64,000 nt of DNA from Siphonobacter curvatus (GTDB taxonomy: Bacteria; Bacteroidota; Bacteroidia; Cytophagales; Spirosomataceae), in the NCBI RefSeq assembly GCF_002943425.1, contig NZ_PTRA01000001.1, positions 868,001-932,000 of the forward strand, in the 5' to 3' direction. The notes under the pieces are model-generated. The model made no database searches. It worked only from the letters and a program-made list of their open reading frames with translations, and was not told the DNA's origin. The position numbers and the translations under genes are program-made. Below are positions 1-64,000 of this stretch, in pieces. Position 1 is the first letter of the stretch. Each line of letters starts with the position of its first letter.

Positions 1-333
1 ACGCTGGAGCAAATTCTGAATAAAGACAATGAAATTCTTACCGAGCTGAATCGGATGAAACAGGCCGAAGTGACGGAACTTCGCCGTAAAAACTCCGACG
101 TCTCCAAACGCGTCAATTCGTACCTCGACGAAAGCGGAGCGCTCATGGAAGAAAATAAGCAGTTGCGGTCGCAGGCCGAGCGTAATCGAAAACGGGTAGA
201 AGCACTGGAGAACCAGTCCAACTACCCGTTTCAGATTGCGATTTGTCTGTTGATTGCCTCGTGGGTCTTGTTCTTTTTCCTCCGTCGAAAAAAGTCTACT
301 GCGGAGCCGCAGCGGAACTCTGATTTACGATAG
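1..333 (+). CDS. C-terminal part of a coiled-coil, single-pass membrane protein (5' end outside window)
   Basis: The reading frame is open from base 1 to the TAG at 331-333, so the true start lies upstream; 110 residues are visible. The first 75 or so are highly charged with heptad-like spacing (Glu/Lys/Arg/Asn), which suggests a coiled coil. One hydrophobic helix (FQIAICLLIASWVLFFFL) follows, then a short basic and polar tail. This looks like a C-terminally anchored coiled-coil protein. No catalytic motif is visible and I do not recognise a family. Its last 38 bases overlap the 3' end of the convergent lipoprotein gene. Function unknown. Confidence 0.7.
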   Translation, partial: TLEQILNKDNEILTELNRMKQAEVTELRRKNSDVSKRVNSYLDESGALMEENKQLRSQAERNRKRVEALENQSNYPFQIAICLLIASWVLFFFLRRKKSTAEPQRNSDLR

Positions 334-1135
334 GCCAAACGCCCGGACGTGGTACGCTAACGCCCTTGGTAATCCCGCGTTGCATGTTATCCGGACCGAA
401 GTAATACAGCGGCCAGCCTTTGTACACCAATTGCGTACGACCAAAGACCGTGATGGTTTTAAAGTCTGCGGCATCCAGCAATGAGGGAACGTTTTTAGCA
501 GAAAACTCGGCTAAGGGCCAGGTCGCATTATTACTGAAATCGGATTTGGTATAGGTGTTGGTATCCCGTTTATCCGGAGCAAAGGCGTATAAGGTACGGC
601 CCAGACTATCGACCAGGAAAAGCGTTTCACCCGTTCCTTCCGCGTACGTTCCGTTGTATTTCTTTCCATCATTGCCCACTAGCTGAGCCATGCCGAGCAT
701 GACGCTGAAATGCGGCTTGGCAACAAACCAGACGTTATTTACCTTATCGCCTTTGGTGTCGCCAGCGGCGGCATCATTCTGGTAATAGTACAGCGGCCAG
801 CCTTTGTAGGTCGTTTGCTTACTACCGTCAGCTCGGGTAATCGTAGCGAAATCAGCGGTGGCCAGGCCCGAAGCCAGTTTAGGATTTTCTGCGTAGAACA
901 CGGGCCATACGCCCAAACAGTTGCCTTCGCATACCGATGCTCCGGCAACGTCGCGGGCGAAGAAGTACAGCGTTTTCCCTTTGGAGTCCGTCAGCACTTG
1001 TCCTAGAGACGTTGATTGAATGGAAACGTCCGCGGCGGGCGTAGTTTGATCATCCTTGGAATCAGAAGAGCAGGCGGTTAATAAAACAGCGGCTGCCAGG
1101 GTGTAAAGAAAGTTTTTCAGGTACATAGAGTTCAT
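296..1135 (-). CDS. lipoprotein with two YxFxxD repeats (PF03640 / COG4315 type)
   Basis: A 279-residue lipoprotein. The N-terminal signal ends in the lipobox LLTAC (Cys22) followed by a Ser/Asp-rich linker. The protein contains two related halves, each starting with a Gly-Lys/Arg-Thr-Leu-Tyr motif (KTLYFFARD and RTLYAFAPD, the Yx(F/W/Y)xxD signature) and ending with a YKGWPLYY motif. This matches the family of 'secreted repeat of unknown function' lipoproteins. Their role is not established; links to electron transfer or surface stress have been proposed for some members. ATG at 1126 (residue 4) is an equally possible start. The 3' end overlaps the preceding convergent gene by 38 bp. Confidence 0.85.
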   Translation of the reverse strand: MNSMYLKNFLYTLAAAVLLTACSSDSKDDQTTPAADVSIQSTSLGQVLTDSKGKTLYFFARDVAGASVCEGNCLGVWPVFYAENPKLASGLATADFATITRADGSKQTTYKGWPLYYYQNDAAAGDTKGDKVNNVWFVAKPHFSVMLGMAQLVGNDGKKYNGTYAEGTGETLFLVDSLGRTLYAFAPDKRDTNTYTKSDFSNNATWPLAEFSAKNVPSLLDAADFKTITVFGRTQLVYKGWPLYYFGPDNMQRGITKGVSVPRPGVWPIVNQSSAAAPQ

Positions 1136-1323
1136 CGTTTACGATTCATCTAGGGTACTCGGAGAAAAGGTCGGAAAAGTTGTTTCAGCCGAAAAATTTA
1201 TCCATCTGTCGAAAAGCCGGGCTCTTGTGGAACGTAAACCGCAGGATTGGTTTTGTCTTCGGGTCGAAATGGGTTAATTTCGCAGGGTTTCATCACACAC
1301 TAGCAGTAGCTTCCACTTACCAT

Positions 1324-2565
1324 ATGGATCGATTTACCGGATTGATTGGCATTATTGTTATTCTGGGCATCGCTTTTGCCTTATCCAATAACCGAAAAGC
1401 CATCAATTATCGAACAGTAGGCATTGGCCTGGCCCTTCAGGTCGGTCTGGCTGTTTTCATCTTAAAAACTTCCGCCGGTCAACAACTTTTTGGAGCTATC
1501 GGCGAGCTCGTCAAAAAATTACTCGATAAAGCCAGCGAAGGAGCCACCTTCGTTTTTGGTCCTCTAGTTAATTCACCCCTGTTAACCAGCGTTTTCGGAG
1601 CTTCTAACAACTTCATTTTCTTTTTCCAGATTGTTCCTACGATCATTTTTGTGGCCGTACTGGTGAACATGATGTACCACTTAGGAATTATGCAACGCAT
1701 CATTTCCGTATTGGCTCGGGGCATGTACTGGCTCATGGGCGTGAGTGGGGCGGAAGCTCTTTCTAACGTATCGAGTGCTTTCGTAGGGCAGGTGGAGGCT
1801 CAGATTATGATCAAGCCTTATCTGAAAGACATGACCAAATCCGAATTGATGTCTTCCATGACGGGTAGTTTTGCCTGTATTGCCGGAGGGGTCATGGCGA
1901 CGTATATCAAATTGGGCGTGGATGCTTCGTATCTGTTGGCGGCTAGTCTGATGGCGGCTCCCGGAGCCCTGGTTATTTCGAAAATCGTCTATCCCGAAAC
2001 GGAAGAATCAGCTACGAAGGGCGTCGTGAAGCTGGAAGTCAAGAAACATCATGCCAACCTGCTGGACGCCATTGCTGCCGGAGCGGGGGAGGGCTTGAAA
2101 GTGGCTTTCAACGTAGTAGCGATGCTCATCGGTTTCATTGCGTTGATTGCTCTGGTGGACGCCATTTTTTGGCGGATCGGTTACTACATTTTTGGAATGA
2201 GCGATTTAAGCCTGAACTGGTTTTTAGGAAAGATATTTTCCCTTTTTGCCTGGTGCATGGGCGTACCGAGCCAGCACATTGAAGAAGCCGGAGCCCTGAT
2301 GGGTACAAAAATGGTGGTAAACGAATTCGTGGCGTACTTGGATCTGGTAAAAATCCGCGAAACGCTGGACCCGAAAACTATTGCCATTACCAGTTTTGCT
2401 CTCTGTGGATTTGCCAACTTTAGCTCCATTGCCATTCAGGTGGGGGGCATCGGTGAGCTGGCTCCGACGCGGCGTTCGGATCTGGCCAAGCTGGGTTTTA
2501 AAGCTCTGATCTGTGGAACCTTGGCCAGTTACATGAGTGCGACTATTGCGGGCTTGTTACTATAG
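1324..2565 (+). CDS. nupC: NupC-type concentrative nucleoside transporter
   Basis: A 413-residue inner-membrane protein of the concentrative nucleoside transporter (CNT) family, which imports nucleosides with H+ or Na+. The hallmark segment SGAEALSNVSSAFVGQVEAQ lies at residues 141-160, inside alternating hydrophobic helices, and the N-terminal Nucleos_tra2_N-like and C-terminal gate-like segments follow family order. I chose ATG 1324 because the frame upstream to 1180 encodes a non-conserved extension, while MDRFTGLIGIIVILGIAFAL is a normal CNT start. A -7-like box (TAATTTCG, 1275-1282) lies about 40 bp upstream. A strong hairpin terminator follows the stop, so the gene is probably monocistronic. 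Confidence 0.9.
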   Translation: MDRFTGLIGIIVILGIAFALSNNRKAINYRTVGIGLALQVGLAVFILKTSAGQQLFGAIGELVKKLLDKASEGATFVFGPLVNSPLLTSVFGASNNFIFFFQIVPTIIFVAVLVNMMYHLGIMQRIISVLARGMYWLMGVSGAEALSNVSSAFVGQVEAQIMIKPYLKDMTKSELMSSMTGSFACIAGGVMATYIKLGVDASYLLAASLMAAPGALVISKIVYPETEESATKGVVKLEVKKHHANLLDAIAAGAGEGLKVAFNVVAMLIGFIALIALVDAIFWRIGYYIFGMSDLSLNWFLGKIFSLFAWCMGVPSQHIEEAGALMGTKMVVNEFVAYLDLVKIRETLDPKTIAITSFALCGFANFSSIAIQVGGIGELAPTRRSDLAKLGFKALICGTLASYMSATIAGLLL

Positions 2566-2588
2566 AGCTGACGTAAAACTTAAGAAGA

Positions 2589-2621
2589 GATGGCGGGCAC
2601 ATGACCCGCCATCTGTGTTTT
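2589..2621 (+). terminator. intrinsic terminator of nupC
   Basis: A perfect 9-bp stem, GATGGCGGG (2589-2597) with CCCGCCATC (2605-2613), has a 7-nt loop and is followed by TGTGTTTT. It lies 23 bp after the nupC stop. The ATG at 2601 sits inside the hairpin, which argues against it as the start of the next gene. Confidence 0.8.
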
Positions 2622-2627
2622 CGGCGT

Positions 2628-3164
2628 ATGAATCAGTTGCTGGATTACTTTCATTTCAAACCCGGTGAAGTCATCGGCAGTCTCGGCTGTGGTGGTGGCT
2701 TGTGGGAAGTGGGCTGGGGCGTACAGGTGGATCAACTGACCTTTGTATTGATGGACCTGGTACCGGAAATTCTGAATGAGGAAGAAATTCAGGCGGCGGT
2801 GCAGTACTGGGAAAAAAAGTATAAGAAAACGTGTACCAGCCAGTTTATCCCCTGCATTGGTACAGAAACACAGATTCCCTTAGATGATCAGCAGTTAGAT
2901 AAACTGCTGGTAATTAATGCCTTTCACGAATTTTCTGAGAAAGAAGCCCTATTAGTCGAAATGAAACGGGTACTCAAACCTGGCGGCTGGCTTTTCGTGG
3001 AAGAACCCCTGGCTCAATATCCCGGCGAAGTACACGAAGGTTGCGGAAAACCACTCTACGAACCCGCGACTCTGCGAGCAGTCTTTGAATTTCAGGGCTT
3101 TGTCTATCAACAGGCTGAGTTCACTTCACCTATTTCTCAAGTATTTACATTCCAAAAACGATGA
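2628..3164 (+). CDS. class I SAM-dependent methyltransferase
   Basis: A 178-residue protein with a Rossmann-type SAM-binding motif I (GSLGCGGG, residues 17-24) and a post-motif segment LKPGGWLFVEEPL (residues 116-128) typical of Methyltransf_11 enzymes. It is short for the fold and the substrate is unknown. I chose ATG 2628 because the upstream in-frame ATG (2601) lies within the nupC terminator hairpin. The stop overlaps the start of the following acetyltransferase by 4 bp (ATGA), so the two are translationally coupled. Joint function is not clear; both could modify small molecules. Confidence 0.75.
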   Translation: MNQLLDYFHFKPGEVIGSLGCGGGLWEVGWGVQVDQLTFVLMDLVPEILNEEEIQAAVQYWEKKYKKTCTSQFIPCIGTETQIPLDDQQLDKLLVINAFHEFSEKEALLVEMKRVLKPGGWLFVEEPLAQYPGEVHEGCGKPLYEPATLRAVFEFQGFVYQQAEFTSPISQVFTFQKR

Positions 3165-3601
3165 TTGACCTGCGTTCTCCCCAAACCGCTGAAGAATGGA
3201 AAGCGTATTACCAGTTACGCTATGACGTGTTACGCGAACCCTGGAATCAGCCCCCGGGCAGTGAAGTGTTACCCGACGATCAGACGGACATCATCCACGT
3301 GGCTGCCTATGACACCGACGGTATTACTTTAGGAGTAGCTCGCCTGCATACCAATGCCGATGGCAGGGGGCAGGTTCGCTGTGTGGCCGTCTCAAAAGCC
3401 GCTCAGGGCAAGGGCGTAGGTAAAAAACTGATGGCTCATCTCGAAACGCTGGCTCAGCAAATGGGCGTTACGGAAATCATTCTTGAGGCTCGGGAAAATG
3501 CTGTCCCCTTTTACCAGGCTTTGGGTTATGATGTTACGCAAACGAGTTATTTACTATTCAATGAAATACAGCATTATACCATGCTTAAACGATTAGCCTA
3601 G
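3161..3601 (+). CDS. GNAT-family N-acetyltransferase
   Basis: A 146-residue single-domain GNAT protein. The acetyl-CoA pyrophosphate-binding loop is visible as QGKGVG (residues 82-87) after the beta-4 strand VRCVAVS, and the C-terminal YQALGY segment is typical of motif B. It transfers an acetyl group to an amine on an unknown small molecule or protein. The ATGA overlap with the methyltransferase gene indicates co-transcription. The next gene begins 56 bp downstream without a clear terminator, so a longer operon is possible. Confidence 0.85.
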   Translation: MIDLRSPQTAEEWKAYYQLRYDVLREPWNQPPGSEVLPDDQTDIIHVAAYDTDGITLGVARLHTNADGRGQVRCVAVSKAAQGKGVGKKLMAHLETLAQQMGVTEIILEARENAVPFYQALGYDVTQTSYLLFNEIQHYTMLKRLA

Positions 3602-3657
3602 GGTAAGCTGGCATGTTTATTTTTCGGGGATGGGCAGACAATTGCTTATCTACCCAT

Positions 3658-5016
3658 ATGAATATGAATGCAAATCGTTTTCACTCCAGCTTTTCAGCCT
3701 TAAGTATATTAGGAGCCGGCATGATGGTCGTTATGTGCACGCAGTGTGTACAGAAATCCAAAGATGACGCGTCCCAAACCGATTCTACTGCTGTTACCAC
3801 GCCGGTAGCTGAACCCACCGTACAGTTGCCCGAACCTTCGAAGCCTAAGAATAAATTCAGTAATATCATTGGCTGGTCGGATGGACAGATGCCTCAGGCA
3901 CCCGCTGGATTTGTCGTTACCGAATATGCGGGGAACCTTAAAAGCCCCCGCTGGGCCTATCAGTTGCCGAATGGAGATGTGCTGATCGTGGAATCCAACA
4001 CGGAAACGAAAGGAGCCAAACGCGTTCAGGAGCAGGTTTCCGGTAAAATCAAATCCCGTTCGGATGACGGACTGAGTGCCAACCGAATCACACTCCTGCG
4101 GGATAACAATAAGGATGGTAAGCCCGACATGCGGGAAACGTTCCTTTCGGGTCTTAACCAACCTTTTGGGATAGTATTGATCAAAAAGGATCTGTATGTA
4201 GCCAATACGGACGGTGTCTACAAGTTTCCGTATAACGAAGGCGATACGAAAATTACGGCCAAGGGACAGAAAATTCTGGAACTGCCCGCGGGTGGCTACA
4301 ATAACCACTGGACTCGAAATCTGCTGACCAACGCCGACGGTTCGAAGATTTATATTTCCGTAGGATCGGGTAGTAACGTGGCCGAGCACGGCATGGAAAA
4401 TGAAGTACGCCGAGCTAACATTCTGCAAATTAATCCCGATGGTACAGGGGAGAAAATTTTCGCCAGTGGCTTACGTAATCCCGTAGGAATGGACTGGGAG
4501 CCCCGTACCAAACAACTGTGGACGGCCGTCAACGAACGCGACGAACTGGGTGATGAATTAGTGCCCGATTACCTCGCTCACGTGAAAGAAGGAGCTTTTT
4601 ATGGGTGGCCTTTCGCTTACTGGGGAGCCCACGAAGATCCGCGAATGGCTGGCAAAAATCCGGAACTGGTGAAGAAAACGGTGGTACCCGATGTTGATCT
4701 GGGTTCGCACACAGCTTCTTTAGGTCTGGCGTTTTATAAAGGTGATAAGTTTCCTGAAGCTTATCGGCAGGGAGCATTTATTGGTCAACATGGTTCCTGG
4801 AACCGCTCCGAGCTGGTCGGCTACAAAGTAGTATTTGTTCCCTTCAAAAATGGAAAACCAGCGGGTAAACCTCAGGATTTTCTAACGGGTTTCATCGCCA
4901 ATCCTGAATCGGGTGAAGTATACGGACGACCCGTAGGAACGTTCGTACTCAAAGACGGCTCGATGTTAGTCACCGACGATGGGGGCGGAAAAGTATGGCG
5001 AGTCGCTGCTAAATAA
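3658..5016 (+). CDS. secreted PQQ-type sugar dehydrogenase (sorbosone dehydrogenase-like beta-propeller)
   Basis: A 452-residue exported protein. The N-terminus has a signal peptide with cysteines at the end of the hydrophobic core (MCTQC), so it may be a lipoprotein, although the lipobox is not canonical. A Pro/Thr-rich linker of about 50 residues follows. The rest resembles the soluble glucose/sorbosone dehydrogenase beta-propeller: GLRNPVGMDWEP, a VNERDELGDELVPD segment, and SHTASLGLAFYKG and GQHGSWNRSELVGYKV near the C-terminus. These enzymes oxidise sugars in the periplasm with PQQ and calcium. No PQQ synthesis genes are visible here. ATG 3658 is preferred over 3613 because it directly precedes the signal peptide. 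Confidence 0.8.
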   Translation: MNMNANRFHSSFSALSILGAGMMVVMCTQCVQKSKDDASQTDSTAVTTPVAEPTVQLPEPSKPKNKFSNIIGWSDGQMPQAPAGFVVTEYAGNLKSPRWAYQLPNGDVLIVESNTETKGAKRVQEQVSGKIKSRSDDGLSANRITLLRDNNKDGKPDMRETFLSGLNQPFGIVLIKKDLYVANTDGVYKFPYNEGDTKITAKGQKILELPAGGYNNHWTRNLLTNADGSKIYISVGSGSNVAEHGMENEVRRANILQINPDGTGEKIFASGLRNPVGMDWEPRTKQLWTAVNERDELGDELVPDYLAHVKEGAFYGWPFAYWGAHEDPRMAGKNPELVKKTVVPDVDLGSHTASLGLAFYKGDKFPEAYRQGAFIGQHGSWNRSELVGYKVVFVPFKNGKPAGKPQDFLTGFIANPESGEVYGRPVGTFVLKDGSMLVTDDGGGKVWRVAAK

Positions 5017-5036
5017 ACAGTTATTATTAATCACAC

Positions 5037-6254
5037 CTATACGCCCCGCAAGGGCTGCGGAACTGATAATCCGGATGATTTGAGTCGTCGTGACTTAAAT
5101 GATCCGGATTTCTTTTTACGTTTTCCCCACCAAATGAGAAAACCCGTAACGGGCAAGGACGCAGAAATCAGGCTGATAATCACAAACAGGATTTGCGTAG
5201 GCCAGCCGTAGATACGACCTGTATGCAAATCCAGATTTGAGTTTCGCCACTTCATCGCCAGGGGCTTTTTTTCGTGATCAATCCGATCAAAAAATTCTCC
5301 CGTAAGACTATCAAAGAAGAAGTAACTAAAGCCCCGCCAGCCGTCGGAATTATTCCTTAAAATACAGTAACAGTTCAGCGGTTTGTCAGCTTTGTCCGTA
5401 TAATTGATACCAATGATTTTGTATTGATCCTGTACAAAATGGCGGATTTGTGTGAAGGCCAGATCTTCCGCCGGAGCCGTAGGGAGTTGGGTAGAGGGCG
5501 TCTTGAATTCCCGGCCAAAAGCTGGTTTTTCCTTGACTCCCATTAAACGATAAATACCGCCTTCCCACCATTTAAACGACCAGACCAGCCCCGTAATCGC
5601 AATGAATAAAACCACGGGCAGAATGTAAAAGCCCAGCGTATTGTGCAAATCATAGTTGAGACGTTTCCAATGGCCGCTCGTCTTCACGGTCAATCGATTC
5701 TTCAGGTTTTTCCACTGGCGGGGTATCCACAGGACAAAGCCCGTAAGAAGCATGACCATGAAAATCAGCGTCGAACCTCCAACGATGAAACTGCCCATGG
5801 GCTTAACCAGTAGTAAATGCTGATGCAATTGCCGATCCAGATTGAAAAACTCGTACTTCCGGTCAACGACACCCAATACGGTTCCCCGGTACGGATCGAT
5901 GAATACGTCATCCCAGTACGTGAGTTGAGTGAAGTACGTCAATCCGGCTTTTTCGGGAGGAGCCACTTGCTGGGCCATGAACAGGTACGGGTCGGTAGGA
6001 TCCCCGGAAATTTTGACCGAAGTGATCTTTTTTCCGGGGATCGCCTGCTGGGCAATCGTTCGAAGCTGAGATAGATTCAGAGGTGGTTGCGTAGGTTTGA
6101 GGTGGTACAATTCCGAGTGAAAAAGACGGAACAATTCCTCATCAAACACGTATAAAGTGCCGGTAATCGAAACGATGAAAACCACCAAGCCGGTTAGTAA
6201 ACCAAGCCAGAGATGCACCAGCCTCGTAACGGTTCTGAATCTACCCTTTGCCAT
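5037..6254 (-). CDS. PepSY-associated transmembrane protein (siderophore/iron-linked)
   Basis: A 405-residue inner-membrane protein of the PepSY_TM family. TM1 (RLVHLWLGLLTGLVVFIVSI) carries the conserved histidine. A large periplasmic PepSY region, further helices with conserved histidines (LHNTLGFY, DLHTGRIYGW) and a basic cytoplasmic tail follow. Relatives (PiuB/FoxB type) sit beside siderophore receptors and are thought to reduce or release iron from siderophores. Its ATG overlaps the stop of the upstream TonB receptor by one base (TGATG), so the two form an operon. The C-terminal tail codons also contain a hairpin and T-run that can terminate the opposing gene. Confidence 0.85.
   Translation of the reverse strand: MAKGRFRTVTRLVHLWLGLLTGLVVFIVSITGTLYVFDEELFRLFHSELYHLKPTQPPLNLSQLRTIAQQAIPGKKITSVKISGDPTDPYLFMAQQVAPPEKAGLTYFTQLTYWDDVFIDPYRGTVLGVVDRKYEFFNLDRQLHQHLLLVKPMGSFIVGGSTLIFMVMLLTGFVLWIPRQWKNLKNRLTVKTSGHWKRLNYDLHNTLGFYILPVVLFIAITGLVWSFKWWEGGIYRLMGVKEKPAFGREFKTPSTQLPTAPAEDLAFTQIRHFVQDQYKIIGINYTDKADKPLNCYCILRNNSDGWRGFSYFFFDSLTGEFFDRIDHEKKPLAMKWRNSNLDLHTGRIYGWPTQILFVIISLISASLPVTGFLIWWGKRKKKSGSFKSRRLKSSGLSVPQPLRGV
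5068..5117 (+). terminator. terminator for the sugar dehydrogenase, embedded in the opposing gene
   Basis: Arms 5068-5086 and 5092-5110 pair over 19 bp with two mismatches around a 5-nt loop, and TCTTTTT follows on the + strand. The hairpin lies inside the last codons of the convergent PepSY gene, just past the dehydrogenase stop at 5016. Confidence 0.6.
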
Positions 6255-8740
6255 CAGAACGTGTAGTTAATGGTTACTAACGAATTGGAAGGAGCACCCG
6301 GGAAAAGGCGGATGTAATCATACCCACCTACCCAGTACGTTTTATTCGTCAGGTTGTTGAGGTTGTATTGCAACTGAACGCGACCTACGTTGTAATACAG
6401 AGCTGCATTGAAAATCTGAAACGAAGGAATGCTCTGGTCAAGACTGATGGACAGATTGCGTTTATCCACAAAGTTGGTGCCGAAGCCCACGCCAAGGCCC
6501 TTCAGGGCACCCTGCGGAATGGAATAGCGGGTCCAGAAGTTGAACATATTACGCGGAGCGTTGGGCTTTTGAATGTTACGCTCAGCTTCGGTTAGCGTTT
6601 CGGTGATCTGTGCTTTGTTGAACGAGTAAGAGGCAATGACGCTCCAGTTTGGGAGAATCCGGCCAATAATGTCGAACTCGAACCCACGCGATTCTTCAGC
6701 ACCAATCTGACGCAGCAAATCCGGGTTCTGCGGATCGTTGGCGTTATAAAGCGTGTTTTTCTGCTTGATTTGATAAACCGCGAACGAAGCTGTCAGTCGG
6801 TCGTCGAACCAACTGGATTTACCACCCACCTCAACCATGTTGCTTTCTAGGGGTTTGAATGGACCACCTGCGTTGGGGTTAGCTATGTTAGAAGCCGTTT
6901 GTGGGTTGTAGCCTTGTACATACGTCGCATACAGATTGATGTTCGACGTAGCCGTAAATACTAAGCCAAAACGAGGCAGCCACGCCGACTGATTTGTCTT
7001 CTTCTCATCCTTGGTTTTGTACTTGTCAAAGTCGGTGTAGTTTTCGTACCGTACGCCCAGTAAGGCCTGAAAACGACCAATCTTGATCTGATCCTGAATA
7101 TAACCGGCGTTCAGATAGTAGTAAGTAGGATCAAACGAACGCTGAGCGTAAAACAGCTTGCTATCGTCTTGAATGCGTTGCGAGTTCAGAATATTGCTTA
7201 AGTCAAAGTGAGGAACGTTCGGCACCGGATTCCCGCTGGCATCCAGTAAATAGCGGGATTTGTTCGCCGGATTGTAGGTAGCGATGAATCCGTTATTGGC
7301 CGCATTACGGTACCCACTGGCTTGCAGTTGCGATCCACCCACGGGCAGTTTTTCACTACCGTAATCATACCCCGCTACAATACGGTGTTCCAGAGGCCCC
7401 GTCGATCCTTCCAGGTTGAAGTATCCAGAAAAGTTATCGATGTACCGGTTTCGTTTCCGCATAAATACCTGCATGGCGATTTTGTCAGGTTGCGTAGCTC
7501 CGGTAGCATCCACACCATAGGCGTTGGCTGAACGGTGTTCATACAAATCTTCCGAATAACCGGTCTTCATGTAAGCCGCATTGAAACTCAGCCAGTTGGT
7601 TAGCTTCCGACTCAACGACAGGGAAACGTTGTACGTCTGCTCGTTGAGGTAGTCATTGCCGGTACTCAAAGCCAGGGAAGTGGGTGTGGAGTACAAATCA
7701 TTGGTATTCATGATCGACTGGCCACGATCCAGACGGCTTTTGGAGTTGTTGTACACCAGATCAAAATTGATCCGGGTTTTGTCGTTAGGCAGGAAGGAGA
7801 ACGAAGGAGCGATAATTAGGTTTTTGTCGAACTGCAAATCCCGGAATGACTGGGCATCTTCGTAACCCAAATTGATGCGATACAGCAGCGAACTGTCTTT
7901 ATTGGCCGGACCCGTAAAGTCGAGTAAGGTTCGTAAGGTATTGAAACTACCCAGCGATATACTAACGGATTTCCGGTTTTCATCGAGTGGTTTCTTCGTA
8001 ACCCGGTTCACCGTTCCGCCGGGGCTAGCGTTGCCGTATAATGCGGATGACGGGCCTTTCAGTACTTCTACCCGTTCCAGATAATTGGCTAGAGGTTGCT
8101 TCCAGAAACCCGTGCTCGTACGCAGTCCATTCAGCAATTGCGTATTGGACTGGCCGTTGATCCGGAATCCACGGATGGTCAAATCATCGTAAAAGGTAAA
8201 CTGCGTCACGCCACTGAAGTTTTTTACTACTTCACCCACTCGCATCAGACCCTGATCAGCAATCAGTTCTTTACTGGCGTACGAAACCGACTGCGGTAAA
8301 TCTTTGATCTGCGTAGCTGATTTACTACCGATAAAGGTCGAGCTGGTTTTGTAGGTGGTTTCTTTGCGACCCACAATTTCCACCTGTTGCAAAGCAGTAC
8401 TCGTCGAGGCCAGTACAATCGTCAGGTCAATACCACCCGTAGCGGGCAGGCGTACGGTATGTTTCTGCGTTTCGTAGCCCACACTGCTAAAATGGAGGGT
8501 ATAGGAGCGTCCAGATTCGAGCTGCAGTTGAAAAACACCCGTTTCACTGGAACTGGTGCCCGTATGATGCGAAGGAACCGTAATGTGAACAGCGGGCAGG
8601 AAGTGACCCGCAGCGTCTTGGACTAGCCCCTGAATGACACCGTTGGGCAAATCGGCATTTTTTTTCTGATCCTGAGCTTGGACCAGTTGAAAGGATACTA
8701 ATAAGGCAAGGTAAACCAGGGAAAGAAAGATAGATTTCAT
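6254..8740 (-). CDS. TonB-dependent siderophore receptor
   Basis: An 828-residue outer-membrane receptor. A signal peptide (cleavage after VQAQ, about residue 22) is followed by a CarboxypepD_reg-like domain (about 33-112), a plug domain with the siderophore-receptor signature IKDLPQSVSY and LERVEVLKGPSSALYG, and a beta-barrel ending in the aromatic C-terminus VTINYTF. The plug pattern matches the FhuA/FpvA ferric-siderophore class, not SusC. It imports ferric siderophore using TonB energy. It is co-transcribed with the downstream PepSY membrane protein. A -7 box (TATTTTTG on the minus strand, 8792-8785) lies 45 bp before the start. I see no Fur box. Confidence 0.92.
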   Translation of the reverse strand: MKSIFLSLVYLALLVSFQLVQAQDQKKNADLPNGVIQGLVQDAAGHFLPAVHITVPSHHTGTSSSETGVFQLQLESGRSYTLHFSSVGYETQKHTVRLPATGGIDLTIVLASTSTALQQVEIVGRKETTYKTSSTFIGSKSATQIKDLPQSVSYASKELIADQGLMRVGEVVKNFSGVTQFTFYDDLTIRGFRINGQSNTQLLNGLRTSTGFWKQPLANYLERVEVLKGPSSALYGNASPGGTVNRVTKKPLDENRKSVSISLGSFNTLRTLLDFTGPANKDSSLLYRINLGYEDAQSFRDLQFDKNLIIAPSFSFLPNDKTRINFDLVYNNSKSRLDRGQSIMNTNDLYSTPTSLALSTGNDYLNEQTYNVSLSLSRKLTNWLSFNAAYMKTGYSEDLYEHRSANAYGVDATGATQPDKIAMQVFMRKRNRYIDNFSGYFNLEGSTGPLEHRIVAGYDYGSEKLPVGGSQLQASGYRNAANNGFIATYNPANKSRYLLDASGNPVPNVPHFDLSNILNSQRIQDDSKLFYAQRSFDPTYYYLNAGYIQDQIKIGRFQALLGVRYENYTDFDKYKTKDEKKTNQSAWLPRFGLVFTATSNINLYATYVQGYNPQTASNIANPNAGGPFKPLESNMVEVGGKSSWFDDRLTASFAVYQIKQKNTLYNANDPQNPDLLRQIGAEESRGFEFDIIGRILPNWSVIASYSFNKAQITETLTEAERNIQKPNAPRNMFNFWTRYSIPQGALKGLGVGFGTNFVDKRNLSISLDQSIPSFQIFNAALYYNVGRVQLQYNLNNLTNKTYWVGGYDYIRLFPGAPSNSLVTINYTF

Positions 8741-8784
8741 CGATACATAGAGTTAGTTGTTATTTAGATTAAATAAAAACAACG

Positions 8785-8792
8785 CAAAAATA
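8785..8792 (-). promoter_or_regulatory. -7 promoter box (TAnnTTTG) of the siderophore receptor
   Basis: The minus strand reads TATTTTTG, a perfect match to the Bacteroidota -7 consensus, 45 bp from the receptor ATG. I see no clear -33 TTG at the usual spacing. Confidence 0.5.
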
Positions 8793-8919
8793 ATCGCGTA
8801 ACTGATATGTACCAGACGTATATAGTGAATTAATGTGTATACAGCGATCAAAACGAAGCGGAAGCTTGTAGTAGGGGGCTTCGTATTATTTTTTTAAGAC
8901 CGTAGAAAACATTCAGCTG

Positions 8920-9435
8920 ATGAAAATTTTGAACTATTGTATCACCCTGCTGACCGTTAGCATGTTGGCTCTGGGAACGAGTACGGCCCAGCAAAAAAAG
9001 TCTGATTCCATGAAACGCTATACCAAAGTGCCCGCCGGTTATTTGATGGTTTTACGTCAGGATGATGATGTACTAAAGCAGCTTGAAGCTTTTGCTGAAC
9101 AGGAGAAGATTCCTTCGGCTACGTTTACGGGCATGGGCTTCGTGAACGTGACCTTTGGTTTTTTCAATTTTGAAACCAAGGAGTACGATCCCCGGGAATT
9201 TAAAGGAGTAGAGCTGGCGAGTATGACGGGAACGATTGCCTGGCAAAAAGGAAAAGTTTCACTCCACACGCATGGTGTGGTAACGGATAAGACCTTTGCG
9301 GCCTACGGGGGACATATCCTGGCGGCCAGTGTGGGGACGGGCTCCGTCGAGATTCTGATTACCGTTCACGATAAAAAACTGGACCGGGTGATGGAACAAC
9401 CTCTAGGGGCCAATGTCCTGCATTTGGAACCCTGA
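8920..9435 (+). CDS. secreted DUF296 / PPC-domain protein
   Basis: A 171-residue protein with a Sec signal peptide (hydrophobic core TLLTVSMLALG, probable cleavage near STAQQ). The remaining 145 residues match the DUF296/PPC fold: YLMVLRQDDDVLKQLEAFAEQE, TGMGFVNVTFGFF, and the conserved histidine-bearing stretch LHTHGVVTDKTFAAYGGHI. Stand-alone bacterial PPC proteins are usually cytosolic and trimeric, so export is unusual. Function is unknown; the clustered histidines could bind metal. It is divergent from the siderophore receptor and shares its 179-bp promoter region, which could mean linked iron or metal regulation, but that is inference. Confidence 0.8.
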   Translation: MKILNYCITLLTVSMLALGTSTAQQKKSDSMKRYTKVPAGYLMVLRQDDDVLKQLEAFAEQEKIPSATFTGMGFVNVTFGFFNFETKEYDPREFKGVELASMTGTIAWQKGKVSLHTHGVVTDKTFAAYGGHILAASVGTGSVEILITVHDKKLDRVMEQPLGANVLHLEP

Positions 9436-9447
9436 GTGCTACCCACA

Positions 9448-9487
9448 AAAAAGCCACTTCCCTGATCAGGAAGTGGCTTTTTCTTTA
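9448..9487. terminator. bidirectional terminator between DUF296 gene and sppA
   Basis: A perfect 14-bp inverted repeat (AAAAAGCCACTTCC, 9448-9461, with its complement 9469-9482) has a 7-nt loop and a T-run on both strands, between two convergent genes. Confidence 0.9.
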
Positions 9488-9498
9488 AATGTATCGTA

Positions 9499-11268
9499 TT
9501 ATCGGATTCGTACCTCGTAAGGCAAACGAGCCTGAATACCATTGAGGGTTTGTAATTTCTTGAGCTTCTGCACGTAAGGTACCAGATCGCCAAATGTGGC
9601 CAGCATGACGCGTGCTTCCTGCTCGTCTTCAGCTGTATCGAAAAGAGTTTGGTAGAAGTCTTTCTTCGCCGGATACCGAACCCGGTATTCACCAGCTTTG
9701 AGTTTGGCTTCACTGGCGGCAATCTGAATAGCCTTTTCCAGTCCACCTAATTCATCGACCAGGCCGTTCTGTTTTCCTTCCAGTCCTGACCACACGCGAC
9801 CTCCGGCAATGGCCCGGAGTTTTTCAACCGGCATTTTACGTCCCTGAGCCGCTTTTGCGGTAAAGACTTCGTAGAAACGATCGGTCGATTTCTGGAAGCG
9901 GTTCTTCTCAAATTCGTCCATTTCCCGGGTTAGGGTAGGGTAATCGGAGTGAGCGTTGGTGTTGACGCGGTCAAACGTAATGCCGAGCTTATTCTTGGTG
10001 AATTCATCGACGCGGAAGAACAAGGAGAATACCCCGATGGAACCCGTAATCGTCGTGGGTTGAGCCACGATCTTGTTACAACCCATGGCCATGTAATACC
10101 CACCCGAAGCCGCGTACGTAGACATGGACGCAATAATGGGTTTCTGCTCTTTCGCTTTCTGGATTTCCCGCCACATCACTTCTGAAGCTAAGCCAGAACC
10201 ACCCGGCGAGTTAATCCGCAGGACGATAGCTTTTACATTCTTGTCTTTACGGGCCTTACGAATTTCGGCTGCCATCTTCTCCGAAGCAATCTGATTATCG
10301 CTGTCATTATCACCGTCCACGATGTCGCCCTGGGCAATGATCACGGCAATTTTGTTATCTGTATTCGGAGCTTTGGAGTCATCGGAGGTTTTCAGGTATT
10401 TACTCAGCCCAACGTACTTGAGTTTATCGTCTTCCTTAAGCTTCAGATTTTTCCGAATCGCTGATTCAAATTCGTCGTAATAGCCCACGTTCGTAACCAG
10501 TTTGTGCTTGAGAGCATCCTGTGGTTCGTAAGCCTGCAAAGAATCCGCTACCGTTTTCAGTTCGGGTACCGAAACGCCCCGGCTTTCCGAGATTTCGGCA
10601 AGCACCTGATTATAAATGGAATTCAGAAATGACCGAGTCTGCTCGCGGTTTTCATCACTCATATTCTCCCGTAAGAAAGGCTCCACGGCACTCTTATAAT
10701 TTCCTACGCGGAATACAACGGGTTTAATGTCAAGCTTATCAAAGGTGCCTTTGTAGAATTCGTATTCAGCGTTCAGTCCATTGAAGTCAATACCACCGGC
10801 GGGATTCACGTATACTTTATCGGCCATCGACGACAGGTAATAGCCCTGCTCGCTATACGTTTCGCCGTAGGCGTACACAAATTTGCCCGATTTTTTAAAG
10901 TCGTTCAAAGCGGCCCGTACTTCTTCGAGTACCGCCCAGCCCGCACTTGGGCTATTCGCTTTCAGATAGATACCTTTGATTTTGGAGTCGGCTTTTGCTT
11001 TCGTCAGTGCTTCTTTCAACTGAACAACACCTACTACTTCTGTATTAACAAAGGGACCGCCCAGGTCGGAAAAGGGGTTGGTTTTATTATCGTGTTCGGT
11101 AAAGCTTTTATTCAGGTCCAGCTTCAGGATGGAGTTCTCTTCAATCACCACATCACTACTTCCCGATCCGGCTATGGAAGCAATGCCTAGCAGCACGAAT
11201 ACCGAAAGAATGGAGAAAAGCACCAGACCCACCAGGGTAGCTAGTACGTATTTCAAAAATTGCAACAT
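9499..11268 (-). CDS. sppA: signal peptide peptidase SppA (67K type, double S49 domain)
   Basis: A 589-residue membrane-anchored serine protease that degrades cleaved signal peptides in the periplasm. An N-terminal transmembrane helix covers about residues 5-33. Two S49 domains follow, the arrangement of the 67-kDa E. coli-type enzyme. The catalytic Lys192 is in NYKSAVEPFLRENMS and the nucleophile Ser388 is in YAASGGYYMAMG; both motifs are intact. A perfect terminator separates it from the convergent DUF296 gene, and another terminator lies between it and ppa upstream, so it has its own promoter in 11269-11337. Confidence 0.95.
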   Translation of the reverse strand: MLQFLKYVLATLVGLVLFSILSVFVLLGIASIAGSGSSDVVIEENSILKLDLNKSFTEHDNKTNPFSDLGGPFVNTEVVGVVQLKEALTKAKADSKIKGIYLKANSPSAGWAVLEEVRAALNDFKKSGKFVYAYGETYSEQGYYLSSMADKVYVNPAGGIDFNGLNAEYEFYKGTFDKLDIKPVVFRVGNYKSAVEPFLRENMSDENREQTRSFLNSIYNQVLAEISESRGVSVPELKTVADSLQAYEPQDALKHKLVTNVGYYDEFESAIRKNLKLKEDDKLKYVGLSKYLKTSDDSKAPNTDNKIAVIIAQGDIVDGDNDSDNQIASEKMAAEIRKARKDKNVKAIVLRINSPGGSGLASEVMWREIQKAKEQKPIIASMSTYAASGGYYMAMGCNKIVAQPTTITGSIGVFSLFFRVDEFTKNKLGITFDRVNTNAHSDYPTLTREMDEFEKNRFQKSTDRFYEVFTAKAAQGRKMPVEKLRAIAGGRVWSGLEGKQNGLVDELGGLEKAIQIAASEAKLKAGEYRVRYPAKKDFYQTLFDTAEDEQEARVMLATFGDLVPYVQKLKKLQTLNGIQARLPYEVRIR

Positions 11269-11337
11269 ATGGAATGCCTACTAATGTTTTGGTAAAAGGA
11301 ATAGCCTTGGTTTTGTATCGTATAACTCCAAAAATAA

Positions 11338-11361
11338 CAAGCCCGTTTTGCAACGGGCTTG
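11338..11361 (-). terminator. intrinsic terminator of ppa
   Basis: A 10-bp perfect stem (CAAGCCCGTT / AACGGGCTTG) with a 4-nt loop is followed on the minus strand by TTATTTTT. It lies 61 bp past the ppa stop. Confidence 0.85.
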
Positions 11362-11421
11362 AAAAAGTCTGAACGGGAATTCCCGCGGATGAAAGGCTGA
11401 AAACCAACGTGAACTCAGCGG

Positions 11422-12051
11422 TTAGATTACCGGAATTTTGGAAGTCAGGGTTTGGTAATCCTGACGGCTTTTCCGAATTACTTCGTGAGCAACGTCACGA
11501 CCGTATACGCTGTCGATTTCGATAATGGCTTTGGCTTCGCCAGGAATGTTTTTGTACGTCAGGAAGTAGTGAACAAGACGGTTCAAAACGCTTTTAGGGC
11601 AGTCATTCAAATCCGTCCAGCCACCGTATACGGCGTCATTTTTCAGTACAGCGATGATTTTATCATCCGCTTCACCCTTATCAATCAGGCGAATACCGCC
11701 GATGGGGATGGCCTGAAGAATGATGTTACCGTGGGGAATCGTTTTTTCGGCCCATACACAAATGTCGAGTGGGTCACCGTCGCCTTCGGGAATATCGCGG
11801 CCGGACTGTTCCGTTGCGTATTGAGCAATGGCATCGCCGCAGTACGTCTGGGGCAGGAAGCCATACAAGCAAGGCATGTAATTGGAAAACAGCTGAGGAC
11901 GATCGATTTTCAGAAAGCCCGTTTCTTTGTCAATTTCGTATTTGACCGTATCCGTAGGTACAATTTCAATAAAGGCGGTAACTACTTCAGGGGCATTTTC
12001 CCCGATGGGAACCCCGTGCCAGGGGTGTGCAATTTGCGTCGAAAAACTCAT
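11422..12051 (-). CDS. ppa: family I inorganic pyrophosphatase
   Basis: A 209-residue soluble enzyme that hydrolyses pyrophosphate to phosphate and pulls biosynthetic reactions forward. The family I signature is present as DGDPLDICV (residues 91-99, with metal-binding Asp91, Asp93 and Asp96), with KYEIDKETGFLKIDR (37-51) upstream. The length is typical for the larger bacterial or eukaryotic-like family I enzymes. It is monocistronic: a terminator follows, and the upstream gene on the same strand is 85 bp away. Confidence 0.95.
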   Translation of the reverse strand: MSFSTQIAHPWHGVPIGENAPEVVTAFIEIVPTDTVKYEIDKETGFLKIDRPQLFSNYMPCLYGFLPQTYCGDAIAQYATEQSGRDIPEGDGDPLDICVWAEKTIPHGNIILQAIPIGGIRLIDKGEADDKIIAVLKNDAVYGGWTDLNDCPKSVLNRLVHYFLTYKNIPGEAKAIIEIDSVYGRDVAHEVIRKSRQDYQTLTSKIPVI

Positions 12052-12136
12052 ACAATAGAACCGATTTAATGCGGTTTGACAGACAATAGTGGCTAAAATT
12101 AGCTGATTATATAAATAGAAGTACTCGTTCTGAAAA

Positions 12137-13120
12137 TCATCCCACTTTTTCTCCGATTCCTGCCTTTTCTCTGACTTTGTATTCCGTCGTTCGCTCGGAA
12201 TTAGAAGCCATCAGTTCGCCCAGAAAGCCCGCGAGAAAGAGCTGAAAGCCAACGATAATAGCCGTTAAAGCTAAGAAAAATTTAGGATCGTCCGTCAAGT
12301 TTCGAAACTTATGACCTGCAGATACACTGTAAATTTTATCAAAAGCCAGCCAAAGCGTTGCTACAAAGCCCAGCAAAAAGGAAATAACCCCGAAACTGCC
12401 GAACAAGTGCATGGGTCGTTTGCCGAAGCGATTCACGAACACAATGGTCAGCATATCGAGTAGCCCGTATATAAAACGCTCTAAACCGAATTTGGTTTTA
12501 CCATATTTTCGAGCCTGGTGCTGTACGGCTTTCTCTCCAATCTTGCCGAAGCCATTCCACTTAGCTAAAATGGGAATATTCCGGTGCATTTCGCCGTATA
12601 GACGTACCGATTTAGCAACGGGTGCGTCGTAGGCTTTTAAACCACAATTAAAATCGTGCAGGTTTACGCCCGAAACCCAGCGGGAGACGGCATTAAACAA
12701 CTTGGTTGGCAGCGTCTTCGTGAGTGGATCGTAACGTTTCTGCTTCCAGCCCGAAATCAGGTCGTAGCCATCTTCCGTAATCAGGCGATAGAGTTCCGGA
12801 ATCTCGTCCGGGCTATCCTGTAGATCCGCGTCCATGGTAATAATAACCTGACCCTGAGCGGCTTGAAATCCTGTATGTAAAGCGGCCGACTTTCCGTAGT
12901 TCCGGCTAAAACGTAGTCCTTTGATCTGCGGATTTTCAAAAGAAAGCTGGCGAATCACCCGCCAGGAATGATCGTTACTTCCATCATCTACCAGAATCAC
13001 TTCATACGTAAACTGATGTTGATTCATTACCCGTTCAATCCAGGCACAAAGTTCGGGAAGCGACTCCTCTTCGTTGTACAGGGGGATGACTACGGATAGT
13101 TGCAAAGGATATGGTGGCAT
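12137..13120 (-). CDS. GT2 glycosyltransferase (polyprenyl-phosphate sugar transferase, DPM/GtrB-like)
   Basis: A 327-residue enzyme. An N-terminal GT-A domain has VVIPLYNEEESL (10-21), the nucleotide-binding VDDGSNDHS (44-52) and the metal-binding DADLQD (97-102). Two C-terminal transmembrane helices (about 232-262 and 284-306) anchor it in the inner membrane. This layout is that of GtrB/ArnC/DPM1-like enzymes, which transfer a sugar from a nucleotide donor to polyprenyl phosphate for cell-surface glycan assembly. The donor sugar cannot be told from sequence. No glycan cluster surrounds it, so it may act in a general lipid-modification or glycoprotein pathway. Confidence 0.88.
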   Translation of the reverse strand: MPPYPLQLSVVIPLYNEEESLPELCAWIERVMNQHQFTYEVILVDDGSNDHSWRVIRQLSFENPQIKGLRFSRNYGKSAALHTGFQAAQGQVIITMDADLQDSPDEIPELYRLITEDGYDLISGWKQKRYDPLTKTLPTKLFNAVSRWVSGVNLHDFNCGLKAYDAPVAKSVRLYGEMHRNIPILAKWNGFGKIGEKAVQHQARKYGKTKFGLERFIYGLLDMLTIVFVNRFGKRPMHLFGSFGVISFLLGFVATLWLAFDKIYSVSAGHKFRNLTDDPKFFLALTAIIVGFQLFLAGFLGELMASNSERTTEYKVREKAGIGEKVG

Positions 13121-13237
13121 TTGCGTAAAGTCCGATAAACGGAAACGTTTGGCGTTTTAAGAATAACCCTCGAACGGCGAAATTCATTTCATTTCGGAAA
13201 ATGGTACGGACCGCTCTCCCCTTAAAACGCTCACCTC

Positions 13238-13957
13238 TTAAAAAATCAGGTAGTAATCTTTCAGCAAAGCTACGAAATCCGGCGTGTACTCATTCGTTTC
13301 GTCGCGGATACAAAGTACTTCGGGCGTAATTTCTGCGATAGGGGCCTGTCGGGAGAAGAGTGTCAATAGCCTGAAGGCGGGTTTTCCGGGATCATTTTTT
13401 AACGCCAGTTGCTGCTGTATATGCAGTCCGTAGGGACGTATTCCCTTCGCTAGTAAATCGGTTTCGAATACGGGCAGTAAAACGGCAAACCGACCTTCAG
13501 GGGCCAGATGCCTGTCGACCGCCGCTGCCAATTCGGCCAGCGAAAGACGTTCATCGTGGGCCGCCCGGTTTCGGCCTTCGTTGGGCGAACGCAGGTAATT
13601 CTGAAAAAAAGGAGGATTGGAAATAATGAGATCGTACGGATGCTCAGACGTAAAGGCCTGAATGGACGTTTCGTAAATGTGTATGGTTTCAGCAAAGGGA
13701 CTTTCCTGCACATTGGTGCGAGCTTGCGAAGCCGAATTAGGGTCAATTTCAACCGCGTGGATGTGGTACGGGGCCGTGAGTCGCTGAGCAAGCATGAGCG
13801 GCAGTAGTCCCGTTCCGGTACCAATGTCGAGAATGCGATGACTCTCTTTCAAGGGCGTCCAGGCACCCAGCACGCAGGCATCCGTACAGACTTTCATGGC
13901 CGTCTGGTCCTGCCAGATGGTGAATTGTTTGAAGCGGAAGTATGAATTACGAGCCAA
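13238..13957 (-). CDS. trmN6: tRNA1(Val) (adenine37-N6)-methyltransferase-like enzyme
   Basis: A 239-residue class I methyltransferase. SAM motif I is LDIGTGTGLLPLMLA (43-57) and the catalytic motif for N6-adenine (NPPF) is at 114-117. The N-terminal FRFKQFTIWQDQTAMKVCTDACVLGAW is characteristic of the TrmN6/YfiC family, which methylates A37 of tRNA1(Val). The tail is shorter than in some family members, and other exocyclic-amine methyltransferases share NPPF, so the exact RNA target is an inference. The gene starts 35 bp after the rnhA stop on the same strand, suggesting an rnhA-trmN6 transcript. Confidence 0.82.
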   Translation of the reverse strand: MARNSYFRFKQFTIWQDQTAMKVCTDACVLGAWTPLKESHRILDIGTGTGLLPLMLAQRLTAPYHIHAVEIDPNSASQARTNVQESPFAETIHIYETSIQAFTSEHPYDLIISNPPFFQNYLRSPNEGRNRAAHDERLSLAELAAAVDRHLAPEGRFAVLLPVFETDLLAKGIRPYGLHIQQQLALKNDPGKPAFRLLTLFSRQAPIAEITPEVLCIRDETNEYTPDFVALLKDYYLIF

Positions 13958-13992
13958 GGTCTATACGCTACTGAAGAAAACGCATCTAAAGA

Positions 13993-14625
13993 TTATTTCC
14001 GACCAAAATCAGCCGGATTTTCACCCCAGTATTCGGTTTCCCACTTTAAAATTTTCGTTGAAAAGGTATTGTTCTTGAGCCAGGTTTCGGCCCGGTCGAT
14101 CAGCTCAAAAAGAATTTTATTCTGATCGGTCTCGGGAAGCTTAGTGTTGGCGTGTTTGTTGCGTACCCAGCTAATAGCCGTCCGCGAATCGGAGTAAAGC
14201 GGCAGCGGACTGTTGTGCTTTTTCAGGTGAGCCAGTCCGTGCACAATCGCCAGAAATTCCCCTACATTATTGGTACCATCCGCAAACGGACCCATGCGAA
14301 AAATGAGCGTACCCGAGGGATACTCGACTCCCTGGTATTCCATCACACCGGAAGCCGTATTCCAGGCCGCATCTACGGCCAGGGCAGGAGTGATCGGTTT
14401 ACCCACCAGTGACGCATTTTTCGGGGCAGCGGGTTGTTTTTTGGCCGTTCCGATGTGTTTGTAGGGATTCTCTCGAAAAGCCATAACGGCCTGCTGTTTG
14501 TCCTCAAATGACTTATACTGTGCTCCATTAAAGCCTTCAATTTGGGCTTTGGCGTCCTCCCAGTTATCGAAAATACCGGGGTGCCGTCCCTGCCAGACTA
14601 CATAATATTTGGTTTTCTTACTCAC
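13993..14625 (-). CDS. rnhA: ribonuclease H1 with N-terminal viroplasmin domain
   Basis: A 210-residue enzyme that cleaves RNA in RNA-DNA hybrids. Residues 4-46 form the caulimovirus VI/viroplasmin domain (KYYVVWQGRHPGIF, YKSFEDKQQA), which binds hybrids and is common in Bacteroidota RNase HI. The catalytic acids are visible: Asp85, Glu123, Asp146 and Asp206. The start codon is GTG at 14625. A perfect -7 box (TACCTTTG) ends only 5 bases before it, so the transcript is probably leaderless; the next in-frame ATG is too far downstream to keep the domain. Confidence 0.92.
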   Translation of the reverse strand: MSKKTKYYVVWQGRHPGIFDNWEDAKAQIEGFNGAQYKSFEDKQQAVMAFRENPYKHIGTAKKQPAAPKNASLVGKPITPALAVDAAWNTASGVMEYQGVEYPSGTLIFRMGPFADGTNNVGEFLAIVHGLAHLKKHNSPLPLYSDSRTAISWVRNKHANTKLPETDQNKILFELIDRAETWLKNNTFSTKILKWETEYWGENPADFGRK

Positions 14626-14630
14626 GAAGA

Positions 14631-14638
14631 CAAAGGTA
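14631..14638 (-). promoter_or_regulatory. -7 promoter box (TACCTTTG) of rnhA
   Basis: A perfect TAnnTTTG on the minus strand ends 5 nt before the GTG start at 14625. With initiation 5-8 nt after the box, transcription would begin at or next to the start codon. Confidence 0.5.
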
Positions 14639-14899
14639 AGAGGGATTTTCCGTTTACAGTTTTGGGTTTACAGTTTTCAGTTTGAGCGGCCGCAGTTGCA
14701 ATTTCGCTACGATAAACTCGGTAAAGGTAGCGGGACGGGTTGTCCGTAGCAGTTGATAGGTACGTAGGAGTTGACAAGTTGGGGGGCGTACCTGCTTGAA
14801 ATAGTACAAACGATTCCAAATCGCAACGGAAGCAAAAAGCATTTGCGAAAATCAGGCTTTCCGCAAGTGTTTTAGTAATGCAAGGGGACTGAAACGATT

Positions 14900-14946
14900 C
14901 GGGTTGTAAAAGATCAAGGCTTCGCTTACTGATCTTTTACAACCCG
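14900..14946. repeat. 17-bp perfect inverted repeat after the ABC exporter gene
   Basis: Arms 14900-14916 and 14930-14946 (CGGGTTGTAAAAGATCA and its exact complement) flank a 13-nt loop. The repeat lies 29 bp past the ABC exporter stop. It has no T-run, so it may be a 3'-end-protecting hairpin or a factor-assisted terminator. Confidence 0.6.
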
Positions 14947-14974
14947 AGTATAACATGGAATGAACTACTGCAAA

Positions 14975-16735
14975 CTATACCAATTCCTTGTACTGCATTC
15001 GGTGAAGATTGGCGTAGGCTCCTCCACTTTCGAGGAGTTCTTCATGTCGTCCGGCTTCAACGATGTGACCTTTGTCGAGTACCAGAATCTGATCGGCATT
15101 CTGAATGGTACTGAGGCGGTGAGCAATTACGATCGCCGTACGACCTTTCATCAGTTTAGTAATAGCCGCCTGAATCAGCTCTTCGGTCTCCGTATCCACC
15201 GAGGCCGTGGCTTCATCAAGGATCAGAATACGCGGATTGCGTACCAGTGCCCGCACAAACGAAATCAACTGCCGTTGCCCTACGGAAAGCGTAGCCCCGC
15301 GTTCCATGACGTTGTAATCGTAAGAACCCGGGAGACGTTGGATGAATTCGTCAGCTCCCACGAGGCGAGCGGCTTCAATGACCTGCTCCCGCGTAATCGT
15401 TGGATCGCCCAACGTAATGTTACGTTCGATTGTATCCGAAAACAGGAATACATCCTGCAATACCACGCCGATCCGGCTTCGTAACCAGCCCAGCTCGTAG
15501 TTTTTCAGATCGACATCGTCAATGAGAATTTGACCTTTCTGAATTTCGTAAAAACGACTCAGCAGGTTAATAGTCGATGATTTACCCGCTCCCGTAGCTC
15601 CGACCAAAGCGATGGTTTTTCCGGCGTCAACCGTAAAGGCAATGTTTTTTAGAACGTATTCCGGGTCATTGTAGGCAAACCAGACATTTCGAAACTCTAC
15701 TTTTCCCTGCAGTTCGGCGGGCGTATACGTTCCTTCATTCTGGGTGTATTCTTCAGAATCCAGCAATTTCAGAATACGGTCGGTACTGACCACACCCATT
15801 TGCAGAGTATTGAAACGATCCGCCAGCATTCGAATGGGTCGGAAAAACAGGTTAATAAACATGATGAAGGCAGTGATGGTACCGTAGCTGGTCTGCAGGC
15901 CAATAACCTCCTTCGCTCCGTACCAGACAATCATCCCCGTAGCCATGGCCGCAATCACCTCAGCTACCGGATAATAAATCGAATAGTACAGAATAGACTT
16001 GACGTTCGCGTTACGGTGCTCCTGATTGAGCGTCTCAAACTTCTTCTGTTCGATGGGTTCGGCACTGAAAATCTGAACGATATTCATGCCCGTAATGTGC
16101 TCCTGAACAAAGGAGTTCAGATTAGCGACCGCCGTCCGTACTTCAGTAAACGACTTCTTGACTTTCTCCTTGAAGATGTACGTGGAAATCAACATCAGCG
16201 GAACTGTACTCAGACTGATTAGTGAAAGCCGCCAATCCGCGTACATCATCACCGCAATGATCAATATGAGTTGCAGAATATCTCCGGCGATGCTGGCTAG
16301 ACCTTCGGAAAAGACATCCGCGAGTGTTTCTACGTCAGAAATGGTACGGGTAACCAGTCGGCCAATGGGTGTATCGTCGAAGAATTTTAACCGCAAGTAC
16401 AGAATTTTTTCGTAGAGTTGAACCCGGATATCCCGAATGATGGTTTGACCCAGCCAACCCGACAGGTAACTACTGGCAAACTGCGTCAGGCCCTGGACCA
16501 CTAACAAAGCTACCATGGCAATAAGCATGGTAGTCAGGCCCTGATAGTCACTGACGGCAATGTGATGGTCAATGGTATAACGAATCAGCAGGGGTGTCAG
16601 GGGAGCTAATACGGCTCCCAGCAGAATCAGTACCACCAAACTGATAAACTGTAGGTTGTAAGGTTTGATAAACTGAAATAATCGCTGAATAATTTTCCAG
16701 TCTACGATCTTACCACTAACTTTTTCTTCGGCCAC
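14975..16735 (-). CDS. ABC exporter, fused permease and ATPase (MsbA/LmrA-like)
   Basis: A 586-residue half-transporter: six transmembrane helices (type I exporter fold, about 30-320) fused to a nucleotide-binding domain. Walker A is GATGAGKSS (379-387), Q-loop LQDVFLFSD, signature LSVGQRQ (483-489), Walker B ILILDE (503-508) and H-loop His539. It would act as a homodimer or with a second half-transporter exporting lipid, drug or peptide; none is adjacent, so homodimerisation is likely. A -7-like box (TACCTTCG, minus, 16789-16782) lies about 47 bp upstream. Confidence 0.9.
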   Translation of the reverse strand: MAEEKVSGKIVDWKIIQRLFQFIKPYNLQFISLVVLILLGAVLAPLTPLLIRYTIDHHIAVSDYQGLTTMLIAMVALLVVQGLTQFASSYLSGWLGQTIIRDIRVQLYEKILYLRLKFFDDTPIGRLVTRTISDVETLADVFSEGLASIAGDILQLILIIAVMMYADWRLSLISLSTVPLMLISTYIFKEKVKKSFTEVRTAVANLNSFVQEHITGMNIVQIFSAEPIEQKKFETLNQEHRNANVKSILYYSIYYPVAEVIAAMATGMIVWYGAKEVIGLQTSYGTITAFIMFINLFFRPIRMLADRFNTLQMGVVSTDRILKLLDSEEYTQNEGTYTPAELQGKVEFRNVWFAYNDPEYVLKNIAFTVDAGKTIALVGATGAGKSSTINLLSRFYEIQKGQILIDDVDLKNYELGWLRSRIGVVLQDVFLFSDTIERNITLGDPTITREQVIEAARLVGADEFIQRLPGSYDYNVMERGATLSVGQRQLISFVRALVRNPRILILDEATASVDTETEELIQAAITKLMKGRTAIVIAHRLSTIQNADQILVLDKGHIVEAGRHEELLESGGAYANLHRMQYKELV

Positions 16736-16914
16736 GTGAGGAAAAGATTATTATTTCTAAAATGGGTATGCAATCCCTGAGCGAAGGTAACGATTTCCCC
16801 GTGATAGATACGGGGTTTCACCGGAGCCTTTCTGTCGCCGTAGCGGGTAGATAGGCTGTCCACCGGGCAACATGCAGGGATACAATGCGATTATCCGTAC
16901 AAAAGTTTCAACGA

Positions 16915-18141
16915 ATGAACTCCAACTGGATTTTGATTATCAGCAGCAGTCTGATTCTGGTTTCTTACCTGTTTAACTTCATTACTAAAAAAACGAACAT
17001 TCCCTCCGTTTTACTACTGATTAGTTTAGGCGTAGGGTTACGACTTTTCGCCGATAGCCGGGGTTTTTACGTGGGTCGGGTCAACGATACGCTGCCCGTG
17101 TTGGGTACGGTTGGACTCATTCTGATTGTACTGGAGGGAGCTATGGAACTGGAGTTGGACCGGAAAAAGAGCAAGCTGATCTGGCAATCCTTACTGGCGG
17201 CTTTAGGCATTTTGCTGGCTACGGCTTTCACGATGGCTACGCCACTAGCCATTGCGTACGGCGATTTTCACCGTGGACTGCTCAATGCGGTACCACTGGC
17301 GGTCATCAGTAGTGCGATTGCCATTCCCAGTGTAGCCAACCTGACGGACCCCCGCAAAAAAGAATTCATTACTTACGAAAGTTCGTTCTCCGACATTCTG
17401 GGCATCATGCTCTTCAATTTTGTATTGATGAATGACGAACTGACCATGGCATCGATGCTTCACTTTATCGTGGAAGTCGTCGGTATTCTGCTCATGTCGC
17501 TGCTGGGTTGTATCGTACTGGTGTATTTGATGAGCCGGATTACGCAGCACGTCAAGTTTTTCCTCATCATTGCTCTACTCATTCTGGTCTACTCGCTGGC
17601 CAAGCTCTTTCACTTGTCGCCGCTGCTACTGATTTTGGCGTTTGGGCTAATGATGAACAATATCAATCTGGTCATTCCTAACTTCCTGCGTAAATACCTG
17701 ATTCACGATAAACTGGACGAAGAATTACCCGTATTCAAGTCCATTACAGCCGAAAGTGCCTTTCTAATTCGTACGTACTTCTTCGTACTGTTTGGTTTCT
17801 CGATTGATTTACAATCGCTTACTAATCCCAAAGTCTGGTTGATTGGTGGGATCATGGTAACGACGCTGTACGCCATGCGGGCCATGTATCTGAAGTGGAT
17901 TTTAAATATTCCCTTATTGCCGGAATTGTTCATTGCTCCCCGGGGATTGATTACGATCCTGATCTTTTTTGGGATACCAGCTACCATGGTTCTACCGGAT
18001 TTCAGCGGGGTACTGTTGTTCACGATCATCAGTACCAACGTTATCATGTCGGCAGGCCTGATTTACTACGGACGACAAACCGGAAAAGTGATTGCGGCTC
18101 CGGAGCTATCCGATACTTCGGATCTGCCAGCGGGGAGTTAA
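16915..18141 (+). CDS. cation:proton antiporter (CPA family)
   Basis: A 408-residue inner-membrane protein with about 12 helices and no C-terminal TrkA domain. The CPA core is visible in SSAIAIPSVANLTDPRKKEF, the unwound-helix region with Asp, followed by YESSFSDILGIMLFNF. It likely exchanges Na+ or K+ for H+. I chose ATG 16915 (MNSNWILIISSS) because the ten residues added by the upstream ATG 16885 are polar and not part of a helix. The stop codon lies inside the left arm of a strong terminator. Ion specificity is not predictable. Confidence 0.85.
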   Translation: MNSNWILIISSSLILVSYLFNFITKKTNIPSVLLLISLGVGLRLFADSRGFYVGRVNDTLPVLGTVGLILIVLEGAMELELDRKKSKLIWQSLLAALGILLATAFTMATPLAIAYGDFHRGLLNAVPLAVISSAIAIPSVANLTDPRKKEFITYESSFSDILGIMLFNFVLMNDELTMASMLHFIVEVVGILLMSLLGCIVLVYLMSRITQHVKFFLIIALLILVYSLAKLFHLSPLLLILAFGLMMNNINLVIPNFLRKYLIHDKLDEELPVFKSITAESAFLIRTYFFVLFGFSIDLQSLTNPKVWLIGGIMVTTLYAMRAMYLKWILNIPLLPELFIAPRGLITILIFFGIPATMVLPDFSGVLLFTIISTNVIMSAGLIYYGRQTGKVIAAPELSDTSDLPAGS

Positions 18142-18190
18142 CAACGAAAAGCCCCTTCCGAACACGTGCGGAAGGGGCTTTTCGTTGTTA
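18139..18190. terminator. bidirectional terminator between antiporter and rhaT
   Basis: A 22-bp perfect inverted repeat (18139-18160 and 18169-18190) has an 8-nt loop and a GC-rich core GCCCCTTCCG. The antiporter stop codon TAA (18139-18141) is part of the stem. The arms are A- and T-rich outside the core, so it can stop both convergent genes. Confidence 0.9.
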
Positions 18191-18200
18191 GAAGATGCGT

Positions 18201-19259
18201 TTATTCACTCAAATAATTGCCGTAGCCAACGACCATAACCGACAGGATGATAGTCGCAATACCCGTCAGAATGGTACGATACGTAGCGGGTTGTACGCCT
18301 TTCCATTCCTTCAGGTACAAACCCCAAAGGTTGGAAATAATGATGATACTGGCCGTGTGCAAAATCCAGGAACTGGCTCCGTTGCCCAGCTTGCTTTCAC
18401 CCATGCCATAGAAGAAGAACTGGAGGAACCAGGTCGTGCCCGCGATGGCCGAAAACACGTAGTTATTCAGCAGGGGCGTTTTGGAATCAGTATAGTTACC
18501 AAAGGTTTTATTGCGGAAATTCAGCAGTAAGGACCACAGGAGGTTAGTAGTCAGTCCTCCCCAGAGTACGACGACGAAAATGACATTATTCTGAAACAGC
18601 GGATTACAACCCGCGGTGATCGCTTTCAAAGCCATCGGCTTTCCGGCTTCGATACCGAAGTTGAAACAGGCACTCAGAATACCGGAGAATGTAGCTACAA
18701 TCAGACCCGTCCAGAGGTTGAATTCCTGTACACTGGCTTTTTTCTCTTCTTCGGAAAGATCGACTTCTTTCATGACGCCCGCCCGTCCGCAAATTACAAT
18801 GCCGATGATACAGATGAGTACGCCCAGGAGTACTACTTTGCCACCCGTAGAATTAATCATTTGCGTAATCGTTCCTTCGGTTTCCTGGGTAAAGAAATCG
18901 CGGTAAATCGGGGGAATCAAAGCACCGAAGGCTGAGCAAAAGCCCAGTACCACTGACTGGCCAAGGGAGAGGCCCAGGTAACGCACGGATAACCCAAACG
19001 TAAGGCCACCGATGCCCCACAACAGTCCCATCACGTAGGTCCAGAAAAGCGTATCGCTATCGGTTTGCCGAATGATGGCCATGAAATCAGGAATCGTAAG
19101 CCAGGCGGCCACGTAAGGAGCGATTAGCCAGGAGAATAGACCACCAATGATCCAGTAACTTTCCCAAGCCCACTCTTTTACGCGTTTGAAAGGAATATAG
19201 AAACTGCCGGAAGCGAACCCACCAATGAAGTGGAAAATGACACCAAAGAGAGCCTGCAT
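18201..19259 (-). CDS. rhaT: L-rhamnose:H+ symporter family protein
   Basis: A 352-residue, ten-helix transporter of the RhaT family, as shown by FHFIGGFASGSFYIPFKRV, the MGLLWGIGGLTFGLSVRYLG segment and conserved GTTWFLQFFFYGMG near the C-terminus. RhaT imports L-rhamnose with protons, but related proteins may carry other sugars. A longer open frame runs to 19421; I chose ATG 19259 because the extra 54 residues are not membrane-like and a perfect -7 box (TAGCTTTG, minus, 19296-19289) lies inside that extension, 30 bp before this ATG. No rhamnose catabolic genes are nearby. Confidence 0.85.
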   Translation of the reverse strand: MQALFGVIFHFIGGFASGSFYIPFKRVKEWAWESYWIIGGLFSWLIAPYVAAWLTIPDFMAIIRQTDSDTLFWTYVMGLLWGIGGLTFGLSVRYLGLSLGQSVVLGFCSAFGALIPPIYRDFFTQETEGTITQMINSTGGKVVLLGVLICIIGIVICGRAGVMKEVDLSEEEKKASVQEFNLWTGLIVATFSGILSACFNFGIEAGKPMALKAITAGCNPLFQNNVIFVVVLWGGLTTNLLWSLLLNFRNKTFGNYTDSKTPLLNNYVFSAIAGTTWFLQFFFYGMGESKLGNGASSWILHTASIIIISNLWGLYLKEWKGVQPATYRTILTGIATIILSVMVVGYGNYLSE

Positions 19260-19288
19260 AAAGAAAGAGTAGAGGTATTCGTAATTCC

Positions 19289-19296
19289 CAAAGCTA
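19289..19296 (-). promoter_or_regulatory. -7 promoter box (TAGCTTTG) of rhaT
   Basis: A perfect TAnnTTTG on the minus strand lies 30 bp upstream of ATG 19259. It supports the shorter start over the frame opening at 19421. Confidence 0.55.
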
Positions 19297-19604
19297 GGGA
19301 AGTTCGGGGATTTTAACCATCCCGTACTGTCGGGGAAATAGGCTTTTTCGGGTGTTTGCTTGAAATATTTGAATACTTTTTCTATCAAAAAACGAATAAG
19401 AGCATCGCATGAAAATGCCACGGATCAGTAATCCATGGCATTCCGACGAACCTTCAACCTTTTTCTATACTACACGCAAAACGTGTGTTCGTGTGTAGCA
19501 CACAAACTGGGTATACAACGAAGGCCGTTCGTAAGCGGGTATGAATCAGGGAAAAAGATGCGATGGAATGCCGGACAAGTACGATCAAAAACCTTAAAAA
19601 ATAG

Positions 19605-19635
19605 AAACCCCGTCCGAGTACCTGGGACGGGGTTT
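19605..19635 (-). terminator. intrinsic terminator of the thiolase operon
   Basis: An 11-bp perfect stem AAACCCCGTCC / GGACGGGGTTT with a 9-nt loop is followed on the minus strand by CTATTTTTT. It lies 21 bp after the thiolase stop. Confidence 0.85.
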
Positions 19636-19656
19636 TAGGCTTGATAAAGAGAAGCC

Positions 19657-20835
19657 TTAATTTAAAAACTCGTAGATACCGGCTACGCCCTGACCGCCGC
19701 CGACGCAGGCCGTGACCATGCCGTATTTTTGCTGCCGCCGACGCATTTCGTGGAGCAATTGCACCGATAAACGGGCTCCGGTAGATCCCAAAGCGTGACC
19801 TAAGGCAATGGCTCCACCGTTTGGATTGACCAGCTCGGGATTGATACCCAGCTCCTGAATCACCGCCAGCGACTGGGCCGCGAAAGCTTCATTCAGTTCC
19901 ACCTGCTCAATATCGTCCAGTTTCAGTCCCGCCTGTTTCAGAGCTTTGGGGATAGCCGCCACGGGGCCAATGCCCATGATCCGGGGTTCGACGCCCGCCG
20001 TAGCGTAGCTCATCATCCGGGCAATGGGTTGCAGGGCCAGTTCCTTCACCAGCCGCTCGGACATAACGACGACGAACGCCGCTCCATCGGAAGTTTGGGA
20101 GGAATTGCCCGCCGTAACGCTACCATTGGCCGCAAAGACGGGTTTCAGCTTTGCTAACGCTTCCAGACTCGTATCTGCCCGGGGGCCTTCGTCGAGAGCT
20201 ACGGCGTATTCTTTCGTTTTTTTCTTACCGCTCAGGGGATCAAAAAAGGTTTCCTGAACTGGAATCGGAACAATTTCCTGATCGAAAATTCCTTCTGCCT
20301 GAGCTTTCAACGCTTTCTGATGGCTAGCCAGAGCAAAGGCATCCTGAGCTTCCCGGCTAATTTTGAACTGTTGTGCTACCTGTTCCGCCGTAAGACCCAT
20401 GCTGAGGTAGTAATCCGCGTGATTTTTGGCAATGTCGTAGTTGAGAGCCGTTTTCCAGCCCATCACCGGCACCAGCGACATGGATTCCGTACCACCCGCA
20501 ATAATGCAATCGGCCCAGCCCGCGTGGATTTTGCTGGCGGCCATGGCCACGGCTTCCAAACCGGAACCGCAGTAGCGGTTAATCGTCAGGCCCGAAACGG
20601 TTTCGGGAAGGGCCAGTAGCGAAATATACCGACCCATCTGCATGCCCTGTTCGGCTTCGGGTACGGCGTTGCCGACGATGAGATCGTCGACGCGGCTGGG
20701 GTCCAGTTGAGGAATCGTTGAAAGGGTATGTTTAATAACCGTAGCCGCCAGATCGTCGGGGCGAGTAAAGCGTAAACCTCCCTTGGGAGCTTTACCGACG
20801 GGGCTACGGAAACCGGCTACAATGTAAGCGTCCAT
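19657..20835 (-). CDS. fadA: acetyl-CoA C-acyltransferase (thiolase)
   Basis: A 392-residue thiolase. All catalytic residues are in place: nucleophile Cys89 in [11 protein letters not shown], His347 in [16 protein letters not shown] and Cys377 in TACVGGGQG. Such enzymes cleave 3-ketoacyl-CoA in fatty-acid oxidation or condense acetyl-CoA. The sequence looks more like the degradative FadA/FadI type, but no hydratase or dehydrogenase genes are adjacent, so direction is not certain. It lies 31 bp after the stop of the upstream GNAT-like gene on the same strand and probably shares its transcript. Confidence 0.9.
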
Positions 20836-20866
20836 GAAATTGTTGAATGATTTGAAGACAATTTAT

Positions 20867-21814
20867 TTACTTTCTGGGAAAGAAGAACGTGTACGTGCGT
20901 TTTTCTGATTCAATCGCTCCAAGATTATTTTTAAAACGAATGAGACCTTCGTTGCGTTCGCCGTTCTCAGTGGAGATTCCCAGATCCAGTAGTTCGTACC
21001 CTTCGCGTTGACAAACCCGATACAAACCCGCATACGCCAGAATGAGCGGACTGGAGCTTAAAAAAGTCGGATCATCAGCAGGATACAGGGTATACAGAAT
21101 CCGGTCATTGATGTGAACCGTTACGATTAAAGCCGCCAGCACGGTATCCTGCCGCACGGTGAACACCCGAAAAATGCCGGGCAACTGCTGGACAGACTGC
21201 CGTAATTGCTCCAGCGATAGGGTCATCGGACGGTTTTTCCGCCGCCGGGCTTCGGCTATGAAGGCGTGTACCTGCGGCCAGTCGGGTTCCACCCATTCAG
21301 AAAACTTAAAACCTTCCCGCTCGCTTTTCCTTAATCGACGTAAAGTGGAGGTGTGTAAGTGCTGTTCAATGGGTAGGGAAGAAACCGGAAGGTGCTGATT
21401 CAGTTCGCTGGTCGTGACCCGAAAACCAGCTTCTGTAAACAGCCGATGCAGGTGAGAAGCTAAATCGGGATTGAGTCCATCTGGAAAACTGCGGAGTTCA
21501 AGAAAAGGTACGGTTGAAACTTCGGAAAGAACAGCCTGTACGAATATCTGCAACGCTGTAAGCGGAACGTTGGTACTTGTTTCGATGCCGCCAAACGTCG
21601 CCCGGCGGGGACTGATGGCTTTTTCGGGCGTCATAAATACCGTAAGCCGGGCCTGTATCTGCTCCGCTTTCAGTAAAAAAAAGGTCAGTACCCGGTCGCC
21701 CGGCTGTACCTGGGTTTGAAGGTGAAGGGGTTCATTAAACAAATAACGTTCAAAGGGGAGGGTCGGAATAGCTTCTGAAAACTCAACGATCCGTACCGTA
21801 TACGTAGCATCCAT
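20867..21814 (-). CDS. GNAT/FemAB-like acyltransferase-fold protein
   Basis: A 315-residue protein. The C-terminal half shows a GNAT-type or FemAB-like fold: STLRRLRKSEREGFKFSEW, a helix-rich middle, then GIFRVFTVRQDTVLAALIVTV and LDLGISTENGERNEGLIRFK, similar to the acetyltransferase domain (GNAT_acetyltransf_6-like) found in peptidoglycan-bridge or polysaccharide-linked enzymes. The N-terminal half may be a degenerate second GNAT domain. Substrate unknown. ATG 21814 (MDATYTVRIVEF) is preferred to 21832 because six extra residues add nothing conserved. It is the first gene of a two-gene unit with the thiolase. Confidence 0.6.
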   Translation of the reverse strand: MDATYTVRIVEFSEAIPTLPFERYLFNEPLHLQTQVQPGDRVLTFFLLKAEQIQARLTVFMTPEKAISPRRATFGGIETSTNVPLTALQIFVQAVLSEVSTVPFLELRSFPDGLNPDLASHLHRLFTEAGFRVTTSELNQHLPVSSLPIEQHLHTSTLRRLRKSEREGFKFSEWVEPDWPQVHAFIAEARRRKNRPMTLSLEQLRQSVQQLPGIFRVFTVRQDTVLAALIVTVHINDRILYTLYPADDPTFLSSSPLILAYAGLYRVCQREGYELLDLGISTENGERNEGLIRFKNNLGAIESEKRTYTFFFPRK

Positions 21815-21928
21815 AAGAGGAGCAAAGTACAAAAATCCTGGTTTCTGGTTGCGAGTTGTTGGTTGATTGTAACGTTGATCAAGGGAAATTAGGTAACAGA
21901 TTCTTTAAAGGTAGCCTAGTATAGCCCT

Positions 21929-22549
21929 CTATTTCTTACTAATAAACGCATTGCCCTTCACGTAGAAACGATAGGGGAGTTCTACGCCTACTTTAATGCC
22001 AATCCGTGTCGTCTGGACCACGTCGAAATCGTGTAAAACGGCCGGTTCGATAAACAACGGACTATCCTGAATCATCCAAAAATTCATCTCCTTGGTAATA
22101 GCCATGGCGTGTACCAGACTCGCCGGTCCCTTACACAACTGCGTCGGTTTCAGTACCCGATCGGCGTAAGTTTTCCCAAAAAACTGCTGAATTCGTTGCT
22201 GGGCGGCAATACGACGTTCGGCCATCAAATCCAGCCCTTCCGTCGGTTCCAAAGCCCGGATCAGAACGGCCTCGCCAATACCTTCGCCACCACTGGAAAT
22301 ATTGACGCAGTAATACTGACCATAAATCTGGTAAACGTAAATCATGCCTACTGGACCGAACATGGGGGCATTGCGAACCGTCTTTCGCGTGTAGGCGTGG
22401 CAGGCCGGATCGTCTTTTAGATACGCTTCTGTTTCGACGATAATCCCCGCCGTGCGGCCCTCGGGACCGTTATGAACCAATACACATCCCAGTAAATTAC
22501 GGGCTAAATCGAGGGAAGGTTGCTGATAGAATTCGGTAGTGAGCGGCAT
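21929..22549 (-). CDS. mpg: 3-methyladenine DNA glycosylase (AAG/MPG family)
   Basis: A 206-residue base-excision repair enzyme that removes alkylated purines such as 3-methyladenine and hypoxanthine. Family features include ARNLLGCVLVH, the catalytic region GIIVETEAYLKDDPACHAY, MFGPVGMIYVYQIYGQYYCVNI with the intercalating-tyrosine neighbourhood, and LCKGPASLVHAMAI. I chose ATG 22549 (MPLTTEFYQQPSLDLARNLLG) because the upstream 17 residues are not conserved and overlap a hairpin. It follows yicC on the same strand but an inverted repeat lies between, so transcription may be partly separate. Confidence 0.93.
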   Translation of the reverse strand: MPLTTEFYQQPSLDLARNLLGCVLVHNGPEGRTAGIIVETEAYLKDDPACHAYTRKTVRNAPMFGPVGMIYVYQIYGQYYCVNISSGGEGIGEAVLIRALEPTEGLDLMAERRIAAQQRIQQFFGKTYADRVLKPTQLCKGPASLVHAMAITKEMNFWMIQDSPLFIEPAVLHDFDVVQTTRIGIKVGVELPYRFYVKGNAFISKK

Positions 22550-22571
22550 AGATATACTAGAATAAAACGCA

Positions 22572-22609
22572 ATACGGCGTACGGAATAAAACCATTCCAT
22601 ACGCCGTAT
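22572..22609 (-). terminator. hairpin between yicC and mpg
   Basis: Arms 22572-22587 and 22594-22609 pair over 16 bp with one G-T wobble and a 6-nt loop. On the minus strand GCGTTTTATTC follows, so it is a likely attenuating terminator after yicC. Confidence 0.65.
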
Positions 22610-22674
22610 CTATTTGGGTGGTTCACCGTGACTAGCCTAGTATGTAATCCGAAGAACATTCAAAGGCTCACTAT

Positions 22675-23553
22675 TTACAACACGTTCGCCGTTTGTTCCT
22701 TAATTTTCTCCAGATCGTCTTTCATACCTACGACCAGTCGCTGCAGGCCCGCATCATTGGCTTTCGAGCCGATGGTATTGATTTCTCGGCCAATTTCCTG
22801 AGCCATGAAACCCAGCTTTTTGCCGTTACCTTCCTGGATGATTTCCCGGAAATAATCGAGGTGCGTTTGCAGGCGTACTTTTTCTTCGGAAATGTCGTAT
22901 TTCTCGACGTAGTAGACCAACTCCTGCTCGAAGCGATTTTTATCGAAACCATCTTCCCCGAGTAAATCCGTAATGGTTTTCAGCAAGCGTTCGCGTACTG
23001 CCGGAATCCGCAGTCCATCCTGTTCGGAAACTTGCTGTAAGCCTTTTTCAATCCCGTTGATGCAATCGCTGAAGATCCCTTCGAGCACCTGTCCTTCGCG
23101 TTCGCGGAAGGCCTGGCATTCGGTCAGGGCCAGACGTACGGCTTCCAGAGCGGTTTTCCACTCGTCTTCCGAGCTTTCTGTAACTACTTCGGTATTTTGG
23201 GCATTCGGCCAGGTCAGAGCCAGCTTGAACATTTCCAGATCGTCGAAACTGTTGCTCAGGTGGTAGAAGCTTTCGCGTAAATCCTGAAAATACGCCTTCA
23301 CGAGCGGACGGTTTACTGAAACGGAGGCTTCGGCCTGTGCCGTCTTAGTAATACTGATATTCAGCTCAATCTTTCCGCGTTCAAGTTCAGCCGAAAGGAG
23401 ATTACGCAGTTCAATTTCCCGACTTGATAAACTTTTGGGTATGCGGCAAAAAATGTCTAACCCTTTGGAATTTAACGTCTTAATTTCAGCGGTTACCTGA
23501 AAGCCATCCGCTTCCAGTACGCCCCGACCAAAGCCGGTCATCGATTTCAACAT
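22675..23553 (-). CDS. yicC: YicC/YloC-family endoribonuclease
   Basis: A 292-residue protein of the YicC family, a conserved metal-dependent endoribonuclease linked to small-RNA turnover in E. coli. The N-terminal MLKSMTGFGRG and the middle EIKTLNSKGLDIFCRIP are diagnostic, and the C-terminal half (DUF1732) has LDYFREIIQEGNGKKLGFMAQEIGREINTIGSKANDAGLQ, which holds conserved Glu/His-type metal ligands. In many Bacteroidota yicC precedes gmk; here pdxA precedes it by 26 bp on the same strand, so pdxA-yicC form an operon. Confidence 0.93.
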   Translation of the reverse strand: MLKSMTGFGRGVLEADGFQVTAEIKTLNSKGLDIFCRIPKSLSSREIELRNLLSAELERGKIELNISITKTAQAEASVSVNRPLVKAYFQDLRESFYHLSNSFDDLEMFKLALTWPNAQNTEVVTESSEDEWKTALEAVRLALTECQAFREREGQVLEGIFSDCINGIEKGLQQVSEQDGLRIPAVRERLLKTITDLLGEDGFDKNRFEQELVYYVEKYDISEEKVRLQTHLDYFREIIQEGNGKKLGFMAQEIGREINTIGSKANDAGLQRLVVGMKDDLEKIKEQTANVL

Positions 23554-23579
23554 AGCACAGAAAATATGAACAAGAACGA

Positions 23580-25343
23580 CTAAGCTTCAGGGGTCTCGTC
23601 CGGTTTAGCGTTGGTTGGCGGCGTTTTGGCAATCAGTAAAGATTGAGAAATCGCTAATAATTTTACCTGGGCTTCCCGATTTTCCGAAGGGGTTCCTTCC
23701 TGATCCGGTTTAGGCCGCTGGTTCTGATTTTCCCGCCGATCCGGGCGTGGCTGACGCTCGTCTCGCTGGAAACGGGGGTTGTTATTCCGATTTTGCCGGT
23801 CTTCCCGCCGGGGGCGTTCATTGGGACGTTGTTCTTCGCTGCCGGAAGGGGTCGCGTCAGCACTGACTTCCTGCGGGGGCCGCTGGTTTTGATTTTCCCG
23901 CCGATCTGGGCGTTGCTGACGCTCTTCCCGTTGGGGACGGTTATTCCGATTTTGTCGGTCCTCCCGCCGGGGGCGTTCGTTCGTTCGTTGTTCTTCGGTT
24001 TTGGGCTGAAGCGGTTGTTCGGCTACCGGGTCCGATGCGGGCAAGTCCGTAGCTACGGGTGAGGCAGCTGGACGGCGGTCTTCCCGGGGTTGCCGATTTT
24101 CGCGGTTGGAGCGGTCTTCCCGATTGGGCCGATCCTCCCGGGTCGCTCGTTCTTCGCGGGGTTGCCGCTCGTCGCGATTCGGGCGATCTTCCCGGTTGGG
24201 ACGCTCTTCCTTATTGGGACGTTCCTGTGAGCGGGTCGAAGTTTCCGTTCGAGGATCCCGTTCATCCGTGACGGGCAGTTCCGTCATGGCTGCACTATTC
24301 TGGTGCTCCAGTCCTTGGGCTTCTAGGCTTTCCCATTCGGTACGATGCCGTACAATGTCCAGAGCCGAGTACAACGCGTGTAACATGGAACTGGGGTCCG
24401 CTACATTTTTACCCGCAATATCGTAAGCCGTGCCGTGATCAGGACTCGTCCGGACAATGGGCAGACCTGCCGTAAAGTTCACGCCGTCTTCAAAAGCCAG
24501 CATCTTAAACGGCATCAGGCCCTGATCGTGGTACATCGCCAGAATGGCGTCGAATTTCTTCCAGCTATTGGCCCCAAAGAAGCCGTCAGCGGGAAAAGGT
24601 CCGTACACCAGATGATTTTTCTTCCGGAATTGATCGATTACGGGGGTAATTACCTCCTTTTCTTCGTTACCTAAAAGTCCGTCTTCACCCGCGTGTGGGT
24701 TCAAACTCAGGACAGCGACGCGGGGTTTCTGGATACCAAAATCTTCCTTTAAAGATTTAATAATCTGGGTTAATTTCCGGGAAACCGCATCCTGATTGAT
24801 GTTCGAACGAACCCGGCCCAAGGGCACGTGACCCGTCACGACGCCGACTTTCAGGCGTTCAGAAACCATGAACATCAGGTATTCAGAACTGCTGAAGGCT
24901 TCGGCGAGGTATTCGGTATGCCCCGGAAACTTGAATTCTTCGGATTGAATATTGTACTTGTTGATGGGAGCCGTCACCAAAGCGGCCAGATGTCCCGCTT
25001 TTAGATCTTCAACGGCTTTGGCCAGACTCTGGTAAGCCGCCTGTCCGGCTTCGGGTACTACATTACCCGGTTCGACATTGGTTTGGCTATCATCAAAACA
25101 GGTGATAACGTTGACCATTTTAGTGTTCAACTGATCCGCCGCCGGGGCCGGATGCAGTTGCCAGTCTTTCATGTCGTACAGATGCTTGTAACGGTTCAGT
25201 ACCCGCATCGATCCGTAGACCACCGGCGTAAAATGTTTATTGAGTTGATTTCCGTGTAAGGCTTTCAGGATTACTTCGGGTCCGATGCCGTTGTAATCGC
25301 CCAAAGTGATGCCAATAACCGGTTTCTGTGCTTGCTCGCTCAT
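23580..25343 (-). CDS. pdxA: 4-hydroxythreonine-4-phosphate dehydrogenase PdxA with a long Arg/Asn/Glu/Pro-rich C-terminal tail
   Basis: Residues 1-345 are a complete PdxA, which oxidises 4-phosphohydroxy-L-threonine in vitamin B6 synthesis: LGDYNGIGPEV at the start and metal-binding His142 (GHTEYLA), His217 (NPHAGEDG) and His272 (YHDQG). Normal family length is about 330-360. Here about 240 more residues follow, made of low-complexity RPNRED/RQPREE-type units (375-424) and two near-identical blocks of about 40 residues (450-489 and 503-544), with a less charged end. The tail is in frame, with no stop or frameshift signature. Such disordered, Arg-rich tails occur on RNA-binding proteins; its role here is unknown. 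A -7-like TAACTTCG (minus, 25410-25403) lies upstream. Confidence 0.93.
   Translation of the reverse strand: MSEQAQKPVIGITLGDYNGIGPEVILKALHGNQLNKHFTPVVYGSMRVLNRYKHLYDMKDWQLHPAPAADQLNTKMVNVITCFDDSQTNVEPGNVVPEAGQAAYQSLAKAVEDLKAGHLAALVTAPINKYNIQSEEFKFPGHTEYLAEAFSSSEYLMFMVSERLKVGVVTGHVPLGRVRSNINQDAVSRKLTQIIKSLKEDFGIQKPRVAVLSLNPHAGEDGLLGNEEKEVITPVIDQFRKKNHLVYGPFPADGFFGANSWKKFDAILAMYHDQGLMPFKMLAFEDGVNFTAGLPIVRTSPDHGTAYDIAGKNVADPSSMLHALYSALDIVRHRTEWESLEAQGLEHQNSAAMTELPVTDERDPRTETSTRSQERPNKEERPNREDRPNRDERQPREERATREDRPNREDRSNRENRQPREDRRPAASPVATDLPASDPVAEQPLQPKTEEQRTNERPRREDRQNRNNRPQREERQQRPDRRENQNQRPPQEVSADATPSGSEEQRPNERPRREDRQNRNNNPRFQRDERQPRPDRRENQNQRPKPDQEGTPSENREAQVKLLAISQSLLIAKTPPTNAKPDETPEA
23712..24221 (-). 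repeat. repeat region coding the PdxA tail
   Basis: Three blocks: short RPNRED-like units (24072-24221), block A (23877-23996) and block B (23712-23837). A and B are near-identical at the protein level over about 40 residues (both contain NERPRREDRQNRNN and PDRRENQNQRP). The arrangement suggests duplication within the gene. Confidence 0.8.
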
Positions 25344-25644
25344 GATCGTTTCATCCAGTCAGATTTGGGGTTATACTGACCTTGAAAATCAGGATAACTG
25401 GGCGAAGTTACGGCATCCGTCAGGGAATTGGCCCTGCGGGAAGTCTTTTTTTGGCAAAGACCGTAGTAGGGAAAGTTTATTTCTGGCCTACGAGGAATAT
25501 TCAAAATATCCTTTCCTATCGCTTAGGGAAACTCTGAGCCTTGAAAATGGGTTGAATTATACGGACTTTCATGGGCGATACGAAAGTTTTAACTTTGACT
25601 TTTTATTAGCAATACCAGCCCAGCTTTGGCTAACTCCTTCTGCA
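25344..25644. other. intergenic region between divergent pdxA and the serA-like gene
   Basis: A 301-bp divergent promoter region. It contains a perfect -7 box for the + strand gene (25590-25597) and a -7-like TAACTTCG for pdxA. The in-frame extension of the serA-like frame into this region is not conserved and I do not annotate it as coding. Confidence 0.6.
25590..25597 (+). promoter_or_regulatory. -7 promoter box (TAACTTTG) of the serA-like gene
   Basis: A perfect TAnnTTTG lies 47 bp before ATG 25645. It supports that start over the open frame reaching back to 25306. Confidence 0.5.
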
Positions 25645-26610
25645 ATGAAACGAATTTTTGTTTGTGATGAAATGCACCCCAGCCTGTTCGAAATGCTTGA
25701 CAAAGCCGGGTTTGCCTATACCTATCAACCCAAAGCCAAGCGGGACGAAATTCTCGAACAGATTGCCGATTACGAAGGATTGATGATCCGTAATAAAACC
25801 CGCGTGGACGAGGCTTTTCTACAGGCCGCCACGCGTCTGGAATTCATCGGTCGGGCTGGGGCCGGACTGGATCTGATTGACCGGGAAGCCTGCGATCGCC
25901 ATCACGTACGCCTGTTTGCTGCGAATGCCGGAAATATGGACGCCGTGGGCGAACACGCCCTGGGTATGCTACTGGCTCTGCTCAACCATATCCATACCGC
26001 CGACCGGGAAGTACGCCAGAAAATCTGGTTACGCGAAGCCAATCGCGGTACCGAACTGGGCGGCAAAACCGTTGGTCTGATCGGGTACGGGCATAACGGA
26101 CAGGCCTTTGCCAAACGACTGAGCGGCTTCAACGTGAACGTACTGGCTTACGATAAATACCGGGATAATTATTCCGATGCCTATGCCAAGCAGGCCACGA
26201 TGGAGCAGCTTTTTGAGCAGGCCGATGTGCTGAGTTTACACATTCCGCTGATGGATGAAACGAGTTACCTGGTACGCGAAGACTTCATTGGCCGTTTTCA
26301 GAAGCCTTTCTACCTGATCAACTGTTCGCGGGGAGAGATCGTGCAGCTGGCCGCCGTGTTGCAGGGATTACAATCCGGAAAAATACTGGGAGCTTGCCTG
26401 GACGTACTGGAAAACGAAAAACTCCACCAGTTACCCGCCGGTCCTGACGAAGTGTTTGATTCCTTGATTCAATTGCCGAATGTCATCTTTACACCCCACG
26501 TAGCGGGCTGGACGCACGAGAGCTACGTCCGGATTAATGAAGTGCTGGTGCAGCAGATTGCGGAGGCGTTTGGGCAACCGCACAACAACCAACTAATAAC
26601 CAAAAACTAA
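25645..26610 (+). CDS. serA: D-2-hydroxyacid dehydrogenase, likely phosphoglycerate dehydrogenase
   Basis: A 321-residue NAD-dependent dehydrogenase. The NAD-binding loop is GYGHNG (147-152). The catalytic triad is Arg229 (INCSRGE), Glu256 (LDVLENE) and His285 (TPHVAGWTHE). There is no C-terminal ACT domain, so it is the short type of SerA-like enzyme; oxidation of 3-phosphoglycerate to start serine synthesis is likely but other 2-hydroxyacids are possible. ATG 25645 is chosen from the family start MKRIFVCDEMHP and the promoter box in the upstream region. mutS2 starts one base after the stop, so the two are co-transcribed. Confidence 0.82.
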   Translation: MKRIFVCDEMHPSLFEMLDKAGFAYTYQPKAKRDEILEQIADYEGLMIRNKTRVDEAFLQAATRLEFIGRAGAGLDLIDREACDRHHVRLFAANAGNMDAVGEHALGMLLALLNHIHTADREVRQKIWLREANRGTELGGKTVGLIGYGHNGQAFAKRLSGFNVNVLAYDKYRDNYSDAYAKQATMEQLFEQADVLSLHIPLMDETSYLVREDFIGRFQKPFYLINCSRGEIVQLAAVLQGLQSGKILGACLDVLENEKLHQLPAGPDEVFDSLIQLPNVIFTPHVAGWTHESYVRINEVLVQQIAEAFGQPHNNQLITKN

Positions 26611-26611
26611 C

Positions 26612-29080
26612 TTGCTTTACCCAAAAAACATAGAAGAAAAACTCGGATTCGACCGGATTCGTCAGATGCTGAGCGAGGCTTGCCTGTCGTCGCTGGGCCG
26701 GTCGTTTGTGGAGAAAATACGCTTTTCCGATCGCTTTGACCAGATCCAGAAAATGGTAGGTCAGGTGGCCGAAATGAAGGAAATTGTGGCTCACGAGCCG
26801 GATTTTCCGCAGTCTAATTACATCGACGTTACCGAACAGATTGCCAAAGCCCGTATCGAAGGGGCTTTTTTGAACGAAGAGGAATTTTTCGATCTCAAGC
26901 TTTCACTGCGTACCATTCAGAGCATTCAGCGATTTTTCGAGAACAAAGAAGAACCTAGCTTTCCGTACCTGCGGGAACTGACCGTACAGGCGTTTCAGGA
27001 ACGCAAAACCGACGACGAGGATAAACCCCGCCGGAGCAAAAGCGATGAGCTATCGCAGCTACTGAAGGAAATTGACCGGATCATCGATGATCGCGGTCGG
27101 TTGCGGGACAATGCCTCGGCGGAATTGCAGCACATCCGTCGCGAACTGATTGCTGAACAGGCCCGTCTGCGGCGGACGCTCGATTCGATGTTACGCACGG
27201 CTCAGCAAAACGGATGGGTACCCGAAGGAGCAACCATGACGGTACGGAATGGCCGGATGGTGATTCCGCTGGTAGCCGAGCACAAACGCAAAATTCGCGG
27301 CTTCGTACAGGATGAGTCGGATTCGGGGAAAACCGTTTTTCTGGAACCCGCCGACGCTCTGGAATCGAACAATGAAATTCGGGAACTGGAATCGCGGGAA
27401 CGCCGGGAAATCATCCGTATCCTGACCGATCTGACCTCGAAAGTGCGTCCGCATACCGAAGAACTCAAGCGGGCGTATACCTTTCTGGGGATCGTGGATT
27501 TCATTCGGGCCAAGGCTAAACTGGCTTTGGAAATGAACGCCAACGCTCCGTTTTTTGTCCAGCAACCTCTTGTGGACTGGCACGGAGCCCGGCACCCGTT
27601 GCTATTGATGAGTTATCAGAAACAGGGTCGGTCGGTGGTACCGCTGCACGTGAAACTGGATGCCACGCAACGCATTTTGCTCGTGTCGGGTCCCAACGCC
27701 GGGGGTAAGTCGGTAATGCTGAAAACGCTGGGTCTGATCCAGTATATGTTCCAGTGCGGCCTGCTGGTACCGGTGGATGATTTCTCGACGATTGGGCTCT
27801 TCCGGAATCTGTTCATGGACATTGGCGATGAACAAAGTCTGGAAAATGACTTGTCTACGTACTCATCGCACCTGACTAACATGAAGCATTTTCTGTTGCA
27901 TTCGGACAAAAAAACGCTGTTTTTGATCGACGAATTTGGTACGGGAACCGAGCCGAGTCTGGGTGGTGCCATTGCCGAGAGTATCCTCAACGACTTGAAT
28001 CGCTCGGGAGCCTACGGCGTCATCAACACACACTATTCCAATCTGAAAACCTTCGCCGACCGTACGGAAGGGCTGGTGAATGGAGCCATGCGTTTCGATG
28101 CCGAACACCTGGAACCGCTTTACGAGCTGGAAATTGGTAAGCCCGGTAGTTCGTTTGCCTTTGAAATTGGCCGGAAAATCGGCTTGCCCAAGCCCGTACT
28201 CGACGCGGCCCGGCAGAAGCTGGATCGCCATCAGGTGAATTTTGAGAAGTTATCGAAGGAACTGGAAATCGAAAAAAAGGTCTTCCAGGATCGGAACGCT
28301 CAGAACTTACAGCGACAGCAGGAACTGGATAAACTCACCGAGCAGTACCAGACGCTGAAAAGTTACCTGGATACGGAGAAGAAACGGCTACTTAACGAGG
28401 CTAAGGTTCAGGCGAAAGAACTGCTGCGGGAGGCCAATGCCAAGATTGAGAATACCATTCGGGAAATCCGCGAACAAGGAGCTGAAAAGCTGGCCACCAA
28501 GGAAATTCGTCAGCAATTAACCGATTTCTCGGCTCAGAAACTCACGCAGGAAGTGATTGCCCCACCCAAAGCCGCCCCAGCTCCGACGAACGAAGTGGAA
28601 GTCGTAGGAGGGACCATTACGGTAGGATCACTGGTCCGCATCAAGGGACAGAGTACGGTGGGTGAAGTACTGGATCTGAAGGGAAAAGACGCCGTTATTG
28701 CCATTGGCGATCTGCGTACGACGGTGAAAGCGAACCGTCTCGAAAAGGTGTCCCGCAAAGAATTCAAAGCCGCTACGGGCGACGATAAACCCCGGGCCAA
28801 GCTCACGGGTGTAGATCTAAACGAAAAAGCTATCAACTTCTCGTTCAACCTGGATGTACGGGGTAAACGCGGCGAAGAGGCAATGGTGGCTGTCGATAAT
28901 TTCATGGACGATGCCATTATGCTGGGGTACCCTGAACTGCGGATTGTACACGGGAAAGGTGACGGTATTCTGCGTCAACTCCTTCGCAATCACCTGCGTA
29001 CCTACTCACAGGTAGCCGGTATGGCCGACGAACACCCTGATCGAGGTGGGGCAGGGGTTACGGTAGTTCAGATGAAATAA
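26612..29080 (+). CDS. mutS2: endonuclease MutS2
   Basis: An 822-residue MutS2 protein that acts on recombination intermediates and in some species on stalled ribosomes. Domains in order: MutS-III-like core (about 1-330), ATPase with Walker A GPNAGGKS (360-367) and IDEFGTGTEPSLGGA, a long coiled coil (about 535-650), and a C-terminal Smr nuclease domain with LDVRG (747-751) and HGKGDG (780-785). The start codon is TTG: an in-frame stop lies at 26597-26599 and the family N-terminus (MLYPxNIEEKLGF) begins exactly at TTG 26612. It follows the serA-like stop by one base. Confidence 0.95.
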   Translation: MLYPKNIEEKLGFDRIRQMLSEACLSSLGRSFVEKIRFSDRFDQIQKMVGQVAEMKEIVAHEPDFPQSNYIDVTEQIAKARIEGAFLNEEEFFDLKLSLRTIQSIQRFFENKEEPSFPYLRELTVQAFQERKTDDEDKPRRSKSDELSQLLKEIDRIIDDRGRLRDNASAELQHIRRELIAEQARLRRTLDSMLRTAQQNGWVPEGATMTVRNGRMVIPLVAEHKRKIRGFVQDESDSGKTVFLEPADALESNNEIRELESRERREIIRILTDLTSKVRPHTEELKRAYTFLGIVDFIRAKAKLALEMNANAPFFVQQPLVDWHGARHPLLLMSYQKQGRSVVPLHVKLDATQRILLVSGPNAGGKSVMLKTLGLIQYMFQCGLLVPVDDFSTIGLFRNLFMDIGDEQSLENDLSTYSSHLTNMKHFLLHSDKKTLFLIDEFGTGTEPSLGGAIAESILNDLNRSGAYGVINTHYSNLKTFADRTEGLVNGAMRFDAEHLEPLYELEIGKPGSSFAFEIGRKIGLPKPVLDAARQKLDRHQVNFEKLSKELEIEKKVFQDRNAQNLQRQQELDKLTEQYQTLKSYLDTEKKRLLNEAKVQAKELLREANAKIENTIREIREQGAEKLATKEIRQQLTDFSAQKLTQEVIAPPKAAPAPTNEVEVVGGTITVGSLVRIKGQSTVGEVLDLKGKDAVIAIGDLRTTVKANRLEKVSRKEFKAATGDDKPRAKLTGVDLNEKAINFSFNLDVRGKRGEEAMVAVDNFMDDAIMLGYPELRIVHGKGDGILRQLLRNHLRTYSQVAGMADEHPDRGGAGVTVVQMK

Positions 29081-29382
29081 CCTTACGGATTCCATAGCTT
29101 ATCAAGGCTCATTCGTTCAAACTAGCGAACGAATGAGCCTTTTTGCTTTTCTGGTTCTTCGCTCTTTTTTCTCTAGTACATTCGTCGGAAAATGCTATTT
29201 TGCGGCAGTCCTTCACGACGCTATGGTTCGGAATTTTTATCGAAACCGGTACTAACCAAACGAACGCTTTTTAGTTAAGTATTCAGAACCCCAGTCCGAC
29301 TTTCAGGAATTTCCAAACCCTTGCGGCAGGTCTGAAATAGGTTACTCATTTGCAGCCTTTTATCATTTGTTTTACACCACGT
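29081..29382. other. intergenic region before glgB
   Basis: It contains the mutS2 terminator; the other 230 bases show no gene. I see no perfect -7 box for glgB; the closest, TATTTTG, lacks one T. Confidence 0.5.
29104..29150 (+). terminator. intrinsic terminator of the serA-mutS2 operon
   Basis: A perfect 15-bp stem (AAGGCTCATTCGTTC, 29104-29118, with 29127-29141) has an 8-nt loop and is followed by TTTTGCTTTT. Confidence 0.92.
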
Positions 29383-31374
29383 ATGGCGAAGTCAAGCATT
29401 CAACTAGAACCTCAACCTCAGGAAAGTTTGTCCGGGCAATCGGCTGATCCGACTTCCTCTGTTTCTTTCAAAGCCGTCGAACCGCTCAGTCGCTTTTCTG
29501 AGTTCGATATTCATTTGTTTGCGTCGGGTAAACACTTTAAACTGTACGAAAAGCTCGGCTCGCACGTCATGGAGCACGAGGGCGTCACGGGTACGTATTT
29601 CGCCGTATGGGCTCCGAATGCCAAGTACGTATCCGTGATTGGTAACTTCAATTACTGGAATCGCGGAGCGAATGCTCTGTACGTACGCTATGACAGTTCA
29701 GGAATCTGGGAAGGTTGGATTCCAAACGTGGGCAATGGCGAGGTATACAAATATTTTATCGTAGCCAATTCGGGCGAAGAACTGGAGAAAGGCGATCCCT
29801 ACGCCCTGCGTTGGGAAGAGCCACCCTCCACAGCCAGTATCGTTTGGGATACCTGGTACGAATGGAACGACGCCGACTGGATGCAGACGCGAGGGGAGAA
29901 GAATAAACTCAACGCTCCCGTTTCGGTGTATGAAGTCCACCTAGGCTCCTGGTTACGCGACCCACAGGACCCGGATCGTCGTTTACGGATTCCCGAATTT
30001 GCGGATCGTCTGGTCGAACACGTCAAAGAATGTGGCTTTACGCACGTCGAGTTCATGCCCGTCATGCAACACCCCTACGAACCTTCCTGGGGTTATCAGA
30101 TTACGGGGTATTACGCCGCTAACAATAAATACGGTACGCCACAGGAGATGATGATGTTGTTCGAAAAACTGCATCAGAATGGCATTGGCGTGATTCTGGA
30201 CTGGGTACCGAGCCACTTCCCGGGCGATACCACTGGCTTGTTTTACTTTGATGGTTCACACCTGTACGAACACGCCGATCCCCGTCAGGGCTATCACCCC
30301 GACTGGAAATCCTATATTTTCAACTACGGTCGGAACGAAGTACGGAGCTTCCTGTTGTCAAACGCCGTTTTCTGGCTGGATCGCTACCACGTCGATGGCT
30401 TGCGGGTGGATGCCGTGGCTTCCATGCTGTATCTGGACTACTCCCGGAATGCGGGTGAGTGGATACCCAACGTATTTGGGGGCCGCGAAAACCTGGAAGC
30501 GATTTCACTGTTCCGCGACCTCAATACGATCATTTATCAGGAATACCCCGACACGCAAACCATTGCCGAGGAGTCAACGGCGTTTCCGGGCGTATCGCGT
30601 CCGGTATATACGGGCGGGCTGGGATTTGGGATGAAGTGGATGATGGGCTGGATGAACGATACGCTGAAGTACTTCGAACGAGATCCAGCCTATCGTAAAT
30701 ACCACCAGGATCAGTTCACCTTCAGTACGGTTTACGGTTTTACCGAAAACTTCATGTTACCCCTCTCGCACGACGAAGTGGTCTACGGCAAGGAGGCTCT
30801 GGTTTCAAAAATGCCCGGGGATGAATGGCAGCGTTTTGCGAACCTTCGATTGTTATTCACGTACATGTTTACGCACCCCGGAACCAAATTACTGTTTATG
30901 GGGGGCGAATTCGGTCAGACGTCGGAGTGGAACTTTAAACAATCGCTGGACTGGCACCTCTTGCAGTACCCGCCGCATTTGGGTATGAAAGCCTGCGTGA
31001 CGGAATTGAATGCTTTGTATAAGAAAGAACCAGCCCTCTTTGAGCATAGTTTCTCAGCCGAAGGCTTCGAATGGATTGATACGACGGATCGCGAAAATAC
31101 GGTGCTGGTGTACAGCCGTAAAGGCCATTCACCCACCGAAAAACTGGTAATTGTACTGAACATGACTCCGGTACCCCGTCCCAACTACCGCATTGGCGTG
31201 CCAATGCAGGGGATGTATACCGAAATCTTCAACTCCGACGCCATTCGTTTCTGGGGTACGGGCAAGTACGAAAATGGTACCTACATGTCCGAAGCCATCG
31301 CCTGGCAGGGCAAAGAACAATCCATCAGCGTAAACATTCCTCCGCTGGCAGCGATTGTGTTGAAGGTTTGGTAG
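29383..31374 (+). CDS. glgB: 1,4-alpha-glucan branching enzyme
   Basis: A 663-residue enzyme that forms alpha-1,6 branches in glycogen. An N-terminal CBM48 domain (GTYFAVWAPNAKYVSVIGNF) precedes a GH13 barrel with all catalytic residues: nucleophile Asp343 (GLRVDAVASMLY), acid/base Glu396 (TIAEESTAFPG) and Asp464 (LSHDEVVYGK). The C-terminal beta domain ends in IVLKVW. I chose ATG 29383 because the in-frame TTG at 29350 adds only 11 non-conserved residues. No other glycogen genes are adjacent, but a degenerate starch-synthase-like gene lies 20 kb away. The last codons are duplicated downstream. Confidence 0.95.
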   Translation: MAKSSIQLEPQPQESLSGQSADPTSSVSFKAVEPLSRFSEFDIHLFASGKHFKLYEKLGSHVMEHEGVTGTYFAVWAPNAKYVSVIGNFNYWNRGANALYVRYDSSGIWEGWIPNVGNGEVYKYFIVANSGEELEKGDPYALRWEEPPSTASIVWDTWYEWNDADWMQTRGEKNKLNAPVSVYEVHLGSWLRDPQDPDRRLRIPEFADRLVEHVKECGFTHVEFMPVMQHPYEPSWGYQITGYYAANNKYGTPQEMMMLFEKLHQNGIGVILDWVPSHFPGDTTGLFYFDGSHLYEHADPRQGYHPDWKSYIFNYGRNEVRSFLLSNAVFWLDRYHVDGLRVDAVASMLYLDYSRNAGEWIPNVFGGRENLEAISLFRDLNTIIYQEYPDTQTIAEESTAFPGVSRPVYTGGLGFGMKWMMGWMNDTLKYFERDPAYRKYHQDQFTFSTVYGFTENFMLPLSHDEVVYGKEALVSKMPGDEWQRFANLRLLFTYMFTHPGTKLLFMGGEFGQTSEWNFKQSLDWHLLQYPPHLGMKACVTELNALYKKEPALFEHSFSAEGFEWIDTTDRENTVLVYSRKGHSPTEKLVIVLNMTPVPRPNYRIGVPMQGMYTEIFNSDAIRFWGTGKYENGTYMSEAIAWQGKEQSISVNIPPLAAIVLKVW

Positions 31375-31461
31375 GAAGCGTTTTGAGTTTTGGGTATTGG
31401 TGGTGGGAAGAACAGGCGGGGGGAGCTGAAAGTTTGGTAGGAAGCGTTTTGAGTTTTGGGT
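31366..31461. repeat. 30-bp direct repeat including the glgB stop codon
   Basis: The 30 bases at 31366-31395 (last two glgB codons, stop and 21 bases beyond) recur exactly at 31432-31461, 66 bp apart. The copies read TTTGGTAGGAAGCG then TTTTGAGTTTTGGGT. The flank also agrees imperfectly. It looks like a small tandem duplication. Confidence 0.8.
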
Positions 31462-31508
31462 TAAGTCGTTAACTACGACGGTACAAAGACACAAAAGTTC
31501 ACAAAGAA

Positions 31509-31560
31509 AAACCCCAGCATTACTCCGAGTATAATATGACTCAGAGTAATGCTGGGGTTT
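31509..31560. terminator. terminator between glgB and susD pair 1
   Basis: A 17-bp perfect stem AAACCCCAGCATTACTC (31509-31525) pairs with 31544-31560, with an inner palindromic loop. T/A-rich ends fit a terminator acting on both convergent units. Confidence 0.85.
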
Positions 31561-31618
31561 ATGCTTGCCTTTCATTCAGATCTATCTTAGGCCAGTATTC
31601 AGCTGAAAACCCAAAATG

Positions 31619-33070
31619 CTAAATCGGATTCTGCTTCAAATTCCCATTCAGCACAATCTCCGATTCGGGAATGAGGTGGACAACCTGTTTATCCGTGGCT
31701 GGAACCGTCTGCTGACCGGTCTGGATATTGTGGTAGCCGGGGTAATTTCGTACCAGGCTACGGTTGTTGCGGTACAGATCATAGGCCCGATGCCCTTCGA
31801 AGGCCAGCTCCAGCCGACGTTCCTGTAGGACCACGTCCAGCACTGACGCCAAGCCTTTCAAATCCGACGTACTGAACAAGGCCGTACCGCTCAGTCCTGC
31901 CCGCGTCCGGATGGTATTGACATCGGCGATGGCCTGATCCAGCTGGCCTTTCTTGGCGTAAGCTTCGGCCCGGTTCAAATACATTTCCGACAGGCGTAAA
32001 ACGACGGGTGAACTGAGCGTAGGAATGCCACCCTGATTGGAGAACTTGGTAATGTATACCTTATCGATGCCATTCCGCTTTTCCTGTTGGCCTGTCGAGG
32101 TCAGTTTCCGTACCAGAAACGAACGCCGCTGATCATTCGGAAACTGATTGATCAAATCCTGGTACGCCTGTGAAGCGTAGACTTCACCCCAACCCACGCC
32201 GCCGGGCGAGGTGTAGTACATGGACCCAATGGCACTCCAGGTGCGGTCATCCCGGAGCGTATGCTTGATCGCAAAAATGATTTCGGGATTCTGCTCGTTT
32301 TCGAGGGTATAAAAAGTCGGCACTTGCGTGGGCGTCGACAGGGTATAACGCTTGCTATTGATAACCAGATTGGCTTCTTCAATCGCCAGATCATTCTGAT
32401 TCTGGTAGAGATACACCCGGGACAGCAGGGCGTGGGCCGCTTCCGCCGTAGCGTAACTGCTGCTTTTGGCAATCGTCATCAGTGAGGCCGCCTTTTTCAG
32501 GTCCGCCACAATGAAATCGTAAACTGCTTTCACCGTAGCCCGGCTGGCGTTGTCGTCGGGCGTCAGGTCGGTTTTAATGACGATGCCCAGATTACTTTCG
32601 GGGCTTTGCGTATAGGGACGGCCAAACAGGCGTACCAGGTCGAAGTGGATCATGGCCCGCAGAAACAGGTTTTCACCCAGCAGCTGATCCAGTTCTTTCG
32701 ACTGCCCCGCCGTAGTTGCCGTGATCACTTTATTACAGCCGATAATCGCGGCGTAACCTTTCCGGTAAATCTGTAGAGCATTGCCCTGATCGGCCGTATG
32801 GCGGTAGGTATAGGTCAGAAACAGCGGATCAGTGGTGGTACCGCTCAGCGTCACATTATCGCCCTGAAATTCATTCATGATGTAGAGATTTCGGGTATAA
32901 TCCAGCGACTTAATGATGGTATAGTTGCCATCCGTAGCGGCCCGCAGGCCTTGTTCATTAGTCAATAATTCCGACTCGGAAAGGCCGTCGTAGGGCGTTT
33001 TATCGATACTGCACGAAGCCAGCAACCCCAGAAAAAGCGGCAGCGTACGGATAAGAGAGAAGGTCTTCAT
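31619..33070 (-). CDS. SusD/RagB-type nutrient-binding outer-membrane lipoprotein (pair 1)
   Basis: A 483-residue lipoprotein with lipobox LLASC (Cys20). It has TPR-like helices typical of SusD, seen as RAMIHFDLVRLFGRPYTQSP, the AEAAHALLSRVYLYQNQNDLA repeat and a C-terminal LRLSEMYLNRAEAYAKKGQ. SusD lids the SusC barrel and captures oligosaccharide or peptide outside the cell. It starts 12 bp after the upstream susC stop on the same strand, so susC-susD are one operon. Substrate unknown; no glycosidase or regulator gene is adjacent. Confidence 0.93.
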   Translation of the reverse strand: MKTFSLIRTLPLFLGLLASCSIDKTPYDGLSESELLTNEQGLRAATDGNYTIIKSLDYTRNLYIMNEFQGDNVTLSGTTTDPLFLTYTYRHTADQGNALQIYRKGYAAIIGCNKVITATTAGQSKELDQLLGENLFLRAMIHFDLVRLFGRPYTQSPESNLGIVIKTDLTPDDNASRATVKAVYDFIVADLKKAASLMTIAKSSSYATAEAAHALLSRVYLYQNQNDLAIEEANLVINSKRYTLSTPTQVPTFYTLENEQNPEIIFAIKHTLRDDRTWSAIGSMYYTSPGGVGWGEVYASQAYQDLINQFPNDQRRSFLVRKLTSTGQQEKRNGIDKVYITKFSNQGGIPTLSSPVVLRLSEMYLNRAEAYAKKGQLDQAIADVNTIRTRAGLSGTALFSTSDLKGLASVLDVVLQERRLELAFEGHRAYDLYRNNRSLVRNYPGYHNIQTGQQTVPATDKQVVHLIPESEIVLNGNLKQNPI

Positions 33071-33082
33071 ACGAAGAAAAGA

Positions 33083-36010
33083 TTAGAAGCTCAGTTGAAT
33101 ACCAAAGACGAATTTTTTGCTGAACGGATACTTCGTACCCACTTCACCCGTGCCCGGAATGTCCGGATCAATGCCCGAAAACTTGGTAAGGGTGAACAGG
33201 TTATCCGCCGACGCTGTCAGCCGAAGGCCCCCCAGCTTAGCTTTCTGCAGGAGTTCTGAAGGGAAGTCATAGCTCAGACTGATGTTCCGTAGTCGCAGGT
33301 AATTGCCATTTTCCAGAAAGCGGGACGAAGGCCGCTGCGAGTTGTTATTGCCACCCAGTACGTAGCGGGGGTGCGTGGCCACGTCGCCGGGCTGTTGCCA
33401 GCGGGACCAGCCATTAGACAGAGCCATGAGGCTGTAACGATCGTAGGCTCCATCGCTGTCGAACAATTGACGATCCCCGTTGTAGATCATCGCTCCGGTT
33501 GAGTACGAGAAGAAAGCATTCAGTTCCAGGTTTTTCCAGGTCAGTACCTGCCGGATTCCACCGAAGAGTTTGGGGTTGGCGTTACTGCCGATGAATTGCA
33601 GGGTGGCTTCGTTATAATTCCCCGTTGAACTGGCCGTCCCGTCGGCATTGACTTTCTCCCACAACGGATTGCCCGTTTGTGTATCCACGCCCAGCCAACG
33701 CCGCATGTACCAGCTATTCAGGGGTTGGTTCAGGGCGTAAGGCCGTAAGCTGTTCGCGATAAAACTGGTGTTTCCGTAGAGTTCCGTCAGCTCATTGCGG
33801 TTCATACCCGCGTTGATTTCCATCAGCCATTTAAAGTTCTTTTGCTGAATGACATCTCCGGAGAACACCACCTCCAGCCCCCGGTTTCGAACGGATCCGA
33901 TGTTTTCGGTGATGTACGCGTACCCGCTCGTGCCCTGCAACGGACGGTTGAACAACAGATTGTTCGTCAAACGATTATACACATCCACCGTCACTGACAA
34001 TCGCTTCCAGAGCGTCACATCCACCCCCAAGTTGGCATTATTGGAAACTTCCCAGGAAAGGTTCGGATTCTCAATTCGTGTGGGATAGGCCGAAGGCACG
34101 CCCGCGTACTGATCGGTCAAGTTGTACAGGCCCTGAGCTGCATAATCGCTGATGCCGTCGGCGTTGCCCGTAGTACCGTAGCTCAGGCGAAGTTTAAGAT
34201 TATTGATGTTGCGGTGATTGGCTAGAAAGCTTTCGTTGGAAACATTCCAGGTAAAACCGACGGCGTAGAAATTCCCGAACTTCTTATTGCGACCAAACTT
34301 GGACGAGCCATCCCGCCGAAACGAGGTCGTCACGATGTACTTGTCGTTGTAGCCGTAATTAGCCTGAAACAAGTACGACGAAAACGCATTGTCATTTTTG
34401 GTACCCTGAATGCTCTCGGGTTGGGAGGCCGCATCCAGAATATCCAGCCCGGAAAAAATCCCCTTTCCCGTAGCACCCAGCGACTGGTAGTAATAGGTCT
34501 GGTACTCATACCCCGCTAATCCATCGAGCGTATGGCCCCCGGCAAATTCGTGTTTGAAACGGAGGAGGTTGGAAGTCAGCAGGGTATAATCCCGACTGTT
34601 AAACTGCGACAAGCGACCCTGTACGTCAGCGGCACTGTTGCCCCGAGCGTCCTCAGTACTTTCGGTTTCGTAAAACGTAGTTTGAGCCCGATTGGTCATC
34701 GAAAGCGTCAGCCAGGGCAGAAGTTCATATTCCGCTTTGAATAACACGTCGCCAGCCAGTGTATTTTCTTTGAACTTCTCAAACTGCTGGTTGTAAATGA
34801 AGTTCGCGTTATCGCGACCGTACCAGGTTTTAGCTCCCGTAATAGGGTTGTAGGGTTTTCCCTCATAATACGGATCATCGTAGGGCAGATAGGTATACGC
34901 TCCGTACAGGGAACCGCCGCTGTTGTCGTAGCCCCGCGTATACGTACCCGCTGTGTTGAGCGTTAGGTGCAGTTTTTCGGTTACATCGTGGTTGAAATTG
35001 AGCCGCAGACCGAAGCGATCTAATCCGGTCTCCTTCAAAATCCCTTCTTCCTGATAATAGTTACCGCTGATGAAAAAACGGGTCTTGTCCGAGCCTCCCG
35101 AGGCGTTCAGCTCGGCCAGCGTGTTGGACGCCGTGCGGAAGGCCTGATCAAACCAGTTGGTATTGGCATTGGCTTCGGGTGTGGGCAGAAAGCTGTTAAT
35201 GTTCTGACCGGGGCGATCCCGTTCGAAGGCCTGTTTCTGTACGGCATATAATTCCGGACCATTCAGCAGCCGAAAATTCCCCAGATTCAGGGTACCAATC
35301 CCTTTGTTAAGCCGGGCCGTGAGTTTCGTTTTGCCCGCTGCCCCCCGCCGGGTCGTCACGACAATCACGCCATTGGACGCCCGTGCCCCGTACAAAGCAG
35401 TGGCCGAAGCATCTTTCAACACCGTAAGCGACTCAATATCGCTGGGGTTGGGGATTCCGCCAATGACACCATCCACCACGTACAGGGGATCGGAACTGGC
35501 GGTAAGCGTACCTACGCCGCGAATGATGATTTTCGGAGCACTCCGCGGATCACCGGAATTGGAGCCCACCTGCACACCAGCGGCTTTGCCCTGTAACATC
35601 TGCGATATATTGTTCGCCGTAACGTCTTTCAGATTTTTGGGCGTAATGGCCTGAGCCGATCCGGTCAGGTTCTTCTGCGTGGTGGAGCTATAGCCCAGTA
35701 CAACCACTTCGTCGAGCTGCGTATCTGATTTTTTAAGCGAAATGTCCAGCGTTGTTCGGTTTTCAACGGGTAAGGAGGCGTTTTCGTATCCGATGGAGCT
35801 GAACTCCAGTACCGCCGTCGGTCCGACCTGAATCGTAAATTGACCATTGGCGTTGGTCGTCGTGCCTTGCAGCGTACCCCGAACCACGACACTGACGCCG
35901 GGTAAGGGCTGGCCCGTATCGTCACGAACGGTTCCGGTGAGCGAGATCTGCTGGGCAAAACTGCACAGACAGAACATCAGCCCTAACAAACTCAGGGAGA
36001 ATTGTTTCAT
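33083..36010 (-). CDS. SusC/RagA-type TonB-linked outer-membrane transporter (pair 1)
   Basis: A 975-residue outer-membrane protein. A signal peptide (cleavage near CSFAQQ) precedes a carboxypeptidase-regulatory-like domain (about 23-100: LTGTVRDDTGQPLPGVSVVV), the TonB-box-like DEVVVLGYSS, a plug domain (IRGVGTLTASSDPLYVVDGV) and a barrel ending in the aromatic C-terminus FGIQLSF. It moves captured nutrients to the periplasm with TonB energy and pairs with the downstream SusD. At 975 residues it is at the short end of the family. A palindromic operator pair lies about 370-400 bp upstream. Confidence 0.95.
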   Translation of the reverse strand: MKQFSLSLLGLMFCLCSFAQQISLTGTVRDDTGQPLPGVSVVVRGTLQGTTTNANGQFTIQVGPTAVLEFSSIGYENASLPVENRTTLDISLKKSDTQLDEVVVLGYSSTTQKNLTGSAQAITPKNLKDVTANNISQMLQGKAAGVQVGSNSGDPRSAPKIIIRGVGTLTASSDPLYVVDGVIGGIPNPSDIESLTVLKDASATALYGARASNGVIVVTTRRGAAGKTKLTARLNKGIGTLNLGNFRLLNGPELYAVQKQAFERDRPGQNINSFLPTPEANANTNWFDQAFRTASNTLAELNASGGSDKTRFFISGNYYQEEGILKETGLDRFGLRLNFNHDVTEKLHLTLNTAGTYTRGYDNSGGSLYGAYTYLPYDDPYYEGKPYNPITGAKTWYGRDNANFIYNQQFEKFKENTLAGDVLFKAEYELLPWLTLSMTNRAQTTFYETESTEDARGNSAADVQGRLSQFNSRDYTLLTSNLLRFKHEFAGGHTLDGLAGYEYQTYYYQSLGATGKGIFSGLDILDAASQPESIQGTKNDNAFSSYLFQANYGYNDKYIVTTSFRRDGSSKFGRNKKFGNFYAVGFTWNVSNESFLANHRNINNLKLRLSYGTTGNADGISDYAAQGLYNLTDQYAGVPSAYPTRIENPNLSWEVSNNANLGVDVTLWKRLSVTVDVYNRLTNNLLFNRPLQGTSGYAYITENIGSVRNRGLEVVFSGDVIQQKNFKWLMEINAGMNRNELTELYGNTSFIANSLRPYALNQPLNSWYMRRWLGVDTQTGNPLWEKVNADGTASSTGNYNEATLQFIGSNANPKLFGGIRQVLTWKNLELNAFFSYSTGAMIYNGDRQLFDSDGAYDRYSLMALSNGWSRWQQPGDVATHPRYVLGGNNNSQRPSSRFLENGNYLRLRNISLSYDFPSELLQKAKLGGLRLTASADNLFTLTKFSGIDPDIPGTGEVGTKYPFSKKFVFGIQLSF

Positions 36011-36653
36011 CGTTTTTTCTAGCTAAGTGAATGTATGAATCGACTTAAAACTTCAGGAAAGGGCACAGCAATACTGCCCTTGAAACGCTTCAAAGTAGGG
36101 TTGGAGTGAATGCAGGACATTCACCAGCAAAAGGAGTCATGGAGCCAGATCTGCCCGAAAGTCAGGGCCGATTCCGGAGATGGCGTTCGAGAATTGGATT
36201 AGTGTTCAGACGAAAAAGGAATGTCCCCAAAGCAGTTCATAGGAGTATCGTTTGTGAAATAAGAAGAGGAAGTGCGGCGTGTTCCTGCTGGAATCTGGAA
36301 TGAAAGTACAACGCAAAAGATGGAAAGTAAAGAGCCTCACAGGTACTGGGAGGGCGGAAATTGGGCCTGAAAACATGTGCAAACGTTTGCTACGGGATGA
36401 ACAACCGTTTGTGCAAAAACTAATAAATTCTTCGGTAAAAAGTAATTTAGGCGTACCGATACATCGCCGTACTACTTTTCTGCCGTAGGATCGTTGGTGC
36501 AGGCTAGTAAAAGCTTTAAATTCATTGGAAAAAGCGGGCTCTGAATAATCGTTCAGAACGCCTTTTCTTAACCCGAATGGTCATTTCTGAAGAAACTTTC
36601 CCGAACTTTGCCCGCCCCTTACACGTTCGGGGATTTGGAAACAATACACACTG
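36011..36653. other. 643-bp gene-free regulatory region between susC pair 1 and panD
   Basis: A long divergent region. Near susC a 7-bp hairpin AAGGGCA / TGCCCTT (36059-36081) could lie in the leader. LacI-like operators are at 36379-36412. Two small open frames (36106-36303 and 36279-36488) look non-coding. No further gene is visible. Confidence 0.6.
36379..36412. promoter_or_regulatory. two LacI-family-like palindromic operators
   Basis: GCAAACGTTTGC (36379-36390) is a perfect 12-bp palindrome with the central CG typical of LacI/PurR/CcpA-family operators. A second, imperfect palindrome ACAACCGTTTGT (36401-36412, 10 of 12 positions) is centred 22 bp away, about two helical turns. They could control the susC-susD pair or panD. 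No LacI-type regulator gene is in the window. Confidence 0.45.
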
Positions 36654-37004
36654 ATGTTCCTGACTATTATGAAATCAAAGCTTCACCGCGTTCGGGTAAC
36701 GCAGGCGGAGCTCAATTACGTAGGTAGTATTACCATCGATGAGGACTTGATGGAAGCAGCGAACCTGCTTGAAAATGAGAAGGTTCAGATTGTCAATAAT
36801 AACAATGGTGAGCGTTTTGAAACGTACGTTATCAAGGGGGAACGGGGAAGCGGGACGATTTGTCTAAACGGAGCCGCGGCTCGCCGGGCTCAGGTTGGGG
36901 ACATTATCATCATCATCGCTTACGCCATGATGACTCCCGAAGAGGCGAAAGATCACAAGCCCATGGTCGTTTTTCCGGATGCCAATAATCATCTGGTGAA
37001 ATAA
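36654..37004 (+). CDS. panD: aspartate 1-decarboxylase
   Basis: A 116-residue pyruvoyl enzyme that converts aspartate to beta-alanine for pantothenate synthesis. It self-cleaves at Gly24-Ser25 ([10 protein letters not shown]), which gives the expected E. coli numbering only if ATG 36654 is the start, so I prefer it to the internal ATG 36669. Active-site Tyr58-region residues lie in [23 protein letters not shown]. It works with panC, which in this window lies 13 kb away rather than beside it. Confidence 0.95.
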
Positions 37005-37046
37005 AAAGGACCACCGATTAGTAGTAGAAGATGATGGTTTTTGCCG

Positions 37047-37083
37047 GGAGGTGATTCGGAAACGGGTCACCTCCTTTATTTTT
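37047..37083 (+). terminator. intrinsic terminator of panD
   Basis: An 8-bp perfect stem GGAGGTGA / TCACCTCC (37047-37054 and 37067-37074) is followed by TTTATTTTT. Its T-tail overlaps the next gene's -7 box. Confidence 0.8.
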
Positions 37084-37084
37084 G
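37077..37084 (+). promoter_or_regulatory. -7 promoter box (TATTTTTG) of the flippase-like gene
   Basis: A perfect TAnnTTTG lies 33 bp before ATG 37118 and overlaps the T-run of the panD terminator. It supports the ATG over an upstream TTG at 37082. Confidence 0.5.
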
Positions 37085-37117
37085 CCGGAAACCGGTCTGC
37101 TTACAGCGAATCATCGC

Positions 37118-38122
37118 ATGAAAAACGTATTACAATATCTTGTCTTTCTGGGTCTGGCGGCGGGCCTGACCTGGTACGCCATCCACTCGGGTACCATCAA
37201 TCCAGAACAATTGTGGGCTGATGTCTCGCAGGCTGATTTTCGCTGGGTGGGGGTTATGATGCTGCTGACCTTCGTGGCTCACGGAAGCCGGGCCGCCCGC
37301 TGGCGAATTTTACTGGAACCGCTGGGCTATCATCCGTCGTTTCTGCGAACCAATACCGCCGTCTGGCTGGGCTACTTTGCGAACAACCTCGTACCCCGAT
37401 TGGGCGAAGTAACCCGTTGCAGTGCTTTGTACAAAAGCGATGAAATTCCCATCGAAAAATCCCTGGGTACGGTCGTTACCGAGCGAATTTTCGACGTGCT
37501 TTCCTTATTTATCCTCTTGGGAATCAATTTATTGCTGGACTTTGATCGACTACTGGCCTTTATCCAGCGGTCTACTTCAGCTACACCCGACTCCGAAAGC
37601 GGGGTACCCGTACTAATCTGGATTGTACTGGGACTGCTGATCGTCGGTGGATTGACAGTCTTCTTTCTCTGGGAACGTTTGCTTGAGTTGGCTATCGTAA
37701 AAAAGCTAGCGAAAGCGGGGCAGGGGCTACTGGCGGGTTTACTGAGTATTCGGAAATTACGCCAACCCGGTCTGTTTCTGTTTTATACGGTGATGATCTG
37801 GGGCATGTACTACGTGATGGGCTACGTGCTTTTCTTTGCGATACCCAAGTTTGCGGACCTCTCGCCGCTGGTGGCTCTGACCATTATGACCACTGGGGCA
37901 CTAGCCATGATTTTACCGACACCCGGTGGCGTAGGGTCGTATAATGCCTTTGTTGCCTTTGCCCTGCATTCCATTTATCAGTTACCCGAGGCCGATAGTG
38001 GCACACTGGCCACCTTCATTCAAAGCTCGCAAATGCTCAGCACGCTGGCCATTGGCCTGGTTTTCTTAGTAATTTCTGTGATCAGTCGGCCCAGTCGCAA
38101 GGCGGTCGTCAGTCAACCGTAG
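37118..38122 (+). CDS. flippase-like membrane protein (LPG synthase TM region / UPF0104)
   Basis: A 334-residue integral membrane protein with about 8 helices. It matches the lysylphosphatidylglycerol-synthase TM-region family (TIGR00374-like): SRAARWRILLEPLGYHPSFL, RLGEVTRCSALYKSDEIPIEKSLGTVVTERIFDVLSL split over helices, and TPGGVGSYNAFVAFAL near the C-terminus. Members without the catalytic LPG synthase domain are thought to flip lipids, but the substrate is unknown. ATG 37118 fits the -7 box at 37077. The next gene starts 85 bp downstream. Confidence 0.82.
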   Translation: MKNVLQYLVFLGLAAGLTWYAIHSGTINPEQLWADVSQADFRWVGVMMLLTFVAHGSRAARWRILLEPLGYHPSFLRTNTAVWLGYFANNLVPRLGEVTRCSALYKSDEIPIEKSLGTVVTERIFDVLSLFILLGINLLLDFDRLLAFIQRSTSATPDSESGVPVLIWIVLGLLIVGGLTVFFLWERLLELAIVKKLAKAGQGLLAGLLSIRKLRQPGLFLFYTVMIWGMYYVMGYVLFFAIPKFADLSPLVALTIMTTGALAMILPTPGGVGSYNAFVAFALHSIYQLPEADSGTLATFIQSSQMLSTLAIGLVFLVISVISRPSRKAVVSQP

Positions 38123-38207
38123 GTTTTACCGCCCGTGTGGTCCGCATCATTGATGCACGGATGCCCAAATTTGTAGGCTTCGCCTACGCAATTCATGACG
38201 AGAACCC

Positions 38208-38690
38208 ATGCACACAGCTTCAAAAATTAAAACCCTCGCCGAAGCGATTCCTCAGTTGGTAGAATGGAAAACCAGCGGTCAGCGAATTGTCTTTACCAAT
38301 GGCTGCTTTGATATTGTACACTTAGGTCATGTCGACTACCTCGAAAAAGCCCGTAATCTGGGCGATCGGCTAGTACTTGGCCTGAATACGGATGCTTCAG
38401 TATCCCGGATCAAAGGACCGCTTCGCCCCGTCGTCAATGAATACGCCCGGGCCCGTTTGATGGCTTCGCTGGCCTTTGTGGATACTGTCATTTTGTTCGA
38501 TGAACCCACGCCAAAAGAGCTGATTGAGTCCATTAATCCTGACATTTTGGTCAAAGGGGATGACTACACCGTCGAAACCATTGTTGGTTCGGATTTTGTA
38601 TTAGGTAATGGTGGCGAGGTGAAAACGGTACCCTTAGTACAAGGTTTTTCAACTTCAGCGTTAATTGAGAAAATAAAGACTAGTTTTTGA
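38208..38690 (+). CDS. rfaE2: D-glycero-beta-D-manno-heptose 1-phosphate adenylyltransferase (HldE domain II type)
   Basis: A 160-residue nucleotidyltransferase. The cytidylyltransferase-like signature is FTNGCFDIVHLGHVDYL with the HxGH motif at 38-41, and the ISTTH-like C-terminal loop is QGFSTSALIEKI. It activates heptose-1-phosphate with ATP for lipopolysaccharide core synthesis; a separate HldE kinase domain is absent, so the kinase must be elsewhere. Other nucleotidyltransferases share HxGH, but the full-length match favours RfaE2. A repeat-rich intergenic hairpin follows. Confidence 0.9.
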   Translation: MHTASKIKTLAEAIPQLVEWKTSGQRIVFTNGCFDIVHLGHVDYLEKARNLGDRLVLGLNTDASVSRIKGPLRPVVNEYARARLMASLAFVDTVILFDEPTPKELIESINPDILVKGDDYTVETIVGSDFVLGNGGEVKTVPLVQGFSTSALIEKIKTSF

Positions 38691-38856
38691 AAGTTTGAAT
38701 AGAGTATGAGGTTTGAGTAAATAGGTTAAAGTTTGAACCAGTTGTATTTGAGGTTTAAATAGCTTTTGAAACCGATAGAACGCTGTACAGCATTAAACCC
38801 TCAAACCCTCAAACCTGAAACTTAAATACGTCCTAGTCTAATAAACCACTATAACT
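38691..38856. repeat. repeat-rich intergenic region with GTTTGAG / CTCAAAC motifs
   Basis: The first part is rich in GTTTGA and GAGGTTTGAG, the last part in CTCAAACC copies (at about 38798-38818), so the ends can pair into a long imperfect hairpin. No gene is visible. It may act as the rfaE2 terminator; similar motifs recur in other gaps. Confidence 0.5.
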
Positions 38857-39543
38857 ATGGCAGGAGCATATTTAATTGGTATAATCTTCATGGTGATCAG
38901 CATGCTGGTCAGCTGGCGATTACGTAGCAAATTTGCTGAATACTCACAGGTAGGCCTGGCGGTTGGCCTCTCCGGGAAAGAAATCGCTGAGAAAATGTTG
39001 CGGGATAACGGGATTTATGACGTACGGGTATTGTCCGTAGAAGGTCAGCTTACCGACCACTATAACCCGGCGGATAAAACCGTAAACCTCAGTAATGATG
39101 TGTACTACGGCCGCAGTGTGGCCGCCGCTGCCGTTGCTGCTCACGAATGCGGACACGCCGTACAGCACGCTACGGCCTATAGCTGGCTGCAATTCCGGAG
39201 TTCAATGGTACCTTTTCTGAGCATTGCGTCAAGCTGGATGCAGTGGATCATCCTGGGAGGTATTCTTTTATTGAATACTACACCCATTCCGCTGGCGATT
39301 GGGGTGGCCCTATTTGCGGCGACGACGCTTTTCAGCTTTATCACGCTGCCTGTGGAGTACGATGCATCCAATCGGGCTCTGGCCTGGATTGAAAGAACCG
39401 GCGTAGCAACGCCTCGGGAACACGAAATGGCATCCGATGCTTTGAAATGGGCTGCTCGTACGTACGTAGTTGCTGCCCTTGGTTCGTTGGCTACGTTGCT
39501 GTACTACGTAAGCTTATTGATGGGTGGCCGTAGAAGCGACTAG
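38857..39543 (+). CDS. membrane-embedded zinc metallopeptidase (YugP / PF04298 type)
   Basis: A 228-residue protein. The HEXXH motif is AHECGHAVQHA with the motif at residues 96-100, and a third ligand Glu in the C-terminal half is plausible in DYDAS-like YDASNRALAWIE. Four hydrophobic segments (one at the N-terminus, two after the motif, one at the C-terminus) place it in the inner membrane. This is the Zn-peptidase family of B. subtilis YugP, whose substrate is unknown. It has its own strong terminator. Confidence 0.88.
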   Translation: MAGAYLIGIIFMVISMLVSWRLRSKFAEYSQVGLAVGLSGKEIAEKMLRDNGIYDVRVLSVEGQLTDHYNPADKTVNLSNDVYYGRSVAAAAVAAHECGHAVQHATAYSWLQFRSSMVPFLSIASSWMQWIILGGILLLNTTPIPLAIGVALFAATTLFSFITLPVEYDASNRALAWIERTGVATPREHEMASDALKWAARTYVVAALGSLATLLYYVSLLMGGRRSD

Positions 39544-39568
39544 TTTTTTATAGCTAAACCAAATACTT

Positions 39569-39601
39569 AGCCTGACTTTTTCAAAAAGTCAGGCTTTTTT
39601 T
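39569..39601 (+). terminator. intrinsic terminator of the zinc metallopeptidase gene
   Basis: A 13-bp stem AGCCTGACTTTTT / AAAAAGTCAGGCT (39569-39581 and 39583-39595; inner A-T pairs probably open as the loop) is followed by TTTTTT. Confidence 0.85.
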
Positions 39602-39635
39602 ATATGAATTTCAAAGATCAGGGCCTTTGGCACGG

Positions 39636-39643
39636 TATTTTTG
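39636..39643 (+). promoter_or_regulatory. -7 promoter box (TATTTTTG) before a small open frame
   Basis: A perfect TAnnTTTG lies 74 bp before the ATG of the small open frame at 39717 and after the preceding terminator, so some transcription unit likely starts here. Confidence 0.45.
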
Positions 39644-39716
39644 AACGATTAAGGCACGATTTAAAAAGGGCCGACGTTCCTTGATAGATAGAGAACCATT
39701 TAATACCGTAAAAGCC

Positions 39717-39869
39717 ATGAATTATTCCTTCGCTACCCGTCGCCTTTTAGTAAAGCTCGGTTTAATTTGGAAACCCAGCCGCTCAACCAACGCCGTTCGC
39801 AAAACGACGTTACCCCTGAGCGTGTCAGGAGACAAATTCTTTAACGATTGGAAACTTTTAAACGGATAA
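39717..39869 (+). CDS. possible small protein, 50 residues
   Basis: An ATG-started 50-residue frame between two strong terminators, with its own perfect -7 box upstream. The product is basic (Arg/Lys-rich; MNYSFATRRLLVKLGLIWKP at the start) with no signal or membrane helix. It matches no family I recognise. A promoter and terminator around it support a real transcript, but that transcript could also be a small RNA. Confidence is therefore low. Confidence 0.4.
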   Translation: MNYSFATRRLLVKLGLIWKPSRSTNAVRKTTLPLSVSGDKFFNDWKLLNG

Positions 39870-39905
39870 ATGGCTCTAGTAAAGAGCTTATTGAAATGTA
39901 TACGC

Positions 39906-39934
39906 AAAAAGGCCGGATCAATTCCGGCCTTTTT
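39906..39934. terminator. bidirectional terminator between small gene and ridA
   Basis: A perfect 12-bp stem AAAAAGGCCGGA / TCCGGCCTTTTT with a 5-nt loop has T-runs on both strands. Confidence 0.92.
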
Positions 39935-39952
39935 GCTTTCGTAAGGATGAGT

Positions 39953-40396
39953 TTATTGGCGGCGAGCGGCAATGACGGCAATCTCTACACTAGCTCCTCC
40001 GGGTAAATCTGCCACGCCCACAGTGGTACGGGCCGGAAAATCCTTCTCAAAATATTTGGCGTACAGCGTATTGATTTTCTGAAAGTTCGCTAGGTCTTTC
40101 ACGTAGATAGTAGTGTTGACTACATCCGACCAACTCAGCCCAGCCGCTTTGAGGATTTGCTGAATATTTTGCATGATTTGGGGAACTTCCCCATCTACGC
40201 CTCCCGCAACCAGTTTTTTCGTATCCGGATTAATACCGACCTGCCCCGCAACGAAAACCAAACCGTTGGCTTCCACGGCCTGACTATACGGACCAATGGG
40301 AGCGGGGGCAGCATCCGTTTGATGGACTTTTTTCTGGGCAAACGCAACGGTAGAAGCTACCAGTATCAACGAGAGCGTAAGGAGACGTAGTACCAT
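39953..40396 (-). CDS. RidA-family protein with a Sec signal peptide
   Basis: A 147-residue Rid protein. Residues 1-20 are a signal peptide (LLTLSLILVASTVAFA then Q). The mature domain keeps the key residues: Tyr37 (GPYSQAV), Arg123 (PARTTVGV) and Glu138 (VEIAVIA). RidA deaminates reactive enamine/imine intermediates of amino-acid metabolism and is normally cytosolic; a periplasmic copy is unusual. It starts 11 bp after the stop of the upstream amino-acid permease gene on the same strand, so the permease and RidA are an operon, which fits a role in processing imported amino acids. Confidence 0.85.
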   Translation of the reverse strand: MVLRLLTLSLILVASTVAFAQKKVHQTDAAPAPIGPYSQAVEANGLVFVAGQVGINPDTKKLVAGGVDGEVPQIMQNIQQILKAAGLSWSDVVNTTIYVKDLANFQKINTLYAKYFEKDFPARTTVGVADLPGGASVEIAVIAARRQ

Positions 40397-40407
40397 AACA
40401 ATTGAAT

Positions 40408-42003
40408 TTAGGCTTTAGCCAGTTTGGAGTGTTTACGTCCGTAGCTGAAGTATATGACGAGTCCAATCAGTAGCCAAGCCACAAAAGCTCCCCAGTTCCA
40501 GAAACCCAGTTCCGTCATCAGATAGAGATTCGTAAGGATTCCTAAAACCGGGAGCAAAGAAAATTTGAGGCGGTAACTTAGTACCGATAGAATGGCCCAT
40601 ACAATCCAGAACACAAACAATAGCGGCTTTTCTTCCATGGCCAGTACAAAGTGATTGGAATAAATGGCGAAAGCAATCGCGATAACAAAGCCGATGCCTA
40701 CTACAAATTGGCCATTGATGTACGGAACCCGGAATTTAGAATATTTCGTCAGTCCCTGGTAATCGAGGTACAGCACCCCACAGCAGACCAGAATAAAGGC
40801 AAAGAAGGTGCCTACGCTGGTTAAGTCTACGAAAAAACCCATGTCAAAGAACATGGAAGGAATCGCGACCACTACGCCCGTAACGATCGTCGCAAACGAA
40901 GGCGTGTGATACTTCGGATGTACTTTCGAAAACTTGGGCCAGAGTAAACCGTCGCGGCTCATGGTCATCCAGATACGGGGCTGACCGAGCTGATACACCA
41001 GCAGGGCACTCGTAATGGCGATGACGGCCGAGACCGAAATCACCCCTGCCACAAAATCAAACCCTACTTTGTGAAAGACATACGCCAGCGGATCATCCAC
41101 GTTCAATTCCTTGTAATGAACCATACCCGTCAGAATCAAGGTAATCAGCACGTAAAGCACGGTACAGATAATCAGGCAGTAAATCATGGCCTTGGGCATG
41201 TCCTGCTGGGGATTTTTACATTCTTCAGCAGTTGTAGAGATCGAGTCGAAACCGATGAACGCGAAGAATACCGCGGCTACGCCACTCAATACACCACTTA
41301 CGCCGTTGGGGGCAAAGGGCGACCAGTTTTCGGGTTTTACGTAAAATACGCCGGCAACAATCACCAGCAGAATAACGGCCAGCTTTAAAGCCACCAGCAT
41401 GTTACTGACGTTTTTGGACTCCTTGATTCCGATGTATACCAGAGCCGTTACCAGTACCGTGATAAGTCCTGCCGGTAAGTCACAGATGAGCTTGATTCCG
41501 CCAATGGAAGGAGCCGAGGCCCGAACCGCTTCGCTGGCGGAGGAGGGATCGACGGTGAGCCACCCGGGTAGATGAAGCCCAAAACCCGCCAGCATAGAAG
41601 AAAAATATTCCGACCAGGAAATAGCTACTACCATGTTGGAAACGGCGTATTCTAGGATCAGGGCCCAGCCGATAATCCAGGCAAATAATTCGCCGAAGGA
41701 TACGTACGCGTACGTATACGCACTGCCCGAAACGGGTACGGTCGAAGCAAACTGAGCGTAACTCAACGCCGTAAATACGCAGGCAATGGCGGTGAAAACA
41801 AAAAGTAAGGATACGGCAGGACCGCCATCAAAACTGGCCCGACCAATGGTACTGAAAATACCGGCTCCAATGATGGCCGCAATCCCCAGAGAGGTTAAAT
41901 CGCGAACACCCAACACTTTCGATAAGCCATGCGACTCACCGGTAGCGTCAGTGTTTAGTACTTGTTGAATGGATTTCTTACGAAAAAAGGAGTCGTTGGC
42001 CAC
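40408..42003 (-). CDS. APC-superfamily amino-acid permease (cationic amino acid transporter type)
   Basis: A 531-residue inner-membrane transporter with about 13-14 helices. The APC signature is clear in helix 1 (GIAAIIGAGIFSTIGRAS) and helix 3 (SGSAYTYAYVSFGELFAWIIG), and helix 6 (FAFIGFDSISTTAEECKNPQ) carries the conserved acidic and cation-site residues seen in CAT-type members. It imports an amino acid with protons or by exchange; which one is unknown. It heads an operon with the secreted RidA protein. The upstream 297 bp (42004-42300) are shared with the divergent gldA and hold no gene. Confidence 0.88.
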   Translation of the reverse strand: MANDSFFRKKSIQQVLNTDATGESHGLSKVLGVRDLTSLGIAAIIGAGIFSTIGRASFDGGPAVSLLFVFTAIACVFTALSYAQFASTVPVSGSAYTYAYVSFGELFAWIIGWALILEYAVSNMVVAISWSEYFSSMLAGFGLHLPGWLTVDPSSASEAVRASAPSIGGIKLICDLPAGLITVLVTALVYIGIKESKNVSNMLVALKLAVILLVIVAGVFYVKPENWSPFAPNGVSGVLSGVAAVFFAFIGFDSISTTAEECKNPQQDMPKAMIYCLIICTVLYVLITLILTGMVHYKELNVDDPLAYVFHKVGFDFVAGVISVSAVIAITSALLVYQLGQPRIWMTMSRDGLLWPKFSKVHPKYHTPSFATIVTGVVVAIPSMFFDMGFFVDLTSVGTFFAFILVCCGVLYLDYQGLTKYSKFRVPYINGQFVVGIGFVIAIAFAIYSNHFVLAMEEKPLLFVFWIVWAILSVLSYRLKFSLLPVLGILTNLYLMTELGFWNWGAFVAWLLIGLVIYFSYGRKHSKLAKA

Positions 42004-42257
42004 GGATGCAATGGTGTTTCGTGAACGTAATTAGGGGCACTCTGCTGATCTCGGGAAAAAGAAGTCGCGAAATGAACGTATTCTTTCAAAGAAAAGTAAA
42101 AATATGCCCGGATGAAGTGAATAATCAGGTAAAAATAGGGAATCATCGGAAGTTGACAAGATTCAAGCGGCAGGAAATCAGTAGATATACCACCTGAGCC
42201 AAGCTATACGTTTAAAGGGAGCGGGCCAGCAGGCATGTACATTTGCCGGTGAAACTC

Positions 42258-42265
42258 TACCTTTG
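42258..42265 (+). promoter_or_regulatory. -7 promoter box (TACCTTTG) of gldA
   Basis: A perfect TAnnTTTG lies 35 bp before the GTG start of gldA. A TTTG at 42242 is too close to be a classic -33 element. Confidence 0.5.
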
Positions 42266-42300
42266 CCTAAAGTTTTCAATCACCTTTTTCGTACCGAAAC

Positions 42301-43008
42301 GTGTCCATAGTTGTCAAGGAGCTTTCCAAAATATACGGGCCGCAGAAAGCGGTAGATCAGATTAGTTTTGAAGTAAAGCCGGGAGAAATTGTCGGTTTTC
42401 TCGGACCTAACGGGGCGGGGAAATCCACGACCATGAAAATTGCTACGGGGTACCTACGGCCTTCCAGCGGTACGGTCGAAGTCGCTGGCTACGACGTCAC
42501 GCAGCATTCAATGGAAGTTCGGCAACATCTGGGCTACCTGCCGGAACACAATCCCCTGTATTTGGATCTGTACGTGAAAGAGTTTCTGCGTTCAATGGGA
42601 GCGTTGTACGGACTAAAAGGTGAAACGCTCAGCCGACGGGTGAACGAAGTCATTGAGCAGGTAGGGCTGGGGCTGGAACAACACAAACGCATCGGACAAT
42701 TGTCGAAAGGGTACCGGCAACGCGTTGGACTGGCTCAGGCCCTGGTACACAATCCTCAGGTATTGATTCTCGACGAGCCCACCACGGGTCTGGACCCTAA
42801 CCAGCTGGCTGAAATCCGGTCAGTTATCAAAAATATCGGTAGGGAGAAAACGGTACTGTTTTCTACCCACATCATGCAGGAAGTCGAAGCCATCTGCGAC
42901 CGGGCCATCATCCTGAAGCGGGGTAAGCTGGTGGCGGATGAATCCATAGAATCCTTTCGGCAATCGGGCAAATCACTGGAAACCCTGTTCCGTGAACTGA
43001 CGGCCTAG
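42301..43008 (+). CDS. gldA: GldA-like ABC transporter ATPase subunit
   Basis: A 235-residue ABC ATPase. Walker A is GPNGAGKS (35-42), the GldA-like stretch LGYLPEHNPLYLDLYVKEFL lies at 77-96, the signature is LSKGY (134-138), Walker B VLILDEP (154-160) and the H-loop FSTHIMQEVEA. Its start is GTG. GldA powers gliding motility together with the membrane subunits GldF and GldG, but no permease gene is next to it and it lacks the extra C-terminal region of the usual 300-residue GldA. It may be a paralogue that serves another exporter. Confidence 0.78.
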   Translation: MSIVVKELSKIYGPQKAVDQISFEVKPGEIVGFLGPNGAGKSTTMKIATGYLRPSSGTVEVAGYDVTQHSMEVRQHLGYLPEHNPLYLDLYVKEFLRSMGALYGLKGETLSRRVNEVIEQVGLGLEQHKRIGQLSKGYRQRVGLAQALVHNPQVLILDEPTTGLDPNQLAEIRSVIKNIGREKTVLFSTHIMQEVEAICDRAIILKRGKLVADESIESFRQSGKSLETLFRELTA

Positions 43009-43219
43009 CGTAGGACTTAGACCTTCCGGTCTTCAATCGTATACCCTTACAAAGCAATCTCCTGAACCTGGTTCGTACTCTACGCACTCGGTTCAAGAGA
43101 TTTTAGCAATAATGTGTATGTGATTGGTAGTCAGTGGATTGGGTTCGAGCTATCGAGCTTAATTGGTCTTAAAAACGAATTAAAATCCTTCCTTCGGTAA
43201 GCCAAGATCCTGAGAAGAT

Positions 43220-43236
43220 AGTTTGTACTACAAACT
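43220..43236. promoter_or_regulatory. 17-bp perfect palindromic operator candidate
   Basis: AGTTTGTA-C-TACAAACT, an 8+1+8 perfect inverted repeat, lies 14 bp before the start of the DUF486-MFS operon. Its symmetry and position fit a transcription-factor site (for example MarR, HxlR or TetR type). No regulator gene is adjacent. Confidence 0.5.
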
Positions 43237-43249
43237 CAAAACTTGAACC

Positions 43250-43621
43250 ATGAAAGGATTAGCTTGTGTTGCTTTACTCGTAGTTTCAAACGCTTTTATG
43301 ACATTGGCCTGGTACGGACACTTGCAGGTCAAACAATGGCCCCAACTGGCCAAACTTTCGCTATTCGGCGTCATTGCCCTGAGTTGGGGACTCGCCTTTT
43401 TCGAATACGTCTTCCAGGTGCCCGCCAATCGGATCGGCTCCGAGGAAACGGGAGGGCCGTTTACGCTCTTTCAGCTCAAGATTATCCAGGAAGTAGTATC
43501 GCTGACGGTCTTTACGCTCATGACCGTTTACCTGTTTAAAACCGATCACCTGGCCTGGAACCACGCCGTCGGATTTGTCTTCCTGATCATTGCGGTGTTT
43601 TTCATTTTCAAGAAATGGTAA
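43250..43621 (+). CDS. DUF486 / DMT-like four-helix membrane protein
   Basis: A 123-residue integral membrane protein with four helices (ACVALLVVSNAFMTLAWYG, LFGVIALSWGLAFFEYVFQVPANR, LKIIQEVVSLTVFTLMTVYLF and VGFVFLIIAVFFIF). It matches the DUF486 (DMT_6) family of small multidrug-resistance-like proteins of unknown function. Its last 7 bases overlap the start of the MFS transporter gene, which shows coupled translation. The palindrome upstream suggests regulated, possibly inducible, expression. Confidence 0.88.
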   Translation: MKGLACVALLVVSNAFMTLAWYGHLQVKQWPQLAKLSLFGVIALSWGLAFFEYVFQVPANRIGSEETGGPFTLFQLKIIQEVVSLTVFTLMTVYLFKTDHLAWNHAVGFVFLIIAVFFIFKKW

Positions 43622-44850
43622 GCACTTCTTCTGTGGTACCGCAGCCTTCCCGACAAAGTCTATCCGCACTGGACAAAGCGAATTTTCTGCTGGCCGACGT
43701 TCGCGATGGGATGGGGCCTTATTTAGCCATTTATTTGATGGTGACGCTACGGTGGCAACCCCAGGACATTGGTATTGCTATGTCCGTCATGGGAATCACA
43801 ACCGTTGTTATGCAGACGCCCGCCGGAATACTGGTGGATCGTACCACGCGTAAAAAGTTATTTACGGTGCTGGCTTCCCTGTTAATGGCAGTAGCCGCCT
43901 TACTCACCATTACGGTTCCAACGTATCCGGTGATTATGGCAGGTCAGGCACTAATGGGTATTTCGGCAGCCTGGTTCGGCCCTGCGGTGGCAGCCATTAC
44001 GCTGGGCTTAGTCGGACATCAGGCACTCGATGCCCGCATTGGTCGTAATGAAACCTTTAATCACGCCGGGAATGTAATCGCTGCCTTACTGGCGGGACTC
44101 ATTGGCCATTTTCTCAGTAGTAAAGGCATTTTCGTCCTGCTTGCCGTCATGTCTCTGCTCAGTAGCATCAGCATCTGGCAAATCAAAGACGGGGAAATCA
44201 ACCACGAACTGGCTCGTGGCAGTGGGGAGAGTGATCACAAAACGGATGAAAGTCCCTGGCGGTCGCTGCTACGTAGGCCTTCTCTATTACTCTTTGCTTT
44301 AGCTTGTGTCCTGTTTCATTTTGCGAATGCGGCCATGCTACCCCTGTTAGGGCAACGGCTCTCGCTAAAAGCCCAGGCGGGCGAAGCCTCCGTCTATATG
44401 TCGGCCTGTATCGTTGTCGCTCAGATTGTCATGATACCTGTCAGTGCCTGGGTTGGAAAACATGCTTCCAAGGGTCGTAAACGTATTTTGTTGGTCGCCT
44501 TCCTGGTTTTGCCCATTCGTGGGGTACTATATACGCTAACCAACGACGAGATTTTATTGGTATGCATTCAGGTACTAGACGGAATAGGAGCTGGTATTTT
44601 CGGGGTTTTATCGATCCTGATTGTATCGGATTTAACGAAGGGTACCGGATTGTTCAATACCACGCAGGGAGCTATTGCCACGGCCGTTGGATTAGGGGCT
44701 TCGCTGAGTAATGCGTTTGCGGGCTTTCTGCTCCAGCGTAGTAATTTCCAAACGGTATTTCTGGTTTTGGCCAGTATTGCGTTAGTCGCTTTGCTGCTGG
44801 TGTGGTGGGGCGTCCCCGAAACAAAAGCGGCGGAAGCGTCAGCACAATAA
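43615..44850 (+). CDS. major facilitator superfamily transporter
   Basis: A 411-residue inner-membrane protein with twelve helices. MFS signatures are seen in GILVDRTTRKK (loop 2-3), GIGAGIFGVLSILIVSDLTKG in the second half and GLLGHFLSS-like helix pairs. Drug-exporter-like members such as this remove toxic compounds, but no substrate is evident. It overlaps the DUF486 gene by 7 bp, and the pair is a two-gene operon with a palindrome upstream and a terminator downstream. Confidence 0.88.
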   Translation: MVSTSSVVPQPSRQSLSALDKANFLLADVRDGMGPYLAIYLMVTLRWQPQDIGIAMSVMGITTVVMQTPAGILVDRTTRKKLFTVLASLLMAVAALLTITVPTYPVIMAGQALMGISAAWFGPAVAAITLGLVGHQALDARIGRNETFNHAGNVIAALLAGLIGHFLSSKGIFVLLAVMSLLSSISIWQIKDGEINHELARGSGESDHKTDESPWRSLLRRPSLLLFALACVLFHFANAAMLPLLGQRLSLKAQAGEASVYMSACIVVAQIVMIPVSAWVGKHASKGRKRILLVAFLVLPIRGVLYTLTNDEILLVCIQVLDGIGAGIFGVLSILIVSDLTKGTGLFNTTQGAIATAVGLGASLSNAFAGFLLQRSNFQTVFLVLASIALVALLLVWWGVPETKAAEASAQ

Positions 44851-45566
44851 TTTTGAACAACTGCTCGGGGACTCATCAGGCCTGGGCAGTTGTTTTTTCT
44901 TCCCAACACTCTTGATTGGTAGGGCTCTTCTCTCTTTGTCAGACTTCATTTCTTTTGATACGGCTCTGCTGAGGCAGGCGACTTTCTACGCTTAACTTCT
45001 TCACCCAGTTGACAAGAGTCTGTTCTCAACTTTCCTCGGCAGGCCATCCCTTTTTAAGTTCCCACACTCAGAAGAATGGACTACGCCAGTCTGTGTGAAT
45101 CCTTCCTATTAAACTGAATTTAGAGAAATGATTTTATTGTCTATCAAGTTGATATATTGAATTATTGACGATATTAAGTGTTTATAATTTCATTTATTGT
45201 TTTATTTTATCTTGAATTATGATTTTTGTAGTTATAAATGTTAATTATTAATTTTAAAACTATGTATTGGTATAGTTGGATTACATAGAATATAGTATTG
45301 GTTAATGCTTGTATTTCGTAATGAAAAATAGGTAATTGATAGAAAATCGAAATAATATTTGAATATTGTATAGGTTTTTGTAATATTGATCCCAGATTCT
45401 ACAAAAATTGGCTTCTTCCCATTAATCTTAACCAAACATGAATGCTCTTTCTTCACGCTCTAACACTCCCCTGAGCTAAGCTCTGCTCGAATCCGTAGCT
45501 GCTTTTCCGGCCTGGCTGTCAGGTGGGATGGGACTGTATTTCATTCACAAAACGCGTACACATCTC
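44851..45566. other. 716-bp gene-free region with an A+T-rich island before susC pair 2
   Basis: It contains the MFS terminator. Bases 45121-45360 have only 46 G or C in 240 (19% G+C by hand count), while the genes around are about half G+C. No perfect -7 box, hairpin or gene is evident; a 71-residue minus frame (45241-45456) follows the base bias and I do not accept it. The island may be a curved promoter region or transferred DNA. Confidence 0.6.
44856..44897 (+). terminator. intrinsic terminator of the DUF486-MFS operon
   Basis: AACAACTGC (44856-44864) pairs with GCAGTTGTT (44886-44894), with inner GC-rich pairing and a following T-run (TTTT). Confidence 0.75.
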
Positions 45567-48500
45567 ATGAACAAACGTTTATCTATTTTGCTATTGCTGT
45601 TGAGTAGTCTCTGGGCAACCGCTCAGGATCGGCAGCTGACGGGCGTGATTACTTCTTCGGAAGATGGGCAGCCGTTGCCAGGGGTATCGATTTCGATCAA
45701 GGGCACCGCCAAGGGTGCTACCACCAATGCCGACGGAGCGTACCAGCTGGCTGTATCTTCGGGCAATACGCTGGTATTCAGTTATGTGGGTTTTACGAGT
45801 AAGGAAGTAGTGCTGGGGGATGAAAGTACGCTGAACATCCAGCTACAAATGAACGCCAGTAGCCTGAGCGAAGTCGTGGTAACGGCCTTGGGCATTACGC
45901 GAGAAAAGAAAGCCCTGGGATATTCGGTACAGGAAATCGGGGGTAAACAACTAACACAGGCTCGGGAGACCAACCTGGTGAATGCCCTGTCGGGTAAAAT
46001 TGCCGGCGTACAGGTAACCAACTCCAACGGAGCACCGGGAGCTTCCTCACGGATGCTGATTCGCGGAGCTAACTCCATTGGTAGTAACAACCAGCCTCTG
46101 TTTGTAGTGGATGGAGTACCTATCGACAATAGCAACTATGGTTCGGGAACGGGCGTGGATTACGGGAACGGTGCCGGTTCGCTCAACCCCGACGATATTG
46201 AAAGCATGAGTGTACTGAAAGGCCCCTCCGCAGCGGCTTTGTATGGTTCGCGTGGAGCGAACGGCGTGGTACTGATCACGTTAAAGAGTGGTCGGGGATC
46301 CAAAGGAATTGGCGTTTCGGTGAATTCCAATACGACGTTCGATACGCCCTTCCGTCAGCCTGAATGGCAAAACGAATACGGTCAGGGGGCTAAAGGCTTA
46401 TTCAAATTTGTGGATGGTCGCGGAGCGGGCGTGAACGATGGCGTGGATGAAAGCTGGGGCCCCAGACTAGACGGTCGCCTGATCGAGCAGTTTGATTCGC
46501 CCGTAGTGAATGGCGTGCGTACAGCAACACCCTGGGTAGCTCATCCAGATAACGTCAACCAATTCTTCCGAACCGGTAAAACGTATACGAATAACGTTTC
46601 CGTAACCGGTGGCAGCGACAAAGGCGATTTTCGTCTGTCGCTTACCGATCTGAATCAGTCAGGTATTCTGCCTTTCACGAACTATAAACGTCAGACGGTT
46701 TCGTTAAATGCCGGTTGGAACTTAACGCCGAAACTGAACATCCGGGCCACGGGTAATTACGTGAAAGACGGTAGCGATAACCGTACGAACTGGGGGCTGT
46801 ACTTTATCTGGTTTGGTCGTCAGGTGGATATGGAAAACCTGAAGAATTACACGGCTCCGGGTAGTATTTACCAGAATAACTGGAATTACAATTACTGGAC
46901 GAACCCCTATTACCAGTTAGCCAATAGCAAGCGGGAAAACGAAAAAGATCGTCTGTACGGAAACATTTCGGCTACGTACAAACTTACCGACTGGCTGTCT
47001 TTGATGGCTCGTACGGGAACGGATTACTACGCCGACCGTCGCAAAACGAAAAATGCGGCCCGTACCTCAAACCTGTTTGATGGCTACAATGAAGAGCAAA
47101 TCTTCGTGCGGGAATCCAACTCGGATTTCCTGTTAAACGCTACGCATAAATTCGGTGAGTTTGACCTGACGGCTAATATCGGGGGCAACCACCGGAAGAA
47201 TTTCTATCAGCGGGATTACATGTCAGCGGCGGAATTGGCCATTCCCCGGGTGTGGAACATGGGTAACTCCCGACTGCGTCCGGTAACGGAAAACTCATAC
47301 AGTCAGAAGGTGGTGAATAGCCTGTACGCTTCGGCGAACATTGGCTTCCGGAATTATCTCTTCATTGACCTGACGGCTCGTAACGACTGGTCGAGTGCGT
47401 TGCCTAGCAGCAACCGTTCGTACTTCTATCCTTCGGCGGCCGTAAGTGCCGTACTGACGGATATGTTCAATGTACAGTCTTCCTTCCTGTCGTTTGCTAA
47501 AATTCGGGGCGGTATTGCCCGGGTAGGTAACGATACGGACCCTTATAACCTGATGCAAACCTACGAGTACGCGAATGCCTGGGGTAGTCTGGCTTCTCTG
47601 AAAGAAAGCAACGGCCTGCTGAATCCGGAATTAAAGCCGGAGTTGACCAGCTCGTACGAAATCGGTACGGAACTTAAATTCTTCCAAAACCGGATTGGAC
47701 TGGACCTGACGTACTACGATAAGCAGTCGTTCAACCAAATTCTGAAAGTGGATGTATCCAATGCGACGGGTTTCTCTTCTAAACTGCTGAACGCAGGTCG
47801 TTTGCAAAACCGGGGTATCGAAATTCAACTGACAGGTACAGCGGTGAAAACCAACAGCTTCAAGTGGGACATTGCCCTGAACTGGGCCCGCAACCAGAAC
47901 AAAGTCGTTGAGTTGGCTCAGGGACTGACGACCTACACGCTCGGAACGGTTCGCGGCATGGGCATCGAAGCTCGGGTCGGACAACCCTACGGAACCTTCT
48001 TTGGACAAGGTTTTCAACGGGCCCCGGACGGACAAATCGTATACGACCAGAGTGGGTATCCCGTGATTAATCCGGTACGTCGTGTGTTGGGTAACTTCAC
48101 ACCCAAGTGGATCGGCGGTCTGCAAAATACCTTCACCTACAAAAACCTGTCGCTGACGACGCTCATCGATATGAAGCAGGGCGGAGACATTTTCTCGCAA
48201 ACCATCAATATTGGTCGCTACACGGGCGTGTTGAAGGAAACCACGGTAGGTCGGGAAACGGGTATTGTGGGACAAGGGGTAGTCAACGTTGGTACAGCGG
48301 CTAATCCGGAATACGTACCGAATACGAAAAACATTTCGTCGGAAGAATGGCACCACAAGTACTACCTGCTGACCAACAACGAAGAAACCATTTTTGATGG
48401 TAGTTACGTGAAGCTTCGCGAGGTACGCCTGACCTACGTCTTCCCCGGAAAAGTATTCAAGCGTCTGCCCTTCCGTGACATCACGATTTCAGCAGTAGGC

Positions 48501-48644
48501 CGGAACCTGGCTCTGCTGCATAGCAACATCCCGCACATCGATCCCGAAACGAGCTATTACAACGACGGTAACCTGCAGGGGATTGAAAACGGACAGATTC
48601 CGACCACCCGTTCCGTTGGTTTCAACATCAGCTTAAATCTGTAA
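45567..48644 (+). CDS. SusC/RagA-type TonB-linked outer-membrane transporter (pair 2)
   Basis: A 1,025-residue outer-membrane transporter. Signal peptide (LLLLLSSLWATAQ), CarboxypepD_reg-like domain (LTGVITSSEDGQPLPGVSIS), plug start SEVVVTALGITREKKALGYS, and a barrel. It differs from pair 1 in the plug motif (typical SusC GYS). ATG 45567 is chosen over 45528 because MNKRLSILLLLL is a normal signal-peptide start. It forms an operon with the following susD-like gene, 11 bp downstream. Substrate not identifiable. Confidence 0.93.
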   Translation: MNKRLSILLLLLSSLWATAQDRQLTGVITSSEDGQPLPGVSISIKGTAKGATTNADGAYQLAVSSGNTLVFSYVGFTSKEVVLGDESTLNIQLQMNASSLSEVVVTALGITREKKALGYSVQEIGGKQLTQARETNLVNALSGKIAGVQVTNSNGAPGASSRMLIRGANSIGSNNQPLFVVDGVPIDNSNYGSGTGVDYGNGAGSLNPDDIESMSVLKGPSAAALYGSRGANGVVLITLKSGRGSKGIGVSVNSNTTFDTPFRQPEWQNEYGQGAKGLFKFVDGRGAGVNDGVDESWGPRLDGRLIEQFDSPVVNGVRTATPWVAHPDNVNQFFRTGKTYTNNVSVTGGSDKGDFRLSLTDLNQSGILPFTNYKRQTVSLNAGWNLTPKLNIRATGNYVKDGSDNRTNWGLYFIWFGRQVDMENLKNYTAPGSIYQNNWNYNYWTNPYYQLANSKRENEKDRLYGNISATYKLTDWLSLMARTGTDYYADRRKTKNAARTSNLFDGYNEEQIFVRESNSDFLLNATHKFGEFDLTANIGGNHRKNFYQRDYMSAAELAIPRVWNMGNSRLRPVTENSYSQKVVNSLYASANIGFRNYLFIDLTARNDWSSALPSSNRSYFYPSAAVSAVLTDMFNVQSSFLSFAKIRGGIARVGNDTDPYNLMQTYEYANAWGSLASLKESNGLLNPELKPELTSSYEIGTELKFFQNRIGLDLTYYDKQSFNQILKVDVSNATGFSSKLLNAGRLQNRGIEIQLTGTAVKTNSFKWDIALNWARNQNKVVELAQGLTTYTLGTVRGMGIEARVGQPYGTFFGQGFQRAPDGQIVYDQSGYPVINPVRRVLGNFTPKWIGGLQNTFTYKNLSLTTLIDMKQGGDIFSQTINIGRYTGVLKETTVGRETGIVGQGVVNVGTAANPEYVPNTKNISSEEWHHKYYLLTNNEETIFDGSYVKLREVRLTYVFPGKVFKRLPFRDITISAVGRNLALLHSNIPHIDPETSYYNDGNLQGIENGQIPTTRSVGFNISLNL

Positions 48645-48655
48645 CAGTTTCTGAC

Positions 48656-50116
48656 ATGATACGCATTTTTCATTCATTCCGATATAAGGCCGCATTGGCG
48701 TTTGTACTGGTTGGCTTATCCGCCTGTACGGGTGAGTTCGACCAAATGAATACCAACCCGAACAACCCGACCACGGCTTCGGCAGAACTTTTCATGCCGC
48801 ATGGTATCCAGACGGCCGTCGATGCTTACTGGGGTGGTTCGCTAGGCATGGACGTAGGAAACCTGGTCCCGCAGCATTGGGCTCGGATTCAGTATACCGA
48901 TGTCGATCAGTATACCACTTCCAATGACGTTGCGAACGCGGGCTGGAGTAATTTCTATATTGAAGCTCTGGCCGATTACCAGCGTATTTACAAGATTAGC
49001 CAGGAGACGGGAAATACGAATTATCAGGCCGTCGCCACCATTCTGCGGAGCTGGGTATTTACCCTGCTTACGGATGTGTACGGAGATATTCCGTATTCAG
49101 ACGCCATCAAAGGCATGGAAGGGACATTACAACCTAAGTATGATGCTCAGAAAGACGTCTACGCTGGTCTGATAGCGGAACTGAAAACGGCTGCGGAACT
49201 TATCAATACCACGGATAAAAGCAAAGCGATTGCGGGGGATATCCTGTTCAATGGCGATCTGACCAAATGGAAGAAATTCGCCAACTCGCAAAGCCTGCGT
49301 ATATTAAACCGAATGCTGGCAAAAGCGGATGCTCCGATTGATGTGAAAGCCGAAATCGAACGTATTCTGAAAGATCCGACGAAATATCCGGTACTGACTT
49401 CCAATGCCGATAACGTGCAATTGGTGTACCTGAATGCGGCTCCGAGTAATAATCCCGTGAACGAAAACCGCAAAACGCGGGATGACCACCGGGTGAGTGC
49501 GACGTTGGTGAATAAACTGAAAGGGATGGAAGATGCCCGACTGAAAGTATACGCTAATCTGCCCGCCGATGGGGGTGATTACAAGGGCGTACCCAACGGG
49601 CTTTCGGCATCGGATGCCAACGCTCTGGGTTTGTCAAAAACGTCGAAAGTGGGGGATTACTTCGTATCGGCTACGGCTCCAGGCGTAATCATGACCTATG
49701 CTGAATTGCTGTTTATTAAAGCCGAATTTGCGTATAAGGGCATTACCTGGGCTGGCGAAGCGGCTACCCTCTATACGGATGCCATTAAAGCTTCGCACGC
49801 TCAGTATGGCCTCACGGCATCGGATGCGTATCTGACGGCGAATGCCTTCAAAAGTGGTACGGCGGGTTATACCCAACTGATTGAGCAGAAATGGATTGCT
49901 CTGTACGGGCAGGGCGTGGAAGCCTGGACGGAATATCGCCGGACGGGTATTCCCGTGCTGACGCCTCCGACGCTGAATACGAATGGTGGTGTCATACCCA
50001 CGCGGTTGCCTTACCCGGGTTCGGAAGAATCGCTCAACTATACCAATTTCAGCGAAGCTCTGAAACGTCAGGGCGGCCAGAACGACAAAAAACTGAAGTT
50101 ATGGTTTGCTAAATAG
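48656..50116 (+). CDS. SusD-like outer-membrane lipoprotein (SusD-like_2 type, pair 2)
   Basis: A 486-residue lipoprotein with lipobox LSAC (Cys24). The conserved region FDQMNTNPNNPTTASAELFMPHG and WVFTLLTDVYGDIPYSDAI is that of the SusD-like_2 (PF12771) branch, different from pair 1's RagB-type SusD. It captures nutrients at the cell surface for the SusC partner 11 bp upstream. Its operon ends with a perfect palindromic terminator. Confidence 0.92.
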   Translation: MIRIFHSFRYKAALAFVLVGLSACTGEFDQMNTNPNNPTTASAELFMPHGIQTAVDAYWGGSLGMDVGNLVPQHWARIQYTDVDQYTTSNDVANAGWSNFYIEALADYQRIYKISQETGNTNYQAVATILRSWVFTLLTDVYGDIPYSDAIKGMEGTLQPKYDAQKDVYAGLIAELKTAAELINTTDKSKAIAGDILFNGDLTKWKKFANSQSLRILNRMLAKADAPIDVKAEIERILKDPTKYPVLTSNADNVQLVYLNAAPSNNPVNENRKTRDDHRVSATLVNKLKGMEDARLKVYANLPADGGDYKGVPNGLSASDANALGLSKTSKVGDYFVSATAPGVIMTYAELLFIKAEFAYKGITWAGEAATLYTDAIKASHAQYGLTASDAYLTANAFKSGTAGYTQLIEQKWIALYGQGVEAWTEYRRTGIPVLTPPTLNTNGGVIPTRLPYPGSEESLNYTNFSEALKRQGGQNDKKLKLWFAK

Positions 50117-50171
50117 TATAGGAATCATTCAGGTGAGTACTGGGAGAGAAAACCTGAATAGAGGATGGTAA

Positions 50172-50203
50172 CAAAAAGCCCGACCAGCTGGTCGGGCTTT
50201 TTG
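50172..50203. terminator. bidirectional terminator, a perfect 32-bp palindrome
   Basis: A 16+16 perfect palindrome centred at CCAG|CTGG with A-run and T-run ends lies between susD pair 2 and convergent panC. It can stop transcription in both directions. Confidence 0.93.
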
Positions 50204-50204
50204 T

Positions 50205-51044
50205 TTAGGTATTTAATAAAAGATTATCGATGAGTCGAACCTTACCCAAATGCACCGCAATACACAGAGCTGCGGGTTGTTCCGGCTGATGATCTTCCAG
50301 AGGAAGGAGGGTTTCAATATCCGCAATTTCAAAGTATTCCAGTTGGAAAGCGGGCTGGGCCGCGAAGGCTTCGCGTACCTGAGCTTTCACTTCGGCAGGT
50401 GGTGTACCTTGCTCCAGGGCCGTTTTCGCCCGTTGAAGCTCCGCCTGGATAAAAGGAGCCAGGGTCCGTTCGTCAGAAGTCAGGTTACGGTTCCGCGATG
50501 ACATGGCCAGTCCATCCGTTTCGCGTACAGTAGGGGCGATCACCAGCTCAATCGGAAAACTCAGATCCTGAATCAATCGCCGGACAATCAGACACTGTTG
50601 CAAATCTTTCTGTCCGAAATACGCCCGCGTGGGTTGTACTAGGTGAAAAAGTTTGGAAACCACGATACCCACGCCATTGAAATGACCTGGTCGGAAGGCT
50701 CCTTCCAGCACGCGTTCGAGGGTACCGAAATCAAAGGTCAGCACGGGTTGACTGGGGTACATTTCTACCGCGGAGGGAGCAAATACCACATCACAACCAG
50801 CGGCTTCCAGCAGGGCACAGTCCTGTTCGAGCGTACGCGGGTAACGGGCTAGGTCGTCGGCGTTATTAAATTGAATCGGATTGACGAAAATACTGCAAAC
50901 CACTACCGCATTCTCCTGCCGGGCCCGGCGGATCAACTGCAGGTGTCCTTCGTGTAAAGCCCCCATCGTCGGAACAAAGCCAATGGATTCCGTGGAGCGG
51001 GTCAGGTAGGTTCGTAATTCAGCCTGGGTAAAAATCAGCTGCAT
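50205..51044 (-). CDS. panC: pantothenate synthetase (pantoate-beta-alanine ligase)
   Basis: A 279-residue enzyme that joins pantoate and beta-alanine with ATP to make pantothenate, the coenzyme A precursor. The HIGH-type motif is VPTMGALHEGHLQLI, GQKDLQQ is the conserved substrate loop and MSSRNRNL the KMSKS-like motif. It is divergent from the GT5-like gene, sharing a 211-bp promoter region, and convergent with susD. It pairs functionally with panD at 36.6 kb. Confidence 0.95.
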   Translation of the reverse strand: MQLIFTQAELRTYLTRSTESIGFVPTMGALHEGHLQLIRRARQENAVVVCSIFVNPIQFNNADDLARYPRTLEQDCALLEAAGCDVVFAPSAVEMYPSQPVLTFDFGTLERVLEGAFRPGHFNGVGIVVSKLFHLVQPTRAYFGQKDLQQCLIVRRLIQDLSFPIELVIAPTVRETDGLAMSSRNRNLTSDERTLAPFIQAELQRAKTALEQGTPPAEVKAQVREAFAAQPAFQLEYFEIADIETLLPLEDHQPEQPAALCIAVHLGKVRLIDNLLLNT

Positions 51045-51198
51045 GGGATAGTTCAGAAAGAAAAGCGTGTATGAAGTACTGGTAATCAGCGTTAGTAAAG
51101 CGGTAAACTAAGTCGAAAGGGTAAAAAGTTCAGGAAGCTAAAAACTTGCAAGTATAGTTTTTCTGAAATTAATTCATGGATTTTAGCCATTTTTTTTA

Positions 51199-51206
51199 TA
51201 TTTTTG
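51199..51206 (+). promoter_or_regulatory. -7 promoter box (TATTTTTG) of the GT5-like gene
   Basis: A perfect TAnnTTTG lies 50 bp before ATG 51256, after a T-rich run. No -33 TTG is clear. Confidence 0.45.
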
Positions 51207-51255
51207 CAAGCGAATTTGGAATATCCTTACCCATTTCGTAAACTCTTGAAGCCCC

Positions 51256-52065
51256 ATGAGTAAACTCCGGATTTTGTACGTTGCCAGTGAGATCAATCCC
51301 TTTCTTCAAATCACAGACGTTGCCGAATACGTGCGAAAACTTCCCCAGGCGATGCAAGAGCGGGGCATGGAAATCCGGATACTGGTTCCCCGGTTTGGAC
51401 TGATTAACGAACGCAAAAATCGCCTTCATGAAGTCGTCCGCCTTTCCGGAATCAATATTTCAGTCGGGGACGACGAAAAGCCGCTGGTTATTAAAGTGGC
51501 TTCCGTTCCAAGTGCCAAACTGCAGGTCTACTTTATTGACAACGAAGACTATTTCCACCGGAAATCAGTATTCTTCGATAAAGACGAGAAATTCTACGAT
51601 GATAACGACGAACGGGCCATTTTCTTTTGCAAAGGCGTGATTGAAACCGTTCGAAAATTAGGCTGGTCTCCCGATATCGTTCACTGTAACGACTGGATGA
51701 CGGCTTTGATTCCGCTGTATCTGAAAACGACCTACCGCAATGATCCCATGTTTAAGGACACGAAGTCGGTATTTTCAGTCTACAACAACCCCTTTAGTTA
51801 CAAATTTACTGAAGAGCTGCTCGACAAGGTGAAAGCCATGGACATCGAAGATGACATGTTATCCAGCCTGAGCTCGCTCGATTACGATGGCTTTATTAAA
51901 ATTGGTGCTCAGTACGCCGATGTCGTCGTAAAAGCGGAGGAAGATTACAGCGAAAGCGTTAATCAAATTCTGAATGACATTCCTGATAAGAAGGTAGAAT
52001 TACCCGAAGAACAGGAAGAAATGTCCGATAAATTTTACTCCCTTTACACGGAGTTAATGAGTTAG
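51256..52065 (+). CDS. degenerate starch/glycogen-synthase (GT5 N-terminal domain) protein
   Basis: A 269-residue protein that resembles only the N-terminal half of GT5 glycogen synthase: ILYVASEINPF (6-16), DNEDYFHRKSVFFDKDEKFYDD-type segments, SPDIVHCNDWMTALIPLYL. A GT5 enzyme needs two Rossmann domains and a KTGGLGDV-type loop after the ASEVxPF motif. Here that loop reads LQITDVAEYVRKLP (17-30), and the C-terminal catalytic half is absent. It is therefore probably not a working synthase. Such short proteins next to panC occur in Bacteroidota and are conserved in place, so it is likely a functional protein of unknown role. The acidic C-terminus is not explained. Confidence 0.78.
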   Translation: MSKLRILYVASEINPFLQITDVAEYVRKLPQAMQERGMEIRILVPRFGLINERKNRLHEVVRLSGINISVGDDEKPLVIKVASVPSAKLQVYFIDNEDYFHRKSVFFDKDEKFYDDNDERAIFFCKGVIETVRKLGWSPDIVHCNDWMTALIPLYLKTTYRNDPMFKDTKSVFSVYNNPFSYKFTEELLDKVKAMDIEDDMLSSLSSLDYDGFIKIGAQYADVVVKAEEDYSESVNQILNDIPDKKVELPEEQEEMSDKFYSLYTELMS

Positions 52066-52094
52066 GAAGAAGGGATGATCTCCTAAAACAGGCT

Positions 52095-52127
52095 AGCCGC
52101 CCGTCGTAAGACAGGCGGCTTTTTTTG
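52095..52127 (+). terminator. intrinsic terminator of the GT5-like gene
   Basis: AGCCGCC (52095-52101) pairs with GGCGGCT (52114-52120), extended by GTC/GAC inside, followed by TTTTTTTGTG. Confidence 0.85.
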
Positions 52128-52290
52128 TGTCTTCTTCGCAGGAAATGATAACTTTTTATGAAGTAAAGTGATACGTAAAGACAGGCATTTTTCTGTGCAA
52201 TGAATTAGCAATTAGAAGGATGTGTTTACGGTCCTTTTGGGCAGTTGAAAGTATTGATAAAAGGTAGTGTTAAGCAACAAAATGGAAGTG

Positions 52291-52298
52291 TATCTTTG
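52291..52298 (+). promoter_or_regulatory. -7 promoter box (TATCTTTG) of the secreted metalloprotease
   Basis: A perfect TAnnTTTG 42 bp before ATG 52341, directly abutting a run of 12 C. Transcription initiates 5-8 nt after such a box, i.e. inside the C-run. Confidence 0.6.
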
Positions 52299-52310
52299 CC
52301 CCCCCCCCCC
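52299..52310 (+). repeat. poly(C) tract, 12 bases, at the metalloprotease transcription start
   Basis: A homopolymer of 12 cytosines follows the -7 box directly and ends 30 bp before the start codon. It is the longest homopolymer I see in the window. Its place in the promoter fits slippage-based on/off control, or a slippery initiation site. Assembly error at the run is possible. Confidence 0.85.
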
Positions 52311-52340
52311 TTTAAAATTGTCCATTTTACCTCCATTGAA

Positions 52341-55300
52341 ATGATTTTACCTTTACCTACCCGTATCCCTTTAGATAACTTTATACGTCTACATTTTTTC
52401 ACTATTAAAAGACGTACTCAGGGATTTACTTTAGTCTGGTTTTTCCTCTTCATCAGTCTTTTCTCGCAGGCACAAACCGTACCGTTGAGCTGCGGAACAC
52501 CTGCTCCTAAAAACAATACTGAATTTAGAGAGTGGATCAAACGTTCCAAAATGGCTGGTGGAAGAGTAGCTACTACGCCCGTTACGATACCCCTTGCCTT
52601 TACCATTCTCCGACCATCGGCTGAAGCTGGCCGGGCGGTGAATGCCGATGAAAAGCACTACATCGCTCAAAACATGTACTGGCTGGAAAAATTTTACCGG
52701 GGCAGTAATATCAGCTTTTACATTACTTCTGTAAAAATACTTGCAAACACGGCCTATCATGAAGGAGAGGTTGATCCACTCACGTACGTGAATCAACTGG
52801 AAAAAAATGCGGCTAACGTCATCATATCTTCTATGAGAAATGGTATTTATGTCGGTTACGCAGGATACGCTTATTATCCATCTTCCATCGGTCAAGGCTC
52901 AAACCTGATTGTTTTAAATGAAAATAGTTATAAATATCAGGATAACTTATTGCCCCACGAAATAGGCCATTACCTGAATCTTTATCACACTTTTGACGCC
53001 GTAGGTGGGAACGAATTAGTGGATGGTTCCAACTGTGCAACGGCCGGAGATATGGTTTGTGATACGCCCGCCGATATAACAGGTGTAGCCGGCATATCAA
53101 TCAGTAATTGCGTGTATACGGGTACTCCTGTGGATGCGAAAGGTATGTTATATAAGCCCGATACGAAAAACCTGATGAGTTACTGGCATTCGTATGGCTG
53201 TCAGACCGATCATTTTTCAGCGGGGCAGTTTGATCGGGCGTATAATGGCTATTGGTTTCGAATGAACAACCCGGGGTACGGTGATGATCAATACAATCTT
53301 TCAGCCAGTCCCAAAGGCTCTGCTTATAATCTAAAACTTCAACGGGCTGATGCAACCAATTTGGCCCTCGTTTTCGAGACGCAGCAAACGGAAGATAACC
53401 TAGGTTTTCTGGTTGAGTATGCCGATAGTGAAAAGGGTCCTTGGCAAATTAGCCCCACTATTTTAAACTCTTCAGAGGCACAATACCCTATAGATCTTGG
53501 GAAAGAGAACTTCTTTCGAATAAGACCTTTATCCTCACCCTATTATTCAAACGTCGCCAAATACACGCCCGGAAAACCACAAGAGTTGTACGTTGACTAT
53601 CTTCCTGGTGATCAGGTTTATCGGGAAAACCTTTCGTTTCAGTTGAAAGTACGGGCCAGTTCGGGTTTACCCGTCACGTATCGCTTGCTTGCGGGGAATG
53701 CAGAACTCAGTGAACAGGGACTATTGAAGATAAAAGGACCCAGTTGGATTAATATTGAAATTGCTCAAAAAGGCAATGAGGAATGGGAACCCTATTGGAC
53801 CACTTATTCCATGCAGGTATCGAAAGCAGTGCAACAAGTCGACCTGAGTACGATTACCCCTAAAACCTTTGGTGATCCACCTTTTGAAATTACAGCTACG
53901 GCGAGTTCCGGTCTGCCTATAGTGTATGCAGTGGCAGGTCCTGCCACCCTATCGGGCAACCGCGTGACGATCACTGGAGCCGGCCAAATTCTGATCAGTG
54001 CGTATCAGCAGGGAAATGCAAACTATATGTCTGCCGAAGCCCGGCAATACATTACGGTAGCCAAAGCTAATCAGAGTATACAGTTTGACGCAATTAGTTC
54101 GAAAACCTACGGGGATGCTCCTTTTACGCTGTCGGCTCGTGCTTCCACGGGTTTACCCGTAACGTTTGAAAAAAGCGGACCGGTACAGATTTCGGGTAAT
54201 CAGGTCACCCTGACCGGAGCGGGGGAAGCGACGATCCTGGCCAAACAGCCGGGCAACGAGAACTACAACGCCGCCCCAGAGGTCCTGCAAAAACTCAGCA
54301 TTGCCAAAGCCGAACAAACCCTTTCGCTGGCGGCCATTCCGGATAAAACCATTGGCGATCCTGATTTTCAGCTGGAGGTACGAACGTCTTCGGGATTACC
54401 GGCGGTACTGACCGTTAGCGGCCCCGCCGAAGTAGTGGGTACGACGGTAAAACTGAAAGGAGCGGGTCAGGTGACGATCACTGCCAGTCAGCCCGGTAAC
54501 GAAAATTACCTACCCACGGCCGCTTCCGTAAGCCAGCGATTTACCGTAGCCAAAGGCAATCAGACGGTTCGTATGCAACCCATAGCCGATCGTACCTACG
54601 GGGATGGCGATATTATGGTCGGGGCCTCAGCCAGCTCGGGCTTGCCCGTAGCCATTACGGTGACGGGGCCCGCCTCGGTAGCCGATGGTTCGCTTAAGAT
54701 TACCGGAGCGGGTACGGTAACGGTTACCATTGCTCAGAGTGGTAATGATAGCTATTATCCAGCTCCATCGGTTACCCAAACGTTTACCGTGCATAAACTC
54801 AAACAGCAGATTTCGCTTGACGAACTAGCCAATCGTACGTACGGGGATGTGGATTTCGATCTTTCCGCTCGAATTAACTCCGGCTTAGGGTTGCAAATCA
54901 GTAGTACGGGACCCGTAGTTCTTACCGGGACGAAAGTCCGAATTACCGGTGCGGGCGTGGCTCGGATTACGCTCAACCAACCCGGTGACGCCAATCACGA
55001 AGCAGCCCCGGAGGTGAGTCGCGAGTTTACTATTGTGAAACGACAGCTGGTCTTGACGTTCCCGGAGCTGGGAACGCGAGACTATTCCAGTACCCCCTTT
55101 GCGTTACAGGCCCAAAGTAACGCCACCTTACCGGTTCAGTACCAGGTGAAAGGCCCCGCCCAGCTGCTGGAAGGTAATCGTTTACAACTAACGGGGATTG
55201 GTGAAGTGAAAATAACGGCTCTACAGGCGGGGGATGCCAACCATGAAACGGCCCAGCCCATCACACGGACGTTTACCGTACAGAAAGCCCGGCAGCTTAT

Positions 55301-56024
55301 TGCGTGGGAAACGGTCGCTTCGCTTGCGTTCGGCAAGGGAACCTACAGCCTGCCGACGCTCAGTAACACGCAGTTGCCCATCCAGTATCGGGTTGTTAGT
55401 GGTCCGGCTACGGTTGCTGGGGCAACGCTGAGTTTTACGGATTACGGAAAAGTAACTGTAGTAGCCAGCCAGCCGGGCGATGATAAACACCTCGCCGCTC
55501 CGGAGCTGAGCCAGACCTTCTGCGTTAATCCTGAAAAGCCCACCATTACGGCGGAAAACAGTCTTACATTGGTATCCTCCAGCCCGTATCGGAATGTATG
55601 GCTACTGGGTAACGATACGCTGAGTAATGAAACGCAGCAGAAAATCCGGGTTACCCGTCCGGGTGAGTACCGGGTGCTGGCGTACAATCCGGATGCCAGT
55701 TGCCAGTCGGTACAGACGTCTAATGCCTTCCAACTGATCATTACTTCGGTAGAACCCCGTGCGACTACATCCGTAACCCTGGCACCCAACCCGGCTCGGG
55801 ATGAAGTGTTGTTGCAGGTACAACTAAAACCTGCTCTGCGTACACCCACCTACGTGCTGTACAATTCGCTGGGGAAAGCCGTGACCGCCGAACAGCCTTT
55901 AACGTATCTGAATGAGGCTTACCAGGGCCGCCTGACCGTTCGATCCCTACCGGCGGGCCTGTACCTGGTTCGTATTACAACAGCGGACGAGCATTTAATG
56001 TATAAACTCATCGTTAATCCCTAA
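52341..56024 (+). CDS. secreted metalloprotease (M43-like metzincin) with seven MBG-like repeats and a type IX sorting signal
   Basis: A 1,227-residue protein. A signal peptide with a long n-region ends near SLFSQAQ (about residue 45). The catalytic domain has HEIGHYLNLYH (His206, Glu207, His210, His216) and the Met-turn LMSYW (Met279), so it is a metzincin of the pregnancy-associated plasma protein-A/M43 type. A degenerate unit and seven repeats of about 81 residues follow, each with a ThrTyrGlyAsp-type and SGLPV motif, as in MBG/YDG adhesin-like domains. The C-terminus (LAPNPARDEVLLQ, KLIVNP) is a T9SS C-terminal domain. It would be exported across the outer membrane. Start 52341 is chosen because the upstream TTG frame crosses the C-run. 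Confidence 0.88.
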   Translation: MILPLPTRIPLDNFIRLHFFTIKRRTQGFTLVWFFLFISLFSQAQTVPLSCGTPAPKNNTEFREWIKRSKMAGGRVATTPVTIPLAFTILRPSAEAGRAVNADEKHYIAQNMYWLEKFYRGSNISFYITSVKILANTAYHEGEVDPLTYVNQLEKNAANVIISSMRNGIYVGYAGYAYYPSSIGQGSNLIVLNENSYKYQDNLLPHEIGHYLNLYHTFDAVGGNELVDGSNCATAGDMVCDTPADITGVAGISISNCVYTGTPVDAKGMLYKPDTKNLMSYWHSYGCQTDHFSAGQFDRAYNGYWFRMNNPGYGDDQYNLSASPKGSAYNLKLQRADATNLALVFETQQTEDNLGFLVEYADSEKGPWQISPTILNSSEAQYPIDLGKENFFRIRPLSSPYYSNVAKYTPGKPQELYVDYLPGDQVYRENLSFQLKVRASSGLPVTYRLLAGNAELSEQGLLKIKGPSWINIEIAQKGNEEWEPYWTTYSMQVSKAVQQVDLSTITPKTFGDPPFEITATASSGLPIVYAVAGPATLSGNRVTITGAGQILISAYQQGNANYMSAEARQYITVAKANQSIQFDAISSKTYGDAPFTLSARASTGLPVTFEKSGPVQISGNQVTLTGAGEATILAKQPGNENYNAAPEVLQKLSIAKAEQTLSLAAIPDKTIGDPDFQLEVRTSSGLPAVLTVSGPAEVVGTTVKLKGAGQVTITASQPGNENYLPTAASVSQRFTVAKGNQTVRMQPIADRTYGDGDIMVGASASSGLPVAITVTGPASVADGSLKITGAGTVTVTIAQSGNDSYYPAPSVTQTFTVHKLKQQISLDELANRTYGDVDFDLSARINSGLGLQISSTGPVVLTGTKVRITGAGVARITLNQPGDANHEAAPEVSREFTIVKRQLVLTFPELGTRDYSSTPFALQAQSNATLPVQYQVKGPAQLLEGNRLQLTGIGEVKITALQAGDANHETAQPITRTFTVQKARQLIAWETVASLAFGKGTYSLPTLSNTQLPIQYRVVSGPATVAGATLSFTDYGKVTVVASQPGDDKHLAAPELSQTFCVNPEKPTITAENSLTLVSSSPYRNVWLLGNDTLSNETQQKIRVTRPGEYRVLAYNPDASCQSVQTSNAFQLIITSVEPRATTSVTLAPNPARDEVLLQVQLKPALRTPTYVLYNSLGKAVTAEQPLTYLNEAYQGRLTVRSLPAGLYLVRITTADEHLMYKLIVNP
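53823..55541 (+). repeat. seven tandem ~243-bp repeats in the metalloprotease
   Basis: Seven units of about 81 residues each share a pattern ...KTYGD..F.L.A..SSGLPV....GPA....V.ITGAG.V.I.A.QPGN..Y..A..V.Q.F.V.K. They differ at many positions, so they are diverged, not recent, duplications. Confidence 0.85.
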
Positions 56025-56367
56025 TCCACACGATCCAACTTCAGCCCTGTTCGTTAGTATGACGGGCAGGGCTGAAGTTGGATCGTATTGGTCTTGAGCA
56101 GACTGAATCAAGGTCCTTATGTAAAGTGGCTACTTGTTTCTGAATAGTTCACGGCTGACCTTACTACGTCAATTGATTCCATGAAGTGCATAGAGACTGG
56201 AAGACCAGCTGTTTTAGCAGGACAAAATATTTCCTACTAAACTATTACCTGAAACAAGCCAGAAAACGACAGTAAGATGATTAAATTACTCTTCATCCAA
56301 ACCGATGTTTTCATACATCCATGAATTTCGTAGTTTCGTTCAACCTCTTATCAATCAACCTATTGTC
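56025..56367. other. gene-free region after the metalloprotease
   Basis: Besides the inverted repeat, bases 56087-56330 show no gene or known element. A -7-like TAGTTTCG (56331-56338) lies 30 bp before the DUF805 start. Confidence 0.5.
56030..56086. repeat. 20-bp perfect inverted repeat after the metalloprotease
   Basis: Arms 56030-56049 and 56067-56086 (ACGATCCAACTTCAGCCCTG and its complement) with a 17-nt loop lie 6 bp past the stop. No T-run follows, so it is either a 3'-end hairpin or a weak terminator. Confidence 0.7.
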
Positions 56368-56706
56368 ATGTTCAAACATCCGTTTTCTTTCGAAGGGCGT
56401 ATTCGCCGCCTGGAGTATGGCCTAACCGTACTGTTCCACTGGCTCGTAACGATGGGACTGAATGCCCTATTTGGAAAAATGTCTCTGTATGATTTAATGA
56501 CCCTGAAGGGTGTAATGTGGCTGATAATCGTCCTGCCCATTGCCTGGTTCTGGTTTGCTCAGGGGGCGAAGCGATGCCACGACCGGGGAAACAGTGGCTG
56601 GTTTCAGCTCATTCCGTTCTATGGCCTGTGGATGCTCTTTGCCGAAGGCGATCCCGGGCCCAACGCCTACGGTGAGGACCCGAAGCATGAACAGATTTTA
56701 TCTTAA
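56368..56706 (+). CDS. DUF805 membrane protein
   Basis: A 112-residue DUF805 protein: an N-terminal SFEGRIRRLEYG motif, two or three hydrophobic helices and a C-terminal RCHDRGNSGWFQLIPFYGLW with a GDPGPNAYGEDPK tail, all typical of the family. Function unknown. I chose ATG 56368 because MFKHPFSFEGRIRRLEYG is the family start; the in-frame extension to 56305 adds 21 unrelated residues. The next gene starts 92 bp downstream. Confidence 0.85.
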   Translation: MFKHPFSFEGRIRRLEYGLTVLFHWLVTMGLNALFGKMSLYDLMTLKGVMWLIIVLPIAWFWFAQGAKRCHDRGNSGWFQLIPFYGLWMLFAEGDPGPNAYGEDPKHEQILS

Positions 56707-56798
56707 TACCCCCGAATGAGGAGCCATTGCTGAAGCTAATGTTTGTATCTTGCCTATTCGCTTCATCGCACGATTTCCACTTGAGCACTTTAGCAGGC

Positions 56799-58436
56799 AT
56801 GATTAAAAAATTCCTTGGGCTGTTTCTCGTTTCCCTAACCGCCTCGGCTCAGATTCCACAATCGATTCTGACCGAAATTAATACCATTGATTCCAATCGC
56901 ATCAAAGCCCACGTGGCCTACCTGGCCGATGACAAGTTGCTGGGCCGGAAGGCGGGTGCACCGGGGTACAAAATGGCCGCCGATTATATCGTAGAACAGT
57001 ATAAGAAAATGGGCTTACAGCCCGCTGGCGAAAAAGGTGGTTACCTGCAGGAAGTATACCTGCGAAATTCCAAAATCAAACCCGAGACGGCCTCCCTGAA
57101 GCTGATTTTGCCTTCGGGCGAGCAAAAGTCTCTGACTTGGGGAGTAGACTTCGTCTTCACGCCTCATCCCGAAAAAACTACCGTTGATTTCAATGCTCCA
57201 CTGGTATTCGTTGGAGCCGGTTTTGATACACCACAGATCAATTTTGACGATTACCGGAATGTGAATGTGAAGGGTAAAATCGTGGTGGTACTACGGAAAA
57301 TTCCCGAAAATGTACCCGCTAACGTGAAACTTCACCTGGGGTATCCGGCTACGGCTCAGACCTTCGCGGCCAAGCACGGAGCGATCGGCGTACTGGTTTG
57401 TAATTACACGACCAGTCCCATTCTGTTCCGATCTTCCGCTACCAATTATAGCCTGAACGGGATCAATGCTTCCGTATCCAAATCGGGCGAACGCGTGAGT
57501 TCAGCGGCGGCTCTGGGTGGAAAAATTCAGGTCGCTGGGGGCCTGTCGGTACAAGCCCTGCAACAACTGATGCAGGCCGAAGGTATTGCCCTGGATGCCC
57601 TCTGGTTGAAACTCGAGCGGGGTGAGTACGTAAGTCAGCCCCTGAAAAGCAAAATCAGTGGTCACTACGAAAGCACGTTTACCAACATGCTGAGTTACAA
57701 TGTGATTGGGAAAATTGAAGGCTCCGATTCAAAACTGAAGAAAGAATACGTCATTCATTCCGCTCACCTGGATCACCTGGGTACGGGTAAGCCCGTCAAC
57801 GGTGATTCCATTTACAACGGAGCCCACGATAATGCTTCCGGCGTGGCCTGTGCTCTGGAAATGGCCCGTACGTACGCCAATCTCAAAGAAAAACCCAAAC
57901 GTTCCCTGCTGTTTCTGATGGTGACGGCCGAAGAAATGGGCTTACTGGGCTCTGGCTATTTCACCGCTTTTCCGACCGTTCCCAAACGACAGATCGTAGC
58001 GGATATCAATACAGACATGCCCACGCTGCTGGCTCCGCTGGAATCTATAGCCTCGCTGGGAGCCGAACACAGTAGTTTGCTGAAGGTAGTCGAAGAAGCC
58101 GCTAAAGCTGTGAACCTGCAGGTTGAACCCGATCCTGATCCGAGCGAAGGCCGCTTTGTTCGAAGTGACCAGTACAATTTCGTGAAAGTGGGGATCCCGG
58201 CTCTGCACATCAAGTACGGGTACGCGAAAGCAAATCCGGCCCTGAATCTGGCTGAAAAAGTGAAAAGCTGGCGGGATGCGAATTACCACAAGGTTTCCGA
58301 CAACCTGAACGATTCCTTCGTATGGTCGGCGGGACGGAAATACGTGCAGGTGAATTTCCTCATCAGCTACCTAATTGCCCAGAATCCGGTACGACCCAGC
58401 TGGAACAAAGGTGATTTCTTCGAAGTAACCCAGTAG
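56799..58436 (+). CDS. M28-family zinc aminopeptidase with PA insertion, exported
   Basis: A 545-residue protein with a signal peptide (LGLFLVSLTASAQ). The M28 motifs are intact: SAHLDHLG (321-328), AHDNASGVA (342-350), AEEMGLLGSG (378-387) and a C-terminal ligand region. A PA-type insertion (about 130-260) precedes the catalytic domain. It releases N-terminal amino acids from peptides in the periplasm or outside. ATG 56799 (MIKKFLGLFLVSL) is chosen because the upstream 24 residues are not signal-like. It may act on peptides produced by the metalloprotease. Confidence 0.9.
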   Translation: MIKKFLGLFLVSLTASAQIPQSILTEINTIDSNRIKAHVAYLADDKLLGRKAGAPGYKMAADYIVEQYKKMGLQPAGEKGGYLQEVYLRNSKIKPETASLKLILPSGEQKSLTWGVDFVFTPHPEKTTVDFNAPLVFVGAGFDTPQINFDDYRNVNVKGKIVVVLRKIPENVPANVKLHLGYPATAQTFAAKHGAIGVLVCNYTTSPILFRSSATNYSLNGINASVSKSGERVSSAAALGGKIQVAGGLSVQALQQLMQAEGIALDALWLKLERGEYVSQPLKSKISGHYESTFTNMLSYNVIGKIEGSDSKLKKEYVIHSAHLDHLGTGKPVNGDSIYNGAHDNASGVACALEMARTYANLKEKPKRSLLFLMVTAEEMGLLGSGYFTAFPTVPKRQIVADINTDMPTLLAPLESIASLGAEHSSLLKVVEEAAKAVNLQVEPDPDPSEGRFVRSDQYNFVKVGIPALHIKYGYAKANPALNLAEKVKSWRDANYHKVSDNLNDSFVWSAGRKYVQVNFLISYLIAQNPVRPSWNKGDFFEVTQ

Positions 58437-58453
58437 TTAGTTTTGCTCTTGAT

Positions 58454-58498
58454 ACAGAAGCGGATGGTAGGAAAAGAAGCCCTGCCATCCGCTTCTGT
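58454..58498 (+). terminator. hairpin after the M28 peptidase gene
   Basis: A 14-bp perfect stem ACAGAAGCGGATGG / CCATCCGCTTCTGT with a 17-nt partly structured loop lies 18 bp past the stop. There is no T-run, so termination is likely but not certain. Confidence 0.5.
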
Positions 58499-58513
58499 TG
58501 TATACGAAGTACG

Positions 58514-58521
58514 TAGCTTTG
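58514..58521 (+). promoter_or_regulatory. -7 promoter box (TAGCTTTG) of the following lipoprotein gene
   Basis: A perfect TAnnTTTG lies 39 bp before ATG 58553. A TTG at 58498 is 13 bp away, shorter than the usual -33 spacing. Confidence 0.5.
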
Positions 58522-58552
58522 AGCGTTCGGACTTATGAATAACCTTCCCTGT

Positions 58553-59956
58553 ATGAAAATTTCCTTCCCCTTATTACTATCGCTGGCTCTGGTTTTGCAG
58601 GCTTGCTCGAACGCTGCAGAACGTACATCCGTGCCATTCCAGGCGGTTGATCCGCTAAAAATTACGCGACTGGACCTTTCCGAAATACCAAATTTCCGGA
58701 TGCCCAAAGGATCTTTCTGGATGGCGATGTTACTTCCCGAACTGGAAAAAGAGCGAGACTTTGTTCGCAAAGGCAATACCTATTTCCCGATCCGGTCTGT
58801 CGTAGGTCAGGTAGATACCCAGCAAATTACTGTAGAACAGGCCAAAACATTTCTGCAAACCCTGCCGCCCGGGACGGGCTTGTACGAAATGCTGGGCGAC
58901 GATGATATGTGTAAGCAGTCGGGCCCTTTGCAGGGTTTGTGGACCAATCCGGTGACCGTAAGTCCCGAGCAAGTACGCGACTTCCTGACGGGCTGGTGGT
59001 GGTCAAGAGCTTATCGCTTTGGCTGGGGTAACGCCCGGGTGTTTTTCGATCTGGATCTGGAAGGTTTTCCGGCCGCCTGGAAAAATAATCAGGTGCTGTC
59101 GGAGGGAGTTCGGCTGGTTCGACAACAGCATCCGAATGTGGAGTTTGCCATGTATGCGTCGGGGAAAGCCAATTTGTACCCCGAAGGAAAGGGCGGTCCC
59201 GACCAACCGTATGAAGTGGTAGGGGGAGAAGCCCGGCATCAGCTCTACAAAAAGGCTGGTTTTACCTTTTTTGAAATGATGCCTTACGCTCACTACGAAG
59301 AGGCTCTGATTGGCCCCGGTAAAGCTTACGCCAGCTTTGACGATTACGCCGCCCGGAGTAGTTTACATATGCGGCAATGCCTGAAATGGCTCGACGAGCG
59401 AGCCGCCTTTACCGGAAAAAATTACAAGGGTTTTAGCTGGGTAATGACCCGTTACGAAGGCGGCAATCTGGAGATGATCGCTCCGCACGTCTGCGAGTCG
59501 CTGCCCCTGTGGTTTCTGGTGAGCGGAGCCGGTAAATCCGGTGGGGGCATTTGCAGCTGGAATCCCGGCGAACCACTCAATGCCGCTGATTTCGCCTTTG
59601 AGGCGGGCAAGTGGCGGGCTTCACAGTTTAACGAATTCTGGGAAAGCCCGAAGACACTGTATAACGTCAAAATCGAGTTTTCGCTCGATAACGGCCAAAA
59701 CTGGACGGACGATTCCCGCACCTGGAAAGAGAAAGCCTACGACCTAGGCCTTCGTCAATTTCAGTGGATGTATACCAATTCCAATCCCATAGGGGTTCGA
59801 GGAGCTTTGCTGGGTAATAAACTAGTGGTAGTCGCCGCCGCCCGTCCGAGCCTGGAAGCTGGAAAAATACAAAGCATCCTATGTCGACATGGGTCGAAGG
59901 TCTGGAAAATGGACCTCCCTTATCACCAGGTAGTAGCGGGTACGGTAGCATTATGA
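58553..59956 (+). CDS. uncharacterised lipoprotein, possibly TIM-barrel-like
   Basis: A 467-residue lipoprotein with a signal peptide and lipobox LQAC (Cys18). I recognise no family. Segments such as FFDLDLEGFPAAW and WWWSRAYRFGWGNARV, and GAGKSGGGICSWNPGEPL, could belong to a glycoside-hydrolase-like TIM barrel, and the C-terminal part (KIEFSLDNGQNWTDDSRTW, ending in a SLEAGKIQSILCR stretch) could form a beta-sandwich carbohydrate-binding module. No catalytic residues can be named. ATG 58553 is preferred because MKISFPLLLSLALVLQAC is the signal peptide. A perfect -7 box precedes it. Confidence 0.6.
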   Translation: MKISFPLLLSLALVLQACSNAAERTSVPFQAVDPLKITRLDLSEIPNFRMPKGSFWMAMLLPELEKERDFVRKGNTYFPIRSVVGQVDTQQITVEQAKTFLQTLPPGTGLYEMLGDDDMCKQSGPLQGLWTNPVTVSPEQVRDFLTGWWWSRAYRFGWGNARVFFDLDLEGFPAAWKNNQVLSEGVRLVRQQHPNVEFAMYASGKANLYPEGKGGPDQPYEVVGGEARHQLYKKAGFTFFEMMPYAHYEEALIGPGKAYASFDDYAARSSLHMRQCLKWLDERAAFTGKNYKGFSWVMTRYEGGNLEMIAPHVCESLPLWFLVSGAGKSGGGICSWNPGEPLNAADFAFEAGKWRASQFNEFWESPKTLYNVKIEFSLDNGQNWTDDSRTWKEKAYDLGLRQFQWMYTNSNPIGVRGALLGNKLVVVAAARPSLEAGKIQSILCRHGSKVWKMDLPYHQVVAGTVAL

Positions 59957-60026
59957 TGTTTTTAGGGAAAAGCCCTATTAATCTGTTGGCGTATATCGTA
60001 TATAGTTCGGTTTTCTATGTATAATT

Positions 60027-60066
60027 AGCCCACCCGTCGGAACTTTTTCAGGGGTGGGCTTTCTTG
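60027..60066 (+). terminator. intrinsic terminator of the lipoprotein gene
   Basis: A 9-bp perfect stem AGCCCACCC / GGGTGGGCT (60027-60035 and 60052-60060) has a T-rich 16-nt loop and is followed by TTCTTG, a weak T-run. Confidence 0.65.
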
Positions 60067-60106
60067 TATTAATAGATTACTTCGTATTACTACCCTTCAA
60101 ATCCCC

Positions 60107-61717
60107 ATGGAAATACTCGAACCTATACTCATTTTAATGGCCATACTGGCGGGGCTGGCGGCTTTAGCTCCCAAAATGAAGCTGCCCTATCCGGTGCTAC
60201 TGGTGTTGGGCGGCCTGTTTGTTGGAATTACGCCCAGTTTGCCGAACGTCCGGCTGGACCCTGAAGTGGTATTCCTGATTTTTCTTCCCCCCTTGCTATA
60301 CGAAGCCAGCTGGAAAATCTCCTGGCACGATTTGAAAACCTACCGTAAACCCATTAGTCGTCTGGCGATTGGTTTGGTTTTTCTGACGACCACGGTAGTA
60401 GCCGTCGTCGCTCATTACTGCATTCCAGGCTTCGATTGGCCCCTGGCCTTTGTACTCGGAGCTATTGTATCACCGCCCGACGCCGTTGCTGCTACCAGTG
60501 CGACCAAGGGATTGGGCATGCCCCGCCGTACGACCGTCATCCTCGAAGGCGAAAGCCTCGTGAATGATGCCTCGGCCCTAATTGCGTATCGGTACGCCGT
60601 AGCCGCCGTAGCCAGTGGAAGTTTCATTTTATGGCAGGCCAGTATTCAGTTTGTGATCTTGGCTATCGGGGGCGTACTGGCTGGATTGGCCATTGGGTAC
60701 GCCTTTGTGTGGGCCTTGCGAAAAGTACAGGGCAACGCAACTGTAGAGGCGAGTTTGAACCTAATGATCCCTTTCGTTTCCTATCTATTTGCGGAACACA
60801 TTAAGGTATCAGGTGTATTGTCGGTCGTGGCTACGGGCTTATACGTTTCCTGGCGTTCGTCGGAAGTGTTTTCGTACCAGGGTCGCATGTTGAGTAACAA
60901 TTTCTGGGAACTGCTGGGCTTTCTGCTCAACGGTTTTGTCTTCATTCTCATTGGCTTACAGCTACCCTGGTTGCTGGAAGGCATTACCGAGTATTCGATG
61001 ACGCACCTCATTCTCTACGGACTACTCGTGAGTGCGGCGGCTATATTCATTCGGATGGCCTGGCTGTTTGTTATTTCCAAATCTTCCATGCGATTCGGCT
61101 TTGCCAATGAAGCTACCATCAAGAGCAAGGGCGAACTCTTTATCATCGGCTGGGCGGGCATGCGGGGCGTGGTATCGCTGGCCACGGCCTTAGCCCTGCC
61201 GCTGACCCTGCAAAACGGTAATGCTTTTCCTAATCGAGACGTGGTTCTCTTTCTGGCCTTTATTGTGATTCTGGTTACGCTGGTGTTACAGGGCTTAACG
61301 TTGCCGTTTTTCGTTCGTCATTTTAATGTAAAAGAAGATACCGAAAAAGAAGCGGCTCTTGAACGGAAACTGCGTCTGCATATGGCTCGTCAGGCCATGA
61401 CCTTTATTGACAAGGAACTGCCGATCCTAGGAGGAAACGAATACATTCATAACGGCCTGAGAAACCGTTTTGAACAGCAAATCCGCTACCTGAACGGCTC
61501 TCTCCCTACGGATGGGATACAGCCATCCCTAAAGACCCGTAATGAGCAATTCAAACAGTATATTTTTAGTGAACTGGAGGTGATTAATTTCCAGCGACAG
61601 GAGATTATCAAACTACTTAAGAATGATAAGTACCCGGAAGAAATGATTCGGAAAGTAGAGGGTGAACTGGACGTCTGGAATGTGGCGGTGCAGAGCCGGT
61701 TGAAGATTATTAAATAG
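60107..61717 (+). CDS. Na+/H+ antiporter (CPA1/NhaP type)
   Basis: A 536-residue inner-membrane antiporter. The ion-binding region is SPPDAVAATS (122-131, Asp125) and ILEGESLVNDASALI (145-159, with Asn153/Asp154). About twelve helices are followed by a 130-residue cytoplasmic tail that is rich in charged helices and may sense pH or bind nucleotide. It moves Na+ (or K+) out in exchange for protons, keeping internal pH and salt. ATG 60107 is directly preceded by CCCC and a short leader. A bidirectional terminator follows. Confidence 0.93.
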   Translation: MEILEPILILMAILAGLAALAPKMKLPYPVLLVLGGLFVGITPSLPNVRLDPEVVFLIFLPPLLYEASWKISWHDLKTYRKPISRLAIGLVFLTTTVVAVVAHYCIPGFDWPLAFVLGAIVSPPDAVAATSATKGLGMPRRTTVILEGESLVNDASALIAYRYAVAAVASGSFILWQASIQFVILAIGGVLAGLAIGYAFVWALRKVQGNATVEASLNLMIPFVSYLFAEHIKVSGVLSVVATGLYVSWRSSEVFSYQGRMLSNNFWELLGFLLNGFVFILIGLQLPWLLEGITEYSMTHLILYGLLVSAAAIFIRMAWLFVISKSSMRFGFANEATIKSKGELFIIGWAGMRGVVSLATALALPLTLQNGNAFPNRDVVLFLAFIVILVTLVLQGLTLPFFVRHFNVKEDTEKEAALERKLRLHMARQAMTFIDKELPILGGNEYIHNGLRNRFEQQIRYLNGSLPTDGIQPSLKTRNEQFKQYIFSELEVINFQRQEIIKLLKNDKYPEEMIRKVEGELDVWNVAVQSRLKIIK

Positions 61718-61734
61718 GAAAGTTTTCCCATTCG

Positions 61735-61777
61735 TTGCGAGTAGTCAGGACCCTGTGCATAAGGTCCGGCTACTCGC
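61735..61777. terminator. bidirectional terminator after the antiporter
   Basis: A long stem (TTGCGAGTAG...AGGACC with GGTCC..CTACTCGCAA, one small bulge) with a 10-nt loop has a T-run on the + strand between two convergent genes. Confidence 0.8.
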
Positions 61778-61784
61778 AATGTTT

Positions 61785-62189
61785 TTATAGTTGGACTTCA
61801 ATGCTGGGATTACGTTTTAATAGCTCCGCCACAAAGCCCGCCTTATCCCTGGGCGAAAGAAGAATATGGTCAAAGCGATTATAAATCAGCTCAATCCGGT
61901 CCAGCGATAGGGCAGGAGACTGAAGGATATTTCTGGACTTGGATACTTTTCGAATGGACTTTATTTCAATGCGTTCCTGAAACAAAAAGCCAGAGCTAAT
62001 TCTGAGTGTATCAGTATCCATCTGGTAGACAGTCGTAGAAAAGACATGAATGATGAATAGCGAGCAAAGCAAGATGATTCCCAGTCCAAGCCAAATCCCC
62101 TGGTAAGCCATAAAACTAGCGATTCCAAGACAGAGAATCGAAATCGGAAGGACGAGTTCAAGGCCTACTTTAGAGGGATACGTGATCAT
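61785..62189 (-). CDS. two-helix membrane protein with a YyaB-like PH domain
   Basis: A 134-residue protein. Two N-terminal transmembrane helices (LVLPISILCLGIASFMAY and LGLGIILLCSLFIIHVF) precede a small beta-rich domain (LRISSGFLFQERIEIKSIRKVSKSR in two parts, FDHILLSPRDKAGFVAELLKRNP) that resembles the bacterial PH-like bPH_4/YyaB domain. Function unknown. ATG 62189 (MITYPSKVGLELVLP) is chosen because the upstream 18 residues would add a third, poorly placed hydrophobic stretch. Confidence 0.75.
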   Translation of the reverse strand: MITYPSKVGLELVLPISILCLGIASFMAYQGIWLGLGIILLCSLFIIHVFSTTVYQMDTDTLRISSGFLFQERIEIKSIRKVSKSRNILQSPALSLDRIELIYNRFDHILLSPRDKAGFVAELLKRNPSIEVQL

Positions 62190-62289
62190 AGGTTTAGAGA
62201 AGAGGAGTAGGAAAGATTCGCATAATGACTGGACTTCAGCCAAGATACGTACTTCAAGTAAAATTTGCCGAAAACAGATAATAAACAGT

Positions 62290-62318
62290 AAAAGCCCCCA
62301 GTACGACCGGGGGCTTTT
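62290..62318. terminator. terminator between the PH protein and the outer-membrane barrel gene
   Basis: A perfect 10-bp stem AAAAGCCCCC / GGGGGCTTTT with a 9-nt loop has T/A-runs on both sides. It lies past the 3' end of the barrel gene on the minus strand. Confidence 0.88.
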
Positions 62319-62350
62319 GACGATGAACTCTATGTATTAAAAAATGAATC

Positions 62351-64000
62351 TTATTTTTTAGGACTGGTCGTTGGTTTGCCACCGCCAGCGGGTGCTCCGC
62401 CGGAAGGCGTACCGCCCGAAGGCTGGCCGCCACTACCGTTCTGCATACCTGCTCCAGTATCAGTTCCGCCTCCGTCTTTCACGTCGTCGTTTTGAATGGA
62501 TTTCGTCCGACGGCGGGGAGCCTGCATACTCATTTTTCCAATCTTGTAACTAAAGGTCAGCCGTACGCCCCGGTTATACATGTACATGTTGTTCACCTGC
62601 GTAAACTGTGGTGACGTCAACTCCGTTTTCATCCGAATGTTGGAAGCCAGAAAGTTTTCGGCCGCAATACCGATGCTGCCTTTCTTGTTGGCAAAGTCTT
62701 TCCGAATACCTAAGTTATAAAACCCAAAACCGGCCATCCGACCCTGTAATTGTACCTGCGGCCCCCGCATCATACCGAAGCCCTGAATACCCCAGCCTTT
62801 ACCCAGCGTTGCCTGTAAACGGCTACCAAAATCGACGTTGAAGCCCGAATTTTCAATGTTAATCGACAAACCGTCCAGTCCCGTAGTCGTACCCTGCAGT
62901 TTAGTATAGTAACTGTTGGTGAAGAAATCGAGGCTGAACTTAGACGAGAGGTCGTACTTGAAAAACAGGTTGACCCCTAAAGCATGTTCTGAACCAATGT
63001 TTTCGAACGTCGTCAAGATGGCTCCGGCCAGTGTATCGAGGGGCGTCCGAACCTGCGTAATCGAGTTGTTGGTGAAGCGACCAAACACCGCCGCATTAAA
63101 GAACGCCTTGTTAAAGGTATTGCTGTAGCCAAGCTCCACGTTGTCCGTCAACTCGGGACGTAACAGCGGGTTTCCCATGGTTACGTTTTGCGGGTTAGCG
63201 GCATTGAAGTTAGGGTTCAGTTGCTGAATACCCGGCCGTTGAATCCGGCGGTTGTAGGCCAGTTTCACCATTCCTGTTTTCAAAGCCTTGGAGATGTTGA
63301 CGCTCGGTACGAAATTACTATAGTTCGGAATGGCGATGGACGCATCGGTATTGGAGCGGGCGTCGATAGCCGTGTACTCGTACCGCGTACCAACTTTGAA
63401 GGTGTACTTATTTTTCGTCGTATACGTGTAGGAAGCGTAACCCGCGGCAATGTTCTGGTTGTAATCCAGGAAACCTTCGGGGTTATTTTCCTGCGGGAAA
63501 TAGTTACCCGTGGGTCCGGCCAGCAGATACTCGTAATTACTATTCACTTTCCGCATGATGCCTTTTAATCCAAATTCCAGCATCTGGTTTTTCTGAATGG
63601 GCGTCTGGTAATCCGTTTGCAGGGTAAACTCCTGATTGACGTTATCATTCAGGTTTCGCTGACGACCCGTCAGGGATTCTCCCGAGAGCAGATCGGCGTC
63701 GAAGTTGTTCACCATGTCGTTACGACTGTACAACGCCGATACGCTCCATTCCTGCTGGGGCTTGAAAATGTGCAGGTAGTCAATGTTGGCATCAATGGTA
63801 CCCGAATTGTTTTTCGTCGTGACGTTCCGGTTTTGCGTACCCGTCATGGCTCCGTTGGTAAACAGTTCCGTCAGGTAATCCTGATCGACATTCCGGTTCC
63901 GCAATCCATAGCGAATACCCGCCGTGATGCTCTGGTTTTTCGAAATATCGTAATCCCAGCCCAGGTTGTAGCGGCCCATCAAACCACGGGACATACCTTC
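62351..64000 (-). CDS. outer-membrane beta-barrel protein (PF14905-type TonB-receptor relative), 5' end outside window
   Basis: The frame is open through the window edge: the last in-window ATG (63994) is preceded by two more codons, so the N-terminus, signal peptide and any plug or regulatory domains lie outside. The 549 visible residues are amphipathic beta-strands typical of the barrel half of a TonB-dependent-receptor-like protein (OMP_b-brl_3), with VKLAYNRRIQRPGIQQLNPNF and GNPLLRPELTDNVELGYSN. The barrel ends at VRLTFSYKIG, then a 60-residue Gly/Ser/Pro/Asp tail continues to the C-terminus, so the terminal aromatic is not at the very end. Confidence 0.85.
   Translation of the reverse strand, partial: EGMSRGLMGRYNLGWDYDISKNQSITAGIRYGLRNRNVDQDYLTELFTNGAMTGTQNRNVTTKNNSGTIDANIDYLHIFKPQQEWSVSALYSRNDMVNNFDADLLSGESLTGRQRNLNDNVNQEFTLQTDYQTPIQKNQMLEFGLKGIMRKVNSNYEYLLAGPTGNYFPQENNPEGFLDYNQNIAAGYASYTYTTKNKYTFKVGTRYEYTAIDARSNTDASIAIPNYSNFVPSVNISKALKTGMVKLAYNRRIQRPGIQQLNPNFNAANPQNVTMGNPLLRPELTDNVELGYSNTFNKAFFNAAVFGRFTNNSITQVRTPLDTLAGAILTTFENIGSEHALGVNLFFKYDLSSKFSLDFFTNSYYTKLQGTTTGLDGLSINIENSGFNVDFGSRLQATLGKGWGIQGFGMMRGPQVQLQGRMAGFGFYNLGIRKDFANKKGSIGIAAENFLASNIRMKTELTSPQFTQVNNMYMYNRGVRLTFSYKIGKMSMQAPRRRTKSIQNDDVKDGGGTDTGAGMQNGSGGQPSGGTPSGGAPAGGGKPTTSPKK

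Follow-up and report, generated by a model that had tools for sequence, protein, structure and literature searches.

Does a run of twelve cytosines in the promoter region of a secreted metalloprotease gene of Siphonobacter curvatus act as an expression switch, or is it a repeat that this lineage happens to carry? In the window (the whole 64,000-nt stretch analyzed here, from a genome of 6.39 Mb in 19 contigs), TATCTTTG, which fits the Bacteroidota −7 box TAnnTTTG exactly, directly abuts a C12 run that ends 30 nt before the ATG at 52341. The coordinates and run length given by an initial annotation are exact; its reading of the arrangement was slippage-driven on/off control of the protease. Because Siphonobacter sp. 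BAB-5405, the one close relative in which the gene was found, has no pure run, C12 seems more likely to be a repeat of recent origin and without selection than an evolved on/off switch. We give slightly better than even chances to an ordinary, probably sigma-A-type promoter of the T9SS protease gene with a lineage-specific, unselected homopolymer. The features of the region are as follows.

52095-52126, + strand: intrinsic terminator of the upstream glycogen/starch-synthase-like gene (terminator scan), largely kept in BAB-5405 with one gap and one substitution
52127-52230, no strand assigned: conserved upstream block, possible regulatory DNA or alternative promoter region, 95.2% identity to BAB-5405
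52231-52290, no strand assigned: fast-diverging 60 nt directly 5' of the box, 71.7% identity to BAB-5405 (Fisher p = 5.5e-5 versus the block upstream)
52291-52298, + strand: −7 box match TATCTTTG, exact TAnnTTTG; TATCTTTA in BAB-5405
52299-52310, + strand: C12 homopolymer holding the predicted +1 (about 52303); CCAACCCCC in BAB-5405
52311-52340, + strand: remainder of the predicted leader, 93.3% identity to BAB-5405 from run to ATG, no notable RNA fold
52341-56024, + strand: predicted secreted M43-like metalloprotease of 1,227 aa with a C-terminal T9SS sorting domain and the motif HEIGHYLNLYH at residue 206

The downstream gene is what it had been taken for, a secreted, T9SS-tailed, M43-like protease. 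Its product matches PF05572 (Peptidase_M43; 3e-7, residues 159-249) and the T9SS sorting tail PF18962 (1.4e-8), with TIGR04183 also matched, and the HEXXHxxxxxH motif is intact; SprA, the T9SS component searched for, is present in the genome (2,179.9 bits). Within the first 40 codons of the open reading frame, ATG 52341 is the sole ATG, GTG, or TTG. The gene is under purifying selection between S. curvatus and BAB-5405, as dN/dS is 0.22 over the whole gene and 0.16 for residues 49 to 340.

Because the terminator separates the protease gene from the glycogen/starch-synthase-like gene (51256-52065), which ends 5' of it at 52065, the protease gene appears to need its own promoter. The upstream gene encodes 269 aa; its matches to GlgA models score under the cut-offs and cover only about their N-terminal half. 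No exact TAnnTTTG other than TATCTTTG lies between terminator and ATG. If this box is placed as in Flavobacterium psychrophilum, where it is described at −12 to −5 (PMC9723704), transcription would begin near 52303, the fifth C of the run, with a leader of about 38 nt; the geometry thus supports the earlier proposal of a start inside the tract. The leader has no RNA family match above gathering score and an unremarkable fold (z = −0.77), and a structured leader or known RNA family was rejected on these results. The sigma-A −33 element (TTTG/TTG) is missing, as the 26 nt preceding the box hold no TTG, and in F. johnsoniae this element has been reported as not identifiable, hence no strict requirement. 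As a genome-wide promoter detector the combined consensus was discarded as uninformative, with 77 TTG-N18-TAnnTTTG sites against 90 controls. The exact box by itself is weak evidence of a promoter, since the window contains 29 exact matches on both strands against about 31 expected under an iid model (a hand estimate), and a chance match turns up in about 19% of Markov-simulated upstream regions. We nevertheless consider that the site is probably the sigma-A-type promoter of the protease gene.

The comparison that bears most on the run is with BAB-5405 (genome G178), the one close relative found carrying the full-length gene. A full-length homologue occurs in two of six genus genomes, S. curvatus included, and in a contig search the BAB-5405 locus was the sole full-length one among six, from which near-identical records may be omitted. 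The two genomes share 92.4% identity over 12.6 kb at this locus, and the BAB-5405 site reads TATCTTTA-CCAACCCCC-TTTAAAAATTG: the run is broken by AA, leaving no pure run, and the box is without its last base, G. Directly 5' of the box, 17 of 60 positions differ, compared to 5 of 104 in the preceding block; this divergence exceeds that of synonymous sites in the protease gene (dS 0.175). Inside this diverging stretch, the TATCTTT of the box is conserved. As a yardstick BAB-5405 is weakened by a frameshift in its 1,251-aa open reading frame (near position 8640-8756 of locus L033), which alters the last residues, so that the T9SS sorting tail has a different end. Its protease may therefore be impaired, and its copy could be decaying, with the promoter changes reflecting that decay. 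With just one comparison genome carrying the full-length gene, the direction of change is unpolarized, and which state is older cannot be said; an unstable locus could also itself look divergent.

How unusual the run appears depends on scale. In the 64-kb window, C12 is the sole C or G run of at least 7, and a run of at least 11 arose in none of 50 base shuffles of the window. At genome scale, 0.5 C/G runs of at least 12 are expected under an iid model, and C12 is present in 33 of 181 family genomes (S. curvatus counted), making it less striking on that scale than within the window. The S. curvatus genome has seven C/G runs of at least 9, of which C12 is the longest, against 33 expected from base composition alone. 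The other five genus genomes have 2, 4, 4, 8, and 10 (the last including two mirror pairs), and an unusual tract load was ruled out on these counts.

Nor does the pairing of box and run stand out as a class. A box followed by C8 occurs once in the 6.4-Mb genome. In the family, box plus C7 is found at 15 sites in 14 of 222 genomes (S. curvatus included) compared to 12 reversed-pattern control sites, so it is not clearly enriched. Among 30 C12 loci examined of the 56 listed for the family, TAnnTTTG lies at most 60 nt upstream in four, S. curvatus included, and S. curvatus alone has a box abutting the run. The genus has 35 C/G runs of at least 9; the 30 loci read represent 29 distinct sites (two mirror pairs included, 16 sites called intergenic), and in S. 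curvatus alone does TAnnTTTG precede the run by at most 60 nt. On the single genome site and the C7 counts we rejected the idea of a promoter family of box plus poly(C), and neither the genome nor the genus and family searched show a conspicuous class of this kind. At the level of the order (390 genomes) there is a hint of a small excess, with box plus C9 at five sites, S. curvatus and four others, versus no controls. The contexts of the four are dissimilar: two (L092, L094) lie inside open reading frames, a C12 site (L093) has no downstream same-strand ATG-start open reading frame of at least 60 aa in the stretch examined, and L095 (the same site as L021) lies 79 nt 5' of a 159-aa frame, so that one of the four is just upstream of a same-strand frame. 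A C10 site from the family search (L027) has no same-strand open reading frame start within 480 nt.

We favor the ordinary promoter with an unselected run because the site differs in BAB-5405 while the protease is under purifying selection, the 60 nt 5' of the box have diverged far more than the block further upstream, the arrangement is unique in a genome of ordinary run load and unsupported by the family C7 counts, and a terminator precedes the sole exact box before the ATG. On this explanation, the first transcribed bases in this lineage would be a pure C12, probably built by substitution and replication slippage beside a fast-changing stretch, with transcription probably starting about five bases into the run. 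Run length may drift, which would imply no selected switch; drift, if it had any effect, would alter the efficiency of initiation or the length of the leader by degrees. The explanation is weakened by the order-level box-plus-C9 sites, by the retention of TATCTTT in the diverging stretch, and by dependence on one comparison genome whose copy is possibly decaying.

An alternative hypothesis, possible though not the one we would choose, is that the box matches by chance and that the real promoter is another site between terminator and box, perhaps within the conserved block 52127-52230 or one served by an alternative sigma factor, so that the C run is merely 5' leader. The conservation of that block, the missing −33 TTG, the frequency of chance boxes, the lack of genome-wide enrichment, and the loss of the box's G in BAB-5405 though the gene is kept are all consistent with this; the box being the only exact one in the region, its plausible spacing from the ATG, and its conserved TATCTTT argue against it. 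A phase-variable promoter, in which slippage at C12 alters promoter output or leader function and so switches or grades protease expression, seems to us unlikely. A long pure tract does lie at the predicted promoter, a pure 12-mer should be long enough to slip, the protease is a secreted surface-type protein, the G(n) tract upstream of Moraxella catarrhalis uspA1 is described as grading transcription (PMC7302503), and BAB-5405, without the run, may itself be decaying. Against these points, neither the pure run nor the exact box is conserved in BAB-5405, the one relative available for comparing tract length, and genome, genus, and family show no conspicuous class of this kind. The run also lies downstream of the box, which argues against a classical spacing switch: changes in its length should leave both the −33/−7 spacing and the box-to-start distance unchanged while at least five C remain. 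Length effects without a change in spacing are possible by analogy with the tprL poly-G tract of Treponema pallidum. On/off control by slippage, as initially put forward, is thus not supported.

Two further readings carry much less weight. Nucleotide sensing at initiation, whereby polymerase slips on the C run or picks among C starts according to CTP level, would fit a predicted start within a homopolymer and has established precedent in the UTP-dependent reiterative transcription of Escherichia coli pyrBI, codBA, upp, and carAB (PMC6245113). As described there, those precedents respond to UTP through T runs of pyrimidine genes, whereas this protease gene has no pyrimidine link and its pure run is unconserved in BAB-5405; we regard sensing of CTP as very improbable. 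The initial annotation also raised the option of translation from TTG 52245, in which case slippage would cause frameshifts. In S. curvatus the frame is indeed open from that TTG through C12, but in BAB-5405 five of the 34 codons preceding the ATG are stops in this frame, and the last of them is followed by no ATG, GTG, or TTG; the added residues would precede an N-terminal region that, by eye, is already long and signal-like. This coding reading is contradicted by the relative's stops and missing start codon, was rejected on those grounds, and is hardly credible.

Several characterized systems resemble the site in part. In T. pallidum, the genes tprL and tprE, tprG, and tprJ, which encode putative outer-membrane proteins, likewise carry a G/C homopolymer in or close to the promoter core, and in the account given, the promoter-signature spacing of tprL is unaffected by the tract, as for C12 (PMC7864442). 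The tpr tracts vary in length in vivo and give different E. coli reporter output with 8 versus 10 G; for tprL, the tract is described as lying upstream of the starts and not being transcribed, in contrast to C12, which is downstream of the box (PMC7864442). Like C12, the uspA1 tract is a homopolymer upstream of a surface-protein open reading frame, yet it shows transcription graded by tract length (PMC7302503), an effect that for C12 would be hypothetical. The Bordetella fim poly(C) tracts are also C runs upstream of surface genes, and in Bordetella bronchiseptica assemblies poly(C) is described upstream of all predicted fimbrial genes of the fimX locus (PMC12952627). Unlike these, C12 is a single site, absent as a pure run in one relative. 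The E. coli reiterative promoters share with C12 a homopolymer in the initially transcribed region and differ in having T runs, pyrimidine-related genes, and demonstrated UTP control (PMC6245113). A search of the open-licence literature for homopolymer phase variation together with Bacteroidetes, type IX secretion, or Flavobacterium found no matching case.

The phylum Bacteroidota is better known for promoter inversion. If run length were to set protease output, this phylum would gain an example of a simple-sequence contingency promoter, and the site would offer a clean test of a polymerase start inside a homopolymer. We speculate, while holding it to be quite unlikely, that C12 is a newly arisen slippage or CTP-sensitive element through which the amount of a secreted protease varies by degrees from cell to cell in this Siphonobacter lineage. 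As things stand, the locus is a caution: a perfect-looking box and a long run can sit together in one lineage and be absent in a close relative.

The other six long C/G runs of S. curvatus lie in a fecR gene, in galK, in an outer-membrane barrel gene, and in three intergenic regions; comparison with BAB-5405 covered C12, the G11 run of the barrel gene, and the fecR run. The G11 run (259627-259637 on contig C5) is in an outer-membrane beta-barrel gene (PF13568; about 259.2-259.8 kb, L060:4577-5150) whose frame ends at the run after 145 aa while the rest of the homology continues in a different frame, so that the gene could be either decaying or a site of coding slippage. In the copy of BAB-5405 (L098) the run is interrupted and the open reading frame spans 257 aa, a parallel that fits the account of lineage-specific homopolymers. 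A G10 run (388239-388248 on contig C2) falls within a fecR-like gene (PF04773; L057:4764-5753) whose frame is open and which precedes a gene for a TonB-dependent receptor of 1,195 aa; slippage there would break the regulator; the region has no DNA match in BAB-5405, which by itself shows nothing. On contig C6 of another genome, G180, the C10 loci L110 and L123 are perfect reverse complements, as are L115 and L120 (3,010 of 3,010 bases each), and their mirror-symmetric arrangement suggests a large inverted duplication or an assembly palindrome.
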